Origin: Candidatus Cloacimonadota bacterium | GTDB lineage: Bacteria > Cloacimonadota > Cloacimonadia > Cloacimonadales > WRIO01 | DNA length: 50,281 nt | NCBI GenBank assembly: GCA_029553545.1 | Contig: JAKPKU010000103.1 | Coordinates: 1-50,281 of the forward strand | Direction: 5' to 3' | Part shown: piece after piece, positions 1 to 50,281 of the stretch | Numbering within the stretch: position 1 is the stretch's first letter | How the letters are laid out: each line of letters begins with the position of its first letter | Notes under the pieces: model-generated | Databases searched by the model: none | What the model was told of the DNA's origin: nothing | Seen by the model: the letters and a program-made list of their open reading frames with translations, nothing else | Position numbers and translations under genes: made by a program

Positions 1-347
1 TTTACAGAAGCCATTAATGAATCGAAGTTTTGTACAAAAGTTAGATTGTTTAATTGTTCAGGTGGCATAGTAATAAAGTCTTTGAACGCAGACGATATTA
101 TTGATGTTTGTCGCAGCATTATTGGAATTAGAAAATAAATAATAAAAAATATCAATGTAATGAGCAACAAATAGAAGAGTAGGATTGAGTACAGCCGCCT
201 TAGCCCTAAGTTTTCAAAAACATTAACAACACGCTCCGCAAAATAAACAAATATCAGCGAAAGAATTATATAAATGAAGATGCTTTTATAGATGAATAAA
301 GCAAAACCGGCAATGACTACACACAATAGGATAAAACTAACCTTCAT
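1..347 (-). CDS. AI-2E/PerM-family permease, N-terminal part (runs off the window)
   Basis: An open minus-strand frame starts with ATG at 347 and runs without a stop to base 1 (about 115 codons). The translation begins MKVSFILLCVVIAGFALF and has three or four closely spaced hydrophobic segments, with the phrase RRLYSILLFYLLLITLIFF and then LIPIMLRQ. This layout is typical of the N-terminus of AI-2E family transporters (PerM/YdiK-like inner-membrane proteins; substrates are mostly uncertain). The start lies 10 bases after the stop of the cyclic-nucleotide-binding protein, so it is the last visible gene of the surE-pcm operon. The Shine-Dalgarno is weak. The C-terminal half is outside the window, so the family call rests on the topology pattern alone. 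Confidence 0.6.
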   Translation of the reverse strand, partial: MKVSFILLCVVIAGFALFIYKSIFIYIILSLIFVYFAERVVNVFENLGLRRLYSILLFYLLLITLIFFIIYFLIPIMLRQTSIISSAFKDFITMPPEQLNNLTFVQNFDSLMASV

Positions 348-357
348 AAGATTAATG

Positions 358-828
358 TTATTCAAGTTCATTTTTCAACCTATCGTAATAGTTTCCTGCG
401 ATCTCTTCAGCAAGATTATATAGAAGTTTTATCCCACTACCAGGGTATTTACTTGCAAACTTGACAAAGTCATATTTAGAAATTGCCAAGAGACTACAAT
501 CAGTTACTGCCTTTGCAGAGCTTATTCTAACCTTATCATCAAAGAGCCCTATTTCTCCAAAGTGCTGATTTGGGCACAAACTCTCAAAGGCTTTGTTTAT
601 ACCGTTTTTTGTAAAATATAGCTCAACATTACCTTCCAATATAAAATAAATCACTACATGCGGATAGTTTTCTTGATAAATAATTTCATCTTTTGTAAAC
701 TTTCTTTCAATGAGATAATTAGATAAATAGGAAAGCTCTGTTTTGTTTAAATTCTTAAACAATTTAATATTGGTAAGCTTTGCTGTATTTGAACTATCTT
801 TAAACAGGTTTTTTAAAATGTCTATCAT
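358..828 (-). CDS. cyclic nucleotide-binding (cNMP/CAP-type) domain protein
   Basis: A 156-residue protein made almost entirely of one cNMP-binding beta-barrel. Residues about 20-45 (IKLFKNLNKTELSYLSNYL) form the opening helix, and the phosphate-binding cassette region reads HFGEIGLFDDKVRISSAKAV. The cassette has the conserved G-E and an R near the usual position, so ligand binding is possible but unproven. There is no HTH domain after the barrel, so it is not a CRP-type DNA-binding factor; it may act as a stand-alone sensor. It lies 9 bases after pcm and 10 bases before the permease in a tight minus-strand operon. No signal peptide or membrane segment is seen. Confidence 0.8.
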   Translation of the reverse strand: MIDILKNLFKDSSNTAKLTNIKLFKNLNKTELSYLSNYLIERKFTKDEIIYQENYPHVVIYFILEGNVELYFTKNGINKAFESLCPNQHFGEIGLFDDKVRISSAKAVTDCSLLAISKYDFVKFASKYPGSGIKLLYNLAEEIAGNYYDRLKNELE

Positions 829-837
829 ATAAACTGC

Positions 838-1491
838 CTATTCTTTCCAAGCTTCTTGCCCAATTAAAGGAACAAATGTACAGGGGACAAGCTCTTCAAT
901 GTGGTTTTCTGTCTCATCTTTTGTCAGTAATATGATTCTTTGTGATAATGTATCGCCAATAGGGATAACTAATTTACCACCAACTTTAAGCTGTTTAATA
1001 AGTGAATCAGGTATGTTTGGAGACCCAGCACTGACAATTATTTTATCGAAATCATTTTTTACAGGTAGAGAGTTTTCCCACCCTTTAGTACCATCACCAA
1101 CTTTATAAAAGATATTTTTATAATCCAAATCCCTCAAAATTTCTCTTGCCTGCATTGATAATTCTCCATACCTTTCAACAGTATAGACTTCTTTGCAAAG
1201 CTCGGCTAAAAGTGCTGTTTGATACCCCGAGCCTGTGCCTATTTCTAAAATACAATCATCTGCTTTTATATCAAGTAACTGCATCATATAAGCGATTATG
1301 AAAGGCTGAGAAGTAGTTTGATTACATTCTATTTGTAGAGGGTGGTCTTGATATGAATACTCTTTCCATTTGTCATCTACAAAGCGCTCTCTTGGTACTT
1401 TTGCAAATGATGCAAGTAGCTCCACATTACTTATTCCGCGGGGAACTAAGTGCTTTTCAATCATTAAAAATCTTTGGTCTTCAAATCTCAT
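838..1491 (-). CDS. pcm: protein-L-isoaspartate O-methyltransferase
   Basis: A 217-residue protein, the usual Pcm length. It transfers a methyl group from S-adenosylmethionine to abnormal L-isoaspartyl residues, starting their repair in aged proteins. The SAM-binding motif I is ILEIGTGSGYQTALL (about residues 81-95), preceded by the family hallmark TTSQPFIIAYM (about 59-69). The C-terminal region VGGKLVIPIGD also fits. It follows surE after 9 bases; the surE-pcm pairing is conserved in many bacteria and links the enzyme to stationary-phase or stress survival. It is a cytoplasmic enzyme with no signal peptide. Identification is firm. Confidence 0.95.
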   Translation of the reverse strand: MRFEDQRFLMIEKHLVPRGISNVELLASFAKVPRERFVDDKWKEYSYQDHPLQIECNQTTSQPFIIAYMMQLLDIKADDCILEIGTGSGYQTALLAELCKEVYTVERYGELSMQAREILRDLDYKNIFYKVGDGTKGWENSLPVKNDFDKIIVSAGSPNIPDSLIKQLKVGGKLVIPIGDTLSQRIILLTKDETENHIEELVPCTFVPLIGQEAWKE

Positions 1492-1500
1492 TTACTGCTC

Positions 1501-2280
1501 TCAATTATCAATAAGTATATTATTTTTATTCTTATCTAAAAAATCAACATAAGCTTGATGAGCTTCATAGTCGTTATAGTCGACCTTTAGTGGTGATAAT
1601 GCTACGAACCCATTCTTGACAAGATATCCATCATAATCAGTGCCTGTATTCTCCCAAATAGGCGTATCTCCACCTATCCATATTATCTTCCTATTTCGGT
1701 GGTCTTTTTGCTCATAGACAATGTTTTGATACTTTCTAAAACCTGTTTTGCAGACTTCGATGCCTTTGATTTTCTCGATAGGAAGATTAGGCACATTAAT
1801 ATTAATCAGCTGTCTATGTCCAATTAATGATTGAATGTCGAGCTCGATTAAACGGTCAATTATGCTGGCTGCAGTCGCCCAATATTGGTTTTCGTAGCTG
1901 GTAATAGACAGGGCAATTGCTTTATATCCCCAACACATAGCTTCAACTGCTACACCAACAGTCCCTGAATACAAAACATCGTCGCCAATATTCTGACCTG
2001 CATTGATGCCAGAAATGACTAAATCTATTTTTTCTTCTACCAATAAATGCTCCAAGGCAACAAGCACACAGTCAACAGGTGTACCACTTACCGACCAACT
2101 ATTAGACGAATATTGCTTTACTCTCAGTGGTTCTCTAATTGTAATTGCATGAGACATCGCACTTCTTTCTGTGCTGGGGGCGATCATAAACACTTTATGC
2201 CCTCTCTTTTCAAAGGTATCTAATAATATTTTTAATCCTTTACTTTCAATCCCATCATCATTGCATAATAAAATGTTCAT
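1501..2280 (-). CDS. surE: 5'/3'-nucleotidase SurE
   Basis: A 259-residue protein matching SurE along its length. The N-terminus MNILLCNDDGIES carries the metal-binding Asp8-Asp9. PSTERSAMSHAIT (residues 35-47) holds the conserved Ser40, and SGINAGQNIGDDVLYSGTVG (90-109) is the family signature with the metal-ligand Asn. SurE is a metal-dependent phosphatase acting on nucleoside 5'- and 3'-monophosphates, and on short polyphosphate in some species. It is the second gene of the operon, 8 bases after the glycosyltransferase gene and 9 before pcm. The C-terminal part ends in VDYNDYEAHQAYVDFL, typical of the dimer-swapped tail. Identification is firm. Confidence 0.96.
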   Translation of the reverse strand: MNILLCNDDGIESKGLKILLDTFEKRGHKVFMIAPSTERSAMSHAITIREPLRVKQYSSNSWSVSGTPVDCVLVALEHLLVEEKIDLVISGINAGQNIGDDVLYSGTVGVAVEAMCWGYKAIALSITSYENQYWATAASIIDRLIELDIQSLIGHRQLININVPNLPIEKIKGIEVCKTGFRKYQNIVYEQKDHRNRKIIWIGGDTPIWENTGTDYDGYLVKNGFVALSPLKVDYNDYEAHQAYVDFLDKNKNNILIDN

Positions 2281-2288
2281 TTAATCTC

Positions 2289-2969
2289 CTAAATATACTT
2301 TAATATCACTTTTATAAAATTCTTAATATCTCTTAAAGATTTAATGTAGCTTTTTTCATCACTATAAATCGTTTCAATCCTTACATAATCGATCTTTGAT
2401 AGCTGTTTGCTCATTTCTAATATTATCGCTGTTTCGAATTGATAACGGTCTTCTTCAACGTGTATATTTCTCAGTTTATCAAGTCGATAAAGTCTATATC
2501 CACATTGCGAATCATATATTCTTTGTCCAGAAAAAAGGCTTACAATCTTAGACGTTATTGTATTTGACAATATCCTCATAAAAGGCATTTTCTTTATAAC
2601 AAAATCACGTTTACCAATAATCAAATCTGCTAAAACATAGTTCTGCTTTCTAAAAAAACGTGGGATACTTTTAGGAGAATGCTGCAAGTCACTATCAAGT
2701 GTAAATGCATACTCAAATTTGTTGTCAATGCCATACTTAAAACCAGCTTTCAAAGCCACCCCTTTGCCTTTATTAGCATCAAATCTTATGCAATTTATCC
2801 CTAAACTTTGACATAGTTCGTAAGATCCGTCTGTCGATCCATCATCGATGGCAACTATTTGATTAATTGGTATTTGTGCTATTATCTCCTTAAAAAGCTG
2901 CTTTAAGTGCCGTTTGGCGTTATATATTGGTACAATCACTAAAGTATTATCTTTATTTGCTAAACTCAT
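2289..2969 (-). CDS. family 2 glycosyltransferase (DPM1/polyprenyl-phosphate type)
   Basis: A 226-residue GT-A fold enzyme. VIVPIYNAKRHLKQL opens the fold, IDDGSTDGSYEL (41-52) is the nucleotide-sugar binding loop, NKGKGVALKAGFKYG is the conserved donor-site helix, and LDSDLQH (91-97) supplies the DxD metal motif. The order and spacing resemble dolichol/polyprenyl-phosphate mannosyl- or glucosyltransferases, but no C-terminal membrane segments follow, so it is the short soluble type. Substrate is not deducible. It is the first gene of the operon, preceded by a Shine-Dalgarno-like AAGGAT and a TTGACA-type promoter about 35 to 60 bases upstream. Confidence 0.85.
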   Translation of the reverse strand: MSLANKDNTLVIVPIYNAKRHLKQLFKEIIAQIPINQIVAIDDGSTDGSYELCQSLGINCIRFDANKGKGVALKAGFKYGIDNKFEYAFTLDSDLQHSPKSIPRFFRKQNYVLADLIIGKRDFVIKKMPFMRILSNTITSKIVSLFSGQRIYDSQCGYRLYRLDKLRNIHVEEDRYQFETAIILEMSKQLSKIDYVRIETIYSDEKSYIKSLRDIKNFIKVILKYI

Positions 2970-3003
2970 TATTAATCCTTAACTACAAAATAATCCTATA
3001 CTA

Positions 3004-3031
3004 ATAATCTTCAAGTATATGTTTATGTCAA
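3004..3031 (-). promoter_or_regulatory. probable sigma70-type promoter of the glycosyltransferase-surE-pcm operon
   Basis: On the minus strand a perfect TTGACA (3031-3026) is followed after 16 bases by GATTAT (3009-3004). The start codon of the operon's first gene is about 35 bases further on. The same -10 variant GATTAT is seen upstream of the tRNA at 11541, which supports the reading. Confidence 0.6.
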
Positions 3032-3341
3032 GGCAATTATGAATTTTTTATAAATGATACTTTAAAATACATGATCATAGTAAGATATCGCTTTAAAAAC
3101 TTTATAAAAAGAACTCAATAAAAAGGATTAAGTTACTATACTTCTTTTAATTAATAATTATTATATGGACTTCATTTTCAAAAACAAAAGATCATTGATT
3201 TTGTGATCTTCTAAAGAAAAGAATGTATAACATAATTTAAAATAACGTTAGAAAAAAACTAAATAATCAATTTACATGGCTTATTTTTCTCCTTTTCATT
3301 CAATATTCTGTTGACTGTTGTATACGACTATTTATCAAAGA

Positions 3342-3431
3342 GATGCCTACTTGATCACCCTTGCATTCCCCTTGCTATCTTGGAGAATGAAAGGTATTTT
3401 AATAGGAATCAAAAGGGAATGGAATGGAGAT
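3342..3431 (+). repeat. dispersed repeat B, copy 1
   Basis: Shares two exact blocks with copy 2 at the same 38-base offset: a 24-base block (3364-3387, starting CATTCCCC and ending TTGGAGAA) and an 18-base block ATAGGAATCAAAAGGGAA (3402-3419). Preceding bases GATGCCTACTTGAT also match loosely. The block folds as an imperfect hairpin with arms CATTC and GAATG. The reverse complement of its CTATCTTGGAGAATG (3375-3389) is found exactly in copy 3. Similarity to copy 2 may extend some 40 bases upstream. Confidence 0.8.
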
Positions 3432-3761
3432 TATGTAATCGCTTTTTTATAATCTTAAGACTCTTATAACAAGGCTAAATGAGATTTTGTTTACAATGCT
3501 TTTTATTTCTTATATCGATGAAGCTAACTGGCATGAAAGATCTCACTTATACTTTTATTTTACCATTTTTAGAATGCACTATTTTAGAAGCAGATATTTT
3601 TTTACATTATTCATGATCTGTTTATTAAAATAAAGCACTCACAATTAAGATGCGTTAGTCTTTTCACACGAAACAATGATTTTAGTTTTTCAAGTTTTTA
3701 GCTGATAAAAAAACACTTGACCTATTTTACAAAAATCAAATACTTGGCTTTAGGAGGAATA

Positions 3762-4883
3762 ATGAAGATACATTTAATTGTTGGGGCAAGGCCTAACTTT
3801 ATGAAAATGGCACCTTTATATAGGGAATTTAAAAAATATTGTGATTTATTTGAGGTGAGATTAATACATACTGGTCAGCATTATGACCAGAAAATGTCAA
3901 AAGTCTTCTTTGACGATTTAAACATGCCACAACCTGATTTTTATTTAGGTGTTGGGTCTGGCTCTCATGGTGCTCAGACAGCTAAAATTATGGAAGAATA
4001 TGAAAAAGTATTGTTGGAAGATAAGCCTGATTGGGTTATCGTGGCTGGGGATGTGAATAGCACTGTCGCATGCGCTCTGGACGCTGTTAAGCTTCACATT
4101 AAGGTTGCGCATCTTGAAGCTGGGCTACGCAGTTTTGATAGATCTATGCCAGAAGAGATAAACCGGCTTGCAACTGACGCCATATCTGATCTATTACTTA
4201 CGCCAAGTTTGGATGGGAATCAACACTTGAAGAATGAAGGTGTATCTGATGATAAGATTGTCTTTGTGGGTAATATTATGATTGACTCACTTGTTCAGCA
4301 GAAGGATAAAGCAGATGTATCTGAGATTTTAACCCAACTTAACCAGCAACATAAGATGAAACTTGAGAAGGGTAATTATTGTTTAATTACTTTGCATAGA
4401 CCGTCTAATGTTGACACCAAAGAGGGCTTGAAAGTGATATTAGATGCATTTGAAAAGATTGCCAAGGACTTACACCTCATTTTTCCTATTCATCCACGTA
4501 CACAGAAAAATATAGAGAAGTTTGGGTTTGAAGAACAAATCAAGCGTATGACTAATTTAATTTTTACTGATCCTATTGGTTATTATGATTTTATGCATCT
4601 GCAAATGAATGCAAAGTTCATTTTAACAGACTCTGGTGGCATTCAGGAAGAATCAACTTACTTTGGTGTACCATGCCTGACTCTTAGAGAAAATACAGAA
4701 CGTCCAATAACAATTACAGAAGGTACAAACCAGCTTGTAGAGCTTAAAACAGAGACTATTATTGAAAAAGCAGATGAGATTATTAAGGGAAATAGCAAAA
4801 AGGGTAAAATTCCTGATTTATGGGATGGTAAGACAGCTGAAAGAATAGTGAGCTTATTTAAAAGAATGAGAGGTGAAGCATGA
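3762..4883 (+). CDS. wecB: UDP-N-acetylglucosamine 2-epimerase (non-hydrolysing), WecB type
   Basis: A 373-residue enzyme interconverting UDP-GlcNAc and UDP-ManNAc for surface polysaccharide or enterobacterial-common-antigen-like synthesis. Signature segments are VGARPNFMKMAPL near the N-terminus, HTGQHYDQKMS, VAGDVNSTVACALDA, HLEAGLRSFDRSMPEEINR, and near the C-terminus DSGGIQEESTYFGVPCLTLR. The start at 3762 is chosen because it has an ideal AGGAGG (3752-3757) and the GARP motif begins a few residues later; a longer frame from a TTG at 3717 would add 15 residues unlike the family and coincides with a TTGACC element. It overlaps the next, paralogous gene by four bases (ATGA), so the two are co-translated. 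Confidence 0.93.
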   Translation: MKIHLIVGARPNFMKMAPLYREFKKYCDLFEVRLIHTGQHYDQKMSKVFFDDLNMPQPDFYLGVGSGSHGAQTAKIMEEYEKVLLEDKPDWVIVAGDVNSTVACALDAVKLHIKVAHLEAGLRSFDRSMPEEINRLATDAISDLLLTPSLDGNQHLKNEGVSDDKIVFVGNIMIDSLVQQKDKADVSEILTQLNQQHKMKLEKGNYCLITLHRPSNVDTKEGLKVILDAFEKIAKDLHLIFPIHPRTQKNIEKFGFEEQIKRMTNLIFTDPIGYYDFMHLQMNAKFILTDSGGIQEESTYFGVPCLTLRENTERPITITEGTNQLVELKTETIIEKADEIIKGNSKKGKIPDLWDGKTAERIVSLFKRMRGEA

Positions 4884-5941
4884 AAATTATCACTGTAATT
4901 GGCGCTAGACCTCAGTTTATCAAAGCAGCAACTGTTAGTCGAAAACTAAAAGAATATCCAGAGATTGAAGAAATCATTTTGCATACAGGCCAACACTATG
5001 ACAAAAATATTAGTGATATATTCTTTGAAGAATTAAATATACCTTCTCCCAAGTATAATCTAAATGTTGGTTCAGCTTCTCATGGTGCGCAAACAGCGAA
5101 GATGCTGCATGATATTGAAGAGGTTTTATTGAATGAGAAGCCAGACTGTGTACTTGTCTATGGTGATACTAATTCCACAATTGCAGGGGCGATGGCAGCG
5201 GTTAAGCTTCATATTCCTGTTGCACATGTTGAGGCAGGATTGAGATCTTTTAATAGAAAGATGCCTGAAGAAATTAACCGAATAGTCACCGATGCCGTCT
5301 CAGATTTATTACTTGCACCCACGAAAAATGCTGTAAAACAGTTAAATATTGAAGGTAAACAAGAGAGCACTGTGTTTGTCGGTGATGTGATGTATGATTC
5401 AGTATTGTACTATAAAAGTATGATTGATAAAAGAGATAAACCAGCGATCATAGCAGGGATAGATAGTTTTTATCTCTGTACAATTCATCGTGCTGAGAAT
5501 ACTGATATAGAAGATAATTTGAGAGCGATATTTAATGCCTTAGCACAGACAAAAAAGACGATCCTTTTGCCTTTACATCCCCGAACTAAGCATATTATCA
5601 GTAAGATGAATATCAAGATTGCAGATAATATAAGGATTATTGAGCCTGTCGGCTATTTGGACATGCTTAGTTTGCTTGTGCATTGTGACAAGATGATTAC
5701 AGATTCGGGAGGAGTTCAGAAAGAAGCTTATTTCCTCCAAAAACCATGCATAACACTGCGCAATGAAACAGAGTGGATTGAGACACTTGAAAATGGATGG
5801 AACACGCTTTGTGGGGCTAATATGCAAGCAATATTAGATGCTTGTGATTCGATGCCTGGCAAACAAACTATGTTAGAAGAATTTGGCGATGGTAATGCTG
5901 CTGACAAGATCATACAGCTCATGCTGAAAAAATTTAGTTAA
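4880..5941 (+). CDS. second UDP-GlcNAc 2-epimerase paralogue (WbpI-like)
   Basis: A 353-residue paralogue of the preceding gene, similar along its whole length but clearly diverged. The N-terminus IGARPQFIKAATVSR and the C-terminal SGGVQKEAYFLQKPCITLRNETEW are the forms seen in WbpI-like enzymes, which act on UDP-2,3-diacetamido-2,3-dideoxy-glucuronate, rather than in WecB, which has QEES and ENTERP in the corresponding place. Active-site segments HTGQHYDKN, YGDTNSTIAGAMAA and HVEAGLRSFNRKMPEE are intact. The substrate difference is an inference from these motif variants. No other genes of the diacetamido-sugar pathway are in the window. Confidence 0.85.
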   Translation: MKIITVIGARPQFIKAATVSRKLKEYPEIEEIILHTGQHYDKNISDIFFEELNIPSPKYNLNVGSASHGAQTAKMLHDIEEVLLNEKPDCVLVYGDTNSTIAGAMAAVKLHIPVAHVEAGLRSFNRKMPEEINRIVTDAVSDLLLAPTKNAVKQLNIEGKQESTVFVGDVMYDSVLYYKSMIDKRDKPAIIAGIDSFYLCTIHRAENTDIEDNLRAIFNALAQTKKTILLPLHPRTKHIISKMNIKIADNIRIIEPVGYLDMLSLLVHCDKMITDSGGVQKEAYFLQKPCITLRNETEWIETLENGWNTLCGANMQAILDACDSMPGKQTMLEEFGDGNAADKIIQLMLKKFS

Positions 5942-6006
5942 AAGTAATTTGACAAAATCTCAATTTTAAAAAAGATGATCCAAATTAAATATTACTAGGA
6001 GATAGA

Positions 6007-7536
6007 ATGGAAAAGTTAATCTATATTGATGGCAACTCATTGACCCTTGAACAAGTGTGGGAAGTTGCATGCAATAAAGCTAAAGTAAAGCTAACAGATG
6101 AAGCAATGGACAAAGTAAATAATTGCCGTGCTTATGTTGATAGAGTGATTAATGAAGGAAGAATCGTTTATGGTTTGACCACAGGATTTGGTAAGTTTTC
6201 TACTATATCAATCGCTAAAGAAGATATTGAAGAACTGCAAACTAACCTAATTCTTAGTCATGCAACTGGTGTTGGGAATTATTTATCTATTGAAGAAACC
6301 CGCGCAATTCATTTATTACGTGCAAATGTGCTGGCAAAGGGTAATTCAGGTATAAGATTATCAACTTTACAAACTCTAATTGATATGCTCAATGCAGAAA
6401 TTCATCCATGTATTCCAGAAAAAGGGTCTGTAGGAGCAAGTGGCGATTTGGCTCCATTATCTCACTTAGCTTTAGTGTTATTGGGTCATGGAAAGGCTGA
6501 GTATAAGGGAGAAATTATCGACGGTGGTTTGGCAATGCAAAAAGCAGGCTTAACCCCTGTAAAGCTCGCTGCTAAAGAAGGACTCGCTTTAAATAATGGC
6601 ACACAAGTGATGACTGGTATCATGGCTATCAATATCAAAAAAGCTGAAGACTTGGCACAAAGTGCTGATGTGATTGCAGCTCTAACTGTTGATGCTTTGA
6701 CAGGCACACCAGCTGCTTATGATGAGCTTGTTCATAAAGTAAGACCACATAATGGGCAAATTTGTTCTGCTTATAATCTTAATGAATTATTGAAAAATAG
6801 CCCTTTAAGACAATCACATATTAACTGTAAGAATGTGCAAGATGCATATAGCTTGCGTTGTACACCACAGGTAAATGGAGCCGTGAGAGATGCTATTGCC
6901 TTTGTTAGACAGACTCTGGAAGTAGAAATAAACTCAGCAACAGATAACCCATTGATCTTCCCTGATGATGATAAAGTCTTATCTGGTGGCAACTTTCATG
7001 GTGAACCTGTTGCATTTGCGGCAGATATCTTAGGCTTTACTGTTTCTGAACTTGGTAATATCTCTGAAAGACGTCAAGAACAGATGTTTAATCCTGAATT
7101 AAATAGAGGATTGAATGCGTTTTTAGCACCACGTCCAGGAATTGACTCTGGGTTTATGATTGCTCAACTTACTTCTGCATCTCTAATCTCTGAAAATAAA
7201 GTCTTAGCACATCCTGCTTCTGTAGACTCTATACCTACCTCTGCAAACCAAGAAGATCATGTAAGTATGGGGACTATTGGGGCTGTCAAAGCACGCACCA
7301 TTATCAATAATACCACTTATGTTTTGGCTATTGAATTAATGGCAGCTTGTCAAGCACTTGAAAGTAGGAGCTATCAGACATCTGAGGCTTTGCAAGATGT
7401 AAAAGACAGCTTTAGAAAAATTGTGAAAGTGATTGAAAAAGATAGAATAATTTACCCAGATATCGAAAACTCAAAGACCTTCGTTGAGTCTGGTAAAGCT
7501 ATAGATATCGTAAATCAATATATGATTCTAAAATAG
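6007..7536 (+). CDS. hutH: histidine ammonia-lyase
   Basis: A 509-residue protein of the usual HutH length. It deaminates L-histidine to urocanate and ammonia, the first step of histidine fermentation. The MIO prosthetic group precursor Ala144-Ser145-Gly146 lies in GSVGASGDLAPLSHL. Other family segments are YGLTTGFGKFS, LNNGTQVMTG, QDAYSLRCTPQVNGA, NFHGEPVAFAADIL and SANQEDHVSMG. A ribosome-binding AGGAG (5997-6001) precedes the ATG. The rest of the hut pathway (hutU, hutI, hutG/ftcD) is not in the window, so urocanate must be processed by enzymes encoded elsewhere. A TTGACA (5949-5954) upstream has no clear -10 partner. Confidence 0.97.
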   Translation: MEKLIYIDGNSLTLEQVWEVACNKAKVKLTDEAMDKVNNCRAYVDRVINEGRIVYGLTTGFGKFSTISIAKEDIEELQTNLILSHATGVGNYLSIEETRAIHLLRANVLAKGNSGIRLSTLQTLIDMLNAEIHPCIPEKGSVGASGDLAPLSHLALVLLGHGKAEYKGEIIDGGLAMQKAGLTPVKLAAKEGLALNNGTQVMTGIMAINIKKAEDLAQSADVIAALTVDALTGTPAAYDELVHKVRPHNGQICSAYNLNELLKNSPLRQSHINCKNVQDAYSLRCTPQVNGAVRDAIAFVRQTLEVEINSATDNPLIFPDDDKVLSGGNFHGEPVAFAADILGFTVSELGNISERRQEQMFNPELNRGLNAFLAPRPGIDSGFMIAQLTSASLISENKVLAHPASVDSIPTSANQEDHVSMGTIGAVKARTIINNTTYVLAIELMAACQALESRSYQTSEALQDVKDSFRKIVKVIEKDRIIYPDIENSKTFVESGKAIDIVNQYMILK

Positions 7537-7564
7537 ATAAATGTTTCTTATAAAGTGAATAACG

Positions 7565-9919
7565 GTGAATAGTAGAAAGGTTAAGAGCTTGCATTACAAT
7601 AAAATAGTTAAGAATATCTCTACTATTTATCGTTCTCACTTTGCTAAAAGTCTCAGATACAAACTGATAAGCATCTCATTATTATTAGGAATAGTACTAT
7701 TCTTTACTTCTTGCGCCTATTATAATACCTTTTATAATGCAAAAAAGTACTTTGAGTCAGCTCAGAAAAAGCCACTAACCAATCGTAATAAGCCTTCAGC
7801 AAATGCCATCGAAGAGTATAATAAAGTCATCAAAAAATGTGGAGTAATTCTTACTGATTACAAGGATAGCAAATGGGCTGATGATGCACTATTCCTGCTT
7901 GCCAAAGCCCTTTATTATCGAGGCAATAATGAGCTCCAAGCCCTCGAAAAAGCAGAGGATTTGATTAAATTCTACCCTGATAGTCCATTCGTTCCTGAAT
8001 CACATATCCTCATTGCGCGTATTAATTATACGCTGTATAAAAAGGATGAGGCATTTAAGAAATTACAAGACTTTTTGCAACAGGCTGAATTTAAAGAACA
8101 TCATCCCAAAGCCCTTGTTTTACTTGCTGATTATTATATTCAAGAGGGCAAATATATCGACGCACAGATGTATTTACGCACTTTAACTGAAAAATATCCT
8201 AATTCAAAAGAATACTCGGATGCCTTCTTTCTACTGGGTAAAACTTTATTTGATAATGAAGATTACACAAACTCCTTGAATGCTTTTAAAGAGTTAAGTA
8301 AGAAGAAGATAGATAAAGAATTGAAGCTTTCAGCTAATTACTATATTGCTCTCAATCAATTTCACTTAAAGCATTATTCTGAGGCAAATAAAACAGTAAA
8401 GAAGCTCTCCAAAGATGAGTTTCGTGAAAATGAAATACCTAAATTAAATATATTAAATGCACGTATTCTGATTGAAAATGGTAATATTGAACAGGGTAAA
8501 AGTGAGCTGGAAGACGTTATTAAGAAAAACCCCAGAACCTTGTATTCAGCTGAAGCAGTGTACTTTATAGCTGAAACAAACTTCTCTAAATTACATATGT
8601 ATGAATCAGCTATCACGTATTATAATAGAGTTAAAACTGAGTCAACTACTTCGCCATATGTACAAAAAGCAATAGTAAGAAGCGCCATTGCCAGTCAGAT
8701 TATCCAACTACAAAAGCCTATTAGCGGATTACCTCTGGATGATTTGATTAATGAACAGCTAAAACTTGCTGAGTATTTTTTGTATGAACTTGACCAACCA
8801 GATTCAGCTTTGGCAATTTATCAAAAGATACCAAAACAAAAAGAACAAGTTATAGCTCTGAGAGATAGCTTTGAACAAAAGAATATTTTCCTTGAAAGCA
8901 ATGCTGATTTGGCATTAGATTCGCTTTTAGTAAAGTATAATGAGACTTTTTCTGATAGTATAAAGTGGAATGAATCTATCATGGACTCTTTACGCATTGT
9001 CTTTCAAAAATCTTTACCAGATAGCTTAAATTGGTTGAAAATTGTCAATGATTCACTGAATTATAGCTATAAAAATGCTTTCAAGGACTCTACAAGCTGG
9101 ATAATGGCTTTAAATGATTCTGTGACTGTAAAATACAAGAAGAATTTTCTTGATAATATTAGTACAAGATTAGACAGATATAATCAGGATATTGTGCAAT
9201 ATGAGCAGCAATATATACCCTTTATGAGCTTTGTCCAGGCTGTGATTTATGATTATATCAAGAAAGACCAGGATAAAGTATTTGAGCTTTTAGGGTTTTT
9301 AAATGCCAATTACCCAGAGCATAAATATACAATTGCCTTACAAAATTATCTGAATAATGAAGAAGTTGATTTCTTAACCAAAGAAGAAAGAGAAAATAAG
9401 CAAAATTACGATACGGCAATGAACATGATAAAAGATAATACTATAGAGTCATTATCTATTTTGGAGGATATTGCTGATGATGAAGATAATGAGCTTTATG
9501 TGAAGGCTAACTTCACTTTAGGGCTTACTTTTTATATCGATTTGCAAGATTCAACTAATGCAAAGCCCTACTTCAATAAGGTCTTACTTACTGCTCCTCA
9601 ATCTGATTATGCACAATTTGTAAATAAAATCTATAATGGCACATCTTTTATTATAATTGACGTACTACCTGCAGTTTTGGACATACAAAAGTACGAGAAA
9701 AGTCAAGCTGATTCATTGTCTGAAAGCACTTTTTTAGATAGCATAAATGTCACTAAAGACAGTCTACATGTTACAGAAATAATAAAAGATGAAATCAGCG
9801 AACCAGTTGAGATTAAGCCCACAAATCAAGACACAGAAGAGCATGAAGACTTGCCCTTAGATACCATTATTGACATTATCAAACCAGAAGATGAAGATGA
9901 AATTGTGAATGAAAGATAG
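7565..9919 (+). CDS. large TPR-repeat outer-membrane lipoprotein with internal 22-residue repeats
   Basis: A 784-residue exported protein. A hydrophobic stretch ISLLLGIVLFF is followed by the lipobox TSC and then YYNTFYNAKKYFE, an N-terminal phrase common in TPR lipoproteins of Bacteroidota-like bacteria. Many TPR units follow (about residues 85-445 and 560-690), with signature SANYYIALNQFHLKHYSEA and DDALFLLAKALYYRGN. Between them, residues about 458-523 hold three ~22-residue repeats of the form F-x-DS-x-x-W...-DS-x-x-x-x-Y. The C-terminal tail is acidic. The GTG start at 7565 gives a long pre-signal region and has no good ribosome-binding site; TTG at 7589, eight bases after GAAAGG, is an alternative. 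A scaffold or BamD-like assembly role is possible but not shown. Confidence 0.75.
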   Translation: MNSRKVKSLHYNKIVKNISTIYRSHFAKSLRYKLISISLLLGIVLFFTSCAYYNTFYNAKKYFESAQKKPLTNRNKPSANAIEEYNKVIKKCGVILTDYKDSKWADDALFLLAKALYYRGNNELQALEKAEDLIKFYPDSPFVPESHILIARINYTLYKKDEAFKKLQDFLQQAEFKEHHPKALVLLADYYIQEGKYIDAQMYLRTLTEKYPNSKEYSDAFFLLGKTLFDNEDYTNSLNAFKELSKKKIDKELKLSANYYIALNQFHLKHYSEANKTVKKLSKDEFRENEIPKLNILNARILIENGNIEQGKSELEDVIKKNPRTLYSAEAVYFIAETNFSKLHMYESAITYYNRVKTESTTSPYVQKAIVRSAIASQIIQLQKPISGLPLDDLINEQLKLAEYFLYELDQPDSALAIYQKIPKQKEQVIALRDSFEQKNIFLESNADLALDSLLVKYNETFSDSIKWNESIMDSLRIVFQKSLPDSLNWLKIVNDSLNYSYKNAFKDSTSWIMALNDSVTVKYKKNFLDNISTRLDRYNQDIVQYEQQYIPFMSFVQAVIYDYIKKDQDKVFELLGFLNANYPEHKYTIALQNYLNNEEVDFLTKEERENKQNYDTAMNMIKDNTIESLSILEDIADDEDNELYVKANFTLGLTFYIDLQDSTNAKPYFNKVLLTAPQSDYAQFVNKIYNGTSFIIIDVLPAVLDIQKYEKSQADSLSESTFLDSINVTKDSLHVTEIIKDEISEPVEIKPTNQDTEEHEDLPLDTIIDIIKPEDEDEIVNER

Positions 9920-10559
9920 TATTTTTTCAGAACAGTGTTTTGTATTGAAGTTTTTGCTTATCAGCTTGGGATTAGTTTACTCTCTTGTATTAAAAACAAA
10001 TATCATTTCCTATCTTATAATTGTCAATATTATTTTCTTTCTATTTGGTTATAAGCTTTTACTGGAGTGGTTCAGCGTTTTAAGAAAGATGGCATTATTC
10101 TTTGTTTCTTATTTAGTCTTCGCTTTGCTTTTTGACATTGATTATAGTGTGCAAATGAGCTTTTTAATTAGGATGGTATACCTCTTACAATTGTCCGTAT
10201 ATCTTACCAGGAGCAGCAGTATGCGAAATGTATTATATGATTTACGCTTCTTTTTAAAGAATTCATTCTTCTATCAATTATTCTATTACTTGATAGCGTT
10301 GAACACTTCATTTTTTATCTTTAATAAGTTATGGCACAGAGAATTAGCTGATCAAAAGAAACATGGCATTAAGATTAGTAATATAGGAGCAATTGTGGTA
10401 AAAGTCATTGAAGATGGCTTTGCTAAGCTCTTTATTGTAAAATATCTTGTTAACCGAGCCTTACATAGCAAACACACGACTGAGAGAGTGATTGTCTCAT
10501 ATGCAAATCTCTTATTAGGCTATCAGTTTGCAATTTACATTTTGGCTGCATCGCTGTAG
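9909..10559 (+). CDS. EcfT-like integral membrane protein
   Basis: A 216-residue protein with about five hydrophobic segments in the first two thirds and a basic loop after IFNKLWHRELADQKKHG. The segment MSFLIRMVYLLQLSVYLTRSS, followed by NVLYDLRFFLKN, resembles the region of energy-coupling factor T components (EcfT/CbiQ) in which an Arg-rich helix is followed by T-x-S and a coupling helix. The gene overlaps the TPR gene by 11 bases and ends two bases before truA. In many bacteria ecfT lies directly upstream of truA, which supports the call. No EcfA ATPase genes are nearby. The Ala-Arg-Gly coupling motifs of true EcfT are not clear, so it could be a degenerate homologue. Confidence 0.4.
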   Translation: MKDSIFSEQCFVLKFLLISLGLVYSLVLKTNIISYLIIVNIIFFLFGYKLLLEWFSVLRKMALFFVSYLVFALLFDIDYSVQMSFLIRMVYLLQLSVYLTRSSSMRNVLYDLRFFLKNSFFYQLFYYLIALNTSFFIFNKLWHRELADQKKHGIKISNIGAIVVKVIEDGFAKLFIVKYLVNRALHSKHTTERVIVSYANLLLGYQFAIYILAASL

Positions 10560-10561
10560 AT

Positions 10562-11350
10562 ATGATGAATTTAAAAAGAATTGCGCTACAAATAGCCTAT
10601 GATGGTTCTCAATTTTATGGATGGCAAAAGCAGTATATTTCACCCACCGTCCAAGAAGTGCTCGAGCAGGCATTAGAAAAGATATTTAAAGTGCAAACTA
10701 ACCTTACAGGCTCTGGTAGAACAGATTCAGGTGTTCATGCACTTTGTCAAATTGCTCACTTTGAGCACAATGTCAACATGAATACAGAGCAATTAAAGCT
10801 TGCGCTGGTGACAAAGATCCCACATAGTATAAAAATCTTGAATGCATGGGAGGTTGACGTAGCTTTTCATGCGAGATACTCTGCTACGAAACGCCATTAT
10901 ACCTATCTTATTTCAAAGGAGTTTACACCTTTTCAGAGGCTTTATCAGGCAAACTTATATAAGTATAAGATAAATGCAGAGAGGATTGCTGAGGCAATAC
11001 CTTACTTTATTGGCGAGAACGATTTTACCTCTTTTTGTAAACCAAACCCAGAAGTAAATAATCATGTTTGCTGTATTGACAGCCTTTCCATAGAGGAGAC
11101 TACAGATTGCTTTGTGATAAAGATTTCAGCAAATAGATTTTTGCACAATATGGTGAGACGCATCGTTGGTGCATTAGTGATGGTGAGCCACAGAAATCAT
11201 TCACCAGAGATAATTAGCAAATGGATTAATGATAAAAAGCATGAGCAGAAGAACTTTTTTACTGCACCAGCAAGCGGTTTGTATTTAGCTGAGGTTGAAT
11301 ATAACAAAGAGTTATTTCCATATGATATCAAAAAGATTAAGATTTATTAG
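10562..11350 (+). CDS. truA: tRNA pseudouridine(38-40) synthase TruA
   Basis: A 262-residue enzyme isomerising uridines 38-40 in the tRNA anticodon stem. The N-terminus IAYDGSQFYGWQKQ and the catalytic loop GSGRTDSGVHAL (catalytic Asp55) are diagnostic; HARYSATKRHYTYLI, DFTSFCKPNPE and FLHNMVRRIVGALVMV also match. Two adjacent ATG codons (10562 and 10565) are possible starts; the difference is one residue. It follows the EcfT-like gene after two bases, a linkage also seen in other phyla. Length is normal and all motifs are intact. Confidence 0.96.
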   Translation: MMNLKRIALQIAYDGSQFYGWQKQYISPTVQEVLEQALEKIFKVQTNLTGSGRTDSGVHALCQIAHFEHNVNMNTEQLKLALVTKIPHSIKILNAWEVDVAFHARYSATKRHYTYLISKEFTPFQRLYQANLYKYKINAERIAEAIPYFIGENDFTSFCKPNPEVNNHVCCIDSLSIEETTDCFVIKISANRFLHNMVRRIVGALVMVSHRNHSPEIISKWINDKKHEQKNFFTAPASGLYLAEVEYNKELFPYDIKKIKIY

Positions 11351-11447
11351 AACTTCATGTTTACAATTTATGCTATTGTCTAAACTTTTTATATAGTAGC
11401 TATATGATTATATTTCAATTATATATTATAAAAAAAAGAAACCATTT

Positions 11448-11471
11448 ACACAACAAAATGTGTTTTTTTTA
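11448..11471 (+). terminator. possible intrinsic terminator after truA
   Basis: ACACA (11448-11452) pairs with TGTGT (11459-11463) across a 6-base loop, directly followed by a run of seven more T. The stem is short, so efficiency is uncertain, but its place between truA and the tRNA promoter fits. Confidence 0.45.
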
Positions 11472-11490
11472 AAGAAAACTGATTAATTGC

Positions 11491-11519
11491 TTGACAGAAA
11501 AACCCCCAATAAAGATTAT
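11491..11519 (+). promoter_or_regulatory. promoter of the tRNA gene
   Basis: TTGACA (11491-11496), a 17-base spacer and GATTAT (11514-11519) lie 21 bases upstream of the mature tRNA 5' end. The spacing is what is expected for a tRNA transcript with a short leader. Confidence 0.7.
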
Positions 11520-11540
11520 GCATAGACAGACGAATAGATG

Positions 11541-11616
11541 GGGCCTATAGCTCAGTTGGTAGAGCTTCCGGCTCATAACCGGATGGTCAGAGGTTCGAAT
11601 CCTCTTGGGCCCACCA
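11541..11616 (+). tRNA. tRNA with CAU anticodon (tRNA-Met or tRNA-Ile2)
   Basis: All four arms can be folded by eye. The acceptor GGGCCTA (11541-11547) pairs with TGGGCCC (11606-11612), followed by discriminator A and an encoded CCA (11614-11616). The D arm has GCTC...GAGC; the anticodon stem TCCGG/CCGGA encloses CTCATAA with CAT at 11574-11576; the T arm is AGAGG-TTCGAAT-CCTCT. It lacks the initiator features (no mismatch at the first acceptor pair), so it is elongator tRNA-Met or the lysidine-modified tRNA-Ile(CAU). The stem GGCTCATAACC resembles tRNA-Ile2 of some bacteria, but identity cannot be settled by inspection. Confidence 0.96.
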
Positions 11617-11624
11617 ATAAATTT

Positions 11625-11650
11625 GCCGCTATATGCGGCTTTAATTTTTT
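11625..11650 (+). terminator. intrinsic terminator of the tRNA gene
   Basis: GCCGC (11625-11629), loop TATAT and GCGGC (11635-11639) are followed by TTTAATTTTTT. It lies eight bases after the tRNA CCA end and just before the ribosome-binding AGGGAG of map, so some read-through into map is possible. Confidence 0.7.
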
Positions 11651-11662
11651 AAGGGAGTTAAG

Positions 11663-12427
11663 ATGATTATCATAAAAAACAAAGAGCAAATTGAAGGCGT
11701 CAAAAAGGCAAGTAAAATAGCTGCAAATACACTGAAGTATGTAGAACCTTTTATACAAGAGGGCGTCAATACAGAAAGACTAAATCAGCTTTGCCACGAC
11801 TATATGATACAACATGACTCAATACCAGCTACACTCAACTATCATGGCTTCCCAAAAAGTATTTGTACTTCTATCAATAATGTCGTCTGCCATGGAATAC
11901 CTTCTGAAAAAGAGATCTTGAAGAGCGGAGATATTGTAAATATTGACGTGACTGCTATACACAATGGATATTATGGTGATTGCTCGAAAACGTATATTAT
12001 TGGTGAAGCAAAACCTGAAGTGATAGACTTTGTTAAAAGGACAGAAAACTCTCTAAACCTCGCTATCAAAGCTCTACGCCCTGGCAATCTCCTCTCAATT
12101 GTTGGCACTACGATACAGACATATGTTGAGCAATTCTCATATTCTGTTGTGCGAGAATATGGTGGGCATGGCGTGGGCGTACACTTTCATGAAGATCCTC
12201 ATGTGAGCCACTTTTATACAAGAGACAATGATATTAAGCTTAAAAAGGGCATGATATTTACAATTGAGCCCATGATTAATTTGAGCAAAAACTGGCGTGT
12301 TGTCACCTGTAAAAAAGATGGGTGGACAGTTAGAACACAAGATAAATCTTTGTCAGCTCAGTTTGAGCATACAGTATTGATTACCCATGATTCTTATGAA
12401 ATTTTAACCCTACCTGATGAGGGTTAA
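11663..12427 (+). CDS. map: type I methionine aminopeptidase
   Basis: A 254-residue enzyme that removes the initiator methionine from nascent proteins. All five metal ligands are visible: Asp95 (IVNIDVTAI), Asp106 (YYGDCSKTY), His169 (EYGGHGVGVHFHE), Glu202 (FTIEPMI) and Glu235 (QFEHTVLIT). His78 in NNVVCHGIP also fits the family. There is no N-terminal zinc-finger or SH3-binding extension. The gene follows the tRNA terminator and has an AGGGAG ribosome-binding site. Its last four bases overlap the end of the convergent flippase gene, so there is no room for a separate terminator between them. Confidence 0.96.
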   Translation: MIIIKNKEQIEGVKKASKIAANTLKYVEPFIQEGVNTERLNQLCHDYMIQHDSIPATLNYHGFPKSICTSINNVVCHGIPSEKEILKSGDIVNIDVTAIHNGYYGDCSKTYIIGEAKPEVIDFVKRTENSLNLAIKALRPGNLLSIVGTTIQTYVEQFSYSVVREYGGHGVGVHFHEDPHVSHFYTRDNDIKLKKGMIFTIEPMINLSKNWRVVTCKKDGWTVRTQDKSLSAQFEHTVLITHDSYEILTLPDEG

Positions 12428-13698
12428 ACAGATTTTTTAAAGTAGATTAAAGCTAAGCCTGCAGAGATAATTGAGACAGTAAGAGACGTGGTAGCAGCGC
12501 CAATCATTCCGTATTTTTTTATCAAGAGATAATCTAAGACTATATTAAAGATACCCGTTATTATGACAATTAGCAGGTTGTATTGTACTTTTTTTAAAGC
12601 ATTTAACGTGTTGCCTGCAGGTGAGCGGAACGAGCCAATGACAAAGTAACCAAGCATGAGTATTCTAAATGATGGAATGGCATTTTCATAGTCTGCACCG
12701 AATAATAATCTGATGATAAAAGGTGCTAAAGCTATGGCTGAGAGTGAAATGATGGCATTGATACTCGATAGAACTAAGACCAGCTTTTTAAAGAGAGACT
12801 TGATTTGTTCTTTATTTTTTGTAGCTTGCACCAAATATGGATAGATATAAATCAAGACAGTCATCGGTAGGAAATTCATCGCAAAGGGTATGATTGTCGC
12901 TATTTTATAGGTAGCGACTAAGCTTTCGTCTTTCATCAATAAGCCGATGAGAAACACATCTAAGATAAAGAGTAGCGATGAAAAGATATTTGAGAGCATA
13001 GAGATAAGCGAAAAAGAAAGAAATTCTTTAATCTCAAGATAAGAGAGCTTATAAGATGCGTAAATCTTTTTGATATGTGGCTTTAAAAGATAAATACCCG
13101 TTATTACACTGATAATAACAGCCATATACCGACCAAAAGCCACCCCGTATATACCCCATATTAGGGCACCAAGTGTTGAGAATGTTAAAAAAGTCGCAGA
13201 GTTGACAGTGGTAAGCAAAGAGAATTTTTTGTTTTCAAATGATGAACGAAAATACATCTGTATAGTGTCAAAAACGATATTTAATACAGGGAATAAGGCT
13301 AAAATAAGCAAAATAGGTTTGCTCTCTGGTATGCCAAGCTCGCCAAAGAAATAAAATATTACTATCGATAAAGCAATGATACTATTGACAATTAGTCCAA
13401 CAATGAGAGTAAATTTCATATAAGAGTATTGCTTCTCAGGCTTATCTTGGTTTGCACTTGCAAATTGTAATAGTCCTACCACACAGCCTAAGCCTTGCAG
13501 TAATAAGAAAAACTGAAGTATATTCTCAGCATAAGTCCAGACGCCGTATAATTGCTTTGAGAGTATCCTTACCAAGAGAATGCTTGCAGAAAATTGTATA
13601 ACTTTATTGATAAATGATGCTCCAAATATGTGGTAAAACCCCCGCTCCCAGAGTTTTTGGAGTTGGCATTGTATTCTTTTTAAAAACAAAGTATTCAT
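12424..13698 (-). CDS. polysaccharide flippase (Wzx/MATE-like, MOP superfamily)
   Basis: A 424-residue polytopic membrane protein with about 12 hydrophobic segments. The N-terminal GFYHIFGASFINKVIQFSAS followed by ILLVRILSKQLYGVWTYAENI is the usual opening of oligosaccharide flippases (RfbX/Wzx, polysaccharide_synt family), including the L-x-x-x-x-Y-G phrase. A C-terminal pair of helices ends IYFKKSV. Such proteins move lipid-linked sugar units across the inner membrane. The window's glycosyltransferase and epimerase genes could serve the same polysaccharide, but they are not contiguous. Substrate cannot be told. The gene is single, facing map at its end. Confidence 0.85.
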   Translation of the reverse strand: MNTLFLKRIQCQLQKLWERGFYHIFGASFINKVIQFSASILLVRILSKQLYGVWTYAENILQFFLLLQGLGCVVGLLQFASANQDKPEKQYSYMKFTLIVGLIVNSIIALSIVIFYFFGELGIPESKPILLILALFPVLNIVFDTIQMYFRSSFENKKFSLLTTVNSATFLTFSTLGALIWGIYGVAFGRYMAVIISVITGIYLLKPHIKKIYASYKLSYLEIKEFLSFSLISMLSNIFSSLLFILDVFLIGLLMKDESLVATYKIATIIPFAMNFLPMTVLIYIYPYLVQATKNKEQIKSLFKKLVLVLSSINAIISLSAIALAPFIIRLLFGADYENAIPSFRILMLGYFVIGSFRSPAGNTLNALKKVQYNLLIVIITGIFNIVLDYLLIKKYGMIGAATTSLTVSIISAGLALIYFKKSV

Positions 13699-13719
13699 TC
13701 GACCTCTTATCTTGAGCCA

Positions 13720-13746
13720 TTAATACTCTTTTGACCATTTTGTCAA
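13720..13746 (-). promoter_or_regulatory. possible promoter of the flippase gene
   Basis: Minus-strand TTGACA (13746-13741) followed after 15 bases by TATTAA (13725-13720), 22 bases before the ATG. The spacer is short, so the exact -10 is uncertain. Confidence 0.4.
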
Positions 13747-14050
13747 TCAATATATTGTTAGAGCGTAGCATAGCATCCCTTAGTCATAATAAAAAGCTTT
13801 CTAAAAGCAGTTATCATACTTTATTTAATGGGGGATGTGCTTTTCAAGTTAAAACGCATTCACATTTAATACATTAATAAAGTGACTTCATAGAAAATCA
13901 ATATAAACTGTAAAAAATACTGCTTGAAAATTGACATATTTAACAATTAAAGAGCCATGAAAAAATACAATTAATCCTATTTTATCATTTGTTTTAGTCT
14001 CATTTCATAAAAATTCTGATCATTGATGTATATTATTATTTACCAGTAAT

Positions 14051-14140
14051 ATGTCTATGCGATTACCCTTACATTCCCCTTGCTATCTTGGAGAACTTAT
14101 GGTAATCTTATAGGAATCAAAAGGGAAAGTAAAGTAGATT
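14051..14140 (+). repeat. dispersed repeat B, copy 2
   Basis: Carries the same 24-base block (14072-14095) and the same 18-base block ATAGGAATCAAAAGGGAA (14110-14127) as copy 1, with identical 38-base offset. The sequence between the blocks has drifted, which suggests that the two blocks, not the whole segment, are under constraint. Confidence 0.8.
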
Positions 14141-14391
14141 TATTAAGAGTTTTTTATAGGATAAAAAAGATTAATCTCGTTATCATTTTTTTTAAATATT
14201 GAGATGGAGTGTATGAAGCTTGTCTGATTTATATATTTAACTTTGTTTCATCTATATTAAAAGAAAACAACTATAATAACTCAAATTTTATTTAAGAGAG
14301 TAAAGTACTGAAAAAAGGTAAAATACCAATGCATTATAAAGAGCTATTAGCAACTAAAAGTCTGCATATTTATAAAATAGACAATTTATTA

Positions 14392-14418
14392 TTGACAAAA
14401 ATTACACAAAAGTATAAA
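14392..14418 (+). promoter_or_regulatory. probable promoter of the TPR-lipoprotein-tpiA-serS operon
   Basis: TTGACA (14392-14397) and TATAAA (14413-14418) with a 15-base spacer, about 40 bases before the start codon at 14458. Confidence 0.5.
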
Positions 14419-14457
14419 TTGAATTAATATAAGAAGTAATGATATTTGGAGGAAGAA

Positions 14458-15492
14458 ATGAAAAAGTGCAAGGTTATATTTTTAGGATTTTTATTGGTGA
14501 TTGGATTAAGCTCACTATTAGCGGTGGACAATGTAGAAGAAGTTAATCAAGGTATAAAGATCGAAGACCCTCAAGAAAAGTCATTAGAACGTATGGCGTC
14601 AGAATACGCTACAGCAGGTGACTCTCTTTTTGCTATACCAGATTATGCTGGCGCATTTGTAGAGTATCAAAATGCATATAAGACATATGAAAAAGCTATC
14701 ACAGATATTACACCATTTGATGAAGAACTTAAAAAAATGGCTAATAACCTTTATAGCTCTGCTACTAATGCTAAGATGTACGACAAAGCTGTAGTTTGGG
14801 GCGAGAAATACCTTGAATTTGCGCCAAATGATGAAGCTGTAGTTAGAAATGTTGCAACGATTTATGCAGTTGGACTTAAGCAAAATGAAAAGTCAATTGA
14901 AGTCTGGACCAAATACGACACAGCTAATAATGCAAATACAGCAAAGCTCGCAATTGCTGATAGATACTCAAGAATGAAAGAATATGAAAAGTCTATTATT
15001 TGGTACAAAAAAGCTTATGAACAAAGTAAAGACGCAGACTTATTTGAAAAAATTGCTGACCTTTATATCAAACTCAAAAAGAATGCTGATGCTGTTAAGA
15101 CTTATGAAGACTTTTTAGCAAGCAATCCATCAGAATCTGATCTATTTAAAACTTATAAGAATCTTGGTACACTTTATAATAAATTAAAAGATGTTGACAA
15201 AGCTATTCTAAACTTTGAAAAGGCTATCGAACTTAATTCTGACCCACAAATCACCCTGTTCTTAGTTTCGAATTACTATGATAAAAAGAACTATAATAAA
15301 GCAATAAATTATGCTAATATTTTAATCTCAAATAATCCCAATAATGCTGATGCACTGTATTTTAGAGCATTATCTTATTACTATAATAACGATAAAAACT
15401 CTGCCAAAACAGATTTTGAAAAAATTACCAGTAATCCAAAATATGGCAAGTCAGCAAGTGATTTCATTAATCTAATTAACCAAGGTAGATAA
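14458..15492 (+). CDS. exported tetratricopeptide-repeat protein
   Basis: A 344-residue protein with a Sec signal peptide (MKKCKVIFLGFLLVIGLSSL, likely cleaved after SLLA). The mature part is built of TPR helices; clear units are KYLEFAPNDEAVVRNVATIY, NLGTLYNKLKDVDKAILNFE and ADALYFRALSYYYNND. TPR proteins hold other proteins together, here in the periplasm. The start at 14458 is chosen because GGAGG (14448-14452) stands six bases before it; a TTG start at 14446 would place the ribosome-binding site inside the gene. It is followed two bases later by a lipoprotein gene, then tpiA and serS, as one transcription unit. Confidence 0.8.
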   Translation: MKKCKVIFLGFLLVIGLSSLLAVDNVEEVNQGIKIEDPQEKSLERMASEYATAGDSLFAIPDYAGAFVEYQNAYKTYEKAITDITPFDEELKKMANNLYSSATNAKMYDKAVVWGEKYLEFAPNDEAVVRNVATIYAVGLKQNEKSIEVWTKYDTANNANTAKLAIADRYSRMKEYEKSIIWYKKAYEQSKDADLFEKIADLYIKLKKNADAVKTYEDFLASNPSESDLFKTYKNLGTLYNKLKDVDKAILNFEKAIELNSDPQITLFLVSNYYDKKNYNKAINYANILISNNPNNADALYFRALSYYYNNDKNSAKTDFEKITSNPKYGKSASDFINLINQGR

Positions 15493-15493
15493 T

Positions 15494-16183
15494 TTGAAGC
15501 ATTTAATTAGGCTCTTAATTCTCTTATTTGCTGTACTTTTGCTTTTTGGTTGTGATTCCAGAAGTTCTGAAATGCCTGAGATTTCAATAAATCTCGAGAC
15601 AGCTAAAATATACTATCCGCATATTAGCACTGTTGATGAATATACATACTATGAAACAAAAGTCGAAGTCACCTTGACAGGACAGCCAGATCAGACTCAA
15701 AATGCCTTAATAGAGCTTACTTATGATGAAGAGATTATCGGCATTATCACCAATACGGGCAATGCAAAATTGCTTAAAACAAATAATAGTGGCATAGTAG
15801 AAGCTGATATTATTAGCCGAAAAGAGGGTATTGCAAATATCAACTTTAAAGTTAAAAATTGGAGCACCAATGCTAACTGCACTGTGACAGTGAGTTTGCC
15901 TGAAATAACTTATTTGATTACAGATAAAGAAAATGTGTATGCAAATAACATTGATGAAGCCAGTTTATTAGTTCGTATCATGCCACCTTTACCTAATCGA
16001 TATGTAAAATTTGTATCCAGTATCGGTGTTGTTGGAAGTGACTCTGTGGCAACAAATAACAATGGTATCGCAACTAATAAGTTTAGAAGTGCTGTAGCAG
16101 GGAATGCACTCATTACAGCAAAATTGAGAGATTGGCAATCACAGATTAAGACATTAAATATTAATGTGCTGCCAGAAGAATAG
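15494..16183 (+). CDS. lipoprotein with Ig-like (Big-type) domains
   Basis: A 229-residue protein beginning with TTG. The signal region LIRLLILLFAVLLLFGC ends in a lipobox with Cys20. The rest is beta-rich: two similar halves with phrases such as NNSGIVEADIISRKEGIANINF and NNNGIATNKFRSAVAGNALITA resemble the repeated bacterial Ig-like (Big_1/invasin) fold. The TTG start is accepted because AAGG (15482-15485) stands eight bases upstream and the signal sequence begins directly after. It sits between the TPR protein and tpiA, with gaps of one and fifteen bases. Function unknown; a surface or periplasmic structural role is likely. Confidence 0.65.
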   Translation: MKHLIRLLILLFAVLLLFGCDSRSSEMPEISINLETAKIYYPHISTVDEYTYYETKVEVTLTGQPDQTQNALIELTYDEEIIGIITNTGNAKLLKTNNSGIVEADIISRKEGIANINFKVKNWSTNANCTVTVSLPEITYLITDKENVYANNIDEASLLVRIMPPLPNRYVKFVSSIGVVGSDSVATNNNGIATNKFRSAVAGNALITAKLRDWQSQIKTLNINVLPEE

Positions 16184-16198
16184 AATAGTGGAGGCAAA

Positions 16199-16966
16199 AT
16201 GAGACCTATTTATATTGCGGGTAATTGGAAAATGAACAAGTCAATAGCCGAAAATAATGCTTTTTTTGAAGGACTTGTTAGCTTTAATACAAGCTTTAAC
16301 TCCAAAAGAATTGTACAAATTGTTTGCCCACCTTATATCTATTTAGAAAAAACTAAAGAGATTACTAAAGGCACAAATATTTGTATAGGTGCTCAAAACT
16401 GTTCCGAGCAAGATAATGGTGCCTTTACTGGAGAGATTTCTGTAGAAATGCTCAAAGGTCTCAATATTGAATACTGTATTGTTGGACACTCAGAAAGACG
16501 CCAATTCTTTTTTGAGACAGATAGTCTCATTCAACAAAAGTATTTAAAGCTTAAAGCACAGGGGATTACAGCTATTATTTGTATTGGTGAGACTTTGGCT
16601 GAAAGAGAAGCAAATAGAACATTCTCTGTGATAGAAACACAATTAGAAGGCATATTTGATGGGCTATATACTCTTGATAATAATACTTTCTTAATTGCCT
16701 ATGAACCTGTCTGGGCAATTGGAACAGGGAAAACTGCAAGCCCAGAACAAGCTCAAGAAGTTCATCAATTTATTAGAAATTGGTTTGAAAAAAAATATAA
16801 TAAAGAAATAGCAAATGGTATCGCAATACTTTATGGTGGTAGCGTCAAGCCAAGTAACATCAAAGAACTATTATCGTGTCCTGATATAGATGGGGGCTTG
16901 ATAGGTGGTGCTTCACTTGATCTAAAATCATATACGGAAATGGTTTCTATTGCAGAAGGTGAATAA
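16199..16966 (+). CDS. tpiA: triosephosphate isomerase
   Basis: A 255-residue TIM-barrel enzyme converting dihydroxyacetone phosphate and glyceraldehyde 3-phosphate. The N-terminus IAGNWKMNKS has the catalytic Lys; IVGHSERRQFF has the catalytic His; AYEPVWAIGTGKTASPEQAQ is the loop with the catalytic Glu and the flexible lid; ILYGGSVKPSN and GLIGGASL form the phosphate site. GGAGG (16190-16194) precedes the ATG. The stop overlaps the serS start by one base, so the two are translationally coupled. Confidence 0.97.
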   Translation: MRPIYIAGNWKMNKSIAENNAFFEGLVSFNTSFNSKRIVQIVCPPYIYLEKTKEITKGTNICIGAQNCSEQDNGAFTGEISVEMLKGLNIEYCIVGHSERRQFFFETDSLIQQKYLKLKAQGITAIICIGETLAEREANRTFSVIETQLEGIFDGLYTLDNNTFLIAYEPVWAIGTGKTASPEQAQEVHQFIRNWFEKKYNKEIANGIAILYGGSVKPSNIKELLSCPDIDGGLIGGASLDLKSYTEMVSIAEGE

Positions 16967-18231
16967 TGTTAGATTTAAAATTTATCAGAGAAAATGTCGA
17001 TTTAGTTAAACAGTCTGTCAAGAATAAAAATGAGAAGGCAGACATTGATGCACTCATTAACTTAGATGAAAAAAAACGTAAGGCTCAATTTGAATTTGAT
17101 AACTTAAGAGCTGAACAGAATAGAGTTTCCAAAGAAATAGCTTTGCTTAAAAAAGAAAAAAAAGATGCCAGCGAATTACTGTCAGAAATGCAAAGCTTAG
17201 CTACCAAAATTAAAGAGATTTCGGTCGATTTAAGCGACTTAAGTGCCTCACTTGACACTTATGTGCTTACTGTACCTAATATCCCTCACAGTAGCGTTAA
17301 AATAGGCAAAAACGAGGAAGAAAATACCATCATTAGAGAATGGGGCGAAAAAAGAGAGTTTAGCTTTACGCCCAAAGAACATACTGAAATTGCTGAAGGA
17401 CTAAACTTGCTTGATATTACTCGTGGAGCAAAAATAACTGGTAGTGGTTTCCCCGTTTATACAAAGCACGGAGCATTATTAGAACGTGCATTAATTAACT
17501 TCATGCTTGATTTTCATATTCAAAAACATGGCTATTGTGAAGTAATGGTACCACATATTGTCAACCGTCAAACTATGACTGGTACAGGGCAATTACCAAA
17601 ACTTGAAAATGATATGTATCACATCAATGAAGATGATTTTTTCTTGATACCCACAGCAGAAGTGCCTGTTACTAACCTCTATGCCAATGAAATATTGCCA
17701 TTGGATAAGATACCTCAAAAACTTGTGGCTTATACACCTTGCTTTAGGCGCGAAGCTGGCTCATATGGCAAGGATACCAAAGGTTTGCAAAGACTACATC
17801 AATTTAATAAAGTAGAGATGGTAAGATTTGTGCATCCAGATGATTCTTGGACGATACTTGAAGAAATGTGCCAAGATGCAGAAGAAATATTACAAGCTCT
17901 TAAGCTGCCGTATCATGTCCTTTCTCTTTGTACTGGCGATATGAGCTTTGCATCAGCTAAAACTTATGATTTAATGGTATGGGTACCAGGTGCACAAAAA
18001 TACCTTGAAGTATCCTCTGTGTCAAACTTTACAGATTTCCAAGCCAGACGTGCTAATATTCGTTTACGTGATGCAGATGGTAAAGTAAATTTTGTACATA
18101 CCCTCAATGGCTCTGGTTTGGCTACTCCAAGAACATTTATCGCAATCTTAGAAAACTATCAAAATGAAGATGGATCTATTACTATACCTGATGCATTACT
18201 GCCTTATATGCATGGAATGACACGTATTTAG
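16966..18231 (+). CDS. serS: seryl-tRNA synthetase
   Basis: A 421-residue class II aminoacyl-tRNA synthetase. The N-terminal MLDLKFIRENVDLVKQS and the following charged helical hairpin (about residues 30-100) form the tRNA-binding coiled coil. Motif 2 is RREAGSYGKDTKGLQRLHQF and motif 3 is LNGSGLATPRTFIAILENYQ; TAEVPVTN and SVSNFTDFQARR are further serine-site segments. It is the last gene of the TPR-lipoprotein-tpiA-serS unit, followed by a strong hairpin terminator about 65 bases downstream. Confidence 0.97.
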   Translation: MLDLKFIRENVDLVKQSVKNKNEKADIDALINLDEKKRKAQFEFDNLRAEQNRVSKEIALLKKEKKDASELLSEMQSLATKIKEISVDLSDLSASLDTYVLTVPNIPHSSVKIGKNEEENTIIREWGEKREFSFTPKEHTEIAEGLNLLDITRGAKITGSGFPVYTKHGALLERALINFMLDFHIQKHGYCEVMVPHIVNRQTMTGTGQLPKLENDMYHINEDDFFLIPTAEVPVTNLYANEILPLDKIPQKLVAYTPCFRREAGSYGKDTKGLQRLHQFNKVEMVRFVHPDDSWTILEEMCQDAEEILQALKLPYHVLSLCTGDMSFASAKTYDLMVWVPGAQKYLEVSSVSNFTDFQARRANIRLRDADGKVNFVHTLNGSGLATPRTFIAILENYQNEDGSITIPDALLPYMHGMTRI

Positions 18232-18297
18232 ATCTTTACACTATATTCCACTACTCAATGGCAGGTAAAATAAACTGACAATTTTGATTACCAAATA

Positions 18298-18330
18298 AAT
18301 CGACCCCCAAAACGGGGGTTGATTAATTAG
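18298..18330 (+). terminator. intrinsic terminator after serS
   Basis: AATCGACCCCC and GGGGGTTGATT pair around AAAAC (18298-18323), an 11-bp stem with one G-T pair, followed by AATTAG. There is no long T run, so it may act partly as an mRNA-stabilising hairpin. Confidence 0.65.
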
Positions 18331-18364
18331 AAATTTGTAATGCATAATTTTGATTTACAAATTT
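18331..18364. repeat. inverted repeat
   Basis: AAATTTGTAA (18331-18340) and TTACAAATTT (18355-18364) are exact reverse complements across a 14-base loop, directly after the serS terminator. It could be a second transcript end or a binding site. Confidence 0.5.
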
Positions 18365-18451
18365 GAAGAATAATAATTATAATAAAATATACTGCCGTAA
18401 AAAGAAAACTATACCTATAGATTACAAAAATCGTTAGATTTTACCTCATCT

Positions 18452-18478
18452 AATGTAGGGGAGAGCTGTGCTCATCTG
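18452..18478 (+). repeat. short hairpin motif A, copy 1
   Basis: AATGTAGGGGAGAGCTGTGC followed by TCATCTG matches the motif at 42101-42127 with four differences. Both contain a small hairpin GAGC-NNN-GCTC after a GTAGGG box. Confidence 0.5.
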
Positions 18479-18572
18479 AAGCAACAAGGCCGCAAGCATC
18501 ACCTGCAGCAAAGCATAGAACGAAAAGTGCTTTATCGTGTGCTATTCAAAAAAGAAAGTGCATTGTAAAAAC

Positions 18573-18743
18573 AAATCACATCTAAACCCGTTCGTAGTAG
18601 TCATCTGCGGATTTAGGTGAAAATAGTTTTCAAAAAACTCCATTTTGTAAAGCCTATATATATAGAGGGTGGTGTTTTTTAAACTCATAAATCGGCTTTA
18701 TTCTTTTAGAAGTAATTTTGATTTACTATACAACAGTCTCTCA
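18573..18743 (+). repeat. dispersed ~170-bp repeat R, copy 1
   Basis: Aligns by eye with 46400-46570 at roughly 85 percent identity over the whole length, and more weakly with the reverse complement of 41123-41287. Landmarks in order are AAATCACATCTAAACCC, CATCTGC, GATTTAGGTGAAAATAG, a GTTTTCNAAAAAC palindrome, a TATATATATAGAGGG hairpin and CTATACAACAG. No protein frame is conserved. See findings. Confidence 0.85.
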
Positions 18744-18831
18744 TAGTATATATTGTAAGGGAAATTTGAAATAATATATTTATAGTATTTTTACAAAAAT
18801 AGTGTAATAATAATATTTATTTGAATTTTTG

Positions 18832-18859
18832 TTGACATAATAACAACTCATTTTATTAT
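18832..18859 (+). promoter_or_regulatory. promoter of the exonuclease gene, probably giving a leaderless mRNA
   Basis: TTGACA (18832-18837), 16-base spacer, TATTAT (18854-18859). The start ATG is at 18868, only eight bases after the -10 box, where transcription would start. No ribosome-binding site is present. Confidence 0.6.
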
Positions 18860-18867
18860 GGTAAAAT

Positions 18868-19587
18868 ATGAATTATATTATAGATACAGAAACAAGCGGT
18901 TCATCAAAAGAAGATCGAGTAATTAGTTTAGCAATTGGCACGTTCGAACATGATCACTTAAGTGATTTAAAGATTGAGATGTTTAATCCAGGGGTTCCTA
19001 TTAAAGATGGTTCACGCTGGGTGCATAAAATCAGTGACTCTATGGTTAAAGACAAACCAAAGTTCAAGAACACTGAGTTTTATACAATAATTAAGGATAT
19101 CTTTTCTGACAAATCAAATGTCATTATCGGTCATGCTATCGAGAATGATTTGTATATGATAGCACGTGAAGGAATAGAATGCTCTTGTCGAATAATCGAT
19201 ACAGCACGCTGTGCGAAACATATCTTTAACTTTACTAAGAATTCTTTAAAGTTTTTGAAAGCAGAGCTCAATTTAGACAGTGAAATCCTCGCTAATTACT
19301 CTGCCCATACAGCTGATGGCGATGTGATGATTACATATTTGCTTTTGCTTGAATTCTTAAAGTATAAAAGCTTTGATGAGTTGATTGAACTGACCATGAA
19401 CAATATTTTAAATCATTCTCTCCCAAGTAAAAAGTATAATAGAATACCTATTCAGCAGGTAATTAAACAAAACCGCGAATATGTTAGAGAAGTTTGGTTA
19501 AGTACAACCAACCCATCTTTGAGGTATTGCCTCACCTATCACCTCCATAGGAATAGAATAAAAGCTAAGATGGTCAGTAGTGGCTAA
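18868..19587 (+). CDS. DnaQ-like DEDDh 3'-5' exonuclease
   Basis: A 239-residue protein with the exonuclease fold of the DNA polymerase III epsilon/RNase T group. Exo I is YIIDTETSG (Asp6, Glu8), Exo II is IIGHAIENDLYMI (Asp94) and Exo III is AHTADGDVMI (His147, Asp152), so the four acidic residues and the histidine of the DEDDh class are all present. About 65 residues follow the domain without a recognised motif. It is a stand-alone exonuclease, not fused to a polymerase. The ATG at 18868 is required to include Exo I. Its 3' end overlaps the convergent ATPase gene by four bases. Role (proofreading, repair or RNA processing) is not deducible. Confidence 0.85.
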   Translation: MNYIIDTETSGSSKEDRVISLAIGTFEHDHLSDLKIEMFNPGVPIKDGSRWVHKISDSMVKDKPKFKNTEFYTIIKDIFSDKSNVIIGHAIENDLYMIAREGIECSCRIIDTARCAKHIFNFTKNSLKFLKAELNLDSEILANYSAHTADGDVMITYLLLLEFLKYKSFDELIELTMNNILNHSLPSKKYNRIPIQQVIKQNREYVREVWLSTTNPSLRYCLTYHLHRNRIKAKMVSSG

Positions 19588-20270
19588 ATACCTTTCATAA
19601 TTAATTGTTCCCATGGCTTTGATAAGAAATACTTTAATGTAAATCTTTGCTTACCTTTAATCTGCTCTGGAACTTTGTTTTCATATTTATCTAATACAAG
19701 AAAATAATCAAATTTAAGTCCCAGCTCATTTGCCACATCTTGAACTATATCTATGCCTTGCTCTATTGTTGATTTTTCGGTGAATTCCATTAAATTGGCA
19801 TTAGAAATCAATTCTGTTATTTTAAGTTTTGAGGTGTGTTCAAGCATGTCTTTCATTTCTATTATTTGAGCCTTGTTTTGAGTAAAAGGACGGTTTGTAT
19901 TAATAACAAACTTAATTTCATAGCCTCGCTTAGTAATCTCTTCATTATACCTGCCAAGTGTTCTACAGCCTGCAGGGTCTCCACCAACATCGAGGATCAC
20001 TGTTTTATTGGTGTTTTCTATAGCCCACTTAATTTTTGGTGAAAGCATGGGTAAATCAGCATGGCTAAATTGACCATCTGGAGCAATAACTTCAATGCCT
20101 ATCTTTGCGAACTCATCCCGTACGTCACGGCTGCGAAAATAGGGATTTACGACGTCCATATCTACTAATATGGTATCTAATCCTTCTTCCATATAGTGAC
20201 GTGCAAGATTAATTGAATACTCGCTTTTACCGCTACCATAAGCGCCTATTACAATAATTAATTTATTCAT
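19584..20270 (-). CDS. P-loop NTPase of the MinD/CobQ-like type
   Basis: A 228-residue protein with a Walker A motif GAYGSGKSEYS (residues 8-18), a switch-like DMDVVNPYFRSRDVRD and VILDVGGDPAGCRTLGRY, the Walker B/switch II region with the DxGG form. Such ATPases, labelled CobQ/CobB/MinD/ParA nucleotide-binding domain, are common in anaerobes near 2-oxoacid:ferredoxin oxidoreductase genes, but none is present here. The C-terminal third (IKGKQRFTLKYFLSKPWEQLI) is family-specific. No signal peptide. A weak minus-strand promoter (TTGATT at 20331-20326, TATTAT at 20307-20302) precedes it. Exact function unknown. Confidence 0.7.
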   Translation of the reverse strand: MNKLIIVIGAYGSGKSEYSINLARHYMEEGLDTILVDMDVVNPYFRSRDVRDEFAKIGIEVIAPDGQFSHADLPMLSPKIKWAIENTNKTVILDVGGDPAGCRTLGRYNEEITKRGYEIKFVINTNRPFTQNKAQIIEMKDMLEHTSKLKITELISNANLMEFTEKSTIEQGIDIVQDVANELGLKFDYFLVLDKYENKVPEQIKGKQRFTLKYFLSKPWEQLIMKGI

Positions 20271-20364
20271 GATAATGTCTCCTTTAATAATCTATCTTTA
20301 GATAATATATTTTATTAATCAAAATAATCAAATTATTTGTTACTATAAGACAATAAAAAGCATT

Positions 20365-20599
20365 TTAACAAGGAGAGTAATCGATGTTCGCTTTCCGTGC
20401 TTGACTACATAACTCTCTTGTTTTTAGGTGATAAAGCTTTCCATCTTTCATAAAGTTGGTACCACATTGCCTAAAACTTGTCGGATTTTCTGATGATATT
20501 GGTATCAATACCTCTCTTGTAGTCGCCTTTATGAATATAGCAGTATTTACAGCCATCGCTGTATTTGTGGCAGCCTTTCCAAGGGTTCCAGATTGTCAT
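20365..20599 (-). pseudogene. DUF5131 (phage Gp37/Gp68-like) gene reduced by an internal deletion
   Basis: Minus-strand codons from ATG at 20599 read MTIWNPWKGCHKYSDGCKYC and on to KSDKF, stopping at 20471; this is the N-terminus of DUF5131 proteins, with the WNPW-x-GC...GC-x-x-CY cysteine cluster. In the next frame, from about 20475 to 20365, the reading FRQCGTNFMKDGKLY followed by CSQARKANIDY matches what I recall of the C-terminal end of the same family. The middle, about 150 residues or more, is missing and the two ends are joined out of frame at a TTTT run. It lies 11 bases downstream of the secreted propeller gene. Confidence 0.6.
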
Positions 20600-20609
20600 T
20601 TTAAGTACT

Positions 20610-21470
20610 TTATTTACCCTTAGAAGAATTATTGGGGCATGAGTAATGAAATAAGATTTGTGGGTTATTAGAATCAACGCTTTCGCTTAATGTAAAATAC
20701 CCCTGATTAGCATAGTCCCAACAGACAGCTTCGCCTTGCATCTCGAATCGATAGTCTAAGACTATAGGTTTCTTTTTAAATGTAATGCTCAATTCTTCAT
20801 TGCTACTTCTTTCATATAACCAGATATTAGTGTAATTTTTTACCAAAATCTTGCTGCCATCCTTTGAGATATCTGCTGCTACAACGTAATTACCAGGTAG
20901 TGAACAAATCTTTTTTGCAGTATTAATTTTTGCAAAACTGTAAGGGTGGCTAATTTTGTAAATACCAACCTGTGGTTCACGCTTTGTAATAATGATTATA
21001 TCTTGAGTAATAGGGTCAACAAAAAAAGCCTCAGCATCGCGAGCTCCGTCTTCATACTTATAGTTAATAGTGTTTATGCTATCAATAGTTTGATTGGGCT
21101 TTTTCTCATCATATCTCAGTTCTGCAAACTTATAAATAGTGCAGTATTCATGTTGCGCTCTGTTGTCACCTATATCACCGACAAAGATAAAATTCTTTCC
21201 ATTTTCTGTTGATATAGCAATTTCTTCCCAATCTCTATTTTTGACTCCTTTTAGCAACCACTCGCCTTTTTTCTTCCCATTATAATCTAACAAATAGATG
21301 ATAGGCTTGCCTCCAGAGTCATTATGCGTATAAAGAATATTCTTATTGAATCTGCTGGCAATGAGTCCAGAAGCTTCATTTGCTTCTTTGAAATTTAATT
21401 CAAAATACTCAATTGCAAATAGGGTATGAAGCACTAATAGAACAGAAATAATTAATATTGTTTTTTTCAT
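20610..21470 (-). CDS. secreted beta-propeller-like protein
   Basis: A 286-residue protein with a Sec signal peptide (MKKTILIISVLLVLHTLFA) and a beta-rich mature part. Repeating phrases such as NILYTHNDSGGKPIIYLLDYNGK, NRDWEEIAIS, FVGDIGDNRAQ and DAEAFFVDPITQDIIIITKR fit a propeller of four-stranded blades; the DWE-x-IA...GDIGDN combination recurs in uncharacterised secreted proteins of Bacteroidota-like bacteria. No catalytic motif is recognised. It is transcribed divergently from the CI/LexA-like repressor, whose operator lies between the two, so co-regulation is possible. The C-terminus is short and polar with no sorting signal. Confidence 0.65.
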   Translation of the reverse strand: MKKTILIISVLLVLHTLFAIEYFELNFKEANEASGLIASRFNKNILYTHNDSGGKPIIYLLDYNGKKKGEWLLKGVKNRDWEEIAISTENGKNFIFVGDIGDNRAQHEYCTIYKFAELRYDEKKPNQTIDSINTINYKYEDGARDAEAFFVDPITQDIIIITKREPQVGIYKISHPYSFAKINTAKKICSLPGNYVVAADISKDGSKILVKNYTNIWLYERSSNEELSITFKKKPIVLDYRFEMQGEAVCWDYANQGYFTLSESVDSNNPQILFHYSCPNNSSKGK

Positions 21471-21532
21471 TACATCCTCCTTATAGCCAAATTATTAAGA
21501 TGGCAAAATAAATCAAGTCTTTTTTTAAAATA

Positions 21533-21552
21533 ATATTGCAGTATTGCAATAT
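21533..21552. promoter_or_regulatory. palindromic operator candidate
   Basis: ATATTGC and GCAATAT are exact inverted arms around AGTATT (21533-21552); the half TATTGCA is also repeated directly. It lies five bases upstream of the -35 box of the repressor gene and 63 bases upstream of the divergent propeller gene, a typical site for autoregulation by the HTH protein encoded at 21606. Confidence 0.55.
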
Positions 21553-21557
21553 AATGC

Positions 21558-21585
21558 TTGACAAATAATCCGTATCTTATATATT
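21558..21585 (+). promoter_or_regulatory. promoter of the repressor gene
   Basis: TTGACA (21558-21563), 16-base spacer, TATATT (21580-21585), followed by the ribosome-binding site AAGGAGG (21594-21600). Confidence 0.7.
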
Positions 21586-21605
21586 TGCAACAAAAGGAGG
21601 CTAAG

Positions 21606-22385
21606 ATGAAAATAAGCATTGGTGACAAATTGGTTATGATTCGTAAGAGTCTTGGACTGAATATGACAGAAACTGCAGAAAAACTCGATGTTGTGAAGTC
21701 TAATTTATCTCGCTATGAAAGGAATATAGTCAGCCCAACAATCTATTTTATTGAGAAACTCATTTTAATTTTACACGTGAATATTAATTGGTTAACAGGA
21801 GGTGTCGGAGAAATGTTTTTGAGTGAAGAAGAAATTGAACAATTGCAGATAGCACAAGAAATGAGCATGGAAGAAGCCAAAGCACTTATTAATTCTGTCA
21901 AATGCATTGATATGCCACAGTATCATTATAGTTCATTTGGAGTGCCTGTGTATACTGATAATGATAATGATTCTATGTTTGAATTATTACCCGTAGTAGG
22001 CGAAATATCCGCTGGAGAGCCCATTGCAATAGTAAATAATGAGCCATTAGACTTTGTTCCTTTTCCATATTACCGCCCTAATCTCAGGCTCGACGATTTT
22101 TTTGTCTTTAGGGTAAATGGTTTGAGTATGAAGCCAGAAATTGAACATCAAGATATAGTTTTTATTCAAAAGACTACAGAATGGGAAAAAGTGAATAATC
22201 GAATCGTGGCTGTGATAATATCAGGTGAATTAACTATCAAGAAGCTCGAGCTAAAGCCTGAATTAAATGAGATTCACTTGATACCGATTAATAAAAACTT
22301 TGATGTGCTAAAGGTACCTATGGATGAAGTTAGACAAGTTTCGCTATTAGGAGAGTTAAAGGCTATTCGAAGAGTAAAAAAATAG
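21606..22385 (+). CDS. CI/LexA-type repressor: XRE helix-turn-helix plus S24 peptidase domain
   Basis: A 259-residue protein. Residues 4-65 form an XRE/Cro-type HTH (IGDKLVMIRKSLGLNMTETA, then SNLSRYERN). Residues about 127-255 form a LexA/S24 self-cleavage domain: the cleavage site Ala136-Gly137 in VGEISAGEP, catalytic Ser174 in VNGLSMKPE and catalytic Lys212 in LTIKKLEL are all present, so RecA-stimulated autocleavage is possible. The start at 21606 follows AAGGAGG; a longer frame beginning at 21558 starts inside the -35 box and is rejected. It resembles prophage repressors, but no phage genes are nearby. It could control an SOS-like response or only the divergent propeller gene. Confidence 0.88.
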   Translation: MKISIGDKLVMIRKSLGLNMTETAEKLDVVKSNLSRYERNIVSPTIYFIEKLILILHVNINWLTGGVGEMFLSEEEIEQLQIAQEMSMEEAKALINSVKCIDMPQYHYSSFGVPVYTDNDNDSMFELLPVVGEISAGEPIAIVNNEPLDFVPFPYYRPNLRLDDFFVFRVNGLSMKPEIEHQDIVFIQKTTEWEKVNNRIVAVIISGELTIKKLELKPELNEIHLIPINKNFDVLKVPMDEVRQVSLLGELKAIRRVKK

Positions 22386-22426
22386 GCTTTTAGTTAAGCT
22401 TGTAATATTTTGCTCACTAAAAGCCT
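22384..22426 (-). terminator. intrinsic terminator of the M42 peptidase end (long minus-strand run)
   Basis: AGGCTTTTAGT (22384-22394) and ACTAAAAGCCT (22416-22426) are exact inverted repeats of 11 bases with a 21-base loop. On the minus strand the stem is followed by ATTTTTTTA, the expected U tract. It overlaps the stop codon of the repressor gene and may also end that transcript. Confidence 0.75.
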
Positions 22427-22433
22427 TGAAGGT

Positions 22434-23480
22434 TTATAAGTTTATTAAGCTTTCATCTTTAATGCTTATGATAAAAGCAGTGATAAGCTTAACTGTATTT
22501 TCGATATCTGACCACGATACCATTTCGTTAGGGCTGTGCATGTATCTGCATGGTATGCTAATTAATAATCCTGCAGCACCTGCATTTTCTGAAAAGATGG
22601 CATCAAGATCTGTACCTGTTCTCGATGGGTATATCTCAATTTGATAGGGTATTTCCTCTTTATCAGCTATTGATTTTATATGTTTGAATAGTTTGGCATT
22701 TATTCTTGACCCCATTGTTATTGCTGGTCCTTTACCAAGCTTTACATCAGCAGAGTCTTTAATACTCGTATCTGGATGGTCAATTGCAAAAGTGACATCA
22801 ATCGCAATAGCTATATCAGGTTTAATGATGTAACTTGCTGTTCTTGCGCCAGAAGCGCCAACTTCTTCTTGTACATTGGACACCGCATAAACAGAGCAAT
22901 GAGTTTTTACTGATTTTAATTCTTCTAAAACTCGTGCACAAACGTAAACACCAACACGATTATCAAAGGTCTTTGAAATCATAATATCTTCTGTGAGATG
23001 CTCAAGCTCACCTGACCAGGTAATAATGTCTCCAAGTGCAACATGTTCTAAAGCCTCTTCTTTGGAAGCTACAGCAATATCAACCCATAGATTTTTAGAT
23101 TTAACAGAATTATCGTCGCCTAAGAGATGTTTTGGTGCTCTACCAATCACGCCTTTTCTTATCTTACCATCATGATGAATATTAACCCTCATGCCTGGAA
23201 GTAAAACAGCGTCAAAACCACCCATTTCTTTAAAATAAATAAAGCCATCCGAGTCTATATGGCTAACAATGAGACTGATTTCATCAGCATGCCCTGCGAG
23301 CATGATCTTTAAATCAGACTCTCCTTTTTTCTGTGCTATTACGGAGCCTAAGCGAGTTTTATCGATATTGTCGGCAAATTGTTTAACATAGTTGGTATAA
23401 AGATTTTGAACAGCAGATTCTTGCCCAGCAGGTGCAATTGCTTGGGTTAAATCAACCAAGAATTCTTTTTGATATTTCAT
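22434..23480 (-). CDS. M42 family aminopeptidase (FrvX/glutamyl aminopeptidase-like)
   Basis: A 348-residue dinuclear metallo-aminopeptidase. Metal and catalytic segments are MLAGHADEISLIV (His ligand and base region), FDNRVGVYVCARVL (bridging Asp), NVQEEVGASGARTA (catalytic Glu and Glu ligand), AIDVTFAIDHPD (Asp ligand) and YMHSPNEMVS (C-terminal His ligand). PDZ-like inserts are absent. M42 enzymes form large tetrahedral cytoplasmic complexes that degrade peptides, which suits amino-acid fermentation. It is the last gene of the minus-strand run and is followed by a strong terminator. It is 27 bases after the cupin gene. Confidence 0.92.
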   Translation of the reverse strand: MKYQKEFLVDLTQAIAPAGQESAVQNLYTNYVKQFADNIDKTRLGSVIAQKKGESDLKIMLAGHADEISLIVSHIDSDGFIYFKEMGGFDAVLLPGMRVNIHHDGKIRKGVIGRAPKHLLGDDNSVKSKNLWVDIAVASKEEALEHVALGDIITWSGELEHLTEDIMISKTFDNRVGVYVCARVLEELKSVKTHCSVYAVSNVQEEVGASGARTASYIIKPDIAIAIDVTFAIDHPDTSIKDSADVKLGKGPAITMGSRINAKLFKHIKSIADKEEIPYQIEIYPSRTGTDLDAIFSENAGAAGLLISIPCRYMHSPNEMVSWSDIENTVKLITAFIISIKDESLINL

Positions 23481-23507
23481 TTTTTTTGTCCTCTACATTT
23501 ATTAAAA

Positions 23508-23903
23508 TTAACAGTTATTAGCTGTACCTGAAGCAAATGGATTGATTGCTTTCTTCACTTTTGGTTTGTCATGTGGTATGATACACAAGAATTTTAGTAT
23601 TTGAGTGCCAGTATTTTTAAATTGATGTTCAATATTGGGGTCGACATAAATCACATCCCAAGCCTTAAAGGGTTTATCTTCACCCTCTACAACAAAGATC
23701 CCTTCACCTTCGAGGACAAATACTTCATGTTCAAAGTCGTGCGAATGATATGGGGTATGACCACCTACTCCAACTTCAAAAAGCCTAAGAGCAAAGTTTG
23801 GCGCATTATCTTTTTGGCTAATCAGCCAGCGTATTTGAGCTAATGACGCTCCTTCTACATTCACATCCTCTAAAGGTACATCTTGATAACTGATAACTTT
23901 CAT
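23508..23903 (-). CDS. small single-domain cupin
   Basis: A 131-residue protein. The cupin metal motif 1 is HTPYHSHDFEHEVFVLEGEG (His53, His55, Glu60) and motif 2 is WDVIYVDPNIEHQFKN (His93), so a metal site is intact. The start at 23903 is chosen because AGAGGTG stands a few bases upstream; the longer frame from 23939 overlaps the HMA gene and has an unconserved N-terminus. The segment LAQIRWLISQKDNAPNF with a HSHDFEHEVFVLEG signature is typical of stand-alone cupins in anaerobes. Substrate unknown. It lies between the HMA protein and the M42 peptidase. Confidence 0.8.
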   Translation of the reverse strand: MKVISYQDVPLEDVNVEGASLAQIRWLISQKDNAPNFALRLFEVGVGGHTPYHSHDFEHEVFVLEGEGIFVVEGEDKPFKAWDVIYVDPNIEHQFKNTGTQILKFLCIIPHDKPKVKKAINPFASGTANNC

Positions 23904-23919
23904 TTTCACCTCTTTTATG

Positions 23920-24126
23920 CTACATGGCATCATAGCCAAGAGCAGTAATTTCTTTTTTTACACCATCAATGGTTATGATATCTTGATCAAACTCAACTTC
24001 TACAATGGATTCTGGTAGATTGACGGTGACCCATTTAATTCCATTAACTTCTTCAAGGCCTCTAATAATCGTCGTTCTGCACATTTCACAAGTCATACCA
24101 TACACAGTAATTTTCTTTTTAATCAT
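23920..24126 (-). CDS. heavy-metal-associated (HMA) domain protein, CopZ/MerP-like
   Basis: A 68-residue single HMA domain. The metal-binding loop is YGMTCEMCRTTI with Cys13 and Cys16, and the beta-alpha-beta pattern continues through GLEEVNGIKWVTVNLPESIVEVEFD to the C-terminal LGYDAM. Such proteins carry copper or other soft metals in the cytoplasm or to a P-type ATPase. No ATPase or metal regulator is in the window. It has a 70-base gap to the large ABC gene upstream, the largest gap within this part of the run, so it may have its own start site. Confidence 0.9.
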   Translation of the reverse strand: MIKKKITVYGMTCEMCRTTIIRGLEEVNGIKWVTVNLPESIVEVEFDQDIITIDGVKKEITALGYDAM

Positions 24127-24196
24127 GTTTTCTCCTTATTGTAGACATATTTATTGATACTATTTTAAATAGATTATTTTACTTGGCAAGCTTTTT

Positions 24197-27100
24197 TTAT
24201 TCTTTATAAAAGAATTTTAGTTTAATCACACTCAATACATTCAGTATCAAGATGTAAAATAAAGAGATAAGCATATTGTAATAATAAGTTGAAAAACGTT
24301 TTGAGAAGAGAATTTTGAAACTTGATAGAAATACATTTTTATTTGAATTTAAGAATTTACCATCCATCATACTGACGCTCAGGCTCAAATACTGATTTGT
24401 GTACTTGTTTTTAGGGTACTTTTTTGTCTTAATTGCTATATCATTGTAAATTTTATTTTGCTCTTTTATGAGTTTGTCACCTTTGAGATCCTTTATCTTA
24501 TCTCTTTTTTTATCAATAGATTTGATGCTTGCATCATATGGATTACGTATTGCTTGGGCAATGTAAAGCCCTTCAAATAGCCAACGGGATGGCATAACTT
24601 GCACAATTTCAGGTATAGGATTGGTATCAACAAGCTTAATATTTCTGTTCATCTTTTCGTATTCAATGATTGCTCCACCGAATATAATTTGAGGAATTAG
24701 AATCAAAGGTAGAATATTGATAATTGCCTTACTATCAGAGAGAAAGGTAGATATCAATAAGCCTACAGAATAACCCGAGATGGCAGATAAAGTCAAATAG
24801 AAAAAGTAAGGGAAAAACATGCCTTTTATGCCCAGTATAAGCGAAGAAGTTAGATAGTATAGTATAACTTGAACTACAGCAAACAAGCCTAACACGACAA
24901 ACTTTGAAATGAGGTAATGTGACATTCTCAAGTTCAAAAGCTTTTCACGTAATAGATTTTTACGCTCTGAGATTATCTCTTCTATACTATTGGAGAGCCC
25001 CAAGAATATAAAAACAATTACTGAAATAAAAATGAATATACCAAGATTGATATTTTGATAAAAGCTATAACCCTTTCCATTGACTTCTAAACGCAAGATA
25101 AAAGCAATGATTATTGCTAAGAGTGGTGCTTCTGCAAAGGTAATGAAAAGATTTGTACGTGATCTCATTTTCATTTTTAAGCTACGCTTAATAAATGCAT
25201 AGAGCTGGGTAAAATTAGTTGAAAAGTCGTTTTTATCTCTTTTTTTTGTTTGAGACTTATTACTCTTTGCTGCACTTGCATCAAGGTGAATCAAGTCAAA
25301 CAGCATTTTTCTTTTATATTTATCTCGCCAGTATTCAGGGGAAAACTTTCTTTTAACAATAATGTTTTGCGCAACTTGTTCATAGACAACTTCGCCATTA
25401 GCTTTATATTCTGGGTACTCGATTACAGAGTATAAGTATTCAGGTAATTGTGCTTCCTTCTTTTGTAGAATGTGCTTTGGAGAATTTATTTGAGAGAGCT
25501 CTGTATCAAAATACTCCCATGAATCTTGAGGAGTGCCAAAATAAACCTGTTTGCCGCCCTTATCCATCAGTAAAACTTTGTCAAAAGTCATGTACACGGG
25601 ATAGCTTGGTTGATGAATTGTGATGATGACGATTTTCTCTTGATCGGCAAATTTACGAAGTGAGTCAATAATTTGCTCAGCATCAGAAAAAGATAGCCCA
25701 GAAGTTGGCTCGTCGCAAATCAGTACAGTGGGTTCAAACAGTAGTTCCAGTGCAATATTTAACCTACGTCTTTCACCACCACTAAGAAACTTCTTTTTTA
25801 TATCACCGACAAGTGTATTGGTTCGGTGACCTAAGTTGGTATTAAAGAGAATATTTCGAATCTTTTGGTCGAGGTTTTCATAAGAAAGCTTTGGCATTCT
25901 CAATCTACCACGATAGTATAAGTTTTCATAGACAGTTAAATTAGAAAAAAGTAGATCTTCCTGTGGTACATAGCCGACAAATTGAGAGTAAAAATTGATA
26001 TTTTGATAAAAGTTTTTTCCATCATACTTAATATTTCCATAACTTGGTATAATCTCACCAGCTATGCATTTTAAGAAAGTAGATTTACCACAGCCGCTTT
26101 GCCCTAAGATGCCTATCAGCCCATTCTTCTCAGCTTCAAAAGAAATACTATCAATAGCCAAATTGCCATCTGGATAGAAGTGTTTGATGTCAAGAAAGTT
26201 AATATGTTCAACCTCAAATGGTATTTCTATGAGATCAAAGAACTGATTGAGACGGAAATTCTTTTTGTTTATGGTGATAATATCTGTATTGAGAAAGATT
26301 TGTGTAGTGTCATCAATTCTTTTATTATTGAGGTAAATGTCCCAATTCTTCTTTGTAGGTGTCAATAAGTATTTATTATCATTGATTTCTATATGCCCCA
26401 AAGATTTAGATGAATCAGAACGTGAAATAGAGAAAAAATCTTCATTAAAGATGATAAACAGCTCTTTTGGTTTAATATTCTCAACGCCAATTTCACCTCT
26501 TTCTCTGATTACGTCCAGCAAAGAGAAGACAGCATATCCCTTAATCTGAAGCTGGTCATCGTACATGATATCTATGCTTCTGTTCTTTGGTAAGAGCTTT
26601 TGGTTTTTAAAAACAGTCCCATTATTAATATTAATCGAGAATTTATTGTGATTATTAATCAGTTTAAAATTATAGTCAGTCTTTCTAAAATCTATCACAT
26701 CATACATTTGCTGATTCTTATAGAGCTCGTTAAGGCATTTATAATCAAATACCATACTACTGATACGAATCTTGCAGCCACGTGGTAAAAAGACTAATTG
26801 ATTAGGTTGAAGGCTCTTACCATCGATCTCAGCGGACACATGATTATTCGTTCCCAAGAAAACAAACTTATCAACCATGAAGATAAGAAACTCGCTTGAA
26901 TAGACTTTTTTATTGCTAAACTGTATATTAGAACGCTCCCCACGCCCAAAAAGTAGGTAGTCAGTAAAAATAGAATCATCTATGTAGTTGATATATTTAA
27001 AGCCCTTAATGGCGACAGTTTCATTAGATTGATGCTCAATGGCTGCAATCATGTCCATAAAGCCATCAGTCTCAATATTTAGTTTTTTAGCCAAGTCTAA

Positions 27101-27451
27101 TATATAAGTAATATCTGAAATAGAGAAATTATCTTCAGTAAAAGACATCACAATGATGCTCAAGAGGATTCTAATTTTATCAAGTCCCGTGAGATTTTGA
27201 TTGAGGAATGTTAAGACGCTTTCTATGTCAATAACATCATTAACCACTTGCCTTATATAGACTTCCCACGATATACTCTCTCTTCTAAAGATATTAATCA
27301 AAAGACTGTATAGTATATTTATTTCGTATGCTGTAATCTCACTATCTGATTTAAGTACAGAGATATACAATCGTGTAACATTATCGATAATTTTTTCACG
27401 TTGGCTGGTTGTTTGCCGGATTTGCTTTGATTTCTCAGAGTAGTTTAGCAC
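24197..27451 (-). CDS. TerB-like / FHA-like / ABCG-type ABC transporter fusion
   Basis: A 1084-residue protein with four parts. Residues about 15-135 are helical and resemble a TerB-like domain (NVTRLYISVLKSDSEITAYE and a second phrase FSISDITYILDLAKKLNI). About 160-420 are beta-rich with FHA-like repeats (LLFGRGERSNIQF; NKYLLTPTKKNWDIYLNNKR). About 430-660 are an ABC ATPase: Walker A GILGQSGCGKSTF, Q-loop YVPQEDLLFSNLTVYENL, signature LSGGERRRLNIALELLF and Walker B VLICDEPTSGLS, all intact. About 755-1084 are an ABC2-type permease with six or so membrane helices. ATPase before permease is the ABCG half-transporter order. Export substrate unknown. Confidence 0.85.
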   Translation of the reverse strand: MLNYSEKSKQIRQTTSQREKIIDNVTRLYISVLKSDSEITAYEINILYSLLINIFRRESISWEVYIRQVVNDVIDIESVLTFLNQNLTGLDKIRILLSIIVMSFTEDNFSISDITYILDLAKKLNIETDGFMDMIAAIEHQSNETVAIKGFKYINYIDDSIFTDYLLFGRGERSNIQFSNKKVYSSEFLIFMVDKFVFLGTNNHVSAEIDGKSLQPNQLVFLPRGCKIRISSMVFDYKCLNELYKNQQMYDVIDFRKTDYNFKLINNHNKFSININNGTVFKNQKLLPKNRSIDIMYDDQLQIKGYAVFSLLDVIRERGEIGVENIKPKELFIIFNEDFFSISRSDSSKSLGHIEINDNKYLLTPTKKNWDIYLNNKRIDDTTQIFLNTDIITINKKNFRLNQFFDLIEIPFEVEHINFLDIKHFYPDGNLAIDSISFEAEKNGLIGILGQSGCGKSTFLKCIAGEIIPSYGNIKYDGKNFYQNINFYSQFVGYVPQEDLLFSNLTVYENLYYRGRLRMPKLSYENLDQKIRNILFNTNLGHRTNTLVGDIKKKFLSGGERRRLNIALELLFEPTVLICDEPTSGLSFSDAEQIIDSLRKFADQEKIVIITIHQPSYPVYMTFDKVLLMDKGGKQVYFGTPQDSWEYFDTELSQINSPKHILQKKEAQLPEYLYSVIEYPEYKANGEVVYEQVAQNIIVKRKFSPEYWRDKYKRKMLFDLIHLDASAAKSNKSQTKKRDKNDFSTNFTQLYAFIKRSLKMKMRSRTNLFITFAEAPLLAIIIAFILRLEVNGKGYSFYQNINLGIFIFISVIVFIFLGLSNSIEEIISERKNLLREKLLNLRMSHYLISKFVVLGLFAVVQVILYYLTSSLILGIKGMFFPYFFYLTLSAISGYSVGLLISTFLSDSKAIINILPLILIPQIIFGGAIIEYEKMNRNIKLVDTNPIPEIVQVMPSRWLFEGLYIAQAIRNPYDASIKSIDKKRDKIKDLKGDKLIKEQNKIYNDIAIKTKKYPKNKYTNQYLSLSVSMMDGKFLNSNKNVFLSSFKILFSKRFSTYYYNMLISLFYILILNVLSVIKLKFFYKE

Positions 27452-27454
27452 ATT

Positions 27455-28780
27455 TTACCTTTGCTTAATCTCATTAAGTTTTATTCTACAAGGTTCACAT
27501 AGATGGCTTTCACAGTAGCTTTGGTATATTTGAATCAGTCCCTGTTGATTAATTGCTTTCTGTTGAATGTTGTTTTCAATTTCATTAGTTAAATACTTTC
27601 TCATTGTATTACTAATGGTGTTTTCTCTCAAGCCTGGGAAATCTATAAACAGGCTATAGGCATAGTTCTGCAAGTCAATAAAGTCCATCTTTTGTGCATA
27701 AATATATATGATTGGGATGAAAATATTTATTAGGATAGAATCAACTCTCGAGGAGCCAATTCTGGAGTTTAGTTCTTTAATAGTCTGCTTAGCTAATACT
27801 TGCTGCGAACGCTTTCTAAATGCAGCAACTGATAATTTTTCCTTTTCAAATGAAAAAAGCTTTAGTACATAGTTAGTCAAGCCAATTTCTGCACTGTCAT
27901 AGATAAAGTCTAATACCTGAATTAGGCGAAGAACAGGGTGATTTACAGGCATTAATCTAAACATATTCCACTCGTAATCTGCACTCACAAGCAAATAATC
28001 GTTTTTGACAAAGCTATCATTTAACTCATTTTCAAGTAAAAGTCTTACTTGATTTGGCATGTGATTGATTAAGTCTGAGCTGTGTAATAACAAAGATAAA
28101 ATATCTATCTTGGAAAGCCCATTCATAATTAGCTGCTGTACTTTGATATAGGGCACTTGCTTGGCTAATTGATAGAAGGGGAATTTATTATTTGAATAAC
28201 CTAATGACTCCATTAATCCTTGATAGATTAATTGGTCAAAAGAACAAAAAGAGAGCTCTGCTTTGAAGCGTTTTACTTTTCTTTCAAATCTCTCTTTTCC
28301 GTACTCAGTAAGGATTTGAGGTACCCACTCATTTTGAACAGAGAACAAGTGGCAGTATTTCTCTTGTTCAACAAAAGTCTCATCAGAGGATTCTTGAAAT
28401 AGCTTATTAATATCTTGAGAGAGGATATCTTTGAGTTGTAAAATAGGTATTAATTCTCCATTTTCTTTTATAGTAAAGGCTTGTTCTGATTTATTATCAT
28501 ACACAACGTGTAAGACAACCTGATTGTAGTTGGGATCATCGTGATGACTGTGTGCAATCCAATCGTAGCTATTGATATGAATTTCTACATCTCCTTGAAT
28601 TTCAATACCATCAATACTTAGCACAGCATTTTTAAAATCAGGTCCTTTCCCTCTATTTAAATGACCAGCAAACTTGACTATTACAGACTTTCCACAGTCG
28701 GTTTTCTTTTCAAATAGAATATGTTGTTGGTCCCAAATGTGATACAGGAACTTTTCATGAAAGTTGATCAATCTGTCCAT
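27455..28780 (-). CDS. DUF2851 family protein
   Basis: A 441-residue protein. The N-terminal FHEKFLYHIWDQQHI, HLNRGKGPDFKNAVLSIDG, GDVEIHINSYDWIAHSHHDD and NYNQVVLHVVYDN are the signatures of DUF2851, an uncharacterised family widespread in Bacteroidota, Chlorobiota and relatives. The acidic/histidine-rich core (PDF, VEIH, HSHHDD, LHVVY) suggests a nuclease-like or metal-binding active site, but no function is established. The C-terminus SHLCEPCRIKLNEIK has a Cys-x-x-Cys pair. The gene overlaps the end of queC by 13 bases and is three bases from the ABC fusion gene. Confidence 0.85.
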   Translation of the reverse strand: MDRLINFHEKFLYHIWDQQHILFEKKTDCGKSVIVKFAGHLNRGKGPDFKNAVLSIDGIEIQGDVEIHINSYDWIAHSHHDDPNYNQVVLHVVYDNKSEQAFTIKENGELIPILQLKDILSQDINKLFQESSDETFVEQEKYCHLFSVQNEWVPQILTEYGKERFERKVKRFKAELSFCSFDQLIYQGLMESLGYSNNKFPFYQLAKQVPYIKVQQLIMNGLSKIDILSLLLHSSDLINHMPNQVRLLLENELNDSFVKNDYLLVSADYEWNMFRLMPVNHPVLRLIQVLDFIYDSAEIGLTNYVLKLFSFEKEKLSVAAFRKRSQQVLAKQTIKELNSRIGSSRVDSILINIFIPIIYIYAQKMDFIDLQNYAYSLFIDFPGLRENTISNTMRKYLTNEIENNIQQKAINQQGLIQIYQSYCESHLCEPCRIKLNEIKQR

Positions 28781-29454
28781 CCAATTTCTACTGCATAAGG
28801 TATGGGGTCAATTAGTCCTGCACGCTTGAAAGCATTTATTCTTAGTAAGCAGCTATCGCATACTCCACAAGCTTTGACACTGCTTTGGTAGCAGCTCCAG
28901 CTCAGCTCAAATGGCACATATAGGCTCTTTCCAAGCTGAATTATCTCACTCTTGGTCTTATCAATAAGAGGAGTCTTGATTTGGATATTTGTTTCTTCTT
29001 TTGTTCCAAGATTAATAGCTTTTTCTAATTGCTCATAGAATACTTTTCGACAATCAGGATAGCCCGAACCATCTACTTCAACAGCCCCAATATAGATAGA
29101 CTGAGCATTGATTACCTCAGCCCAAGATGCTGCGATAGACACTAAATTTCCATTTCTAAAAGGCACATATGTATTAGGTACTTCTTGGTCTGAGAGTTGA
29201 TTAGTTGGTATTTCTATCGTTCTATCAGTAAGAGAATTGCCTCCAATTTGAGTAAAATAAGCTAAATCTAATATTAGTATATCTTTTGGGATATAGTAAT
29301 CACTAATTGCTTTAAATGCAAGTAATTCTCTATCTTGAGTTCTCTGTCCGTAGTTTATATGTAAAAGATATATTTCATCATTTTCACTTTTAGCTATAGC
29401 TGTTGTGACTAAGCTATCCATGCCACCGCTTGCTAAAACAATGCCTCTCTTCAT
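28768..29454 (-). CDS. queC: 7-cyano-7-deazaguanine synthase
   Basis: A 228-residue enzyme making preQ0 from carboxydeazaguanine, ATP and ammonia in queuosine synthesis. The PP-loop is LASGGMDSLVT (residues 7-17). The zinc cysteines are in WSCYQSSVKACGVCDSCLLR near the C-terminus. NLVSIAASWAE and YPDCRKVFYEQLEKAINLGT are further family segments. The other queuosine genes (queD, queE, queF, tgt) are not in the window. It lies eight bases after coaD. All residues expected for activity are visible. Confidence 0.95.
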   Translation of the reverse strand: MKRGIVLASGGMDSLVTTAIAKSENDEIYLLHINYGQRTQDRELLAFKAISDYYIPKDILILDLAYFTQIGGNSLTDRTIEIPTNQLSDQEVPNTYVPFRNGNLVSIAASWAEVINAQSIYIGAVEVDGSGYPDCRKVFYEQLEKAINLGTKEETNIQIKTPLIDKTKSEIIQLGKSLYVPFELSWSCYQSSVKACGVCDSCLLRINAFKRAGLIDPIPYAVEIGWTD

Positions 29455-29462
29455 ATATGATT

Positions 29463-29972
29463 TTAACCTTTCAGATCTTTTAAATTTTTCTCTTGAAATC
29501 GTCTAATTATCGCATCTTCTACGATTTGAGGAATGTGGTCATGGAGCCTGCCGCCCAAACCGATTACCTGTCTGACTATGCTCGAGCTTAAGTATAAATA
29601 TTGTGAATCAGGCACCAGAAATACAGTGTCAATCTTTTGATAAACATTTTTATTCATCAAAGCAAGTTGCAATTCATATTCAAAATCTGATACAGCTCTT
29701 AAGCCTCTAATCATGGTCACAGCGTCTATTTCCCGTGCAAAGTCCACTACCAAACCATCAAAAGATACAACTTTTACTTCTTTAATATGCTTTACTGATT
29801 CTTGACAGAGATAAAGCCTTTCTTCTGTGCTAAATAGTGTGTCTTTGCCTGTGATGTTTGCTACAGCCAAGACTATTTCGTCGAACAGTCTTGTAGCCTT
29901 TTCAAGTATATTAATATGCCCGTTTGTAATAGGGTCAAATGTGCCTGGATAAATTGCTTTTCTCATAATCAT
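29463..29972 (-). CDS. coaD: phosphopantetheine adenylyltransferase
   Basis: A 169-residue nucleotidyltransferase catalysing the fourth step of coenzyme A synthesis. KAIYPGTFDPITNGHINIL has the nucleotide-binding (T/H)xGH motif with both histidine-region residues; MIRGLRAVSDFEYELQLALMN binds the pantetheine arm; YLYLSSSIVRQVIGLGG is the C-terminal ISSTxVR-like motif. ATG codons at residues 1 and 3 are both possible; the second (29966) gives the commoner N-terminus. It follows pepP after two bases. Confidence 0.96.
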   Translation of the reverse strand: MIMRKAIYPGTFDPITNGHINILEKATRLFDEIVLAVANITGKDTLFSTEERLYLCQESVKHIKEVKVVSFDGLVVDFAREIDAVTMIRGLRAVSDFEYELQLALMNKNVYQKIDTVFLVPDSQYLYLSSSIVRQVIGLGGRLHDHIPQIVEDAIIRRFQEKNLKDLKG

Positions 29973-29974
29973 TT

Positions 29975-31213
29975 TTATTTTCTATGGTCTTGTAACAATC
30001 TTTCTAATTCATCAATTTCTTTTGGTATAAAAGCAGATAAAACACGATGAGAATCTGCAGTAACCAAAACATCATCTTCGATACGAATACCAATTGCCTC
30101 ATCTGCAATATAAATACCTGGTTCGACAGTAATTACCATGCCTTCTTTAAGTACAGAATCTCTTGCTCCGATATCATGCACATCCAAGCCAAGATGATGA
30201 CCAATTCCATGCATGTAATGCTTTATAATTTCGCTCTCTTCCTTTATTAAGCCGAGCTTTGTCATAGATGCAAACATCAATTCACGTGTTCTTTTGTTGA
30301 GGTCTCCCATACTGACACCTGGTTTCACCATAGCGATAATTTCTTTTTGAATATTCAAGACTTCTTGGTAAACCTCTTTTTGTCTGTCTGTAAATTTTCC
30401 ATTCACAGGGAAAGTCCTGGAGATATCAGCGCTATAATTATTCTGTGATGCACCTACATCGAGCAAAACAAGCTGATTGTCCTCGATAATAGTGTTATTA
30501 TCGACATAGTGCAAAGTTGCAGCATTCTTTCCTGCCGCTACGATTGGCACAAAGCCATAATTACGACAACCTTTTTTCTGCATTTCAAAGTGTAACATAG
30601 CTTCTAATTCATATTCCATCATACCTGGTCGTGCGTTTTGCCAGATTAATTTAATTCCTTCCCAGGTGATACGAATGGACTCTGTAATAGCCTCTATTTC
30701 GGTCTCATCTTTGATTTCTCTCAATGGTCTGATAATATTGCTAATATCTTCAAAAGTTAAGTGTGGCACTCTTTCTTGAGCTCTTTTGATAAAGAATAAA
30801 GCTTTGTTTAGTGGCTGATTTAACCCGACTAAGTCACAGTTAAAATATATCTTTTTAAAAGCATTAAGGTGAAAAACAGTATTTTTCTCAAAGTCATCAA
30901 TGAAGAGCACAGTATCAATACCAGATATCTTAGTTACCTGTTCTGGCCAGATCTTCTCGCCATCCCAAACGATTCTTTCTGGGATATTCTTCTGAATAAA
31001 TACTTCGTCAAAACCCTTGTTGTTTGCTTTACCCATGATCAAAATAGCTTCTGGTGTGTTAAGTCCTGTAAAATAATAGAAATGACTATTCTGTAAAAAA
31101 CGATTTGCTCCTGTCGCTTCTTCGTTGGCAAACACGATAACAAGTTCATTTTCATTAAGACTGTTGATCAAATTCTCACGTCTTTTACTAAATACTTCAG
31201 CTTTAGTTTGCAT
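29975..31213 (-). CDS. pepP: Xaa-Pro aminopeptidase (M24B)
   Basis: A 412-residue peptidase removing N-terminal residues before proline. The N-terminal third is the non-catalytic creatinase-like domain (FANEEATGANRFLQNSHFYYFTGL). The catalytic pita-bread domain has the metal ligands in LLDVGASQNNYSADISRTF (two Asp), HGIGHHLGLDVHD (His), ITVEPGIYI (Glu) and IRIEDDVLV (Glu). It overlaps the end of the EndoQ-like gene by 11 bases and sits two bases before coaD. With the M42 and M14 peptidases it points to peptide use. No signal peptide is present, so it is cytoplasmic. Confidence 0.95.
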   Translation of the reverse strand: MQTKAEVFSKRRENLINSLNENELVIVFANEEATGANRFLQNSHFYYFTGLNTPEAILIMGKANNKGFDEVFIQKNIPERIVWDGEKIWPEQVTKISGIDTVLFIDDFEKNTVFHLNAFKKIYFNCDLVGLNQPLNKALFFIKRAQERVPHLTFEDISNIIRPLREIKDETEIEAITESIRITWEGIKLIWQNARPGMMEYELEAMLHFEMQKKGCRNYGFVPIVAAGKNAATLHYVDNNTIIEDNQLVLLDVGASQNNYSADISRTFPVNGKFTDRQKEVYQEVLNIQKEIIAMVKPGVSMGDLNKRTRELMFASMTKLGLIKEESEIIKHYMHGIGHHLGLDVHDIGARDSVLKEGMVITVEPGIYIADEAIGIRIEDDVLVTADSHRVLSAFIPKEIDELERLLQDHRK

Positions 31214-32465
31214 AATCTGGCTCCTTTATATTTGAATTTTTATTAATCTCAAGTTTACCATACACTCCGTCAAAGCCAGGTGGATTATAGGTAAAGTGTT
31301 GGTTTTTTACAGCTAAGATAGTCTTTATCTCTTCAAGAGTGCAAATATCTCTTAGCTTATTATATATATATTCATCTGATTCAATCTGGATAACAGTTTC
31401 AGTACCAAGTTTGTTTATTATGTCTTTATATAGCTTTTGAACTTTATTTGACGTGATAGATTTTACGCCTTTTGCATGTGCTAAGACGTCGATTAAAGGT
31501 ATAAAGTGAAAGAAATGTTGTGCTGGTGATCCGCTCTGCTTCAGCATCTTACACCTATCTCTCACTCCAGTCATCAGCTTCTTTTTGCATACAGGGCAAA
31601 TCATATCTGTTGGTGCTTCTTCCAAAAAGTAAAGGTCTTCTTGGTGCCCGTTCTTTCCAGCTCTGTGTCCTGTCAAAAAATAGCGGCCTTCAGCTGGGTT
31701 AAATTCGACTGTATAGTTAATTCTTTTTTGTCTAATGCTGTTTATTATCGAATTATATGAAATATCGTCACAATCCAATACTGTAAACTCTCTACCAATG
31801 CGGTTTAATGCAGCACTGTGACAATCACTAAAAGAGAGCATAGCAAGCGTGTTTACCTCCTCAAGCTGAGAAAGCATGGCTGGGTCTGCACTCAAGCCAG
31901 TTTCAAGGGCATGAATATGAGGTAAAAAGTCTCCATAAAACTCCTTCATTGAACTAAGCATATTCTTACTACCCATTAATCCATCTGGAGTCATAATATG
32001 GGCTGGAATTATTTCAACCATACTATCGATTGCCTGTATAGCAAAGAGTCTCTCTATGAGCATTTTTGAGCTATTACAGACGATAAAAGGACGACCTATA
32101 GTATTCTTTTGTTTCCAGCTATTCATCAGCTTATCCATCTTTTCAATTGTTTCAAAGCTTGGGAAAAAGATGATGTGATGAGCAACAATTCTCTGCTTAT
32201 AACCTTCAAGTTGAACGGTAAATATAACCTCTGTTTGTAATAAAAACCTCTGTCTGTCTCCTTTGTTTAGGCTAAATAGTTGGTTTTCTTCATATTTCAA
32301 TTCTTCTCTAAGCTCTTTTGTCCTGGTGGGGTAGAGGCAGTCACCTGTGCCAAATACATCTATACCTTTGTAAGACATAGTATTAACTATGTCAGCTAAA
32401 CGAATATCACCTACGCCACCAGCGTATCCAGAATGTGAATGGAGGTCTATACAAACTTGCTTCAT
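31203..32465 (-). CDS. endonuclease Q-like PHP-domain protein
   Basis: A 420-residue protein. The N-terminal PHP motif is IDLHSHSGYAGGVGDIRL. Further on, VEIIPAHIMTPDGLMGSKNM, HALETGLSADPAMLSQL, LSFSDCHSAALNRIGREFT, a zinc ribbon beginning CPVCKKKLMTGVRDRC, and FHFIPLIDVLAHAKGVKSI follow the order seen in archaeal endonuclease Q (EndoQ), which cuts DNA 5' of deoxyuridine, hypoxanthine and abasic sites. EndoQ is best known in Thermococcales and some methanogens, with a scattered set of bacterial homologues. Motif-by-motif agreement is strong; activity is inferred. It sits between the radical SAM fusion gene and pepP, overlapping the latter. Confidence 0.85.
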   Translation of the reverse strand: MKQVCIDLHSHSGYAGGVGDIRLADIVNTMSYKGIDVFGTGDCLYPTRTKELREELKYEENQLFSLNKGDRQRFLLQTEVIFTVQLEGYKQRIVAHHIIFFPSFETIEKMDKLMNSWKQKNTIGRPFIVCNSSKMLIERLFAIQAIDSMVEIIPAHIMTPDGLMGSKNMLSSMKEFYGDFLPHIHALETGLSADPAMLSQLEEVNTLAMLSFSDCHSAALNRIGREFTVLDCDDISYNSIINSIRQKRINYTVEFNPAEGRYFLTGHRAGKNGHQEDLYFLEEAPTDMICPVCKKKLMTGVRDRCKMLKQSGSPAQHFFHFIPLIDVLAHAKGVKSITSNKVQKLYKDIINKLGTETVIQIESDEYIYNKLRDICTLEEIKTILAVKNQHFTYNPPGFDGVYGKLEINKNSNIKEPDYAN

Positions 32466-32470
32466 AAGGT

Positions 32471-35044
32471 TTAGTATATTCCTTGTCTTGTTATCATAAA
32501 TCCTCCTGCATCATCACGGGAAATGCCAAAGATTGCATTTAATATATCAAATATATTCAATCCAACTATATCTTTATGTAAAATCAAATCACCTTCAACA
32601 TATTCGATAGTTGAAACTAATTCCTTGACATTAAAGGATTTGATCTTGCCTTTTTTACTCTTTTCAACCATTATGCATTTAGCATGAGAATATGCTTCCA
32701 AGCACTCTTCAACTGTTTTATCTTTTACAAATATGTTTTTGACAATGATTATTTCATTATAATACTCAGAGATATTTGTCATCATGCCTCTCTTATAAAA
32801 AGAGCAGAGAAAATGACTCAAATCACTGACAGCAAGGGTATCAGAGAGCATACTAAACTCTCTCTTTTTGGTTCTAATATGTTCAGCATTGAGTAAACAG
32901 AAATGAAAGTTTAGCCCTTTTATCATAAACTTATTCAATCTTTCAAGCACCTCAGAGGGGTTGATAGGCTTAGTCAGAATCACATCGAAGAAATCATTTT
33001 CAGTCTCAATTCCAATTGCTAATGGTGGACAAAACGAAGTACGTGGATGTGGATTAAACCCTTGACTATACAGCACTGGTAGATCTGAAGCACTCAAAAG
33101 GCGATGTATCATACGCAAAAAATCAAGATGCGTGACAAACTGAAGATAATCTTTCTGTGAAAAATAGATTCTATAATGAAACTTCTCGCCATCTTTATCA
33201 ATAATCTTTTCTTTTAGCTTTGGAGTTTGCTGCATATGCCATTTAGCAAATTCTGGTTTAATTTCATCACAAGCTCCGCAGTCAGAGCACATTCCATGAC
33301 GGCAATCCTCTGTCAGTTTTGCATCCAGTGCTTTTTTATACTCTTCTTGTAAAAACTCTTTTTTAATTCCAATATCTATATGGTCCCAAGGTAAAGGCTC
33401 ATCTAAGTTAAACTCTTTTTGGTAAATAGTCCAATCAAAGCCAATTTCTTCAGCTGCTTTAGTCCAAATATCAAAATCGAAAAACTCATTCCAGCCATCG
33501 AGCTTCGCACCCAACTGATAAGCCCTCAACAATAGGGAAGAGGCTTCACGTCCCGCTTTACAGAAGATCCCCTCCATCATAGAGTTCTCAATTGTATGAT
33601 ATTTGACCTTTACATTTTTGTATTTTCCCAGACTATACTTAATCTTCAAAGACTTTCTGAGCAATTCCTCTTGGCTATCCATACCGCACCATTGAAAAGG
33701 TGTGAAAGGCTTTGGTACAAAGGGAGATAGGGTAATGTTAATTGACAGTTTTCTCTTTGTATGTACAACGAGTCTTTCTATCAAGTCGATAATATCTTCA
33801 ATATCCTGTTCAGTTTCTTGAGGTAAACCAAGCATAAAATAAAATTTCACAAGCCTAAAGCTATTAGCCAAAGCAAAATCAACTGCTTGGAAAATCTCTT
33901 CTTCATCAATATTCTTATTTACAATATTTCTTAATCTTTGGCTTCCAGCCTCAGGAGCGAGTGTCAAGCCTGTTTTTCTAATTTGATTTAATAGATTAAA
34001 AATACTTGAATCGACGGAGTCAATGCGCAAAGAGGGCAAAGCTAAAGAGACATCGACTGAGTTCAATTGATTAAAAAGTTCGATTAATAGTGGCTTTATG
34101 CAGGTATAATCACTGGAGGAGAGAGACAGTAAACCTGCTTCATCCCAACCATTCTTATCAATGCCTTCAAGTATCTCTTTGATTATTAATTCTGGATCAC
34201 GTTCACGAGTTGGTCGATAAAACATACCTGCTTGGCAAAAACGACACCCACGTGTACAACCACGCATAATTTCAGCAACATAACGATTATGTGCACCTTC
34301 ATTCCAAGGCACAAGTTGCGGGTTATGATTCATGTCGCTTTTTGCAAAAGCCTGGAACTTTCTAATTTTAATCTTTTCTGGTATATTTTTCTTAACAGGT
34401 TTGGCAAAATCTTCTTTCAACTCATACAGTGCTGGGACATACAAGCCTTGAATAGTGGCTAATTTCTTAAGCAGATCTTCTTTAGGCAAACCTCTATATT
34501 GTTTAACTGTATTTTTTATTTCAAGAATTGCCTCTTCACCTTCACCAATTAAGATAGCGTCAAAGAAATCTGCGAGAGGTTCGGGGTTAAGAGCGTTGAT
34601 ACCTCCACCAATTATAAGCGGGTATGATTCATCTCTGTCTTTACTTAATAAAGGTATTTTTGCCAAATCAAGCATATACAGAACATTAGTAAAGTTTTGT
34701 TCTGTTTGTAGGGTAAAAGCTACAACATCAAAGTCTTTCAAGGCAACTTTCGACTCAATCCCAAAGAGCTCTATTTGGTGGTTTTTCAGGAGTTCTGCAA
34801 AGTCTACCCATGGTGTATATGCTCTATCAGCCATTGCATCGGCTTCTCTGTTTAGTATTGAGTATAAAATTTTTATCCCTAAGTGTGAGATTCCGACTTC
34901 ATAAATATCAGGGAAAGCCAGGCAGAAGTTCACGAGCTCTTCATTTGGTGCCTTATGCGCTGCATTCAGCTCGTGATCGATGTATCTGGAGGGTTTTTCA
35001 GCATAGCTTAATAGGTGTTTAAAGTCAATTATATTGTATTTCAA
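32471..35044 (-). CDS. TIGR03960-type radical SAM protein fused to a DUF2344 domain
   Basis: An 857-residue protein. The N-terminal 180 residues form a B12-binding-like domain (LVNFCLAFPDIYEVGISHLG; YPLIIGGGINALNPEPLADF). The radical SAM cluster motif is EIMRGCTRGCRFCQAGMFYRP, with LAPEAGSQRLRNIVNKN and MLGLPQETEQDIEDI further along. From about residue 640 a DUF2344 (TIGR03936, radical SAM-linked) domain begins, with HYRIYFSQKDYLQFVTHLDF and LYSQGFNPHPRTSF. A cysteine set CRHGMCSDCGAC lies between. In Firmicutes the two parts are often adjacent and near cell-shape or RNase G genes. The modification carried out is unknown. Confidence 0.9.
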   Translation of the reverse strand: MKYNIIDFKHLLSYAEKPSRYIDHELNAAHKAPNEELVNFCLAFPDIYEVGISHLGIKILYSILNREADAMADRAYTPWVDFAELLKNHQIELFGIESKVALKDFDVVAFTLQTEQNFTNVLYMLDLAKIPLLSKDRDESYPLIIGGGINALNPEPLADFFDAILIGEGEEAILEIKNTVKQYRGLPKEDLLKKLATIQGLYVPALYELKEDFAKPVKKNIPEKIKIRKFQAFAKSDMNHNPQLVPWNEGAHNRYVAEIMRGCTRGCRFCQAGMFYRPTRERDPELIIKEILEGIDKNGWDEAGLLSLSSSDYTCIKPLLIELFNQLNSVDVSLALPSLRIDSVDSSIFNLLNQIRKTGLTLAPEAGSQRLRNIVNKNIDEEEIFQAVDFALANSFRLVKFYFMLGLPQETEQDIEDIIDLIERLVVHTKRKLSINITLSPFVPKPFTPFQWCGMDSQEELLRKSLKIKYSLGKYKNVKVKYHTIENSMMEGIFCKAGREASSLLLRAYQLGAKLDGWNEFFDFDIWTKAAEEIGFDWTIYQKEFNLDEPLPWDHIDIGIKKEFLQEEYKKALDAKLTEDCRHGMCSDCGACDEIKPEFAKWHMQQTPKLKEKIIDKDGEKFHYRIYFSQKDYLQFVTHLDFLRMIHRLLSASDLPVLYSQGFNPHPRTSFCPPLAIGIETENDFFDVILTKPINPSEVLERLNKFMIKGLNFHFCLLNAEHIRTKKREFSMLSDTLAVSDLSHFLCSFYKRGMMTNISEYYNEIIIVKNIFVKDKTVEECLEAYSHAKCIMVEKSKKGKIKSFNVKELVSTIEYVEGDLILHKDIVGLNIFDILNAIFGISRDDAGGFMITRQGIY

Positions 35045-35070
35045 TCAATCTCCATGATTATAGTTTTGCT

Positions 35071-35709
35071 TTATAGTTCTGGGTTTAGATCGCTATATTG
35101 GTTTTTAAAAATAATATCACTGACATAGTCTGTGGTGTCGTAAAAGACTTTCACATTGTCAATTACATTATTTTTATTTACAACTACTTGTTTTTTCTTA
35201 TCAAGTGCAAGCTGTTGTTTTGCCCAGATTGTATCTTTTTTAATAATTTGATTATCTACTTTTTTTTCTTCAATAGTATTTTTTTTAGTTATTAATTCAT
35301 TTCTAATAAAGTCAAAGTTTAATCTACCTTGTCTTTGAAAATGTATTATCAAACAGCTGATGCCGACAACAAATATCAATAATAAAACGGAATAAAATGC
35401 ATTTGATGAAATAAAGAATTTCTTTTCAGATACGTGTTCAATGACTTTTATTTTACTATGTTCAGCGATATGAAATTTTCTATCAGCCAGCTCTAAAATC
35501 TTTGAGATGCTCAATTCATCTGCTTCATAAAATTTGCCCAATGATATGATGAACATTTTTAAGTGTCCAGACTCAAACAATTCATGTAGATTATTATTCT
35601 CAATATCTTCGATTATATTGGGTCTAATTTTACTTTTATAAGCAACTTCTGTGATGCTAAGTTGTTTATACTCTCTTAATTGTTTAAAATAATTACCTAT
35701 ACTATCCAT
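35071..35709 (-). CDS. RodZ-like helix-turn-helix membrane protein (short)
   Basis: A 212-residue protein. Residues 1-75 form an HTH_25/RodZ-type domain (IGNYFKQLREYKQLSITEVA; then IRPNIIEDIENNNLHELFE). One transmembrane segment AFYSVLLLIFVVGISCLII lies near residue 125. The remaining ~80 residues are a charged, lysine-rich tail that does not resemble the periplasmic DUF4115 beta-domain of true RodZ. Because of this, a cell-shape role is only suggested. It directly abuts the end of dapF (no gap) and precedes the TIGR03960 fusion by 26 bases. Confidence 0.7.
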   Translation of the reverse strand: MDSIGNYFKQLREYKQLSITEVAYKSKIRPNIIEDIENNNLHELFESGHLKMFIISLGKFYEADELSISKILELADRKFHIAEHSKIKVIEHVSEKKFFISSNAFYSVLLLIFVVGISCLIIHFQRQGRLNFDFIRNELITKKNTIEEKKVDNQIIKKDTIWAKQQLALDKKKQVVVNKNNVIDNVKVFYDTTDYVSDIIFKNQYSDLNPEL

Positions 35710-36504
35710 TTATACCTCACGGAAATCAAATTTTCCTTCAAATACAATATCAACAGAACCAGCAATAATAGCGTGTCCATTTTTGTCAAGTGATACATTT
35801 ATGCTTCCCCCAGGCAAGTCTACAGTTATCTTATCTGCAAGATCTCTAAATTTATGGCTTGCAAAGACGCATGCTGATGCTCCAGTACCACAGGCAAGGG
35901 TGATACCACTACCACGCTCCCAGACTTTTACATTAATTTTACTTTTAGAAACGATTTCTACAAATTCTACATTTGTCTTATCTTCAAAAAAAGAGTGATT
36001 TTCAATCTTTGGTCCCCACTGTCTAAGTTCTTCATTTCCAATATGTTCAAAGATAACAAAGTGTGGATTACCTACTGATACATAATATCCTGCAAATAGT
36101 CTATTATCCACAGCAATAAAGGTCTCATGAGGCTCAAGAAGTTCAACTGGTCCCATATTTACAGTGATTAACTCATTTTCAACTAAACCAGTTTTTATGC
36201 CGCTCCCTGTCAAAACAGATATCTCATTTTTATTTAATCTCTCGCTATACAGTGCTACGACGCATCTCAGGGCAGTTCCACACATCTCTGCAAGTGTCCC
36301 ATCTGCATTATAAATATCCATTTTTATATCTGCCTCAGCTGTCTTTGAAAGGATAACAATTCCATCGCTACCAACGCCGAAATGACGCTCAGACATGGCG
36401 ATAGAGAGATCAGTAATGTTCTGTATCTCTTCTACAGATTCATGCTCAATAAACAGATAATCATTGCCTTGTCCGTGCATTTTCAAAAAAGGAATCTTAG
36501 CCAT
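35710..36504 (-). CDS. dapF: diaminopimelate epimerase
   Basis: A 264-residue racemase converting LL- to meso-diaminopimelate for lysine and peptidoglycan. Both catalytic cysteines are visible: Cys75 in LAEMCGTALRC and Cys205 in TLACGTGASAC. KMHGQGNDYLFIE at the N-terminus and YVSVGNPHFVIF are further signatures. Length is normal. The start overlaps the end of dapB by eight bases, so the two diaminopimelate genes are translationally coupled. No other genes of the lysine pathway are in the window. Confidence 0.97.
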   Translation of the reverse strand: MAKIPFLKMHGQGNDYLFIEHESVEEIQNITDLSIAMSERHFGVGSDGIVILSKTAEADIKMDIYNADGTLAEMCGTALRCVVALYSERLNKNEISVLTGSGIKTGLVENELITVNMGPVELLEPHETFIAVDNRLFAGYYVSVGNPHFVIFEHIGNEELRQWGPKIENHSFFEDKTNVEFVEIVSKSKINVKVWERGSGITLACGTGASACVFASHKFRDLADKITVDLPGGSINVSLDKNGHAIIAGSVDIVFEGKFDFREV

Positions 36505-37246
36505 TTAATATTTCTCCAAATATTGTTCTAAAGCTATAAAATCCACTCATATTGCTAATCCATTGTGCTGCAAATAGCGCTCCTGCAGCGAACCCTTCTC
36601 TATTACGCGCTGTATGTTTTATCTCAATAGTATCAGCAAATGAATCAAATCCAATCACATGAGTCCCTGGTATTGTACCACCTCTAATACTGGCAAAGTG
36701 CAGTTCATCGAACTCAGGCTGACGATTGAGCATATCGTATACCACACGTTTTTTTGTATTTGAATTGTTTATAATAATTGAACTCAGTTCTTTCGCTGTA
36801 CCGGAGGGACTATCAGCTTTCTTATTGTGATGAGCTTCATATCCATAAATGTCATAATCAGCAACATTATTTAAGAGTTTGATGCTATGCTCTATAATCT
36901 GATAGTATAAATTCATACCAACAGAGAAATTAGCACCATATACCAAGCCTATTCCACTCTCTTCAACGATTTTTTGTATCTCTTCAATGTTATCATACCA
37001 GCCAGAAGTGCCAATTACAGCATTTAGTTTTAAGCGTGCAAAGTCATGCATGTTTTTGATTGCAGTATCTGGATGAGAAAAATCAATACAAACATCAATA
37101 TTCTTGTCTGTGAGCTCATCGATTGTTCTCAAACAATTACTCTCATTCGGGTCGACTTTAGCTTGTACTTTAAAGCCTTTCATTGCTGCTTGGTATTCGA
37201 TCATTCGCCCCATTTTACCATAGCCGATCAATGCAATATTTATCAT
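36497..37246 (-). CDS. dapB: 4-hydroxy-tetrahydrodipicolinate reductase
   Basis: A 249-residue NAD(P)H-dependent enzyme of diaminopimelate synthesis. The nucleotide-binding loop is LIGYGKMGRMIEYQA at the N-terminus. The catalytic segment is YEAHHNKKADSPSGTAKEL with the His-His and Lys residues of the family. NFSVGMNLYYQIIEHS and IPGTHVIGFDSFADTIEIKHTA also match. The start overlaps the end of the ygiQ-type gene by four bases. The protein is a little shorter than the E. coli enzyme (273) but lacks nothing essential. Confidence 0.95.
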   Translation of the reverse strand: MINIALIGYGKMGRMIEYQAAMKGFKVQAKVDPNESNCLRTIDELTDKNIDVCIDFSHPDTAIKNMHDFARLKLNAVIGTSGWYDNIEEIQKIVEESGIGLVYGANFSVGMNLYYQIIEHSIKLLNNVADYDIYGYEAHHNKKADSPSGTAKELSSIIINNSNTKKRVVYDMLNRQPEFDELHFASIRGGTIPGTHVIGFDSFADTIEIKHTARNREGFAAGALFAAQWISNMSGFYSFRTIFGEILNG

Positions 37247-39000
37247 ACAGTCCCCTTTCTTTCTTTTTCCCCTAAAAAGAAATCAAGTAAATCCAATCTA
37301 TTCAATTCTTTTAATGCCTCATACACATATTTCTTGTTCTCTGGTATAAACCACTGTGCTAAAGCTTTTTGTAGTCTTATCTGACGTCCTTTTGGAACGA
37401 ATACTTTCTTACCTGTCGCAAAGTCCAGCTCAGTATAATACATTAGCGTGCTGATTGACATAGGAGTAGGGGTAAATTCTTGTATTTGTCGGACTTTTAT
37501 ATTATTGTTTTTAAGGTAGATAGCAAGCTCTAATCCTGTTTCGAGTGTTGAGCCTGGGTGCCCAACGATAATATAAGGTAGAATATACTGTTCTTTTCCA
37601 TTAGCATGAGATATATCTGTAAAGAGTTGGCAAAATTCATCATAAACGCTTTTCTTAGGCTTGAACATCAGCTGCAATACTCTATCATTCACATGTTCAG
37701 GTGCAAGCTTCAAGTGTCCTCCAGTATAATATTTAGCCAAATCTTTACTAAAGTTTATATCTCTCAATGCCAGGTCAAATCGTACCCCTGAAGAAATATA
37801 TACTCTTTTTACATTTGGTTGGTTCAATGCTTTTCTTAAAAGCTTTCTATAAGGTTCTTGTGAGGTCTCAAGATGGGGACAAATCTCAGGATAAATACAC
37901 GATCCCTTTTTGCAAGTCTCAGCAATTTTTAGTTTACAATAGAGTCTATACATATTCGCACTTGGTCCACCAATATCAGAGATAATTCCTTCAAAATAGG
38001 GCTGTTCACTAATTGTCGTTATTTCATTTATGATAGACTTTTCTGAGCGTGATTGAATTGCTTTGCCTTGATGCAAGCCTATAGCACAAAAATTACATCC
38101 ACCAAAGCAACCACGATGTGCTGTAATCGATTCTTTTATCTGCTCAAATGCTGGTATTTTTGCACCTTTATACATTGGGTGTGGAAGCCGTTTATAAGGC
38201 AAATCATACACTTTATCCAGCTGTTCTGTGGTCATTGCGTGAGCGGGTGGATAATGTATTAGAAAGCGATTTTGATGAGGCATGAAGAGTGTTTTGTTCA
38301 GATAATGTTCAAAAAAAGACTTCATCATTCCATAGTAGCCATTTTTATCTTTCACAGCTTGAAATGCTGGAAGTTCATGAGCATTTTCAGGCTTGTTTGC
38401 TGAGATGATTACTGTGCCACGAATATTCTCTAAACTTTGATTTTTCTCTATTCTTTGGGCAATTTCAGCTATTTGAATTTCCCCTGCACCATAGACTAAG
38501 ATATCTGCTTTACAATCGCAAAGAATAGAGTCTTTGACGGTATTTGACCAATAGTCAAAGTGTGGTATACGACGAAGAGACGCTTCAATTCCACCAATTA
38601 CCACAGGTATCTTTTTGAAGTATGTTTTAATTTTTTGCGTATAAATCATTACTGCTCGGTTAGGTCTCAAGCCCGCTTTTCCATCGGGAGAATATGCGTC
38701 GTCTGTGCGTATCTTATTCTGAGCAGTATAATGGTTGACCATAGAGTCCATATTGCCTGAAGTTATTCCAAAGAATAAACGTGGCGCACCGAGCGCAGTA
38801 AAGTCTTTTTCAGAGTTAATATCAGGTTGAGCAATAATACCTACTTTATATCCTAATGACTCCAAATGCCTGCCAATAATTGCAGCTGAGAAGCTCGGAT
38901 GGTCGATATATGCATCTCCACTAACGATTATAATATCAAGTTGTTCCCAGCCCCGTGCGTTCATTTCAGCTTTGCTGGTAGGTAAAAAGTGATTATTCAT
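37243..39000 (-). CDS. YgiQ-family radical SAM protein
   Basis: A 585-residue protein of the TIGR03904 (YgiQ) family. The N-terminal half, with IVSGDAYIDHPSFSAAIIGR and LGYKVGIIAQPD, is characteristic, and the radical SAM cluster lies in the middle as ITAHRGCFGGCNFCAIGLHQG. GGHLKLAPEHVNDRVLQLM and YIIVGHPGSTLETGLELA follow. Family function is unknown; members are widespread in anaerobes. The protein is shorter than E. coli YgiQ (about 740), lacking much of the C-terminal tail. It starts seven bases after csp and ends overlapping dapB. Confidence 0.92.
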   Translation of the reverse strand: MNNHFLPTSKAEMNARGWEQLDIIIVSGDAYIDHPSFSAAIIGRHLESLGYKVGIIAQPDINSEKDFTALGAPRLFFGITSGNMDSMVNHYTAQNKIRTDDAYSPDGKAGLRPNRAVMIYTQKIKTYFKKIPVVIGGIEASLRRIPHFDYWSNTVKDSILCDCKADILVYGAGEIQIAEIAQRIEKNQSLENIRGTVIISANKPENAHELPAFQAVKDKNGYYGMMKSFFEHYLNKTLFMPHQNRFLIHYPPAHAMTTEQLDKVYDLPYKRLPHPMYKGAKIPAFEQIKESITAHRGCFGGCNFCAIGLHQGKAIQSRSEKSIINEITTISEQPYFEGIISDIGGPSANMYRLYCKLKIAETCKKGSCIYPEICPHLETSQEPYRKLLRKALNQPNVKRVYISSGVRFDLALRDINFSKDLAKYYTGGHLKLAPEHVNDRVLQLMFKPKKSVYDEFCQLFTDISHANGKEQYILPYIIVGHPGSTLETGLELAIYLKNNNIKVRQIQEFTPTPMSISTLMYYTELDFATGKKVFVPKGRQIRLQKALAQWFIPENKKYVYEALKELNRLDLLDFFLGEKERKGTV

Positions 39001-39007
39001 TATGAGT

Positions 39008-39226
39008 TTAGATGTTCCTTGTTAGTCTAATTACATTGATTGCTTGAATCCCTTTATTAGTCTCAATCAAGTCAAATTGCACTTCTTCATCTTGTTCAAG
39101 TGTTTTTAGTTCATTTGGGTTTTTGGTAACGATAGATTTCCAGTGAACGAAATACTCTTTTTCATCTTCAGTAAGTATGAAGCCGTAGCCTTTATTAGAA
39201 TTAAACCATTTAACGATTCCTTTCAT
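39008..39226 (-). CDS. cold-shock domain protein
   Basis: A 72-residue single-domain RNA/ssDNA-binding protein. MKGIVKWFNSNKGYGFI is the classic start and RNP1-like motif; EYFVHWKSIV replaces the usual DVFVHF RNP2, a mild variation. The C-terminal part is longer than in CspA and ends AINVIRL. A GAGGAGGT ribosome-binding site stands just upstream, and the gene has its own TTGACA-type promoter (39282-39254) although it lies within the long minus-strand run, so it may be expressed on its own. Confidence 0.93.
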   Translation of the reverse strand: MKGIVKWFNSNKGYGFILTEDEKEYFVHWKSIVTKNPNELKTLEQDEEVQFDLIETNKGIQAINVIRLTRNI

Positions 39227-39253
39227 TGATACCTCCTCAATAATATTTCATAA

Positions 39254-39282
39254 ACCTTATCATGTTAAATAATTCTTGTCAA
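39254..39282 (-). promoter_or_regulatory. probable internal promoter before the cold-shock gene
   Basis: Minus-strand TTGACA (39282-39277), 17-base spacer, TAAGGT (39259-39254), about 28 bases before the cold-shock start codon. The -10 is poor, the -35 perfect. Confidence 0.45.
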
Positions 39283-39288
39283 TGTTTT

Positions 39289-39999
39289 TTATTGATATGC
39301 TAAAAGAAAAATTTTTGCTGCCTTATTTAATACTTCTAAAGCCTCATAGCTATGCCAAAAACTATGTCCAACAGACAGGCAGCCATGTTTTTGCCATAAT
39401 AAGATATCATGATTTTTTATCTTTTCTTCTGTAGCGTAGGCGAGCTCATCTGATCCTATTGGATATGTTGGTATAAGCCCGATACCTTTACTGGCAAAGA
39501 GCTTTACTTCGGGCATCATATCCCACAAGATTTCATTAATTTCTGCTTCAGATTTATCAAAGAGCTTATGAGATAGCGCAATTAACTCAGTTGGATGGGT
39601 ATGTAAAATGCATTTATTGAGGCTTTTTTGTTCGTGCAGCACATTATGTGTCCGTAGATGAGAAAGCCATTCAGAAGAGGGTTTTTGACCATTATTATAC
39701 CAAAAGATCTTCTGCCTATTGCAGCGAACTGCAAGAATCCCTGTATTATGAATAGGGTCTTTTGCTATTTTTCTAAAACGTGAATCGCTAACTGATATGA
39801 GGATAACGAGGTTTTCTTTGATGTGTAAAGTCTCCCACAGAGCATTGTCTATGTTAATCTCATCAAAGGCTTTGAAATTCTTTACAAGTGTATCAAACTC
39901 CGCATTTGTAAGTTGAATAGAGAAATTCCCTGCATTACGTTCTGCCCAGCCTTGTTTGTACAGCTCTAAAGTAATTTCAGAAATATCTTCAAATTTCAT
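39289..39999 (-). CDS. class II aldolase, rhamnulose-1-phosphate aldolase-like
   Basis: A 236-residue zinc-dependent aldolase of the class II aldolase/adducin family. GWAERNAGNFSIQLTN is the RhaD-like N-terminal signature, CILHTHPTELIAL supplies the zinc-binding His-x-His, and LLWQKHGCLSVGHSFWHSYE supplies the third His and the C-terminal part. IGSDELAYAT also follows RhaD. Such enzymes split rhamnulose 1-phosphate into dihydroxyacetone phosphate and lactaldehyde. No other rhamnose genes are near, so the physiological substrate is unproven. It overlaps the end of gpsA by 11 bases; gpsA uses dihydroxyacetone phosphate, the aldolase's product. Confidence 0.8.
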   Translation of the reverse strand: MKFEDISEITLELYKQGWAERNAGNFSIQLTNAEFDTLVKNFKAFDEINIDNALWETLHIKENLVILISVSDSRFRKIAKDPIHNTGILAVRCNRQKIFWYNNGQKPSSEWLSHLRTHNVLHEQKSLNKCILHTHPTELIALSHKLFDKSEAEINEILWDMMPEVKLFASKGIGLIPTYPIGSDELAYATEEKIKNHDILLWQKHGCLSVGHSFWHSYEALEVLNKAAKIFLLAYQ

Positions 40000-41002
40000 C
40001 TTTCAAACTCCTTGTCATCAAGTCATTTACTGCTTGCGATGGTGATTTATCTACAAACAAAACATTGTAAACTTCATCAGTTATGGGCATCACGACCTTT
40101 AATTCTTCTTTTAATTCCCAAATGGCTTTACTGGAATATACGCCTTCTGCAACCATTTTCATAGAACCCAGAATATCACTTATCTTACGTCCTTTACCCA
40201 ATTCAAAGCCTACGTATCTGTTCCTTGAATGTGTAGAAATAGCTGTTGTGATAAGGTCTCCAATTCCTGATAAACCAGCAAAAGTTTCAGCTTTAGCGCC
40301 CATTGCTACCCCGAGCCTTGTTATCTCGGCAATACCTCGTGTCAATAGAGCCCCTTTAGTATTGTCACCAAGAGCAAGACCATCAACAATACCAGCTGCA
40401 ATTGCAATAATATTCTTCACAGTTCCGCCGAGCTCCACTCCGATAATATCAGTGGATGAATATGCTCTAAAGTATGGTGTACTCATTGTGTCTCTCGCAA
40501 AGCGAATTGCCTGAATATCTTCGCCAGCAATTACGACAGTCGTAGGTACATTTTTACTTACTTCTTCGGCATGACTGGGTCCTGATAGAGTAGCAATAAT
40601 GCTATGATATTCTTCTGGTAGTTCATCTTGTAAAACTTCAGACATTCTCTTATGAGAGCCTTGTTCAAGCCCTTTTGCCAAATTAACTATTGCTTTTAAT
40701 CCATTACTTTTTACAATATGTGGTAAAAATGATTGTACAGTATTTCTGACAAATGAAACAGGAGTGGCAAATATGAGTAAATCAACTCTATCTATAGCAA
40801 AAACCTCATTTTTATCATTGCTAAACAATATAGAGTCATTGAGCTTAAAATCTGGTAACAAAGAGGAGTTGCAGTGCGTTTCTTGCAATTCTTTTACATA
40901 ATGTGGATTATATTCCCAAACCCTAACATTATGTTGGTTAGAGAGCATTTGAGCCATTGCAAGCCCCCAACTACCACCACCAATAATTATTATATTAGAC
41001 AT
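39989..41002 (-). CDS. gpsA: NAD(P)-dependent glycerol-3-phosphate dehydrogenase
   Basis: A 337-residue enzyme making sn-glycerol 3-phosphate from dihydroxyacetone phosphate for phospholipids. The nucleotide-binding motif is IIGGGSWGLAMAQML at the N-terminus. NLAKGLEQGSHKRMSE, TLSGPSHAEEVS, VELGGTVKNIIAIAAGI (catalytic Lys), LTRGIAEI and GLSGIGDLITTAIS are family segments. It is the first gene of the long minus-strand run and has a clear promoter 16 bases upstream. Confidence 0.97.
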   Translation of the reverse strand: MSNIIIIGGGSWGLAMAQMLSNQHNVRVWEYNPHYVKELQETHCNSSLLPDFKLNDSILFSNDKNEVFAIDRVDLLIFATPVSFVRNTVQSFLPHIVKSNGLKAIVNLAKGLEQGSHKRMSEVLQDELPEEYHSIIATLSGPSHAEEVSKNVPTTVVIAGEDIQAIRFARDTMSTPYFRAYSSTDIIGVELGGTVKNIIAIAAGIVDGLALGDNTKGALLTRGIAEITRLGVAMGAKAETFAGLSGIGDLITTAISTHSRNRYVGFELGKGRKISDILGSMKMVAEGVYSSKAIWELKEELKVVMPITDEVYNVLFVDKSPSQAVNDLMTRSLKDEI

Positions 41003-41017
41003 AAGACCTCCAATGCC

Positions 41018-41045
41018 ATGATAAATTCTTAGTGTTTAGTGTCAA
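41018..41045 (-). promoter_or_regulatory. promoter of gpsA and the long minus-strand run
   Basis: Minus-strand TTGACA (41045-41040), 16-base spacer, TATCAT (41023-41018), 16 bases before the gpsA start codon; GGAGG stands between. A palindrome CAAGAA-T-TTCTTG (41043-41055) overlaps the -35 box and could be an operator. Confidence 0.65.
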
Positions 41046-41122
41046 GAATTTCTTGAAATTTACACATTACAATTGACTTTTTTGTACTTTTCGTGTGAAT
41101 AAGTCTTTTCAGAGATCCTGAT

Positions 41123-41287
41123 TTATTATTAGGCTGTAGCAGAAAACCAAAATATCTTATAAAAGGATATAGAAGATTTATGATTTGAAAAACAACGCCC
41201 TCTATATGCTGGGATTACAAAATGGGGATTAGGAAAACTATTTTCACCTTAATCAGCAGATGCCAACAATGAGCATGTTTAGATATT
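41123..41287 (-). repeat. dispersed ~170-bp repeat R, copy 3 (inverted, most diverged)
   Basis: Read on the minus strand it shows the landmarks of R1 and R2 in the same order: ATATCTAAACATGC, GGCATCTGCTGATT, AAGGTGAAAATAGTTTTCC, ATATAGAGGGCGTTGTTTTT and CTACAGCCTAATAAT. Roughly two thirds of positions match. Confidence 0.75.
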
Positions 41288-41408
41288 ATTTATTTTAACA
41301 AAGTAGGAAACTTGGTCCTCTCTTTTCATGATGTGAAAATAACTTAAAAAAAACTTGTTAAAAGTGGGAAACTAATTATATTATAAATATTCTTATAAAT
41401 GTCTATTA

Positions 41409-41492
41409 GATACCTATTTGATGCCCTTTATACTCCCTTTCATTCTCCAAGATAGGAAATAGAATGTCAAGGGAATCTCAAGGTAAAGACAG
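41409..41492 (-). repeat. dispersed repeat B, copy 3 (inverted)
   Basis: CATTCTCCAAGATAG (41441-41455) is the exact reverse complement of 3375-3389 in copy 1. Flanking parts also align when inverted: CCTATTTGATGCC and TACTCCCTTT on one side, GAATG-TCAAGGG on the other. It ends about five bases before the ribosome-binding site of the unknown ORF. Confidence 0.65.
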
Positions 41493-41508
41493 ATGAAAAG
41501 GAGACAAA

Positions 41509-42090
41509 ATGAAAGTATATTTATCAGGTGATCATAAATTTCCTAAACGCATAGGGGATGGTATATTAGCTTATTATGCAAATAATAATGTAGTGATTTT
41601 ACGCAAATCAGTGAAGAGAGCGATATTGCCTCAAAATATAAATATCAAGAATAATCAGCCATATCTCTGTGCTTTGTGGCAAGAAATGCCTTTGCAGGTA
41701 AAGACTCTTTTCACAGATTATGCAAAGTTTTTTAAGATGGACACCAAGCAAAAGAGGACACAGGGGGTGTCTGCATTTAGTATGTTTATCTACTTTATTT
41801 ATCGTGCACAGAAGCGTTTTGGTACATTGATCAAAGATATGAGTATTGACTTTGTTTTGAGCATTTTTCACATGTTTAATAGCCTGAATAAATTAATGAA
41901 GGAGTCACTCTTATACCGCCTTACAATGAAGTTGCCAACGAGATTTAGGCATCTTGTGAAGAAAAAGCAAGTCTTGGAAGACAAAGAAGAATGTTCAATA
42001 CCGAATTATTCGATTCAAAAGGTCGATGAAAAAGCGAATGATGGTGACACTTGCCAATCAGTAACTGGTCAAGACTTAGATGGGGGATAG
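41509..42090 (+). CDS. uncharacterised protein, repeat-flanked
   Basis: A 193-residue protein I do not recognise. The N-terminal KVYLSGDHKFPKRIGDGILA followed by YYANNNVVILRKS looks like a small beta-hairpin module. A lysine/arginine-rich central part (TKQKRTQGVSAFSMFIYFIY; YRAQKRFG) and a helical stretch follow, then a polar C-terminus rich in Asp and Glu. No signal peptide is obvious; one hydrophobic patch FSMFIYFIYRA is too short to be sure of. Start: ATG at 41509 with AAGGAG six bases upstream. It lies alone, pointing away from gpsA, with repeats B3 and R3 in front and A2 just behind, and could be a mobile or lineage-specific gene. Confidence 0.5.
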   Translation: MKVYLSGDHKFPKRIGDGILAYYANNNVVILRKSVKRAILPQNINIKNNQPYLCALWQEMPLQVKTLFTDYAKFFKMDTKQKRTQGVSAFSMFIYFIYRAQKRFGTLIKDMSIDFVLSIFHMFNSLNKLMKESLLYRLTMKLPTRFRHLVKKKQVLEDKEECSIPNYSIQKVDEKANDGDTCQSVTGQDLDGG

Positions 42091-42100
42091 GAGCAGAAAT

Positions 42101-42127
42101 AATGTAGGGTCGAGCTTTGCTCGTCTG
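42101..42127 (+). repeat. short hairpin motif A, copy 2
   Basis: AATGTAGGGTCGAGCTTTGC followed by TCGTCTG, ten bases after the stop of the unknown ORF. CGAGC-TTT-GCTCG forms a five-base-pair hairpin. It matches the motif at 18452-18478 with four differences. Confidence 0.5.
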
Positions 42128-42214
42128 GTTTTACGACAAAATCGTATGCAACGAAGCCGTTGAATTGAGTGTTAAGTGTTTTTGTTTTTTGTACTAATTA
42201 CTTAATTTATATAT

Positions 42215-42259
42215 TTAAAAAAAATATAAAAAAAAAGAGACACTATCAATAAGTGTCTC
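42215..42259 (-). terminator. intrinsic terminator of the mobB-like gene
   Basis: GAGACACT (42237-42244) and AGTGTCTC (42252-42259) are exact inverted arms. On the minus strand the stem is followed by a long run of T broken only by A residues (42236-42215), an ideal U tract. It lies 20 bases after the stop of the gene at 42280. Confidence 0.85.
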
Positions 42260-42279
42260 GTCTAAATGAAATTATAATA

Positions 42280-43041
42280 CTATACTTTTATTTTTTCTCT
42301 AAAAGAAACTTCTACTTGATCACCAGGCTTATAGCCTTTAAGATTGCTACATACTGCTACTAAGACATCATTAAGAATATCCGTTACAAAGCTATTTACC
42401 ATGACTTCTTCACCATTAAAATGCAGGCTAAAGTTTTCTGGGCGTCTTACTGCACAATCTTCTCGTGTTTTGAGCCCTTTTAATATTTGAGCTGTCAATT
42501 CATAGCAATTCAAGCCACAATGACCGCAATATCCATCTTTATGAAAGGGTAATACATCAAATACTTTATCTATAATCAGCTGAACTAATTTGTCGATATT
42601 AGTTCTTGCATTGATAGCAGGAATACCTTTATACTCGCTAATTTGTTCAGAAACAGGTCCACTAATAGCAAATACTCTATCATCAAATAATTCAATCAAT
42701 TGTTCTTCATTTTGTGCACATATAATTTTTGGTAAAGGTGATTCTTTAATACCCTCTACAATAACCCAGTCTGTGTGCATATGGTCGAGCATATCTTTAA
42801 GATTAAGTTGTCTATTCCAAATCATAAATGTTTTATCAAGTCCGCGAGCAATAACTGATTCACGATTTGCTTGTAAGTGTCTCCATGAATTAGATCCTTC
42901 GCGATCCATTTCAAAACCTTCCATATGAATATCTTTAATTGATGATACAGAATACCCTCTTTGTTTAAGGCTTTTCATAACTTCTTCACACACAGTTGTT
43001 TTACCACTATGATGCAAGCCAGATACACTAAATACTTTCAT
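42280..43041 (-). CDS. MobB-like GTPase with a C-terminal cysteine-cluster domain
   Basis: A 253-residue protein. Residues 1-160 are a MobB-type P-loop domain: Walker A SGLHHSGKTTVCEE (7-20), switch-like DREGSNSWRH and WVIVEGIKESPLPKI (the MobB VEGYK-like phrase). Residues 170-200 carry GYCGHCGLNCYELTAQILKG and EDC, with Cys172, 175, 179 and 196 spaced like a 4Fe-4S or zinc site. MobB proteins assist molybdopterin-guanine dinucleotide loading; the two-domain form occurs in anaerobes and archaea. No molybdenum cofactor or molybdoenzyme gene is in the window. It overlaps the end of the GerW gene by 14 bases. Confidence 0.75.
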   Translation of the reverse strand: MKVFSVSGLHHSGKTTVCEEVMKSLKQRGYSVSSIKDIHMEGFEMDREGSNSWRHLQANRESVIARGLDKTFMIWNRQLNLKDMLDHMHTDWVIVEGIKESPLPKIICAQNEEQLIELFDDRVFAISGPVSEQISEYKGIPAINARTNIDKLVQLIIDKVFDVLPFHKDGYCGHCGLNCYELTAQILKGLKTREDCAVRRPENFSLHFNGEEVMVNSFVTDILNDVLVAVCSNLKGYKPGDQVEVSFREKIKV

Positions 43042-43405
43042 TTTTTTTCTTTGACCTTTCTTTTATCTTTCTTAATCTATAAACAAATGTGAATATTACG
43101 CTTAAAATCATTACCAAATCACCCAAAGAGAAGATAGGAATAAATCTTGTCTTTTCTTCCGTTATCTCCAGTGCACCTATTGGAGTGGTTTTAACCATGC
43201 CACCACCGCCGCCTGCATCTGAATTATCATTATTATCGGTATTTAAAGTCAGGCTTGCGCCACCAGCGCCAAATGCGTATTGTGCCTTAGCAATTGGTAC
43301 GACTGTCTTTTTACCTTCTTTAATTGGTTCACCAAAAATTATAGCTACATTTGCAGTTGCATGGAACTTTTCAGTAAATGATTGAAAAATGTCTTTTACA
43401 CTCAT
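43028..43405 (-). CDS. GerW/YtfJ family protein
   Basis: A 125-residue protein of the GerW (YtfJ) family. VKDIFQSFTEKFHATANVA, IFGEPIKEGKKTVVPIAK, then a glycine-rich GAGGASLTL and GGGGGMVKTTPIGALEI segment are the family's hallmarks. Family members are best known as spore proteins of Bacillus but also occur in non-spore-formers, where their role is unknown. The C-terminus LGDLVMILSVIFTFVYRLR is a probable membrane anchor. The start at 43405 is chosen for its GAGGT ribosome-binding site; a longer frame from 43435 adds ten unconserved residues. Confidence 0.85.
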   Translation of the reverse strand: MSVKDIFQSFTEKFHATANVAIIFGEPIKEGKKTVVPIAKAQYAFGAGGASLTLNTDNNDNSDAGGGGGMVKTTPIGALEITEEKTRFIPIFSLGDLVMILSVIFTFVYRLRKIKERSKKKNESI

Positions 43406-43505
43406 AAATACCTCACTTTCAATGATAATATACATTATTTTTGATAATATGCAAGTATTTCTTGATTATTTTTCAACTTAAATAAAAATGACTATAGAGG
43501 TCTTA

Positions 43506-44765
43506 ATGAAAGTAATACAAATTAAATATTTAAATCTATTTGCTTTATTGATTTTAAGCTGTTCACTCTTTGGGCAGGTCAATAAATACCCTTTAGATAC
43601 TGATTATCATAAGAATAAGGATGTACTTAGCTCGATCAATAGATGGTCAAAAGCCTATCCAAGCGTCTTTTATTCTGAGGTTATTGGCTATTCCAGCAAT
43701 GATAAATTACCTATTAGAAGTTTTAAAATATCATTCAATCCAAATGAAAAGCAGTTTGATAAGCCTTCTATACTAATAATTGGGCAAATACATGCATCGG
43801 AGCCTTTAGGAGTTGAAATATGCATGGGCTTTGCAGAATACTTATTAAAGAATTATCAAAAAAATGAGAGGATAAAGAGTTTATTAAGAGCATATAGCTT
43901 TCATTTTATTCCTACACTCAACCCCGAAGGCTTCGAAGTTGTTAGCTCTGGGACATATGCAAATCATAGAAAGAATAAATCGGACACAAATGCTAATAAA
44001 CGTTTTGATAGAGGAATTGACGGTGTTGACATAAATAGAAACTTCCCTCTTAATTGGAATAATGAAATACAATCACTTTCAACAGACCCGTACTATGCTG
44101 GTCCAAGCCCTGCTTCTGAGAACGAAACAATTGCGATAATGGACTATATGAGACGTGAAAGATTTTATTTAACAGTCAATTATCATAGCTCTTTCTTAGG
44201 AGATCACAATGAAAGAATCTTCTTCCCCTGGAATTGGTCTGGTACTAAATCTCCTCATTGGCATGAAATGAAAGCCATTGCTACTATATTTTCTAAAAAC
44301 TTAAAAGGTGATTACTCTACGTCAAATTACTTAGTTCACACAGGCAATACATCAAAGGTTGGTTTTTTTAGGGATTGGGCATACTCAGAAACAGGCACTT
44401 ACTTCTTTGATATTGAAGTTGGCGGTATTTACAAAAAGAAATCTATAATATTCCCTGAAAACAAAATGAGGCAGGTTATTGTAAACAAAAATATTCAAGC
44501 CCTTGTTAATACCTTAGAGTATCTCGATATCAATACCAAGAGAATAAAAATTATAAATGAAAACAGCAAACCTGTCATACTATCTCCCATATGTTACAAT
44601 ACTTTAAATCAAACACAAGTAAAGCCACTAATGAGTAATGAAAAAGGTATGCTATTTATTTTTATACCTCAAGATAAAAAAAAGATAAACCTATATATAG
44701 CCGATAAGAAATATATAGTAAAAAAATCAAATAACAATAAAGCTACGATAACTATAAAAGAATAG
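43506..44765 (+). CDS. exported M14 zinc carboxypeptidase
   Basis: A 419-residue protein with a signal peptide (LNLFALLILSCSLFG, cleaved near Gln24; a lipobox is less likely). Zinc ligands His96 and Glu99 lie in IIGQIHASEPLGVE, and His227 in TVNYHSSFLG. Substrate-binding Asn-Arg (177-178) is in GVDINRNFPLNW and catalytic Glu304 in FFDIEVGG. The spacing is that of the M14 family. The last ~100 residues form a beta-rich extra domain. The start at 43506 follows AGAGG; ATG at 43488 has no ribosome-binding site. It degrades peptides outside the inner membrane. It is convergent with arcA, ten bases apart. Confidence 0.88.
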   Translation: MKVIQIKYLNLFALLILSCSLFGQVNKYPLDTDYHKNKDVLSSINRWSKAYPSVFYSEVIGYSSNDKLPIRSFKISFNPNEKQFDKPSILIIGQIHASEPLGVEICMGFAEYLLKNYQKNERIKSLLRAYSFHFIPTLNPEGFEVVSSGTYANHRKNKSDTNANKRFDRGIDGVDINRNFPLNWNNEIQSLSTDPYYAGPSPASENETIAIMDYMRRERFYLTVNYHSSFLGDHNERIFFPWNWSGTKSPHWHEMKAIATIFSKNLKGDYSTSNYLVHTGNTSKVGFFRDWAYSETGTYFFDIEVGGIYKKKSIIFPENKMRQVIVNKNIQALVNTLEYLDINTKRIKIINENSKPVILSPICYNTLNQTQVKPLMSNEKGMLFIFIPQDKKKINLYIADKKYIVKKSNNNKATITIKE

Positions 44766-44775
44766 GCAAAGGGGA

Positions 44776-46026
44776 TTATAAGTTTACATTATCTCTTAAA
44801 ACTGGCATGGTCATGCATCTGGCTCCACCTCCACCACGTGACAATTCAGCGCCTGTTATAGCAATTGCATAGCGATCATAATCCGATAGATTTACTTTTC
44901 CTAAAATGATATCTTGTGCTTCGATACGCGGCATTGATGCAACCTTGTCGAGCTGTTCAAATGTTCGATAATTTCTTCCATAACCAATAATCTTGCCAGG
45001 CGCCATAGTAAAGAAGTTAGCACCACACATCCATTGTTCACGCTCTTGGTGCAATCTTTCAGTTCCACCACATAATACGGGTTCTAATTCAATGCCAACC
45101 TTTTTTAAGGAGTCAATCAAATTATCTTCCATGGTAAGCTTTTGTTTATCATTTGACAAATCTATATGAACTACGCCTAATCTGTCTTCTCCGAGCAGCA
45201 CTGGGTTGTAGGCAACACAATAGTTTTTATCGATCATTGTAAAAATCATATCAAGATGGATCATTGCACGTTCTTTTGGCATTATAACGGCGAATACATG
45301 CTTAATTTGCTCAATCTTTTTGAACTTTTCAATAAGAAAATCGATAGCTTCAGTATTGGTTCTTTCAGAAAGTCCAATTGCCAAAACATCATCTCTAAGC
45401 ACGAGAATATCACCACCCTCAAAGCTTATCTCAGCTTCAAAACCATTCATTTTATCAATATAAAAACCTGCAGGCTTAAACTCTTGATGATGTGAAAAGA
45501 TACTATGTAAAATGGTAGCTTCAGTAGAACGTATCTCATTTGCCATTGCACCTGTAAGAACATGTTCATTGATTACAATAGTGCTATCGCGCGTATAAAC
45601 AAAGTTCGGTAGAGGCTTCAAAGCATATTTATCATTTGTTAAGAAATTACTGAGATTATCTTTATGTTTTTCTACTCCTATTAATAATTTATTAGCTAAT
45701 GCACTGGCATCAAGACGCATAAGCTCTTCTCTTATGTTAAATGCTGATTTTATATCTTTGGTTAATGATTTAAGTAATTCTTCTTTGACACTTTCATCTT
45801 GGAAAATATCTGCTAATAAGTCTTTTATATAATAAACATTGGAATGTAGTTTTAATATCTCACTGAGCTCTCTATGTTCTTTGATAGCAGAATTTAAGCT
45901 TAGTATGTCATCATATAACAATTCATTAGAAGTTTTTGGTGTCATCAATTCGATCTCAGCGCCTGGCTCATGAATTATTACTTTTCTAAGTCTACCTATC
46001 TCTGACTTGATGGATACATTTTCCAT
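44776..46026 (-). CDS. arcA: arginine deiminase
   Basis: A 416-residue enzyme hydrolysing arginine to citrulline and ammonia, the first step of the energy-yielding arginine deiminase pathway. IGRLRKVIIHEPGAE, NFVYTRDSTIVI, SFEGGDILVLRDD, MIHLDMIFTMID and the C-terminal GGGGARCMTMPVLRD with catalytic Cys404 are all diagnostic. A GGAGGAG ribosome-binding site precedes it. The usual partners arcB (ornithine carbamoyltransferase), arcC and the arcD antiporter are absent from the window. It lies alone on the minus strand after a 570-bp gap. Confidence 0.96.
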   Translation of the reverse strand: MENVSIKSEIGRLRKVIIHEPGAEIELMTPKTSNELLYDDILSLNSAIKEHRELSEILKLHSNVYYIKDLLADIFQDESVKEELLKSLTKDIKSAFNIREELMRLDASALANKLLIGVEKHKDNLSNFLTNDKYALKPLPNFVYTRDSTIVINEHVLTGAMANEIRSTEATILHSIFSHHQEFKPAGFYIDKMNGFEAEISFEGGDILVLRDDVLAIGLSERTNTEAIDFLIEKFKKIEQIKHVFAVIMPKERAMIHLDMIFTMIDKNYCVAYNPVLLGEDRLGVVHIDLSNDKQKLTMEDNLIDSLKKVGIELEPVLCGGTERLHQEREQWMCGANFFTMAPGKIIGYGRNYRTFEQLDKVASMPRIEAQDIILGKVNLSDYDRYAIAITGAELSRGGGGARCMTMPVLRDNVNL

Positions 46027-46593
46027 TTACACTCCTCCATTATTATCTATTCATTTTAAAAGTCAAAATCTATTACTATGACATTTTGTCAAGTAAACAG
46101 TCAAAAAATTATATATACTACTAAAAACTTGAAAAGTAAACATGATTTTTATGTTATAAATAGAGGATTATTGACAATATAGTAGTGATTATCAGAGAAT
46201 ATAATTATTCAAATATCTTATAATTTTGAGAACAGTTTTTATAAATGAAAATGGATTCAGACTGTCTCATTTTAAATTAATAAAGGGTGTTGGTTAATGC
46301 ATAATTCAAATATACAGGCTTGAAGAATACTGAAAGATGACAATTGAGAGATGAAATGTAATTGATCTAATCCGATTAAAGATAATTGTTCATACAAAAA
46401 AATCACATCTAAACCCGCTTGTAGTAGGCATCTGCTGATTTAGGTGAAAATAGTTTTCGAAAAACTCCGTTTTGTAAGCCCTATATATATAGAGGGTGTT
46501 GTTTTTATTTATGATTTTTCTTTATTCTTTTATACGATATTTTGATTACTATACAACAGCCTCTAATATTAAGACTATTTGCTCTATGAGCTC
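46027..46593. other. 570-bp intergenic region with repeat R2
   Basis: Between the arcA start and the end of the small exported protein gene, both on the minus strand. It holds a TTGACA on the minus strand (46092-46087) without a good -10, AT-rich sequence, and repeat R2 (46400-46570) lying only 24 bases from the neighbouring stop codon. No coding frame is seen. Confidence 0.6.
46400..46570 (+). repeat. dispersed ~170-bp repeat R, copy 2
   Basis: The best-preserved copy. AAATCACATCTAAACCC (46400-46416), a perfect GTTTTCGAAAAC palindrome (46453-46464), the hairpin CCCTATATATATAGAGGG (46479-46496) and CTATACAACAGCCTCTAAT near the end. It aligns with R1 with two short indels. Confidence 0.85.
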
Positions 46594-47013
46594 TTAATTC
46601 GTATCTGCAATGAGAGACAAAAATATATCAATAAATTCATCAAGCTCACTATAAATGACATTAGCAATACTATCAAGATGTTTTATGCCAACAAATCCCA
46701 GCCGATTATATCCATAAATATCTATATCACCCATAGATATCAAGATAGTATAATTGTAAATGATCGAGTTGCCTTCCCAATCCTTATCGTCCTGAAACCT
46801 ATCCATCGTATCGATCACAATCTTAAAGTGCGGCTCTGTTTTATTATAGGTAATAGTATATGCTGGCGATTTTCTTATTAAATCTCTAAACTTTGATACA
46901 AGAATAAGCCCATTGGAGTCATCAGCATTGTTGACTATCTCTACCGGAATAATCTCTGCAAAGACGCTCACGGTTAACAATAATAAGAATAAGAATATAA
47001 TACCTTTTTTCAT
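46594..47013 (-). CDS. small exported protein, unknown
   Basis: A 139-residue protein with a signal peptide (MKKGIIFLFLLLLTVSVFA, cleaved before EIIPVE). The mature part of about 120 residues alternates strands and helices, with YTITYNKTEPHFKIVIDTMD, IIYNYTILIS and GIKHLDSIANVIYSELDEFID. No known family is recognised. The second of two ATG codons is preferred because it stands five bases from AGGAGG. It lies divergent from the DUF975 membrane protein gene; repeat R2 follows its stop codon. Confidence 0.6.
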   Translation of the reverse strand: MKKGIIFLFLLLLTVSVFAEIIPVEIVNNADDSNGLILVSKFRDLIRKSPAYTITYNKTEPHFKIVIDTMDRFQDDKDWEGNSIIYNYTILISMGDIDIYGYNRLGFVGIKHLDSIANVIYSELDEFIDIFLSLIADTN

Positions 47014-47111
47014 CATACCCTCCTAATAGTTTATTTATTTAATTAGCTGTATAAAGACTTACCATATATCATACTTCCTGTCAAATACTATTTGACTTAT
47101 CTCATTTTCTC

Positions 47112-47139
47112 TTGACATATTTCTGGTTTTAATTATTTA
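47112..47139 (+). promoter_or_regulatory. promoter of the DUF975 gene
   Basis: TTGACA (47112-47117), 16-base spacer, TATTTA (47134-47139), followed by GGGGGAG (47147-47153 region) and ATG at 47156. Confidence 0.55.
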
Positions 47140-47155
47140 AACACATGGGGGAGAC

Positions 47156-47737
47156 ATGGATATAGATTCTATAAAAGACTTTGCCAGAGCGAGTTTAAAA
47201 GAGAATATAATAACAATGGCAATAATGTGCTTAATAATTCTACTATCAATTATTTGTATCGCTTTAGCTTCAATCAAATACTATTATCTATTAGTTCTTT
47301 ACTTTTTTATTCCTGCACCATTGATCATGGGTTTAGTAAAATCTTCTATGAAAATTGTACGCAATGAAGATATCACCGTAGGCACAATCTTAGAAGGCTT
47401 TAAAGGGTTTCACCGTGTCATCTTGGCAGGAATAATTACCAATTTTTATGTTTTGCTTTGGTCACTACTTTTCATTTTTCCAGGTATGATAGCCAGATAC
47501 TCATATTCAATGACCTTTTATCTCCTTGCTGATAATCCTAATATGACCACTTTTGAGGCTATTAGATCCAGTAAATCCATTATGAAAGAGCATAGAATGG
47601 ACCTTGTTTTTCTTGAAACTTCATTTACTTGGTGGATGCTTTTTGGTATTTTGACCGCTGGTATTGGGCTTTTGTGGGTTATTCCCTATTATCAAACTGC
47701 TATTGCAACCTTATACGATCATATTAGAAGAGATTAA
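47156..47737 (+). CDS. DUF975-like integral membrane protein
   Basis: A 193-residue protein with about five membrane segments. The layout of DUF975 is visible: an N-terminal amphipathic helix (IKDFARASLKENIITMA), YYYLLVLYFFIPAPLIMGL, the VGTILEGFKGFHRVILAG loop, LLWSLLFIFPGMIARYSYSM with the family's FIPGI-like turn, and the cytoplasmic AIRSSKSIMKEHRMDLV repeat before the last helices ending ATLYDHIRRD. The function of the family is unknown. It is a single gene between divergent and convergent neighbours. Confidence 0.75.
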   Translation: MDIDSIKDFARASLKENIITMAIMCLIILLSIICIALASIKYYYLLVLYFFIPAPLIMGLVKSSMKIVRNEDITVGTILEGFKGFHRVILAGIITNFYVLLWSLLFIFPGMIARYSYSMTFYLLADNPNMTTFEAIRSSKSIMKEHRMDLVFLETSFTWWMLFGILTAGIGLLWVIPYYQTAIATLYDHIRRD

Positions 47738-47752
47738 ATAGGTTTTATTTTA

Positions 47753-47781
47753 TAAAAAAAGGTGCAGGGAATCTCTGCACC
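47753..47781 (-). terminator. intrinsic terminator after nuoF
   Basis: GGTGCAG (47761-47767) and CTGCACC (47775-47781) are exact inverted arms with a 7-base loop. On the minus strand the stem is followed by TTTTTTT (47760-47753). It lies 27 bases after the nuoF stop and shows that the nuoE-nuoF transcript ends there. Confidence 0.8.
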
Positions 47782-47807
47782 AATATAGTATTAACCTAAT
47801 AGTAAAA

Positions 47808-49370
47808 TTATTCTTTCATTATTGCTAAAAACTCGTCTTTATAGTTATCCAGTGCAGACTGAATGGGCATGATTAAAGATTGTCCAAGAGCACAGAAAGC
47901 TGTGTGTTTCATTGTGTCAGCTAAGAGGAGCATTTTATCAAGGTCCTCTTTTTTACCTATACCATTTCTTATTCTATTAATCATCATGAAGAGCTCTTGA
48001 GTTCCTTTACTACAAGGGCTACATTTACCGCAAGATTCATGTCTGAAAAAGCGAATTACGGAATACAACATTTCAACCATGCTAAAGTCTTCTCCAATAA
48101 CTAAAATTGCACCTGAGCCAAGCACAGCGGAGTATTCTTTTAAGCTTGCATAGTCCATTTTTACATCGAGTAAGTTCTCAGGTATAAAGACACCTGCAGC
48201 ACCACCAACTAAAGCAGCTTTGAATTTTTTATCTTGTTTCATACCGCCGCCATAATTGTTTATTATTTCTCTTAAAGAAACCCCCATGTCAACTTCGCAG
48301 AGTCCTGGGTATGCTACGTCGCCTAAAATAGTATAGACTTTTGTTCCTGTAGATTCTTCAGGTCCATGTTTTTTGAATGCTGCAGCACCATTTTTTATAA
48401 TAAAGGGTATATTTGAGAGTGTTTCAACATTGTTGACTACTGTAGGTCTTTGCCAAGCACCTTTTACACCAGGGAATGGAGGCTTTGAACGAGGGGTGCC
48501 TCTGTAGCCTTCCATAGACTCAATGAGAGCGGTTTCTTCACCGCAAACATAAGCGCCAGCACCTATCTTGATTTTAATAACCATATTATAGCCAGTATCA
48601 AATATATTCTCACCCAAGATGCCATATTCAAGACACTGTTCAATTGCCTTTTTTACTCTACTAATACAGAGTTTATACTCACCTCTAATATAGATGTATG
48701 CTTCATGAGCTCCTACAGCGTATGCAGCGAGCATTACGCCTTCGAGCAGTTTATGTGGATCGCCTTCCATGATGAGTCTATCTTTAAATGTGCCAGGCTC
48801 ACCTTCGTCAGCATTTACTACAATTAGCTTATCTTGAACATCAATGGGTGCGGTAAAGCTCCATTTTAATCCTGTAGGGAAGCCTGCACCACCACGACCA
48901 CGTAAACCAGATTGTTTTACCTCTTCAATTACATCGTTTGGTTTTAGTTGAGTTAAGGCTTTTTCCCATGCTTCATAACCTCCAACAGCCAGGTATTCGT
49001 CGATGTTCTCAGGGTCTATTAGTCCAGAGTTATCAAGTACTATTCTATTGCTATAATTATAATTGTATTTTTCGACGGCTTCTTTGTTGTAGATGAGCTT
49101 CTTAATAGGTCTGCCTTTAATAAGGTGTTCTTTGATTATCAGATCTATGTCGTCAATTTTAAGATTGTAATAAATGGTATTTTCAGGGAAAATAGACAAG
49201 CAGATACCCGAGCCGAGTGGACCAAGTGGACCTGATTCAAGTATTTTAATTTCATCATCAAGTTTATAATCAATAAGTTTTTGCTCAAAGATGTCTTTGA
49301 ATTCCACTACCCCTGCAAGTTTTGATGTTTCATCTATTGCAAGAAGAATATGACCTCTATATATTTTCAT
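47808..49370 (-). CDS. NuoF/HndC-type NADH-binding flavoprotein subunit
   Basis: A 520-residue subunit of NADH dehydrogenase or NAD(P)-linked hydrogenase/formate dehydrogenase complexes. The core has [19 protein letters not shown] (NADH site), [17 protein letters not shown] (FMN site), [19 protein letters not shown], and the 4Fe-4S ligands in [16 protein letters not shown] with the last Cys in TAFCALGQS. The first ~110 residues correspond in place to the thioredoxin-like 2Fe-2S domain of HydB/HndC proteins, but the usual four cysteines are missing. There is no C-terminal ferredoxin domain. It overlaps the end of nuoE by four bases; no catalytic partner subunit is in the window. Confidence 0.92.
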
Positions 49371-49825
49371 AGCTTTTCTCCTTTCAATTTATCAATGATA
49401 ACAGCAACTTTTTCTTCAGTCAAATCACCATAGACATCTTCATTAATCATCATAACAGGCGCATTACCACAGACTCCGAGACAAGCGCAGGTTTCGAGAG
49501 TGAATTGTTCATCGCCAGTTGTTTCACCAACTTTAATATTAAGCAATTCTCTTAACTTTGCAATTATTTTATCAGAGCCTTTTAAGAAGCAAGGTGGAGA
49601 CTCGCATAAGCGAATAATGTTTTTTCCTCTTGGCTTTGTGCTGAACATGGTATAGAAGGTGAGCACCCCGTATATGTGTGCAGGAGCAACACGAAGATAC
49701 TTCCCAACGGCAGCGACAGCTTCTTCAGAAATATAGTTTTGAGGGTGATTATCCTGAATGTCATGTAAGATATAAATAAGGTTTTCTCTTTCAGGGGTGT
49801 ACTTACTAAAAATCTTTTCGTACAT
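49367..49825 (-). CDS. NuoE/HndA-type 2Fe-2S subunit
   Basis: A 152-residue thioredoxin-like ferredoxin. The 2Fe-2S ligands are CESPPC (x4 spacing) and CLGVC (x3 spacing, in ETCACLGVCGNAPVMMIN). The N-terminal helical part NLIYILHDIQDNHPQNYISEEAVAAVGKYLRV and HIYGVLTFYTMFSTKPRG are typical of NuoE. It passes electrons between the FMN subunit and partners. AAGGAAGGAG precedes the start codon. With nuoF it forms a two-gene transcript that starts at a TTGACA-type promoter and ends at the hairpin at 47753-47781. Confidence 0.95.
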   Translation of the reverse strand: MYEKIFSKYTPERENLIYILHDIQDNHPQNYISEEAVAAVGKYLRVAPAHIYGVLTFYTMFSTKPRGKNIIRLCESPPCFLKGSDKIIAKLRELLNIKVGETTGDEQFTLETCACLGVCGNAPVMMINEDVYGDLTEEKVAVIIDKLKGEKL

Positions 49826-50226
49826 ACTATCTCCTTCCTTTATGATATAGATTTTAATATTATTCTAATTAATCCATATTCAATCTAAGTCATATTCTGA
49901 CATAAAAAATAATTTTGTCAATACTTTTTTATAATATTTTACATTTTTTACTAAAATATACATTTATAATGAATAAATTAGATAAAAAAATTAGGAGTTC
50001 TTTTCGATTATTTGTCAATTTTTAAAAATATAATGCAAAAACCTATCAAGATTATACATATATGAAGAATCAAATCGTAAATTTAGTATGAGCTATAATA
50101 TGTAAAAAGATATGTATAAAATCGACTATTCTGCACTTTTTAACAAAAAGTAATAATTTTTATTGACATAGAATTAATAAGTTTAAAAGTTAGCATAGAA
50201 TATAAAAATTAAAAAGGAGGTCAGTA
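49826..50226. other. 400-bp divergent intergenic region between nuoE and kdd
   Basis: Very AT-rich. Apart from the nuoE promoter it holds a TTGACA on the plus strand (50163-50168) without a clear -10 partner at normal distance, and the ribosome-binding site AAGGAGGT (50214-50221) for the gene at 50227. No repeat of families A, B or R and no coding frame are seen. Confidence 0.5.
49892..49921 (-). promoter_or_regulatory. possible promoter of nuoE-nuoF
   Basis: Minus-strand TTGACA (49921-49916), 18-base spacer, GAATAT (49897-49892), about 65 bases before the nuoE start codon. Confidence 0.45.
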
Positions 50227-50281
50227 ATGAAAACTGGAGGAAATCGCTATGGAACGCATCGAGTAATCGAGCCAAAAGGGG
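50227..50281 (+). CDS. kdd: probable L-erythro-3,5-diaminohexanoate dehydrogenase, N-terminus only
   Basis: Eighteen codons from ATG at 50227 run off the window: MKTGGNRYGTHRVIEPKG. The phrase YGTHRVIEPKG is, as I recall, the conserved start of Kdd, the enzyme that oxidises 3,5-diaminohexanoate in lysine fermentation; the gene was first identified with the help of Candidatus Cloacimonas acidaminovorans. An ideal AAGGAGGT ribosome-binding site suggests strong expression. The call rests on a short segment, so it should be confirmed from the downstream sequence, where kce, kal, kat and the aminomutase genes would be expected. Confidence 0.55.
   Translation, partial: MKTGGNRYGTHRVIEPKG

Follow-up and report, generated by a model that had tools for sequence, protein, structure and literature searches.

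A regularly spaced family of intergenic elements with a near-invariant core and outward-pointing 11-bp arrays in a Cloacimonadota genus, a possible kind of chromosome-organizing site

The 50,281-nucleotide stretch of a Candidatus Cloacimonadota contig analyzed here (the window) carries three copies of a repeat, B1, B2, and B3, which belong to a family of about 79 copies in the genome that contains the window (G000; 2.88 Mb in 268 contigs). Our findings suggest that this B family is a so far undescribed kind of chromosome-organizing site that is not specific to particular genes. The explanation that we tentatively favor is that B is a dispersed, orientation-independent site of nucleoprotein assembly that would serve chromosome organization rather than the control of particular genes, a reading based on the regular spacing of the copies, their floating positions, their independence of gene identity, and their tendency to lie in DNA free of read-through. 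The original prediction, made from the window alone, had offered a bidirectional regulatory site, a nucleoid-protein site, or a preferred insertion site as possible roles; B is indeed a constrained, dispersed element resembling a protein site, and the second of the three suggestions is the best supported.

Members and anatomy of the B family

We compared G000 with a genome of the same genus, Candidatus Cloacimonadota bacterium LW2 Bin 16_7 (JAJBBH01; G001), and read 1.33 Mb of the former and 0.52 Mb of the latter in detail with a home-made gene caller. The features of the window that bear on the B family are as follows.

2970 to 3761: divergent gap holding B1, 792 bp
3309 to 3374, plus strand: left arm of B1, 11-bp units TTCCCYTTACA, reading outward on the minus strand as GGAATGTAAAG (position profiles, 75 copies)
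3375 to 3387, plus strand: invariant core of B1, CTATCTTGGAGAA (exact match, 79 copies in G000)
3388 to 3454, plus strand: right arm of B1, 11-bp units GGAATCTAAAG, reading outward on the plus strand (position profiles)
13699 to 14457: divergent gap holding B2, 759 bp
14017 to 14162, plus strand: entire B2 element, core and both arms
14083 to 14095, plus strand: invariant core of B2 (exact core)
41003 to 41508: divergent gap holding B3, 506 bp
41376 to 41508, minus strand: entire B3 element, core and arms, the left arm abutting the start of a ~190-aa gene
41443 to 41455, minus strand: invariant core of B3 (exact core)
41509 to 42090, plus strand: 193-aa basic protein of a 17-member B-linked paralogous family, candidate B-binding protein (paralogues, upstream cores)

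B1 and B2 share, as predicted, an exact block of 24 bases (3364 to 3387 and 14072 to 14095) and one of 18 bases (3402 to 3419 and 14110 to 14127), the second at the same 38-base offset from the first in both copies. The repeat placed at 14051 to 14140 is real, with its start moved to 14050, where the aligned register begins, and B3 is an inverted copy as described, although the sequence that it shares with B1 is 20 bases long (CTATCTTGGAGAATGAAAGG) and not the 15-base core that had been proposed.

Exact matches to the 13-bp core, CTATCTTGGAGAA, number 79 in G000 and 43 in G001; it is seen 0 to 2 times, which is the level of chance, in each of the remaining 123 genomes of the phylum. A 20-mer around the center of B, with up to 3 mismatches allowed, was found at 76 places in G000 (39 and 37 on the two strands; a reversed-pattern control gave 0 matches there); 75 of these are real copies, all of them intergenic, and one is a chance match within a gene. 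Copies occur on most of the larger contigs sampled. A longer B pattern searched against 84,980 species recovered 42 loci, 38 of these in G001, and arms were absent at the 4 others; B-type arrays were likewise absent from a 400-kb sample of a genome of the same family. A phage or plasmid origin was rejected, since the matches to viral contigs are single and lack arms and the B-linked ~190-aa protein does not occur in viral contigs, phages, or plasmids.

Across 75 core-aligned G000 copies, the asymmetric core reaches 2 bits per base, and the information content, which peaks there, fades smoothly to background at about 75 to 110 bp on either side. The arms are tandem 11-bp units; the right-arm unit is approximately GGAATGTAAAG on the core strand, and the left arm carries the same unit inverted, so that both arrays point outward. 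Where the right arm has GG, CC is practically never seen, and the left arm mirrors this (CC, never GG), which implies that the arm units are directional and not merely G+C rich. Identity at a lag of 11 is 0.43 to 0.52 in the arms versus 0.29 to 0.32 in distant flanks, and the G+C period is 11.0 to 11.1 bp in the right arm and 10.3 to 10.8 bp in the left, with a rhythm of about 11.0 bp spanning roughly −75 to +80 of the core.

The 11-bp units vary from copy to copy. The arms in G001 use other variants around an unchanged core; one example has (CATCCCGTTAC)n in one arm and (GTAGTAGGAGT)n in the opposite arm. The core is identical in 75 of 75 analyzed G000 copies and in 41 G001 copies, the exceptions in G001 being three copies with one core base changed and one with a more altered core. 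This invariance is not an artifact of ascertainment, since an arms-only profile with the core masked recovered no site in G000 without the core. Two core-less 11-bp arrays were seen in G001 (contigs C69 at 7274 and C86 at 5657); intact cores lie 131 and 263 bp away, and the arrays resemble satellites or remnants.

Constraint at the level of RNA, which the original prediction had allowed for, found no support in the window. The folds of the three window copies on the core strand are weak (z of −1.23, 0.01, and −2.08), the two arms of G001 copies often carry different units and so cannot pair, and the sole match above the gathering score in an Rfam search of the window was a tRNA, with none on B; a structured RNA was therefore rejected. 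The conserved spacer arrangement is instead explained by an 11-bp lattice on the DNA. Intrinsic curvature was also rejected, as predicted values for B (1.13) lie close to those of shuffled sequence (1.08) and the far flanks are similar.

Several known systems share parts of this anatomy. Regulators of the OmpR/PhoB type use 11-bp direct repeats in tandem operators, and B resembles these in having 11-bp direct repeats on one helix face but differs in its two opposed arrays, its asymmetric core, its remoteness from gene-proximal DNA, and its not being tied to genes. The closest architecture is that of plasmid R1-type parC, the ParR binding site, with which B shares the presence of two arrays of ~11-bp direct repeats. 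The repeats of R1 parC all point one way, whereas the left array of B is inverted relative to the right, and B also differs in its ~79 chromosomal copies and invariant 13-bp core. Paired arrays of 11-bp repeats have been described for R1-type parC (PMC9426499, PMC4949242). ParR controls its own operon from parC, and the ~190-aa genes might likewise be controlled from B. A search for StbA_N, aimed at a ParM/ParR partner, gave no match in G000 or G001 and none in any control genome either.

Spacing and placement of the copies

All 25 spacings between B copies on the same contig in G000 are at least 9.76 kb, a rule that is based on same-contig pairs in a 268-contig assembly. Uniform placement on the same contigs would give an expected 11.5 spacings below 9.76 kb, and the observed minimum was reached in 0 of 200,000 draws; with placement limited to gaps of at least 100 bp, 8.6 of 19 spacings were expected below the limit and the observed minimum was reached in 0 of 20,000. 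The six same-contig spacings in G001 have a minimum of 19.1 kb. Neighbors on the same strand and on opposite strands both respect the minimum, and loss by recombination between direct copies is therefore not the cause of the spacing.

A second dispersed repeat family, of ~190 bp and 80 to 86% identity, is present in the window at 18338 to 18748, 46295 to 46571, and, inverted, 41233 to 41301; of its 149 candidates in G000, at least 40 were scored as copies. Its copies can lie within 0.2 to 6.5 kb of each other, unlike those of B, and some adjoin B.

The gaps that hold B1, B2, and B3 (792, 759, and 506 bp) are all three divergent, and the original prediction had B lying in divergent gaps throughout. 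This is true of the window copies but not of the family, about half of which lies in tandem or convergent gaps: with refined gene calls, the B gaps of G000 comprise 33 divergent, 27 tandem, and 5 convergent cases (n = 65). The control set of other noncoding G000 gaps of at least 300 bp comprises 28 divergent, 51 tandem, and 16 convergent cases (n = 95). The copies are thus not randomly placed with respect to gene orientation, the divergent class being enriched among B gaps (33/65 versus 28/95; Fisher P = 0.008), and the ratio of 33 divergent to 5 convergent gaps fits an avoidance of read-through transcription. A site polar with respect to replication or transcription was rejected, because the strand of the core is unrelated to GC skew (44/77), to the gene strand (43/77), and to the neighboring copy (13 adjacent pairs on the same strand and 13 on opposite strands).

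The REP/BIME elements of enterobacteria are, like B, dispersed intergenic repeats. They sit at 3' ends and avoid divergent gaps, whereas B favors divergent gaps over 3' ones, shows overdispersion where they cluster, and has no palindromic hairpin unit (fold z of −1.2, 0.0, and −2.1). Arm composition and location (33 divergent, 27 tandem, and 5 convergent) rule out a REP-like palindromic unit. REP/BIME repeats have been proposed as barriers to supercoil diffusion (PMC6907758), and BIME-2 is bound by gyrase (PMC6379681).

B could itself be a strong site for DNA gyrase, or for another wrapping topoisomerase; the arms would then wrap the enzyme and the core would be the cleavage site. The gyrase motif of Escherichia coli is 130 bp long, with a central part and two ~47-bp periodic arms, and has been modeled at 10.7 bp per turn (PMC6379681), and B resembles both it and the strong gyrase site of Mu in its ~130 bp and in having a center with two helically phased arms, with an 11.0-bp G+C periodicity that extends to about −75/+80. 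The spacing of B also matches the sizes of topological domains, 10 to 400 kb (PMC6907758). We nevertheless consider this explanation improbable. The arms of B are strand-specific base-level repeats (GG, never CC), a property for which a code of bendability alone has no need, and the gyrase motif is degenerate (PMC6379681) whereas the core of B is invariant. Cleavage by gyrase is concentrated downstream of transcription units, rRNA operons among them (PMC6379681), whereas B favors divergent gaps. B also has no predicted intrinsic curvature, and beyond these two genomes it is missing from the Cloacimonadota, whereas gyrase is universal.

Turnover of B between two genomes of the genus

The two genomes were linked by 240 reciprocal best hits among the parts read, with a median identity of 69% in a first, smaller hit set. 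Between the species, the core of B is identical, the identity of the arms is at most 0.66 (reached in the innermost left arm), and the flanks lie at a background of 0.28 to 0.30; the arms have re-evolved.

B copies coincide with synteny breakpoints and do not fall within the gene-proximal stretches that the two species have conserved. Where both neighbors of a G001 B gap could be traced, 0 gaps were syntenic and 11 were not, in comparison with 5 syntenic and 1 not among the other G001 gaps of at least 300 bp (P = 0.001) and 145 syntenic and 2 not among gaps of less than 100 bp; no such B gap has both flanks conserved. The G000 B gaps pointed in the same direction without reaching significance (1 syntenic and 5 not, versus 5 and 4 for other gaps). 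At two orthologous gaps, B is present in one species and absent in the other; in both, one or both sides keep a conserved gene-proximal ~100 bp, and B is located farther out in 320 to 510 bp of additional DNA, with no clean target duplication at either gap, though the flanks have diverged. Thirteen gene ends face B in both species, with the same core polarity in 5 and the opposite polarity in 8; these represent 13 of the 38 gene ends that face B in G001 (P = 0.06 versus other gaps). The presence/absence gaps and the unconserved polarity indicate that individual B sites come and go, whereas core, density, and spacing are maintained.

The breakpoints raise the question of site-specific recombination, in which the identical cores would be crossover sites and the blocks of chromosome between B copies would be shuffled. 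Such a role would account for the breakpoints and would lead one to expect an invariant core, and at three G001 copies the two gene ends brought together each face a different B copy in G000, which is suggestive of exchange at B, though three is no more than expected for independent ends. A crossover in the core would, however, preserve the polarity of B relative to each flank, and this polarity is random (5 same, 8 opposite), and recombinases are few, G000 having one tyrosine and one serine recombinase match and the serine one being absent from G001. We therefore rejected recombination between B copies as the cause of the breakpoints and regard a recombination site as highly improbable.

The linked gene family and the role of B

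The 193-aa protein encoded next to B3 belongs to a genus-specific ~190-aa family with 17 paralogues in G000 and 3 in G001. At all 14 G000 loci read at the sequence level, a B core lies upstream of the ~190-aa gene, always in the same polarity, and two further genes have an upstream B by coordinates, so that B lies 54 to 285 bp upstream of 16 of the 17 genes (P of about 5e-28 versus random placement); in 11 of the 14 sequence-read loci the distance is 54 to 88 bp, in steps of ~11 bp. The three G001 members have no adjacent B. The window protein had no sequence match above threshold in Pfam, PHROG, NCBIfam, or PDB. In this genus the family is basic (pI ~10.2), and the relative tested is acidic (pI 5.9). 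Two AlphaFold runs led to no reliable structural match; the model with a pLDDT of 75 had no match in PDB with an E value of ≤0.001, and its best VIA Z score (4.2) was to an unrelated phage-island repressor. Similarity to the HMG-box family of Pfam stayed below threshold (best E value 0.0027; 4 of 28 members) and was not seen for the window protein. The alignment of 17 ~190-aa sequences contains no invariant Asp or Glu, so the family lacks the signature of a DDE-type transposase. The family is a candidate B-binding protein and nothing beyond a candidate.

The fixed arrangement upstream of these genes would fit a bidirectional or distal regulatory site, at which one global regulator, bound to B, controls the flanking operons, and the divergent enrichment (33/65 versus 28/95; P = 0.008) agrees with it. 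For the family as a whole we consider this distinctly unlikely and disfavor the bidirectional site that had been suggested, with the linked genes as a possible exception, because many copies are tandem (24 to 27) or convergent (5 to 7), because the median distance from B to gene 5' ends is 334 bp, because B lies beyond conserved gene-proximal DNA, which in two orthologous gaps is conserved without B, and because polarity at the same gene is random between species (5 same, 8 opposite). Furthermore, only 13 of 38 G001 B-facing gene ends also face B in G000 (P = 0.06), and a regulon gives no reason for regular spacing.

A non-autonomous mobile element with target immunity, in which avoidance of existing copies would set the spacing and the ~190-aa gene with its B would be a longer form, would explain why copies appear and disappear at orthologous gaps, why the arms are homogenized within a species, why copies exclude one another within 10 kb, and why the unit of B and ~190-aa gene is itself multicopy. 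We judge it unlikely all the same. Conservation is central and fades gradually, with no sharp ends, terminal repeats, or target duplications, and a derivative of a MITE or an insertion sequence was rejected for want of sharp ends with terminal inverted repeats and a target duplication. The 11-bp units in the arms differ among copies, no acidic residue is invariant in the linked protein, the cores of 75 copies show essentially no decay, and the second dispersed repeat of G000 does come within 0.2 to 6.5 kb of itself.

For the chromosome-organizing role that we prefer, matS and parS offer a comparison. Both consist of short palindromic sites restricted to a single macrodomain or to the region of the origin; B is like them in having many conserved chromosomal sites that are independent of gene identity and unlike them in being long, arrayed, and present on most of the larger contigs sampled. 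In the mechanism that we propose, a sequence-specific protein would dock on the core, and further subunits would load outward, head to tail on a single helix face, with each 11-bp turn taking one subunit. The resulting large complex could act as a boundary or anchor between chromosome domains of 10 to 45 kb, with B kept at about one copy per domain. We would guess that the linked ~190-aa family (41509 to 42090 in the window), which is basic and specific to the genus, supplies the binding protein and that it might control its own genes through the adjacent B. A boundary role alone leaves the arrival of new 130-bp copies at new places unexplained, so some copying mechanism must also exist.

Taken to its full extent, this reading would make B a new class of boundary element, in which an asymmetric core nucleates outward protein polymerization on divergent 11-bp arrays, one element serves each domain of 10 to 45 kb, position and polarity float while spacing and core are conserved, and the binder is a lineage-specific, multicopy DNA-bending family that controls itself through B; we see this complete version as a speculative one with a minor chance of being correct. 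What separates the topological and contact domains of bacterial chromosomes has been listed among open questions (PMC6907758). The B family provides about 79 sequence-defined sites whose spacing is enforced, whose cores hardly vary, and whose positions turn over freely, which makes this question directly testable, and it would be a bacterial parallel to boundary elements located at rearrangement breakpoints.

Further observations concern the surroundings of the ~190-aa family. Its distant relatives form a multicopy ~150-aa family in 62 of 125 Cloacimonadota genomes, with up to 24 copies per genome and weak, subthreshold HMG-box similarity (L213:1357-1809, L311 to L320); no B-type arrays were seen near ten of these distant relatives. 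Two ~190-aa members, at positions 226 to 672 of contig C261 in G000 and 4602 to 5048 of contig C91 in G001, are both 64% identical to the window protein and have open frames of equal length, and the G000 contig, judged by these matches, may represent a recent transfer or be misbinned. A TPR protein at 7589 to 9919 of the window matches the type IX secretion family PorW/SprE below the cutoff (77 bits against a cutoff of 250). Finally, a third short, GC-richer repeat (GCAGCGAAGCGAGGACC/GGTCCTCGCTTCGCTGCGGGTTAGGTAC) occurs in the vicinity of several loci with B or a ~190-aa gene: it follows the ~190-aa genes at L156, L168, L169, and L079 and lies upstream of some B copies, on the G000 contigs C100, C228, and C268.

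Follow-up and report, generated by a model that had tools for sequence, protein, structure and literature searches.

The non-coding repeat R is very probably a high-copy, non-autonomous MITE, for which an IS5-family transposase is the probable driver and which encloses a core that is itself probably older. The assignment follows from terminal inverted repeats (TIRs), target-site duplications (TSDs) of 5 bp, ends resembling those of an IS5-like element and near-identical young copies. Within an uncultured phylum, a conspicuous class of intergenic sequence can thereby be explained as mobile, for which a plausible driver and young members are at hand, and an older module common to several genera can be told apart from the mobile shell that spreads it. 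There is also a practical side, as R and its IS break assemblies of such genomes.

Extent and anatomy of the repeat

The window is the whole stretch of 50,281 nucleotides analysed, which corresponds to contig 58 in a draft genome of 2.88 Mb and 268 contigs. Three related non-coding copies had been described in it by an earlier note, and they are indeed present there with a likeness far above chance. The starts given for two of them, 18573 and 46400, were wrong and the boundaries too short, as copy 2 runs from 46283 and copy 1 from near 18312. Copies 1 and 2 agree at 86% over 129 nt and have more arm blocks in common, and copy 3 is an inverted relative (81-84% over 63-69 nt). No open reading frame (ORF) is common to the R copies, as had been said before. 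The expectation of many copies per genome was borne out by the core pattern TGCTGATTTAGGTGAAAATAGTTTT, which has 99 matches genome-wide at up to three mismatches, against none for the reversed-pattern control.

Ninety-eight of these 99 places were gathered with their flanks and read in register. Their comparison resolves R into three modules, namely a left arm that begins GAGGGTGTTGATTAATGCATAATTCAGG, a core of about 113 bp that passes from an A-run through TCACCTCTAAACCCGCTCGTAGTAGGCATCTGCTGATTTAGGTGAAAATAGTTTTC and TATATATATAGAGGGTGATG to a T-run, and a right arm that ends in GGTTACTATGCAACAGCCTC. Under a rough classifier, and with some places cut by contig ends, 45 places carry both arms, 27 the right arm only, 10 the left arm only and 16 neither. 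The main form measures 281 bp and a young subfamily 315 bp. The features in the window are as follows.

46283..46563, plus strand: copy 2, a complete R element (MITE) of 281 bp, delimited by TIR match and flanking duplication
46278..46282: left target-site duplication of copy 2, TAATA
46564..46568: right target-site duplication of copy 2, TAATA
46283..46395, plus strand: left arm of copy 2, beginning AAGGGTGTTGG (consensus GAGGGTGTTGATTAATGCAT)
46396..46508, plus strand: core of copy 2, from A-run to T-run
46509..46563, plus strand: right arm of copy 2, with the TIR end ..GATTACTATACAACAGCCTC
18312..18740, plus strand: copy 1, a longer R-derived mosaic at which no TSD was seen
about 18312-18375, plus strand: left-arm remnant of copy 1
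from that remnant to about 18565: stretch of unrelated or strongly changed DNA in copy 1, before the core
18568..18682, plus strand: core of copy 1
18683..18740, plus strand: right arm of copy 1, with the end ..TACAACAGTCTC
41131..41297, minus strand: copy 3, a diverged core and right arm, with no convincing left arm

Two landmarks once held to be conserved proved variable, since many copies have GTCCTGCCAATATATATAGAGGG in place of the CCCTATATATATAGAGGG hairpin, and the GTTTTCGAAAAC palindrome often reads GTTTTCAAAAAAC. The placing of copy 2 at 24 bases after a stop codon is right with respect to one ORF on the opposite strand, ending at 46594, but not otherwise.

Other repeats were noticed as well. 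By visual comparison, a second family occupies 3251-3447, 13959-14155 and, inverted, 41398-41477 of the window. Two related-looking elements of 360 bp, L135 (G000:C7:7254-7613) and L136 (G000:C93:17378-17737), have the ends GAGGGTGTTGCATAGAT / TATGCAACAGCCTC and are flanked by exact TSDs of 5 bp, ATAAT in one case and AGGTA in the other. The left flanks of five R copies (L103, L061, L062, L059, L090) contain arrays of small hairpins with a CGAAG/CGCAG-type loop and CCTAACC joints, for example CCTAACCTTCGACGAAGTCGAAGTACCTAACCCGCAGCGAAGCGAGGACC, the stems of which vary yet remain paired. Short tandem modules abut the A-run of cores without a left arm, GTGTGTTG in G000 (L043, L072, L083) and GTTCGCTG/GTTCGTTG in G001 (L221, L226, L228, L229).

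Terminal repeats, target-site duplications and a candidate driver

The TIRs of R are imperfect in consensus (left GAGGGTGTTG, right GAGGCTGTTGCATAGT, the latter also given as GAGGCTGTTG) and perfect over 10 bp in the young subfamily. Clear TIRs had previously been denied, and with them an evident MITE, because the left arm had been trimmed off; they exist, and copy 2 bears them between exact TAATA repeats on both sides. The target-site duplications that the earlier note had proposed to look for were sought among 41 copies with ends that could be set, a few of them weakly delimited, which works against the signal. Exact 5-bp duplications flank six of the 41 against 0.45 expected (at most 4 in 2000 shuffles), and 15 have 5-bp flanks with no more than one mismatch against 3.5 expected (at most 10 in shuffles), with no enrichment at other duplication lengths in the same 41. 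An exact TSD is missing from most R copies. Over 131 bp, four young copies show 98.5-100% identity, and all four are located at contig ends, as is to be expected since repeats break assembly. No empty allele of an R site was seen in another strain, the species of the window being represented by one genome. Thus, among the options raised earlier, that of a mobile repeat is upheld by TIRs, 5-bp TSDs and high copy number.

When the TIRs were used as a query, contigs were found that break off within elements starting with GAGGGTGTTGCATAGTCAAC or GAGGGTGTTGAATAAAGCCG. Contig 117 opens with a fragment of a DDE transposase, downstream of which stands the second of these IS ends with one base changed. 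The fragment matches IS5-family models (NCBIfam NF033581, Pfam PF01609) and scores below the NF033581 cut-off because only its C-terminal half is assembled. Both IS ends are united in a 101-bp relic on contig 235 with the TSD AAGTT. R resembles GAGGGTGTTGCATAGTCAAC at its right end (GAGGCTGTTGCATAGTAACC) and GAGGGTGTTGAATAAAGCCG at its left end, which reads GAGGGTGTTGAATAATGCAT in the 315-bp subfamily, so that the likeness holds side for side; it is confined to roughly the outer 14-18 bp, and R therefore cannot be derived from the assembled IS ends by internal deletion alone. The assembly contains neither the complete parent IS nor its interior, and different contigs carry the two ends and the transposase fragment. 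The TSDs of the IS5 family range from 2 to 9 bp (PMC4596501), and the 5 bp of R falls inside this range. As read from the sequence, then, R combines TIRs, 5-bp TSDs, high copy number, near-identical young copies and a side-for-side match to IS ends.

From these features we infer which transposase would act on R and that its activity may continue. An IS5-family DDE transposase with its gene at another place in the genome would probably bind the unequal ends of R, GAGGGTGTTG-wTTAATGCAT on the left and GAGGCTGTTGCATAGTAACC on the right, and would excise or copy the element, which would then be joined at a staggered cut of 5 bp, made in AT-rich DNA between genes, and leave a 5-bp duplication.

R has also been a target. 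Another MITE is inserted in an R core on contig 173, with the TSD ATAGA, and its flanks rejoin to an intact core; an element of 178 bp with the ends GAGATCTTTGAATTAG/CTAATTCAAAGCTCTC sits in an R left arm on contig 185, with the TSD TAATT. Such nested insertions are empty-site-like evidence for the inserting elements and not for R. An IS with ends GAGAGCTTTGAATTAG was considered as the parent of R and rejected, its 178-bp relative being the one nested in the left arm with a TSD of its own. Insertions with GAGAGCTTTGAATTAG ends occupy the same site of R left arms in L132 (G000:C142:1-436) and L133 (G000:C185), and on contig 142 stop codons break up the ORF of this element, which starts MSGSFIDSEIDSI. 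Within R cores, the TATATATA stretch appears to be preferred for insertion by the IS5-like IS and other MITEs with GAGGSTGTTG ends (L118, L120, L124, L126, L056).

The core and what it may be

That the core is separable from the mobile element, and probably older, was not foreseen by the earlier note. A sequence model of the core has at least 34 matches in G001, a sister species of the same genus in which 34 candidates were scored. All 34 copies read there are diverged cores devoid of R's arms, and one further copy, on contig 87, bears the left arm. The cores of this species split into two sub-types before TATATATATA, with either GTCCTGCG or CGGACGCA. A sub-motif of about 45 bp (AAACCCC..ATTTTGTCnTnCGTATATATATAGAGGG) has counterparts in other genera of the order. 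With a model built on the right-hand part of the core, 31 of the order's 107 genomes give matches at E 0.01 or better; one genome has 11, and members of another genus have up to 8. The 15-mer TATATATATAGAGGG by itself is present in 10 of 125 genomes of the phylum, its reversed control once in each of two. These counts are rough, since the motif itself was used for selection and the filters were strict, and chance may account for the weakest matches. Alignments of the matches outside the training set look convincing. In other genera TATATATATAGAGGG also lies within longer repeated stretches (L160, L170, L174, L202 and L208 in G045; L161, L171 and L175 in G053), which suggests independent amplification there.

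The core of about 113 bp is thus probably older than the MITE, because the sister species has armless, diverged cores and the sub-motif is found in other genera. An older intergenic module of the genus may have become enclosed by IS-type ends and been amplified with them, the succession of these events being deduced from the distribution of cores and arms; the armless copies would be either pre-existing cores or decayed MITEs. It is tentatively proposed, as a possibility rather than an expectation, that the core, and above all AAACCCC..ATTTTGTCnTnCGTATATATATAGAGGG, is an undescribed functional intergenic element of the order, repeatedly amplified by lineage-specific mobile elements, with the MITE as its vehicle here. 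Were the module functional, the MITE would be carrying regulatory DNA.

Among more specific functions, that of a selected promoter or protein-binding site in the order-wide part of the core, carried along by mobile elements, is rather unlikely. The motif of about 45 bp is present in several genera, and in some copies outside the genus TTGACA stands about 19-21 nt before TATATATATA, often with a same-strand gene downstream, but this distance exceeds what is usual for a sigma-70 promoter. Moreover, the copies in the window have no good -35, the promoter-like sites in copy 2 are no more numerous than in shuffles, and no clear gene-orientation bias surrounds the copies in this genome. Where the neighbours of copies with both arms are clear, simple ORF calls give 10 divergent, 15 co-directional and 6 convergent arrangements, as insertion tolerated between genes might show. 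Since R copies occur in all gene-orientation contexts, the 3'-UTR element once suggested finds no support. A role of the order-wide motif as an rRNA or tRNA promoter was considered and rejected, the 19 loci searched holding one tRNA and no rRNA. The A-run, inverted ends and T-run, with the edges AAAAAATCACCTC..GAGGGTGATGTTTTTT in many copies, would suit a bidirectional transcription terminator or similar gene-end signal. Such a signal is nonetheless improbable, as no terminator was called in copy 2 or inside the core of copy 1, R copies show no preference for convergent gene pairs, and related motifs in other genera often have no T-run. The G+C-rich stem followed directly by a T-run, as in an intrinsic terminator, was not found in the cores of copies 1 and 2.

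A structured non-coding or cis-acting RNA family, in which the copies would be RNA genes or leaders and their mobility secondary, had been put forward by the earlier note and is now very improbable. The core is kept apart from the arms in the sister species, and copy 1 of the window and one sister copy fold better than their shuffles (z -2.99 each), but the other single-copy scores are -0.85 and +0.45, for an overall span of -3.0 to +0.5. Searches of Rfam, strict and lax, gave no credible match for the core, which has no fixed orientation to genes. The named three-helix structure has 74.3% paired cells in the 34 sister-species copies against 73.7% in shuffled ones. A check for compensatory base changes, as suggested beforehand, gave no convincing covariation; RNAalifold predicted no pairs for the 34 sister copies and only one-sided variation for 95 cores. 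The sister copies were also divided into their two sub-types for folding, again with no convincing covariation. The preferred reading remains that of a MITE enclosing a probably older core.

Relation to known mobile elements

R is of a known kind, a MITE, and is a new family for Cloacimonadota as far as the literature searched shows, that search having found no paper on repeats of this phylum. In being short, high-copy, intergenic and hairpin-prone, R is like REP/RAYT elements, and two matches to Y1 transposases occur in the window's genome. Y1 transposases are not known to generate TIRs and 5-bp TSDs. R has both, and no Y1 match was found in the sister genome with its approximately 34 cores, which makes spread of R as a REP/IS200-like palindromic element by a Y1 (RAYT) transposase exceedingly unlikely. 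The IS5 family (NF033581, PF01609) offers the candidate partner, as the transposase fragment matches its models and the associated ends bear a TIR common to R; unlike an IS of that family, R encodes nothing.

The nearest described analogue of R is the set of Porphyromonas gingivalis MITEs with IS5-family ends (BrickBuilt, MITE293/MITE700), which are short, intergenic and without a transposase, and which have TIRs that match an IS5-family IS of the same genome around an unrelated interior (PMC4596501). R is like them in its short, intergenic, transposase-less form, in its IS5-family-type ends and in an interior unrelated to the IS. BrickBuilt contains a minisatellite, generates TSDs of variable length and is present at about 10-20 copies per genome (PMC4596501), whereas R has a unique core of about 113 bp, TSDs of 5 bp and close to 100 core copies.
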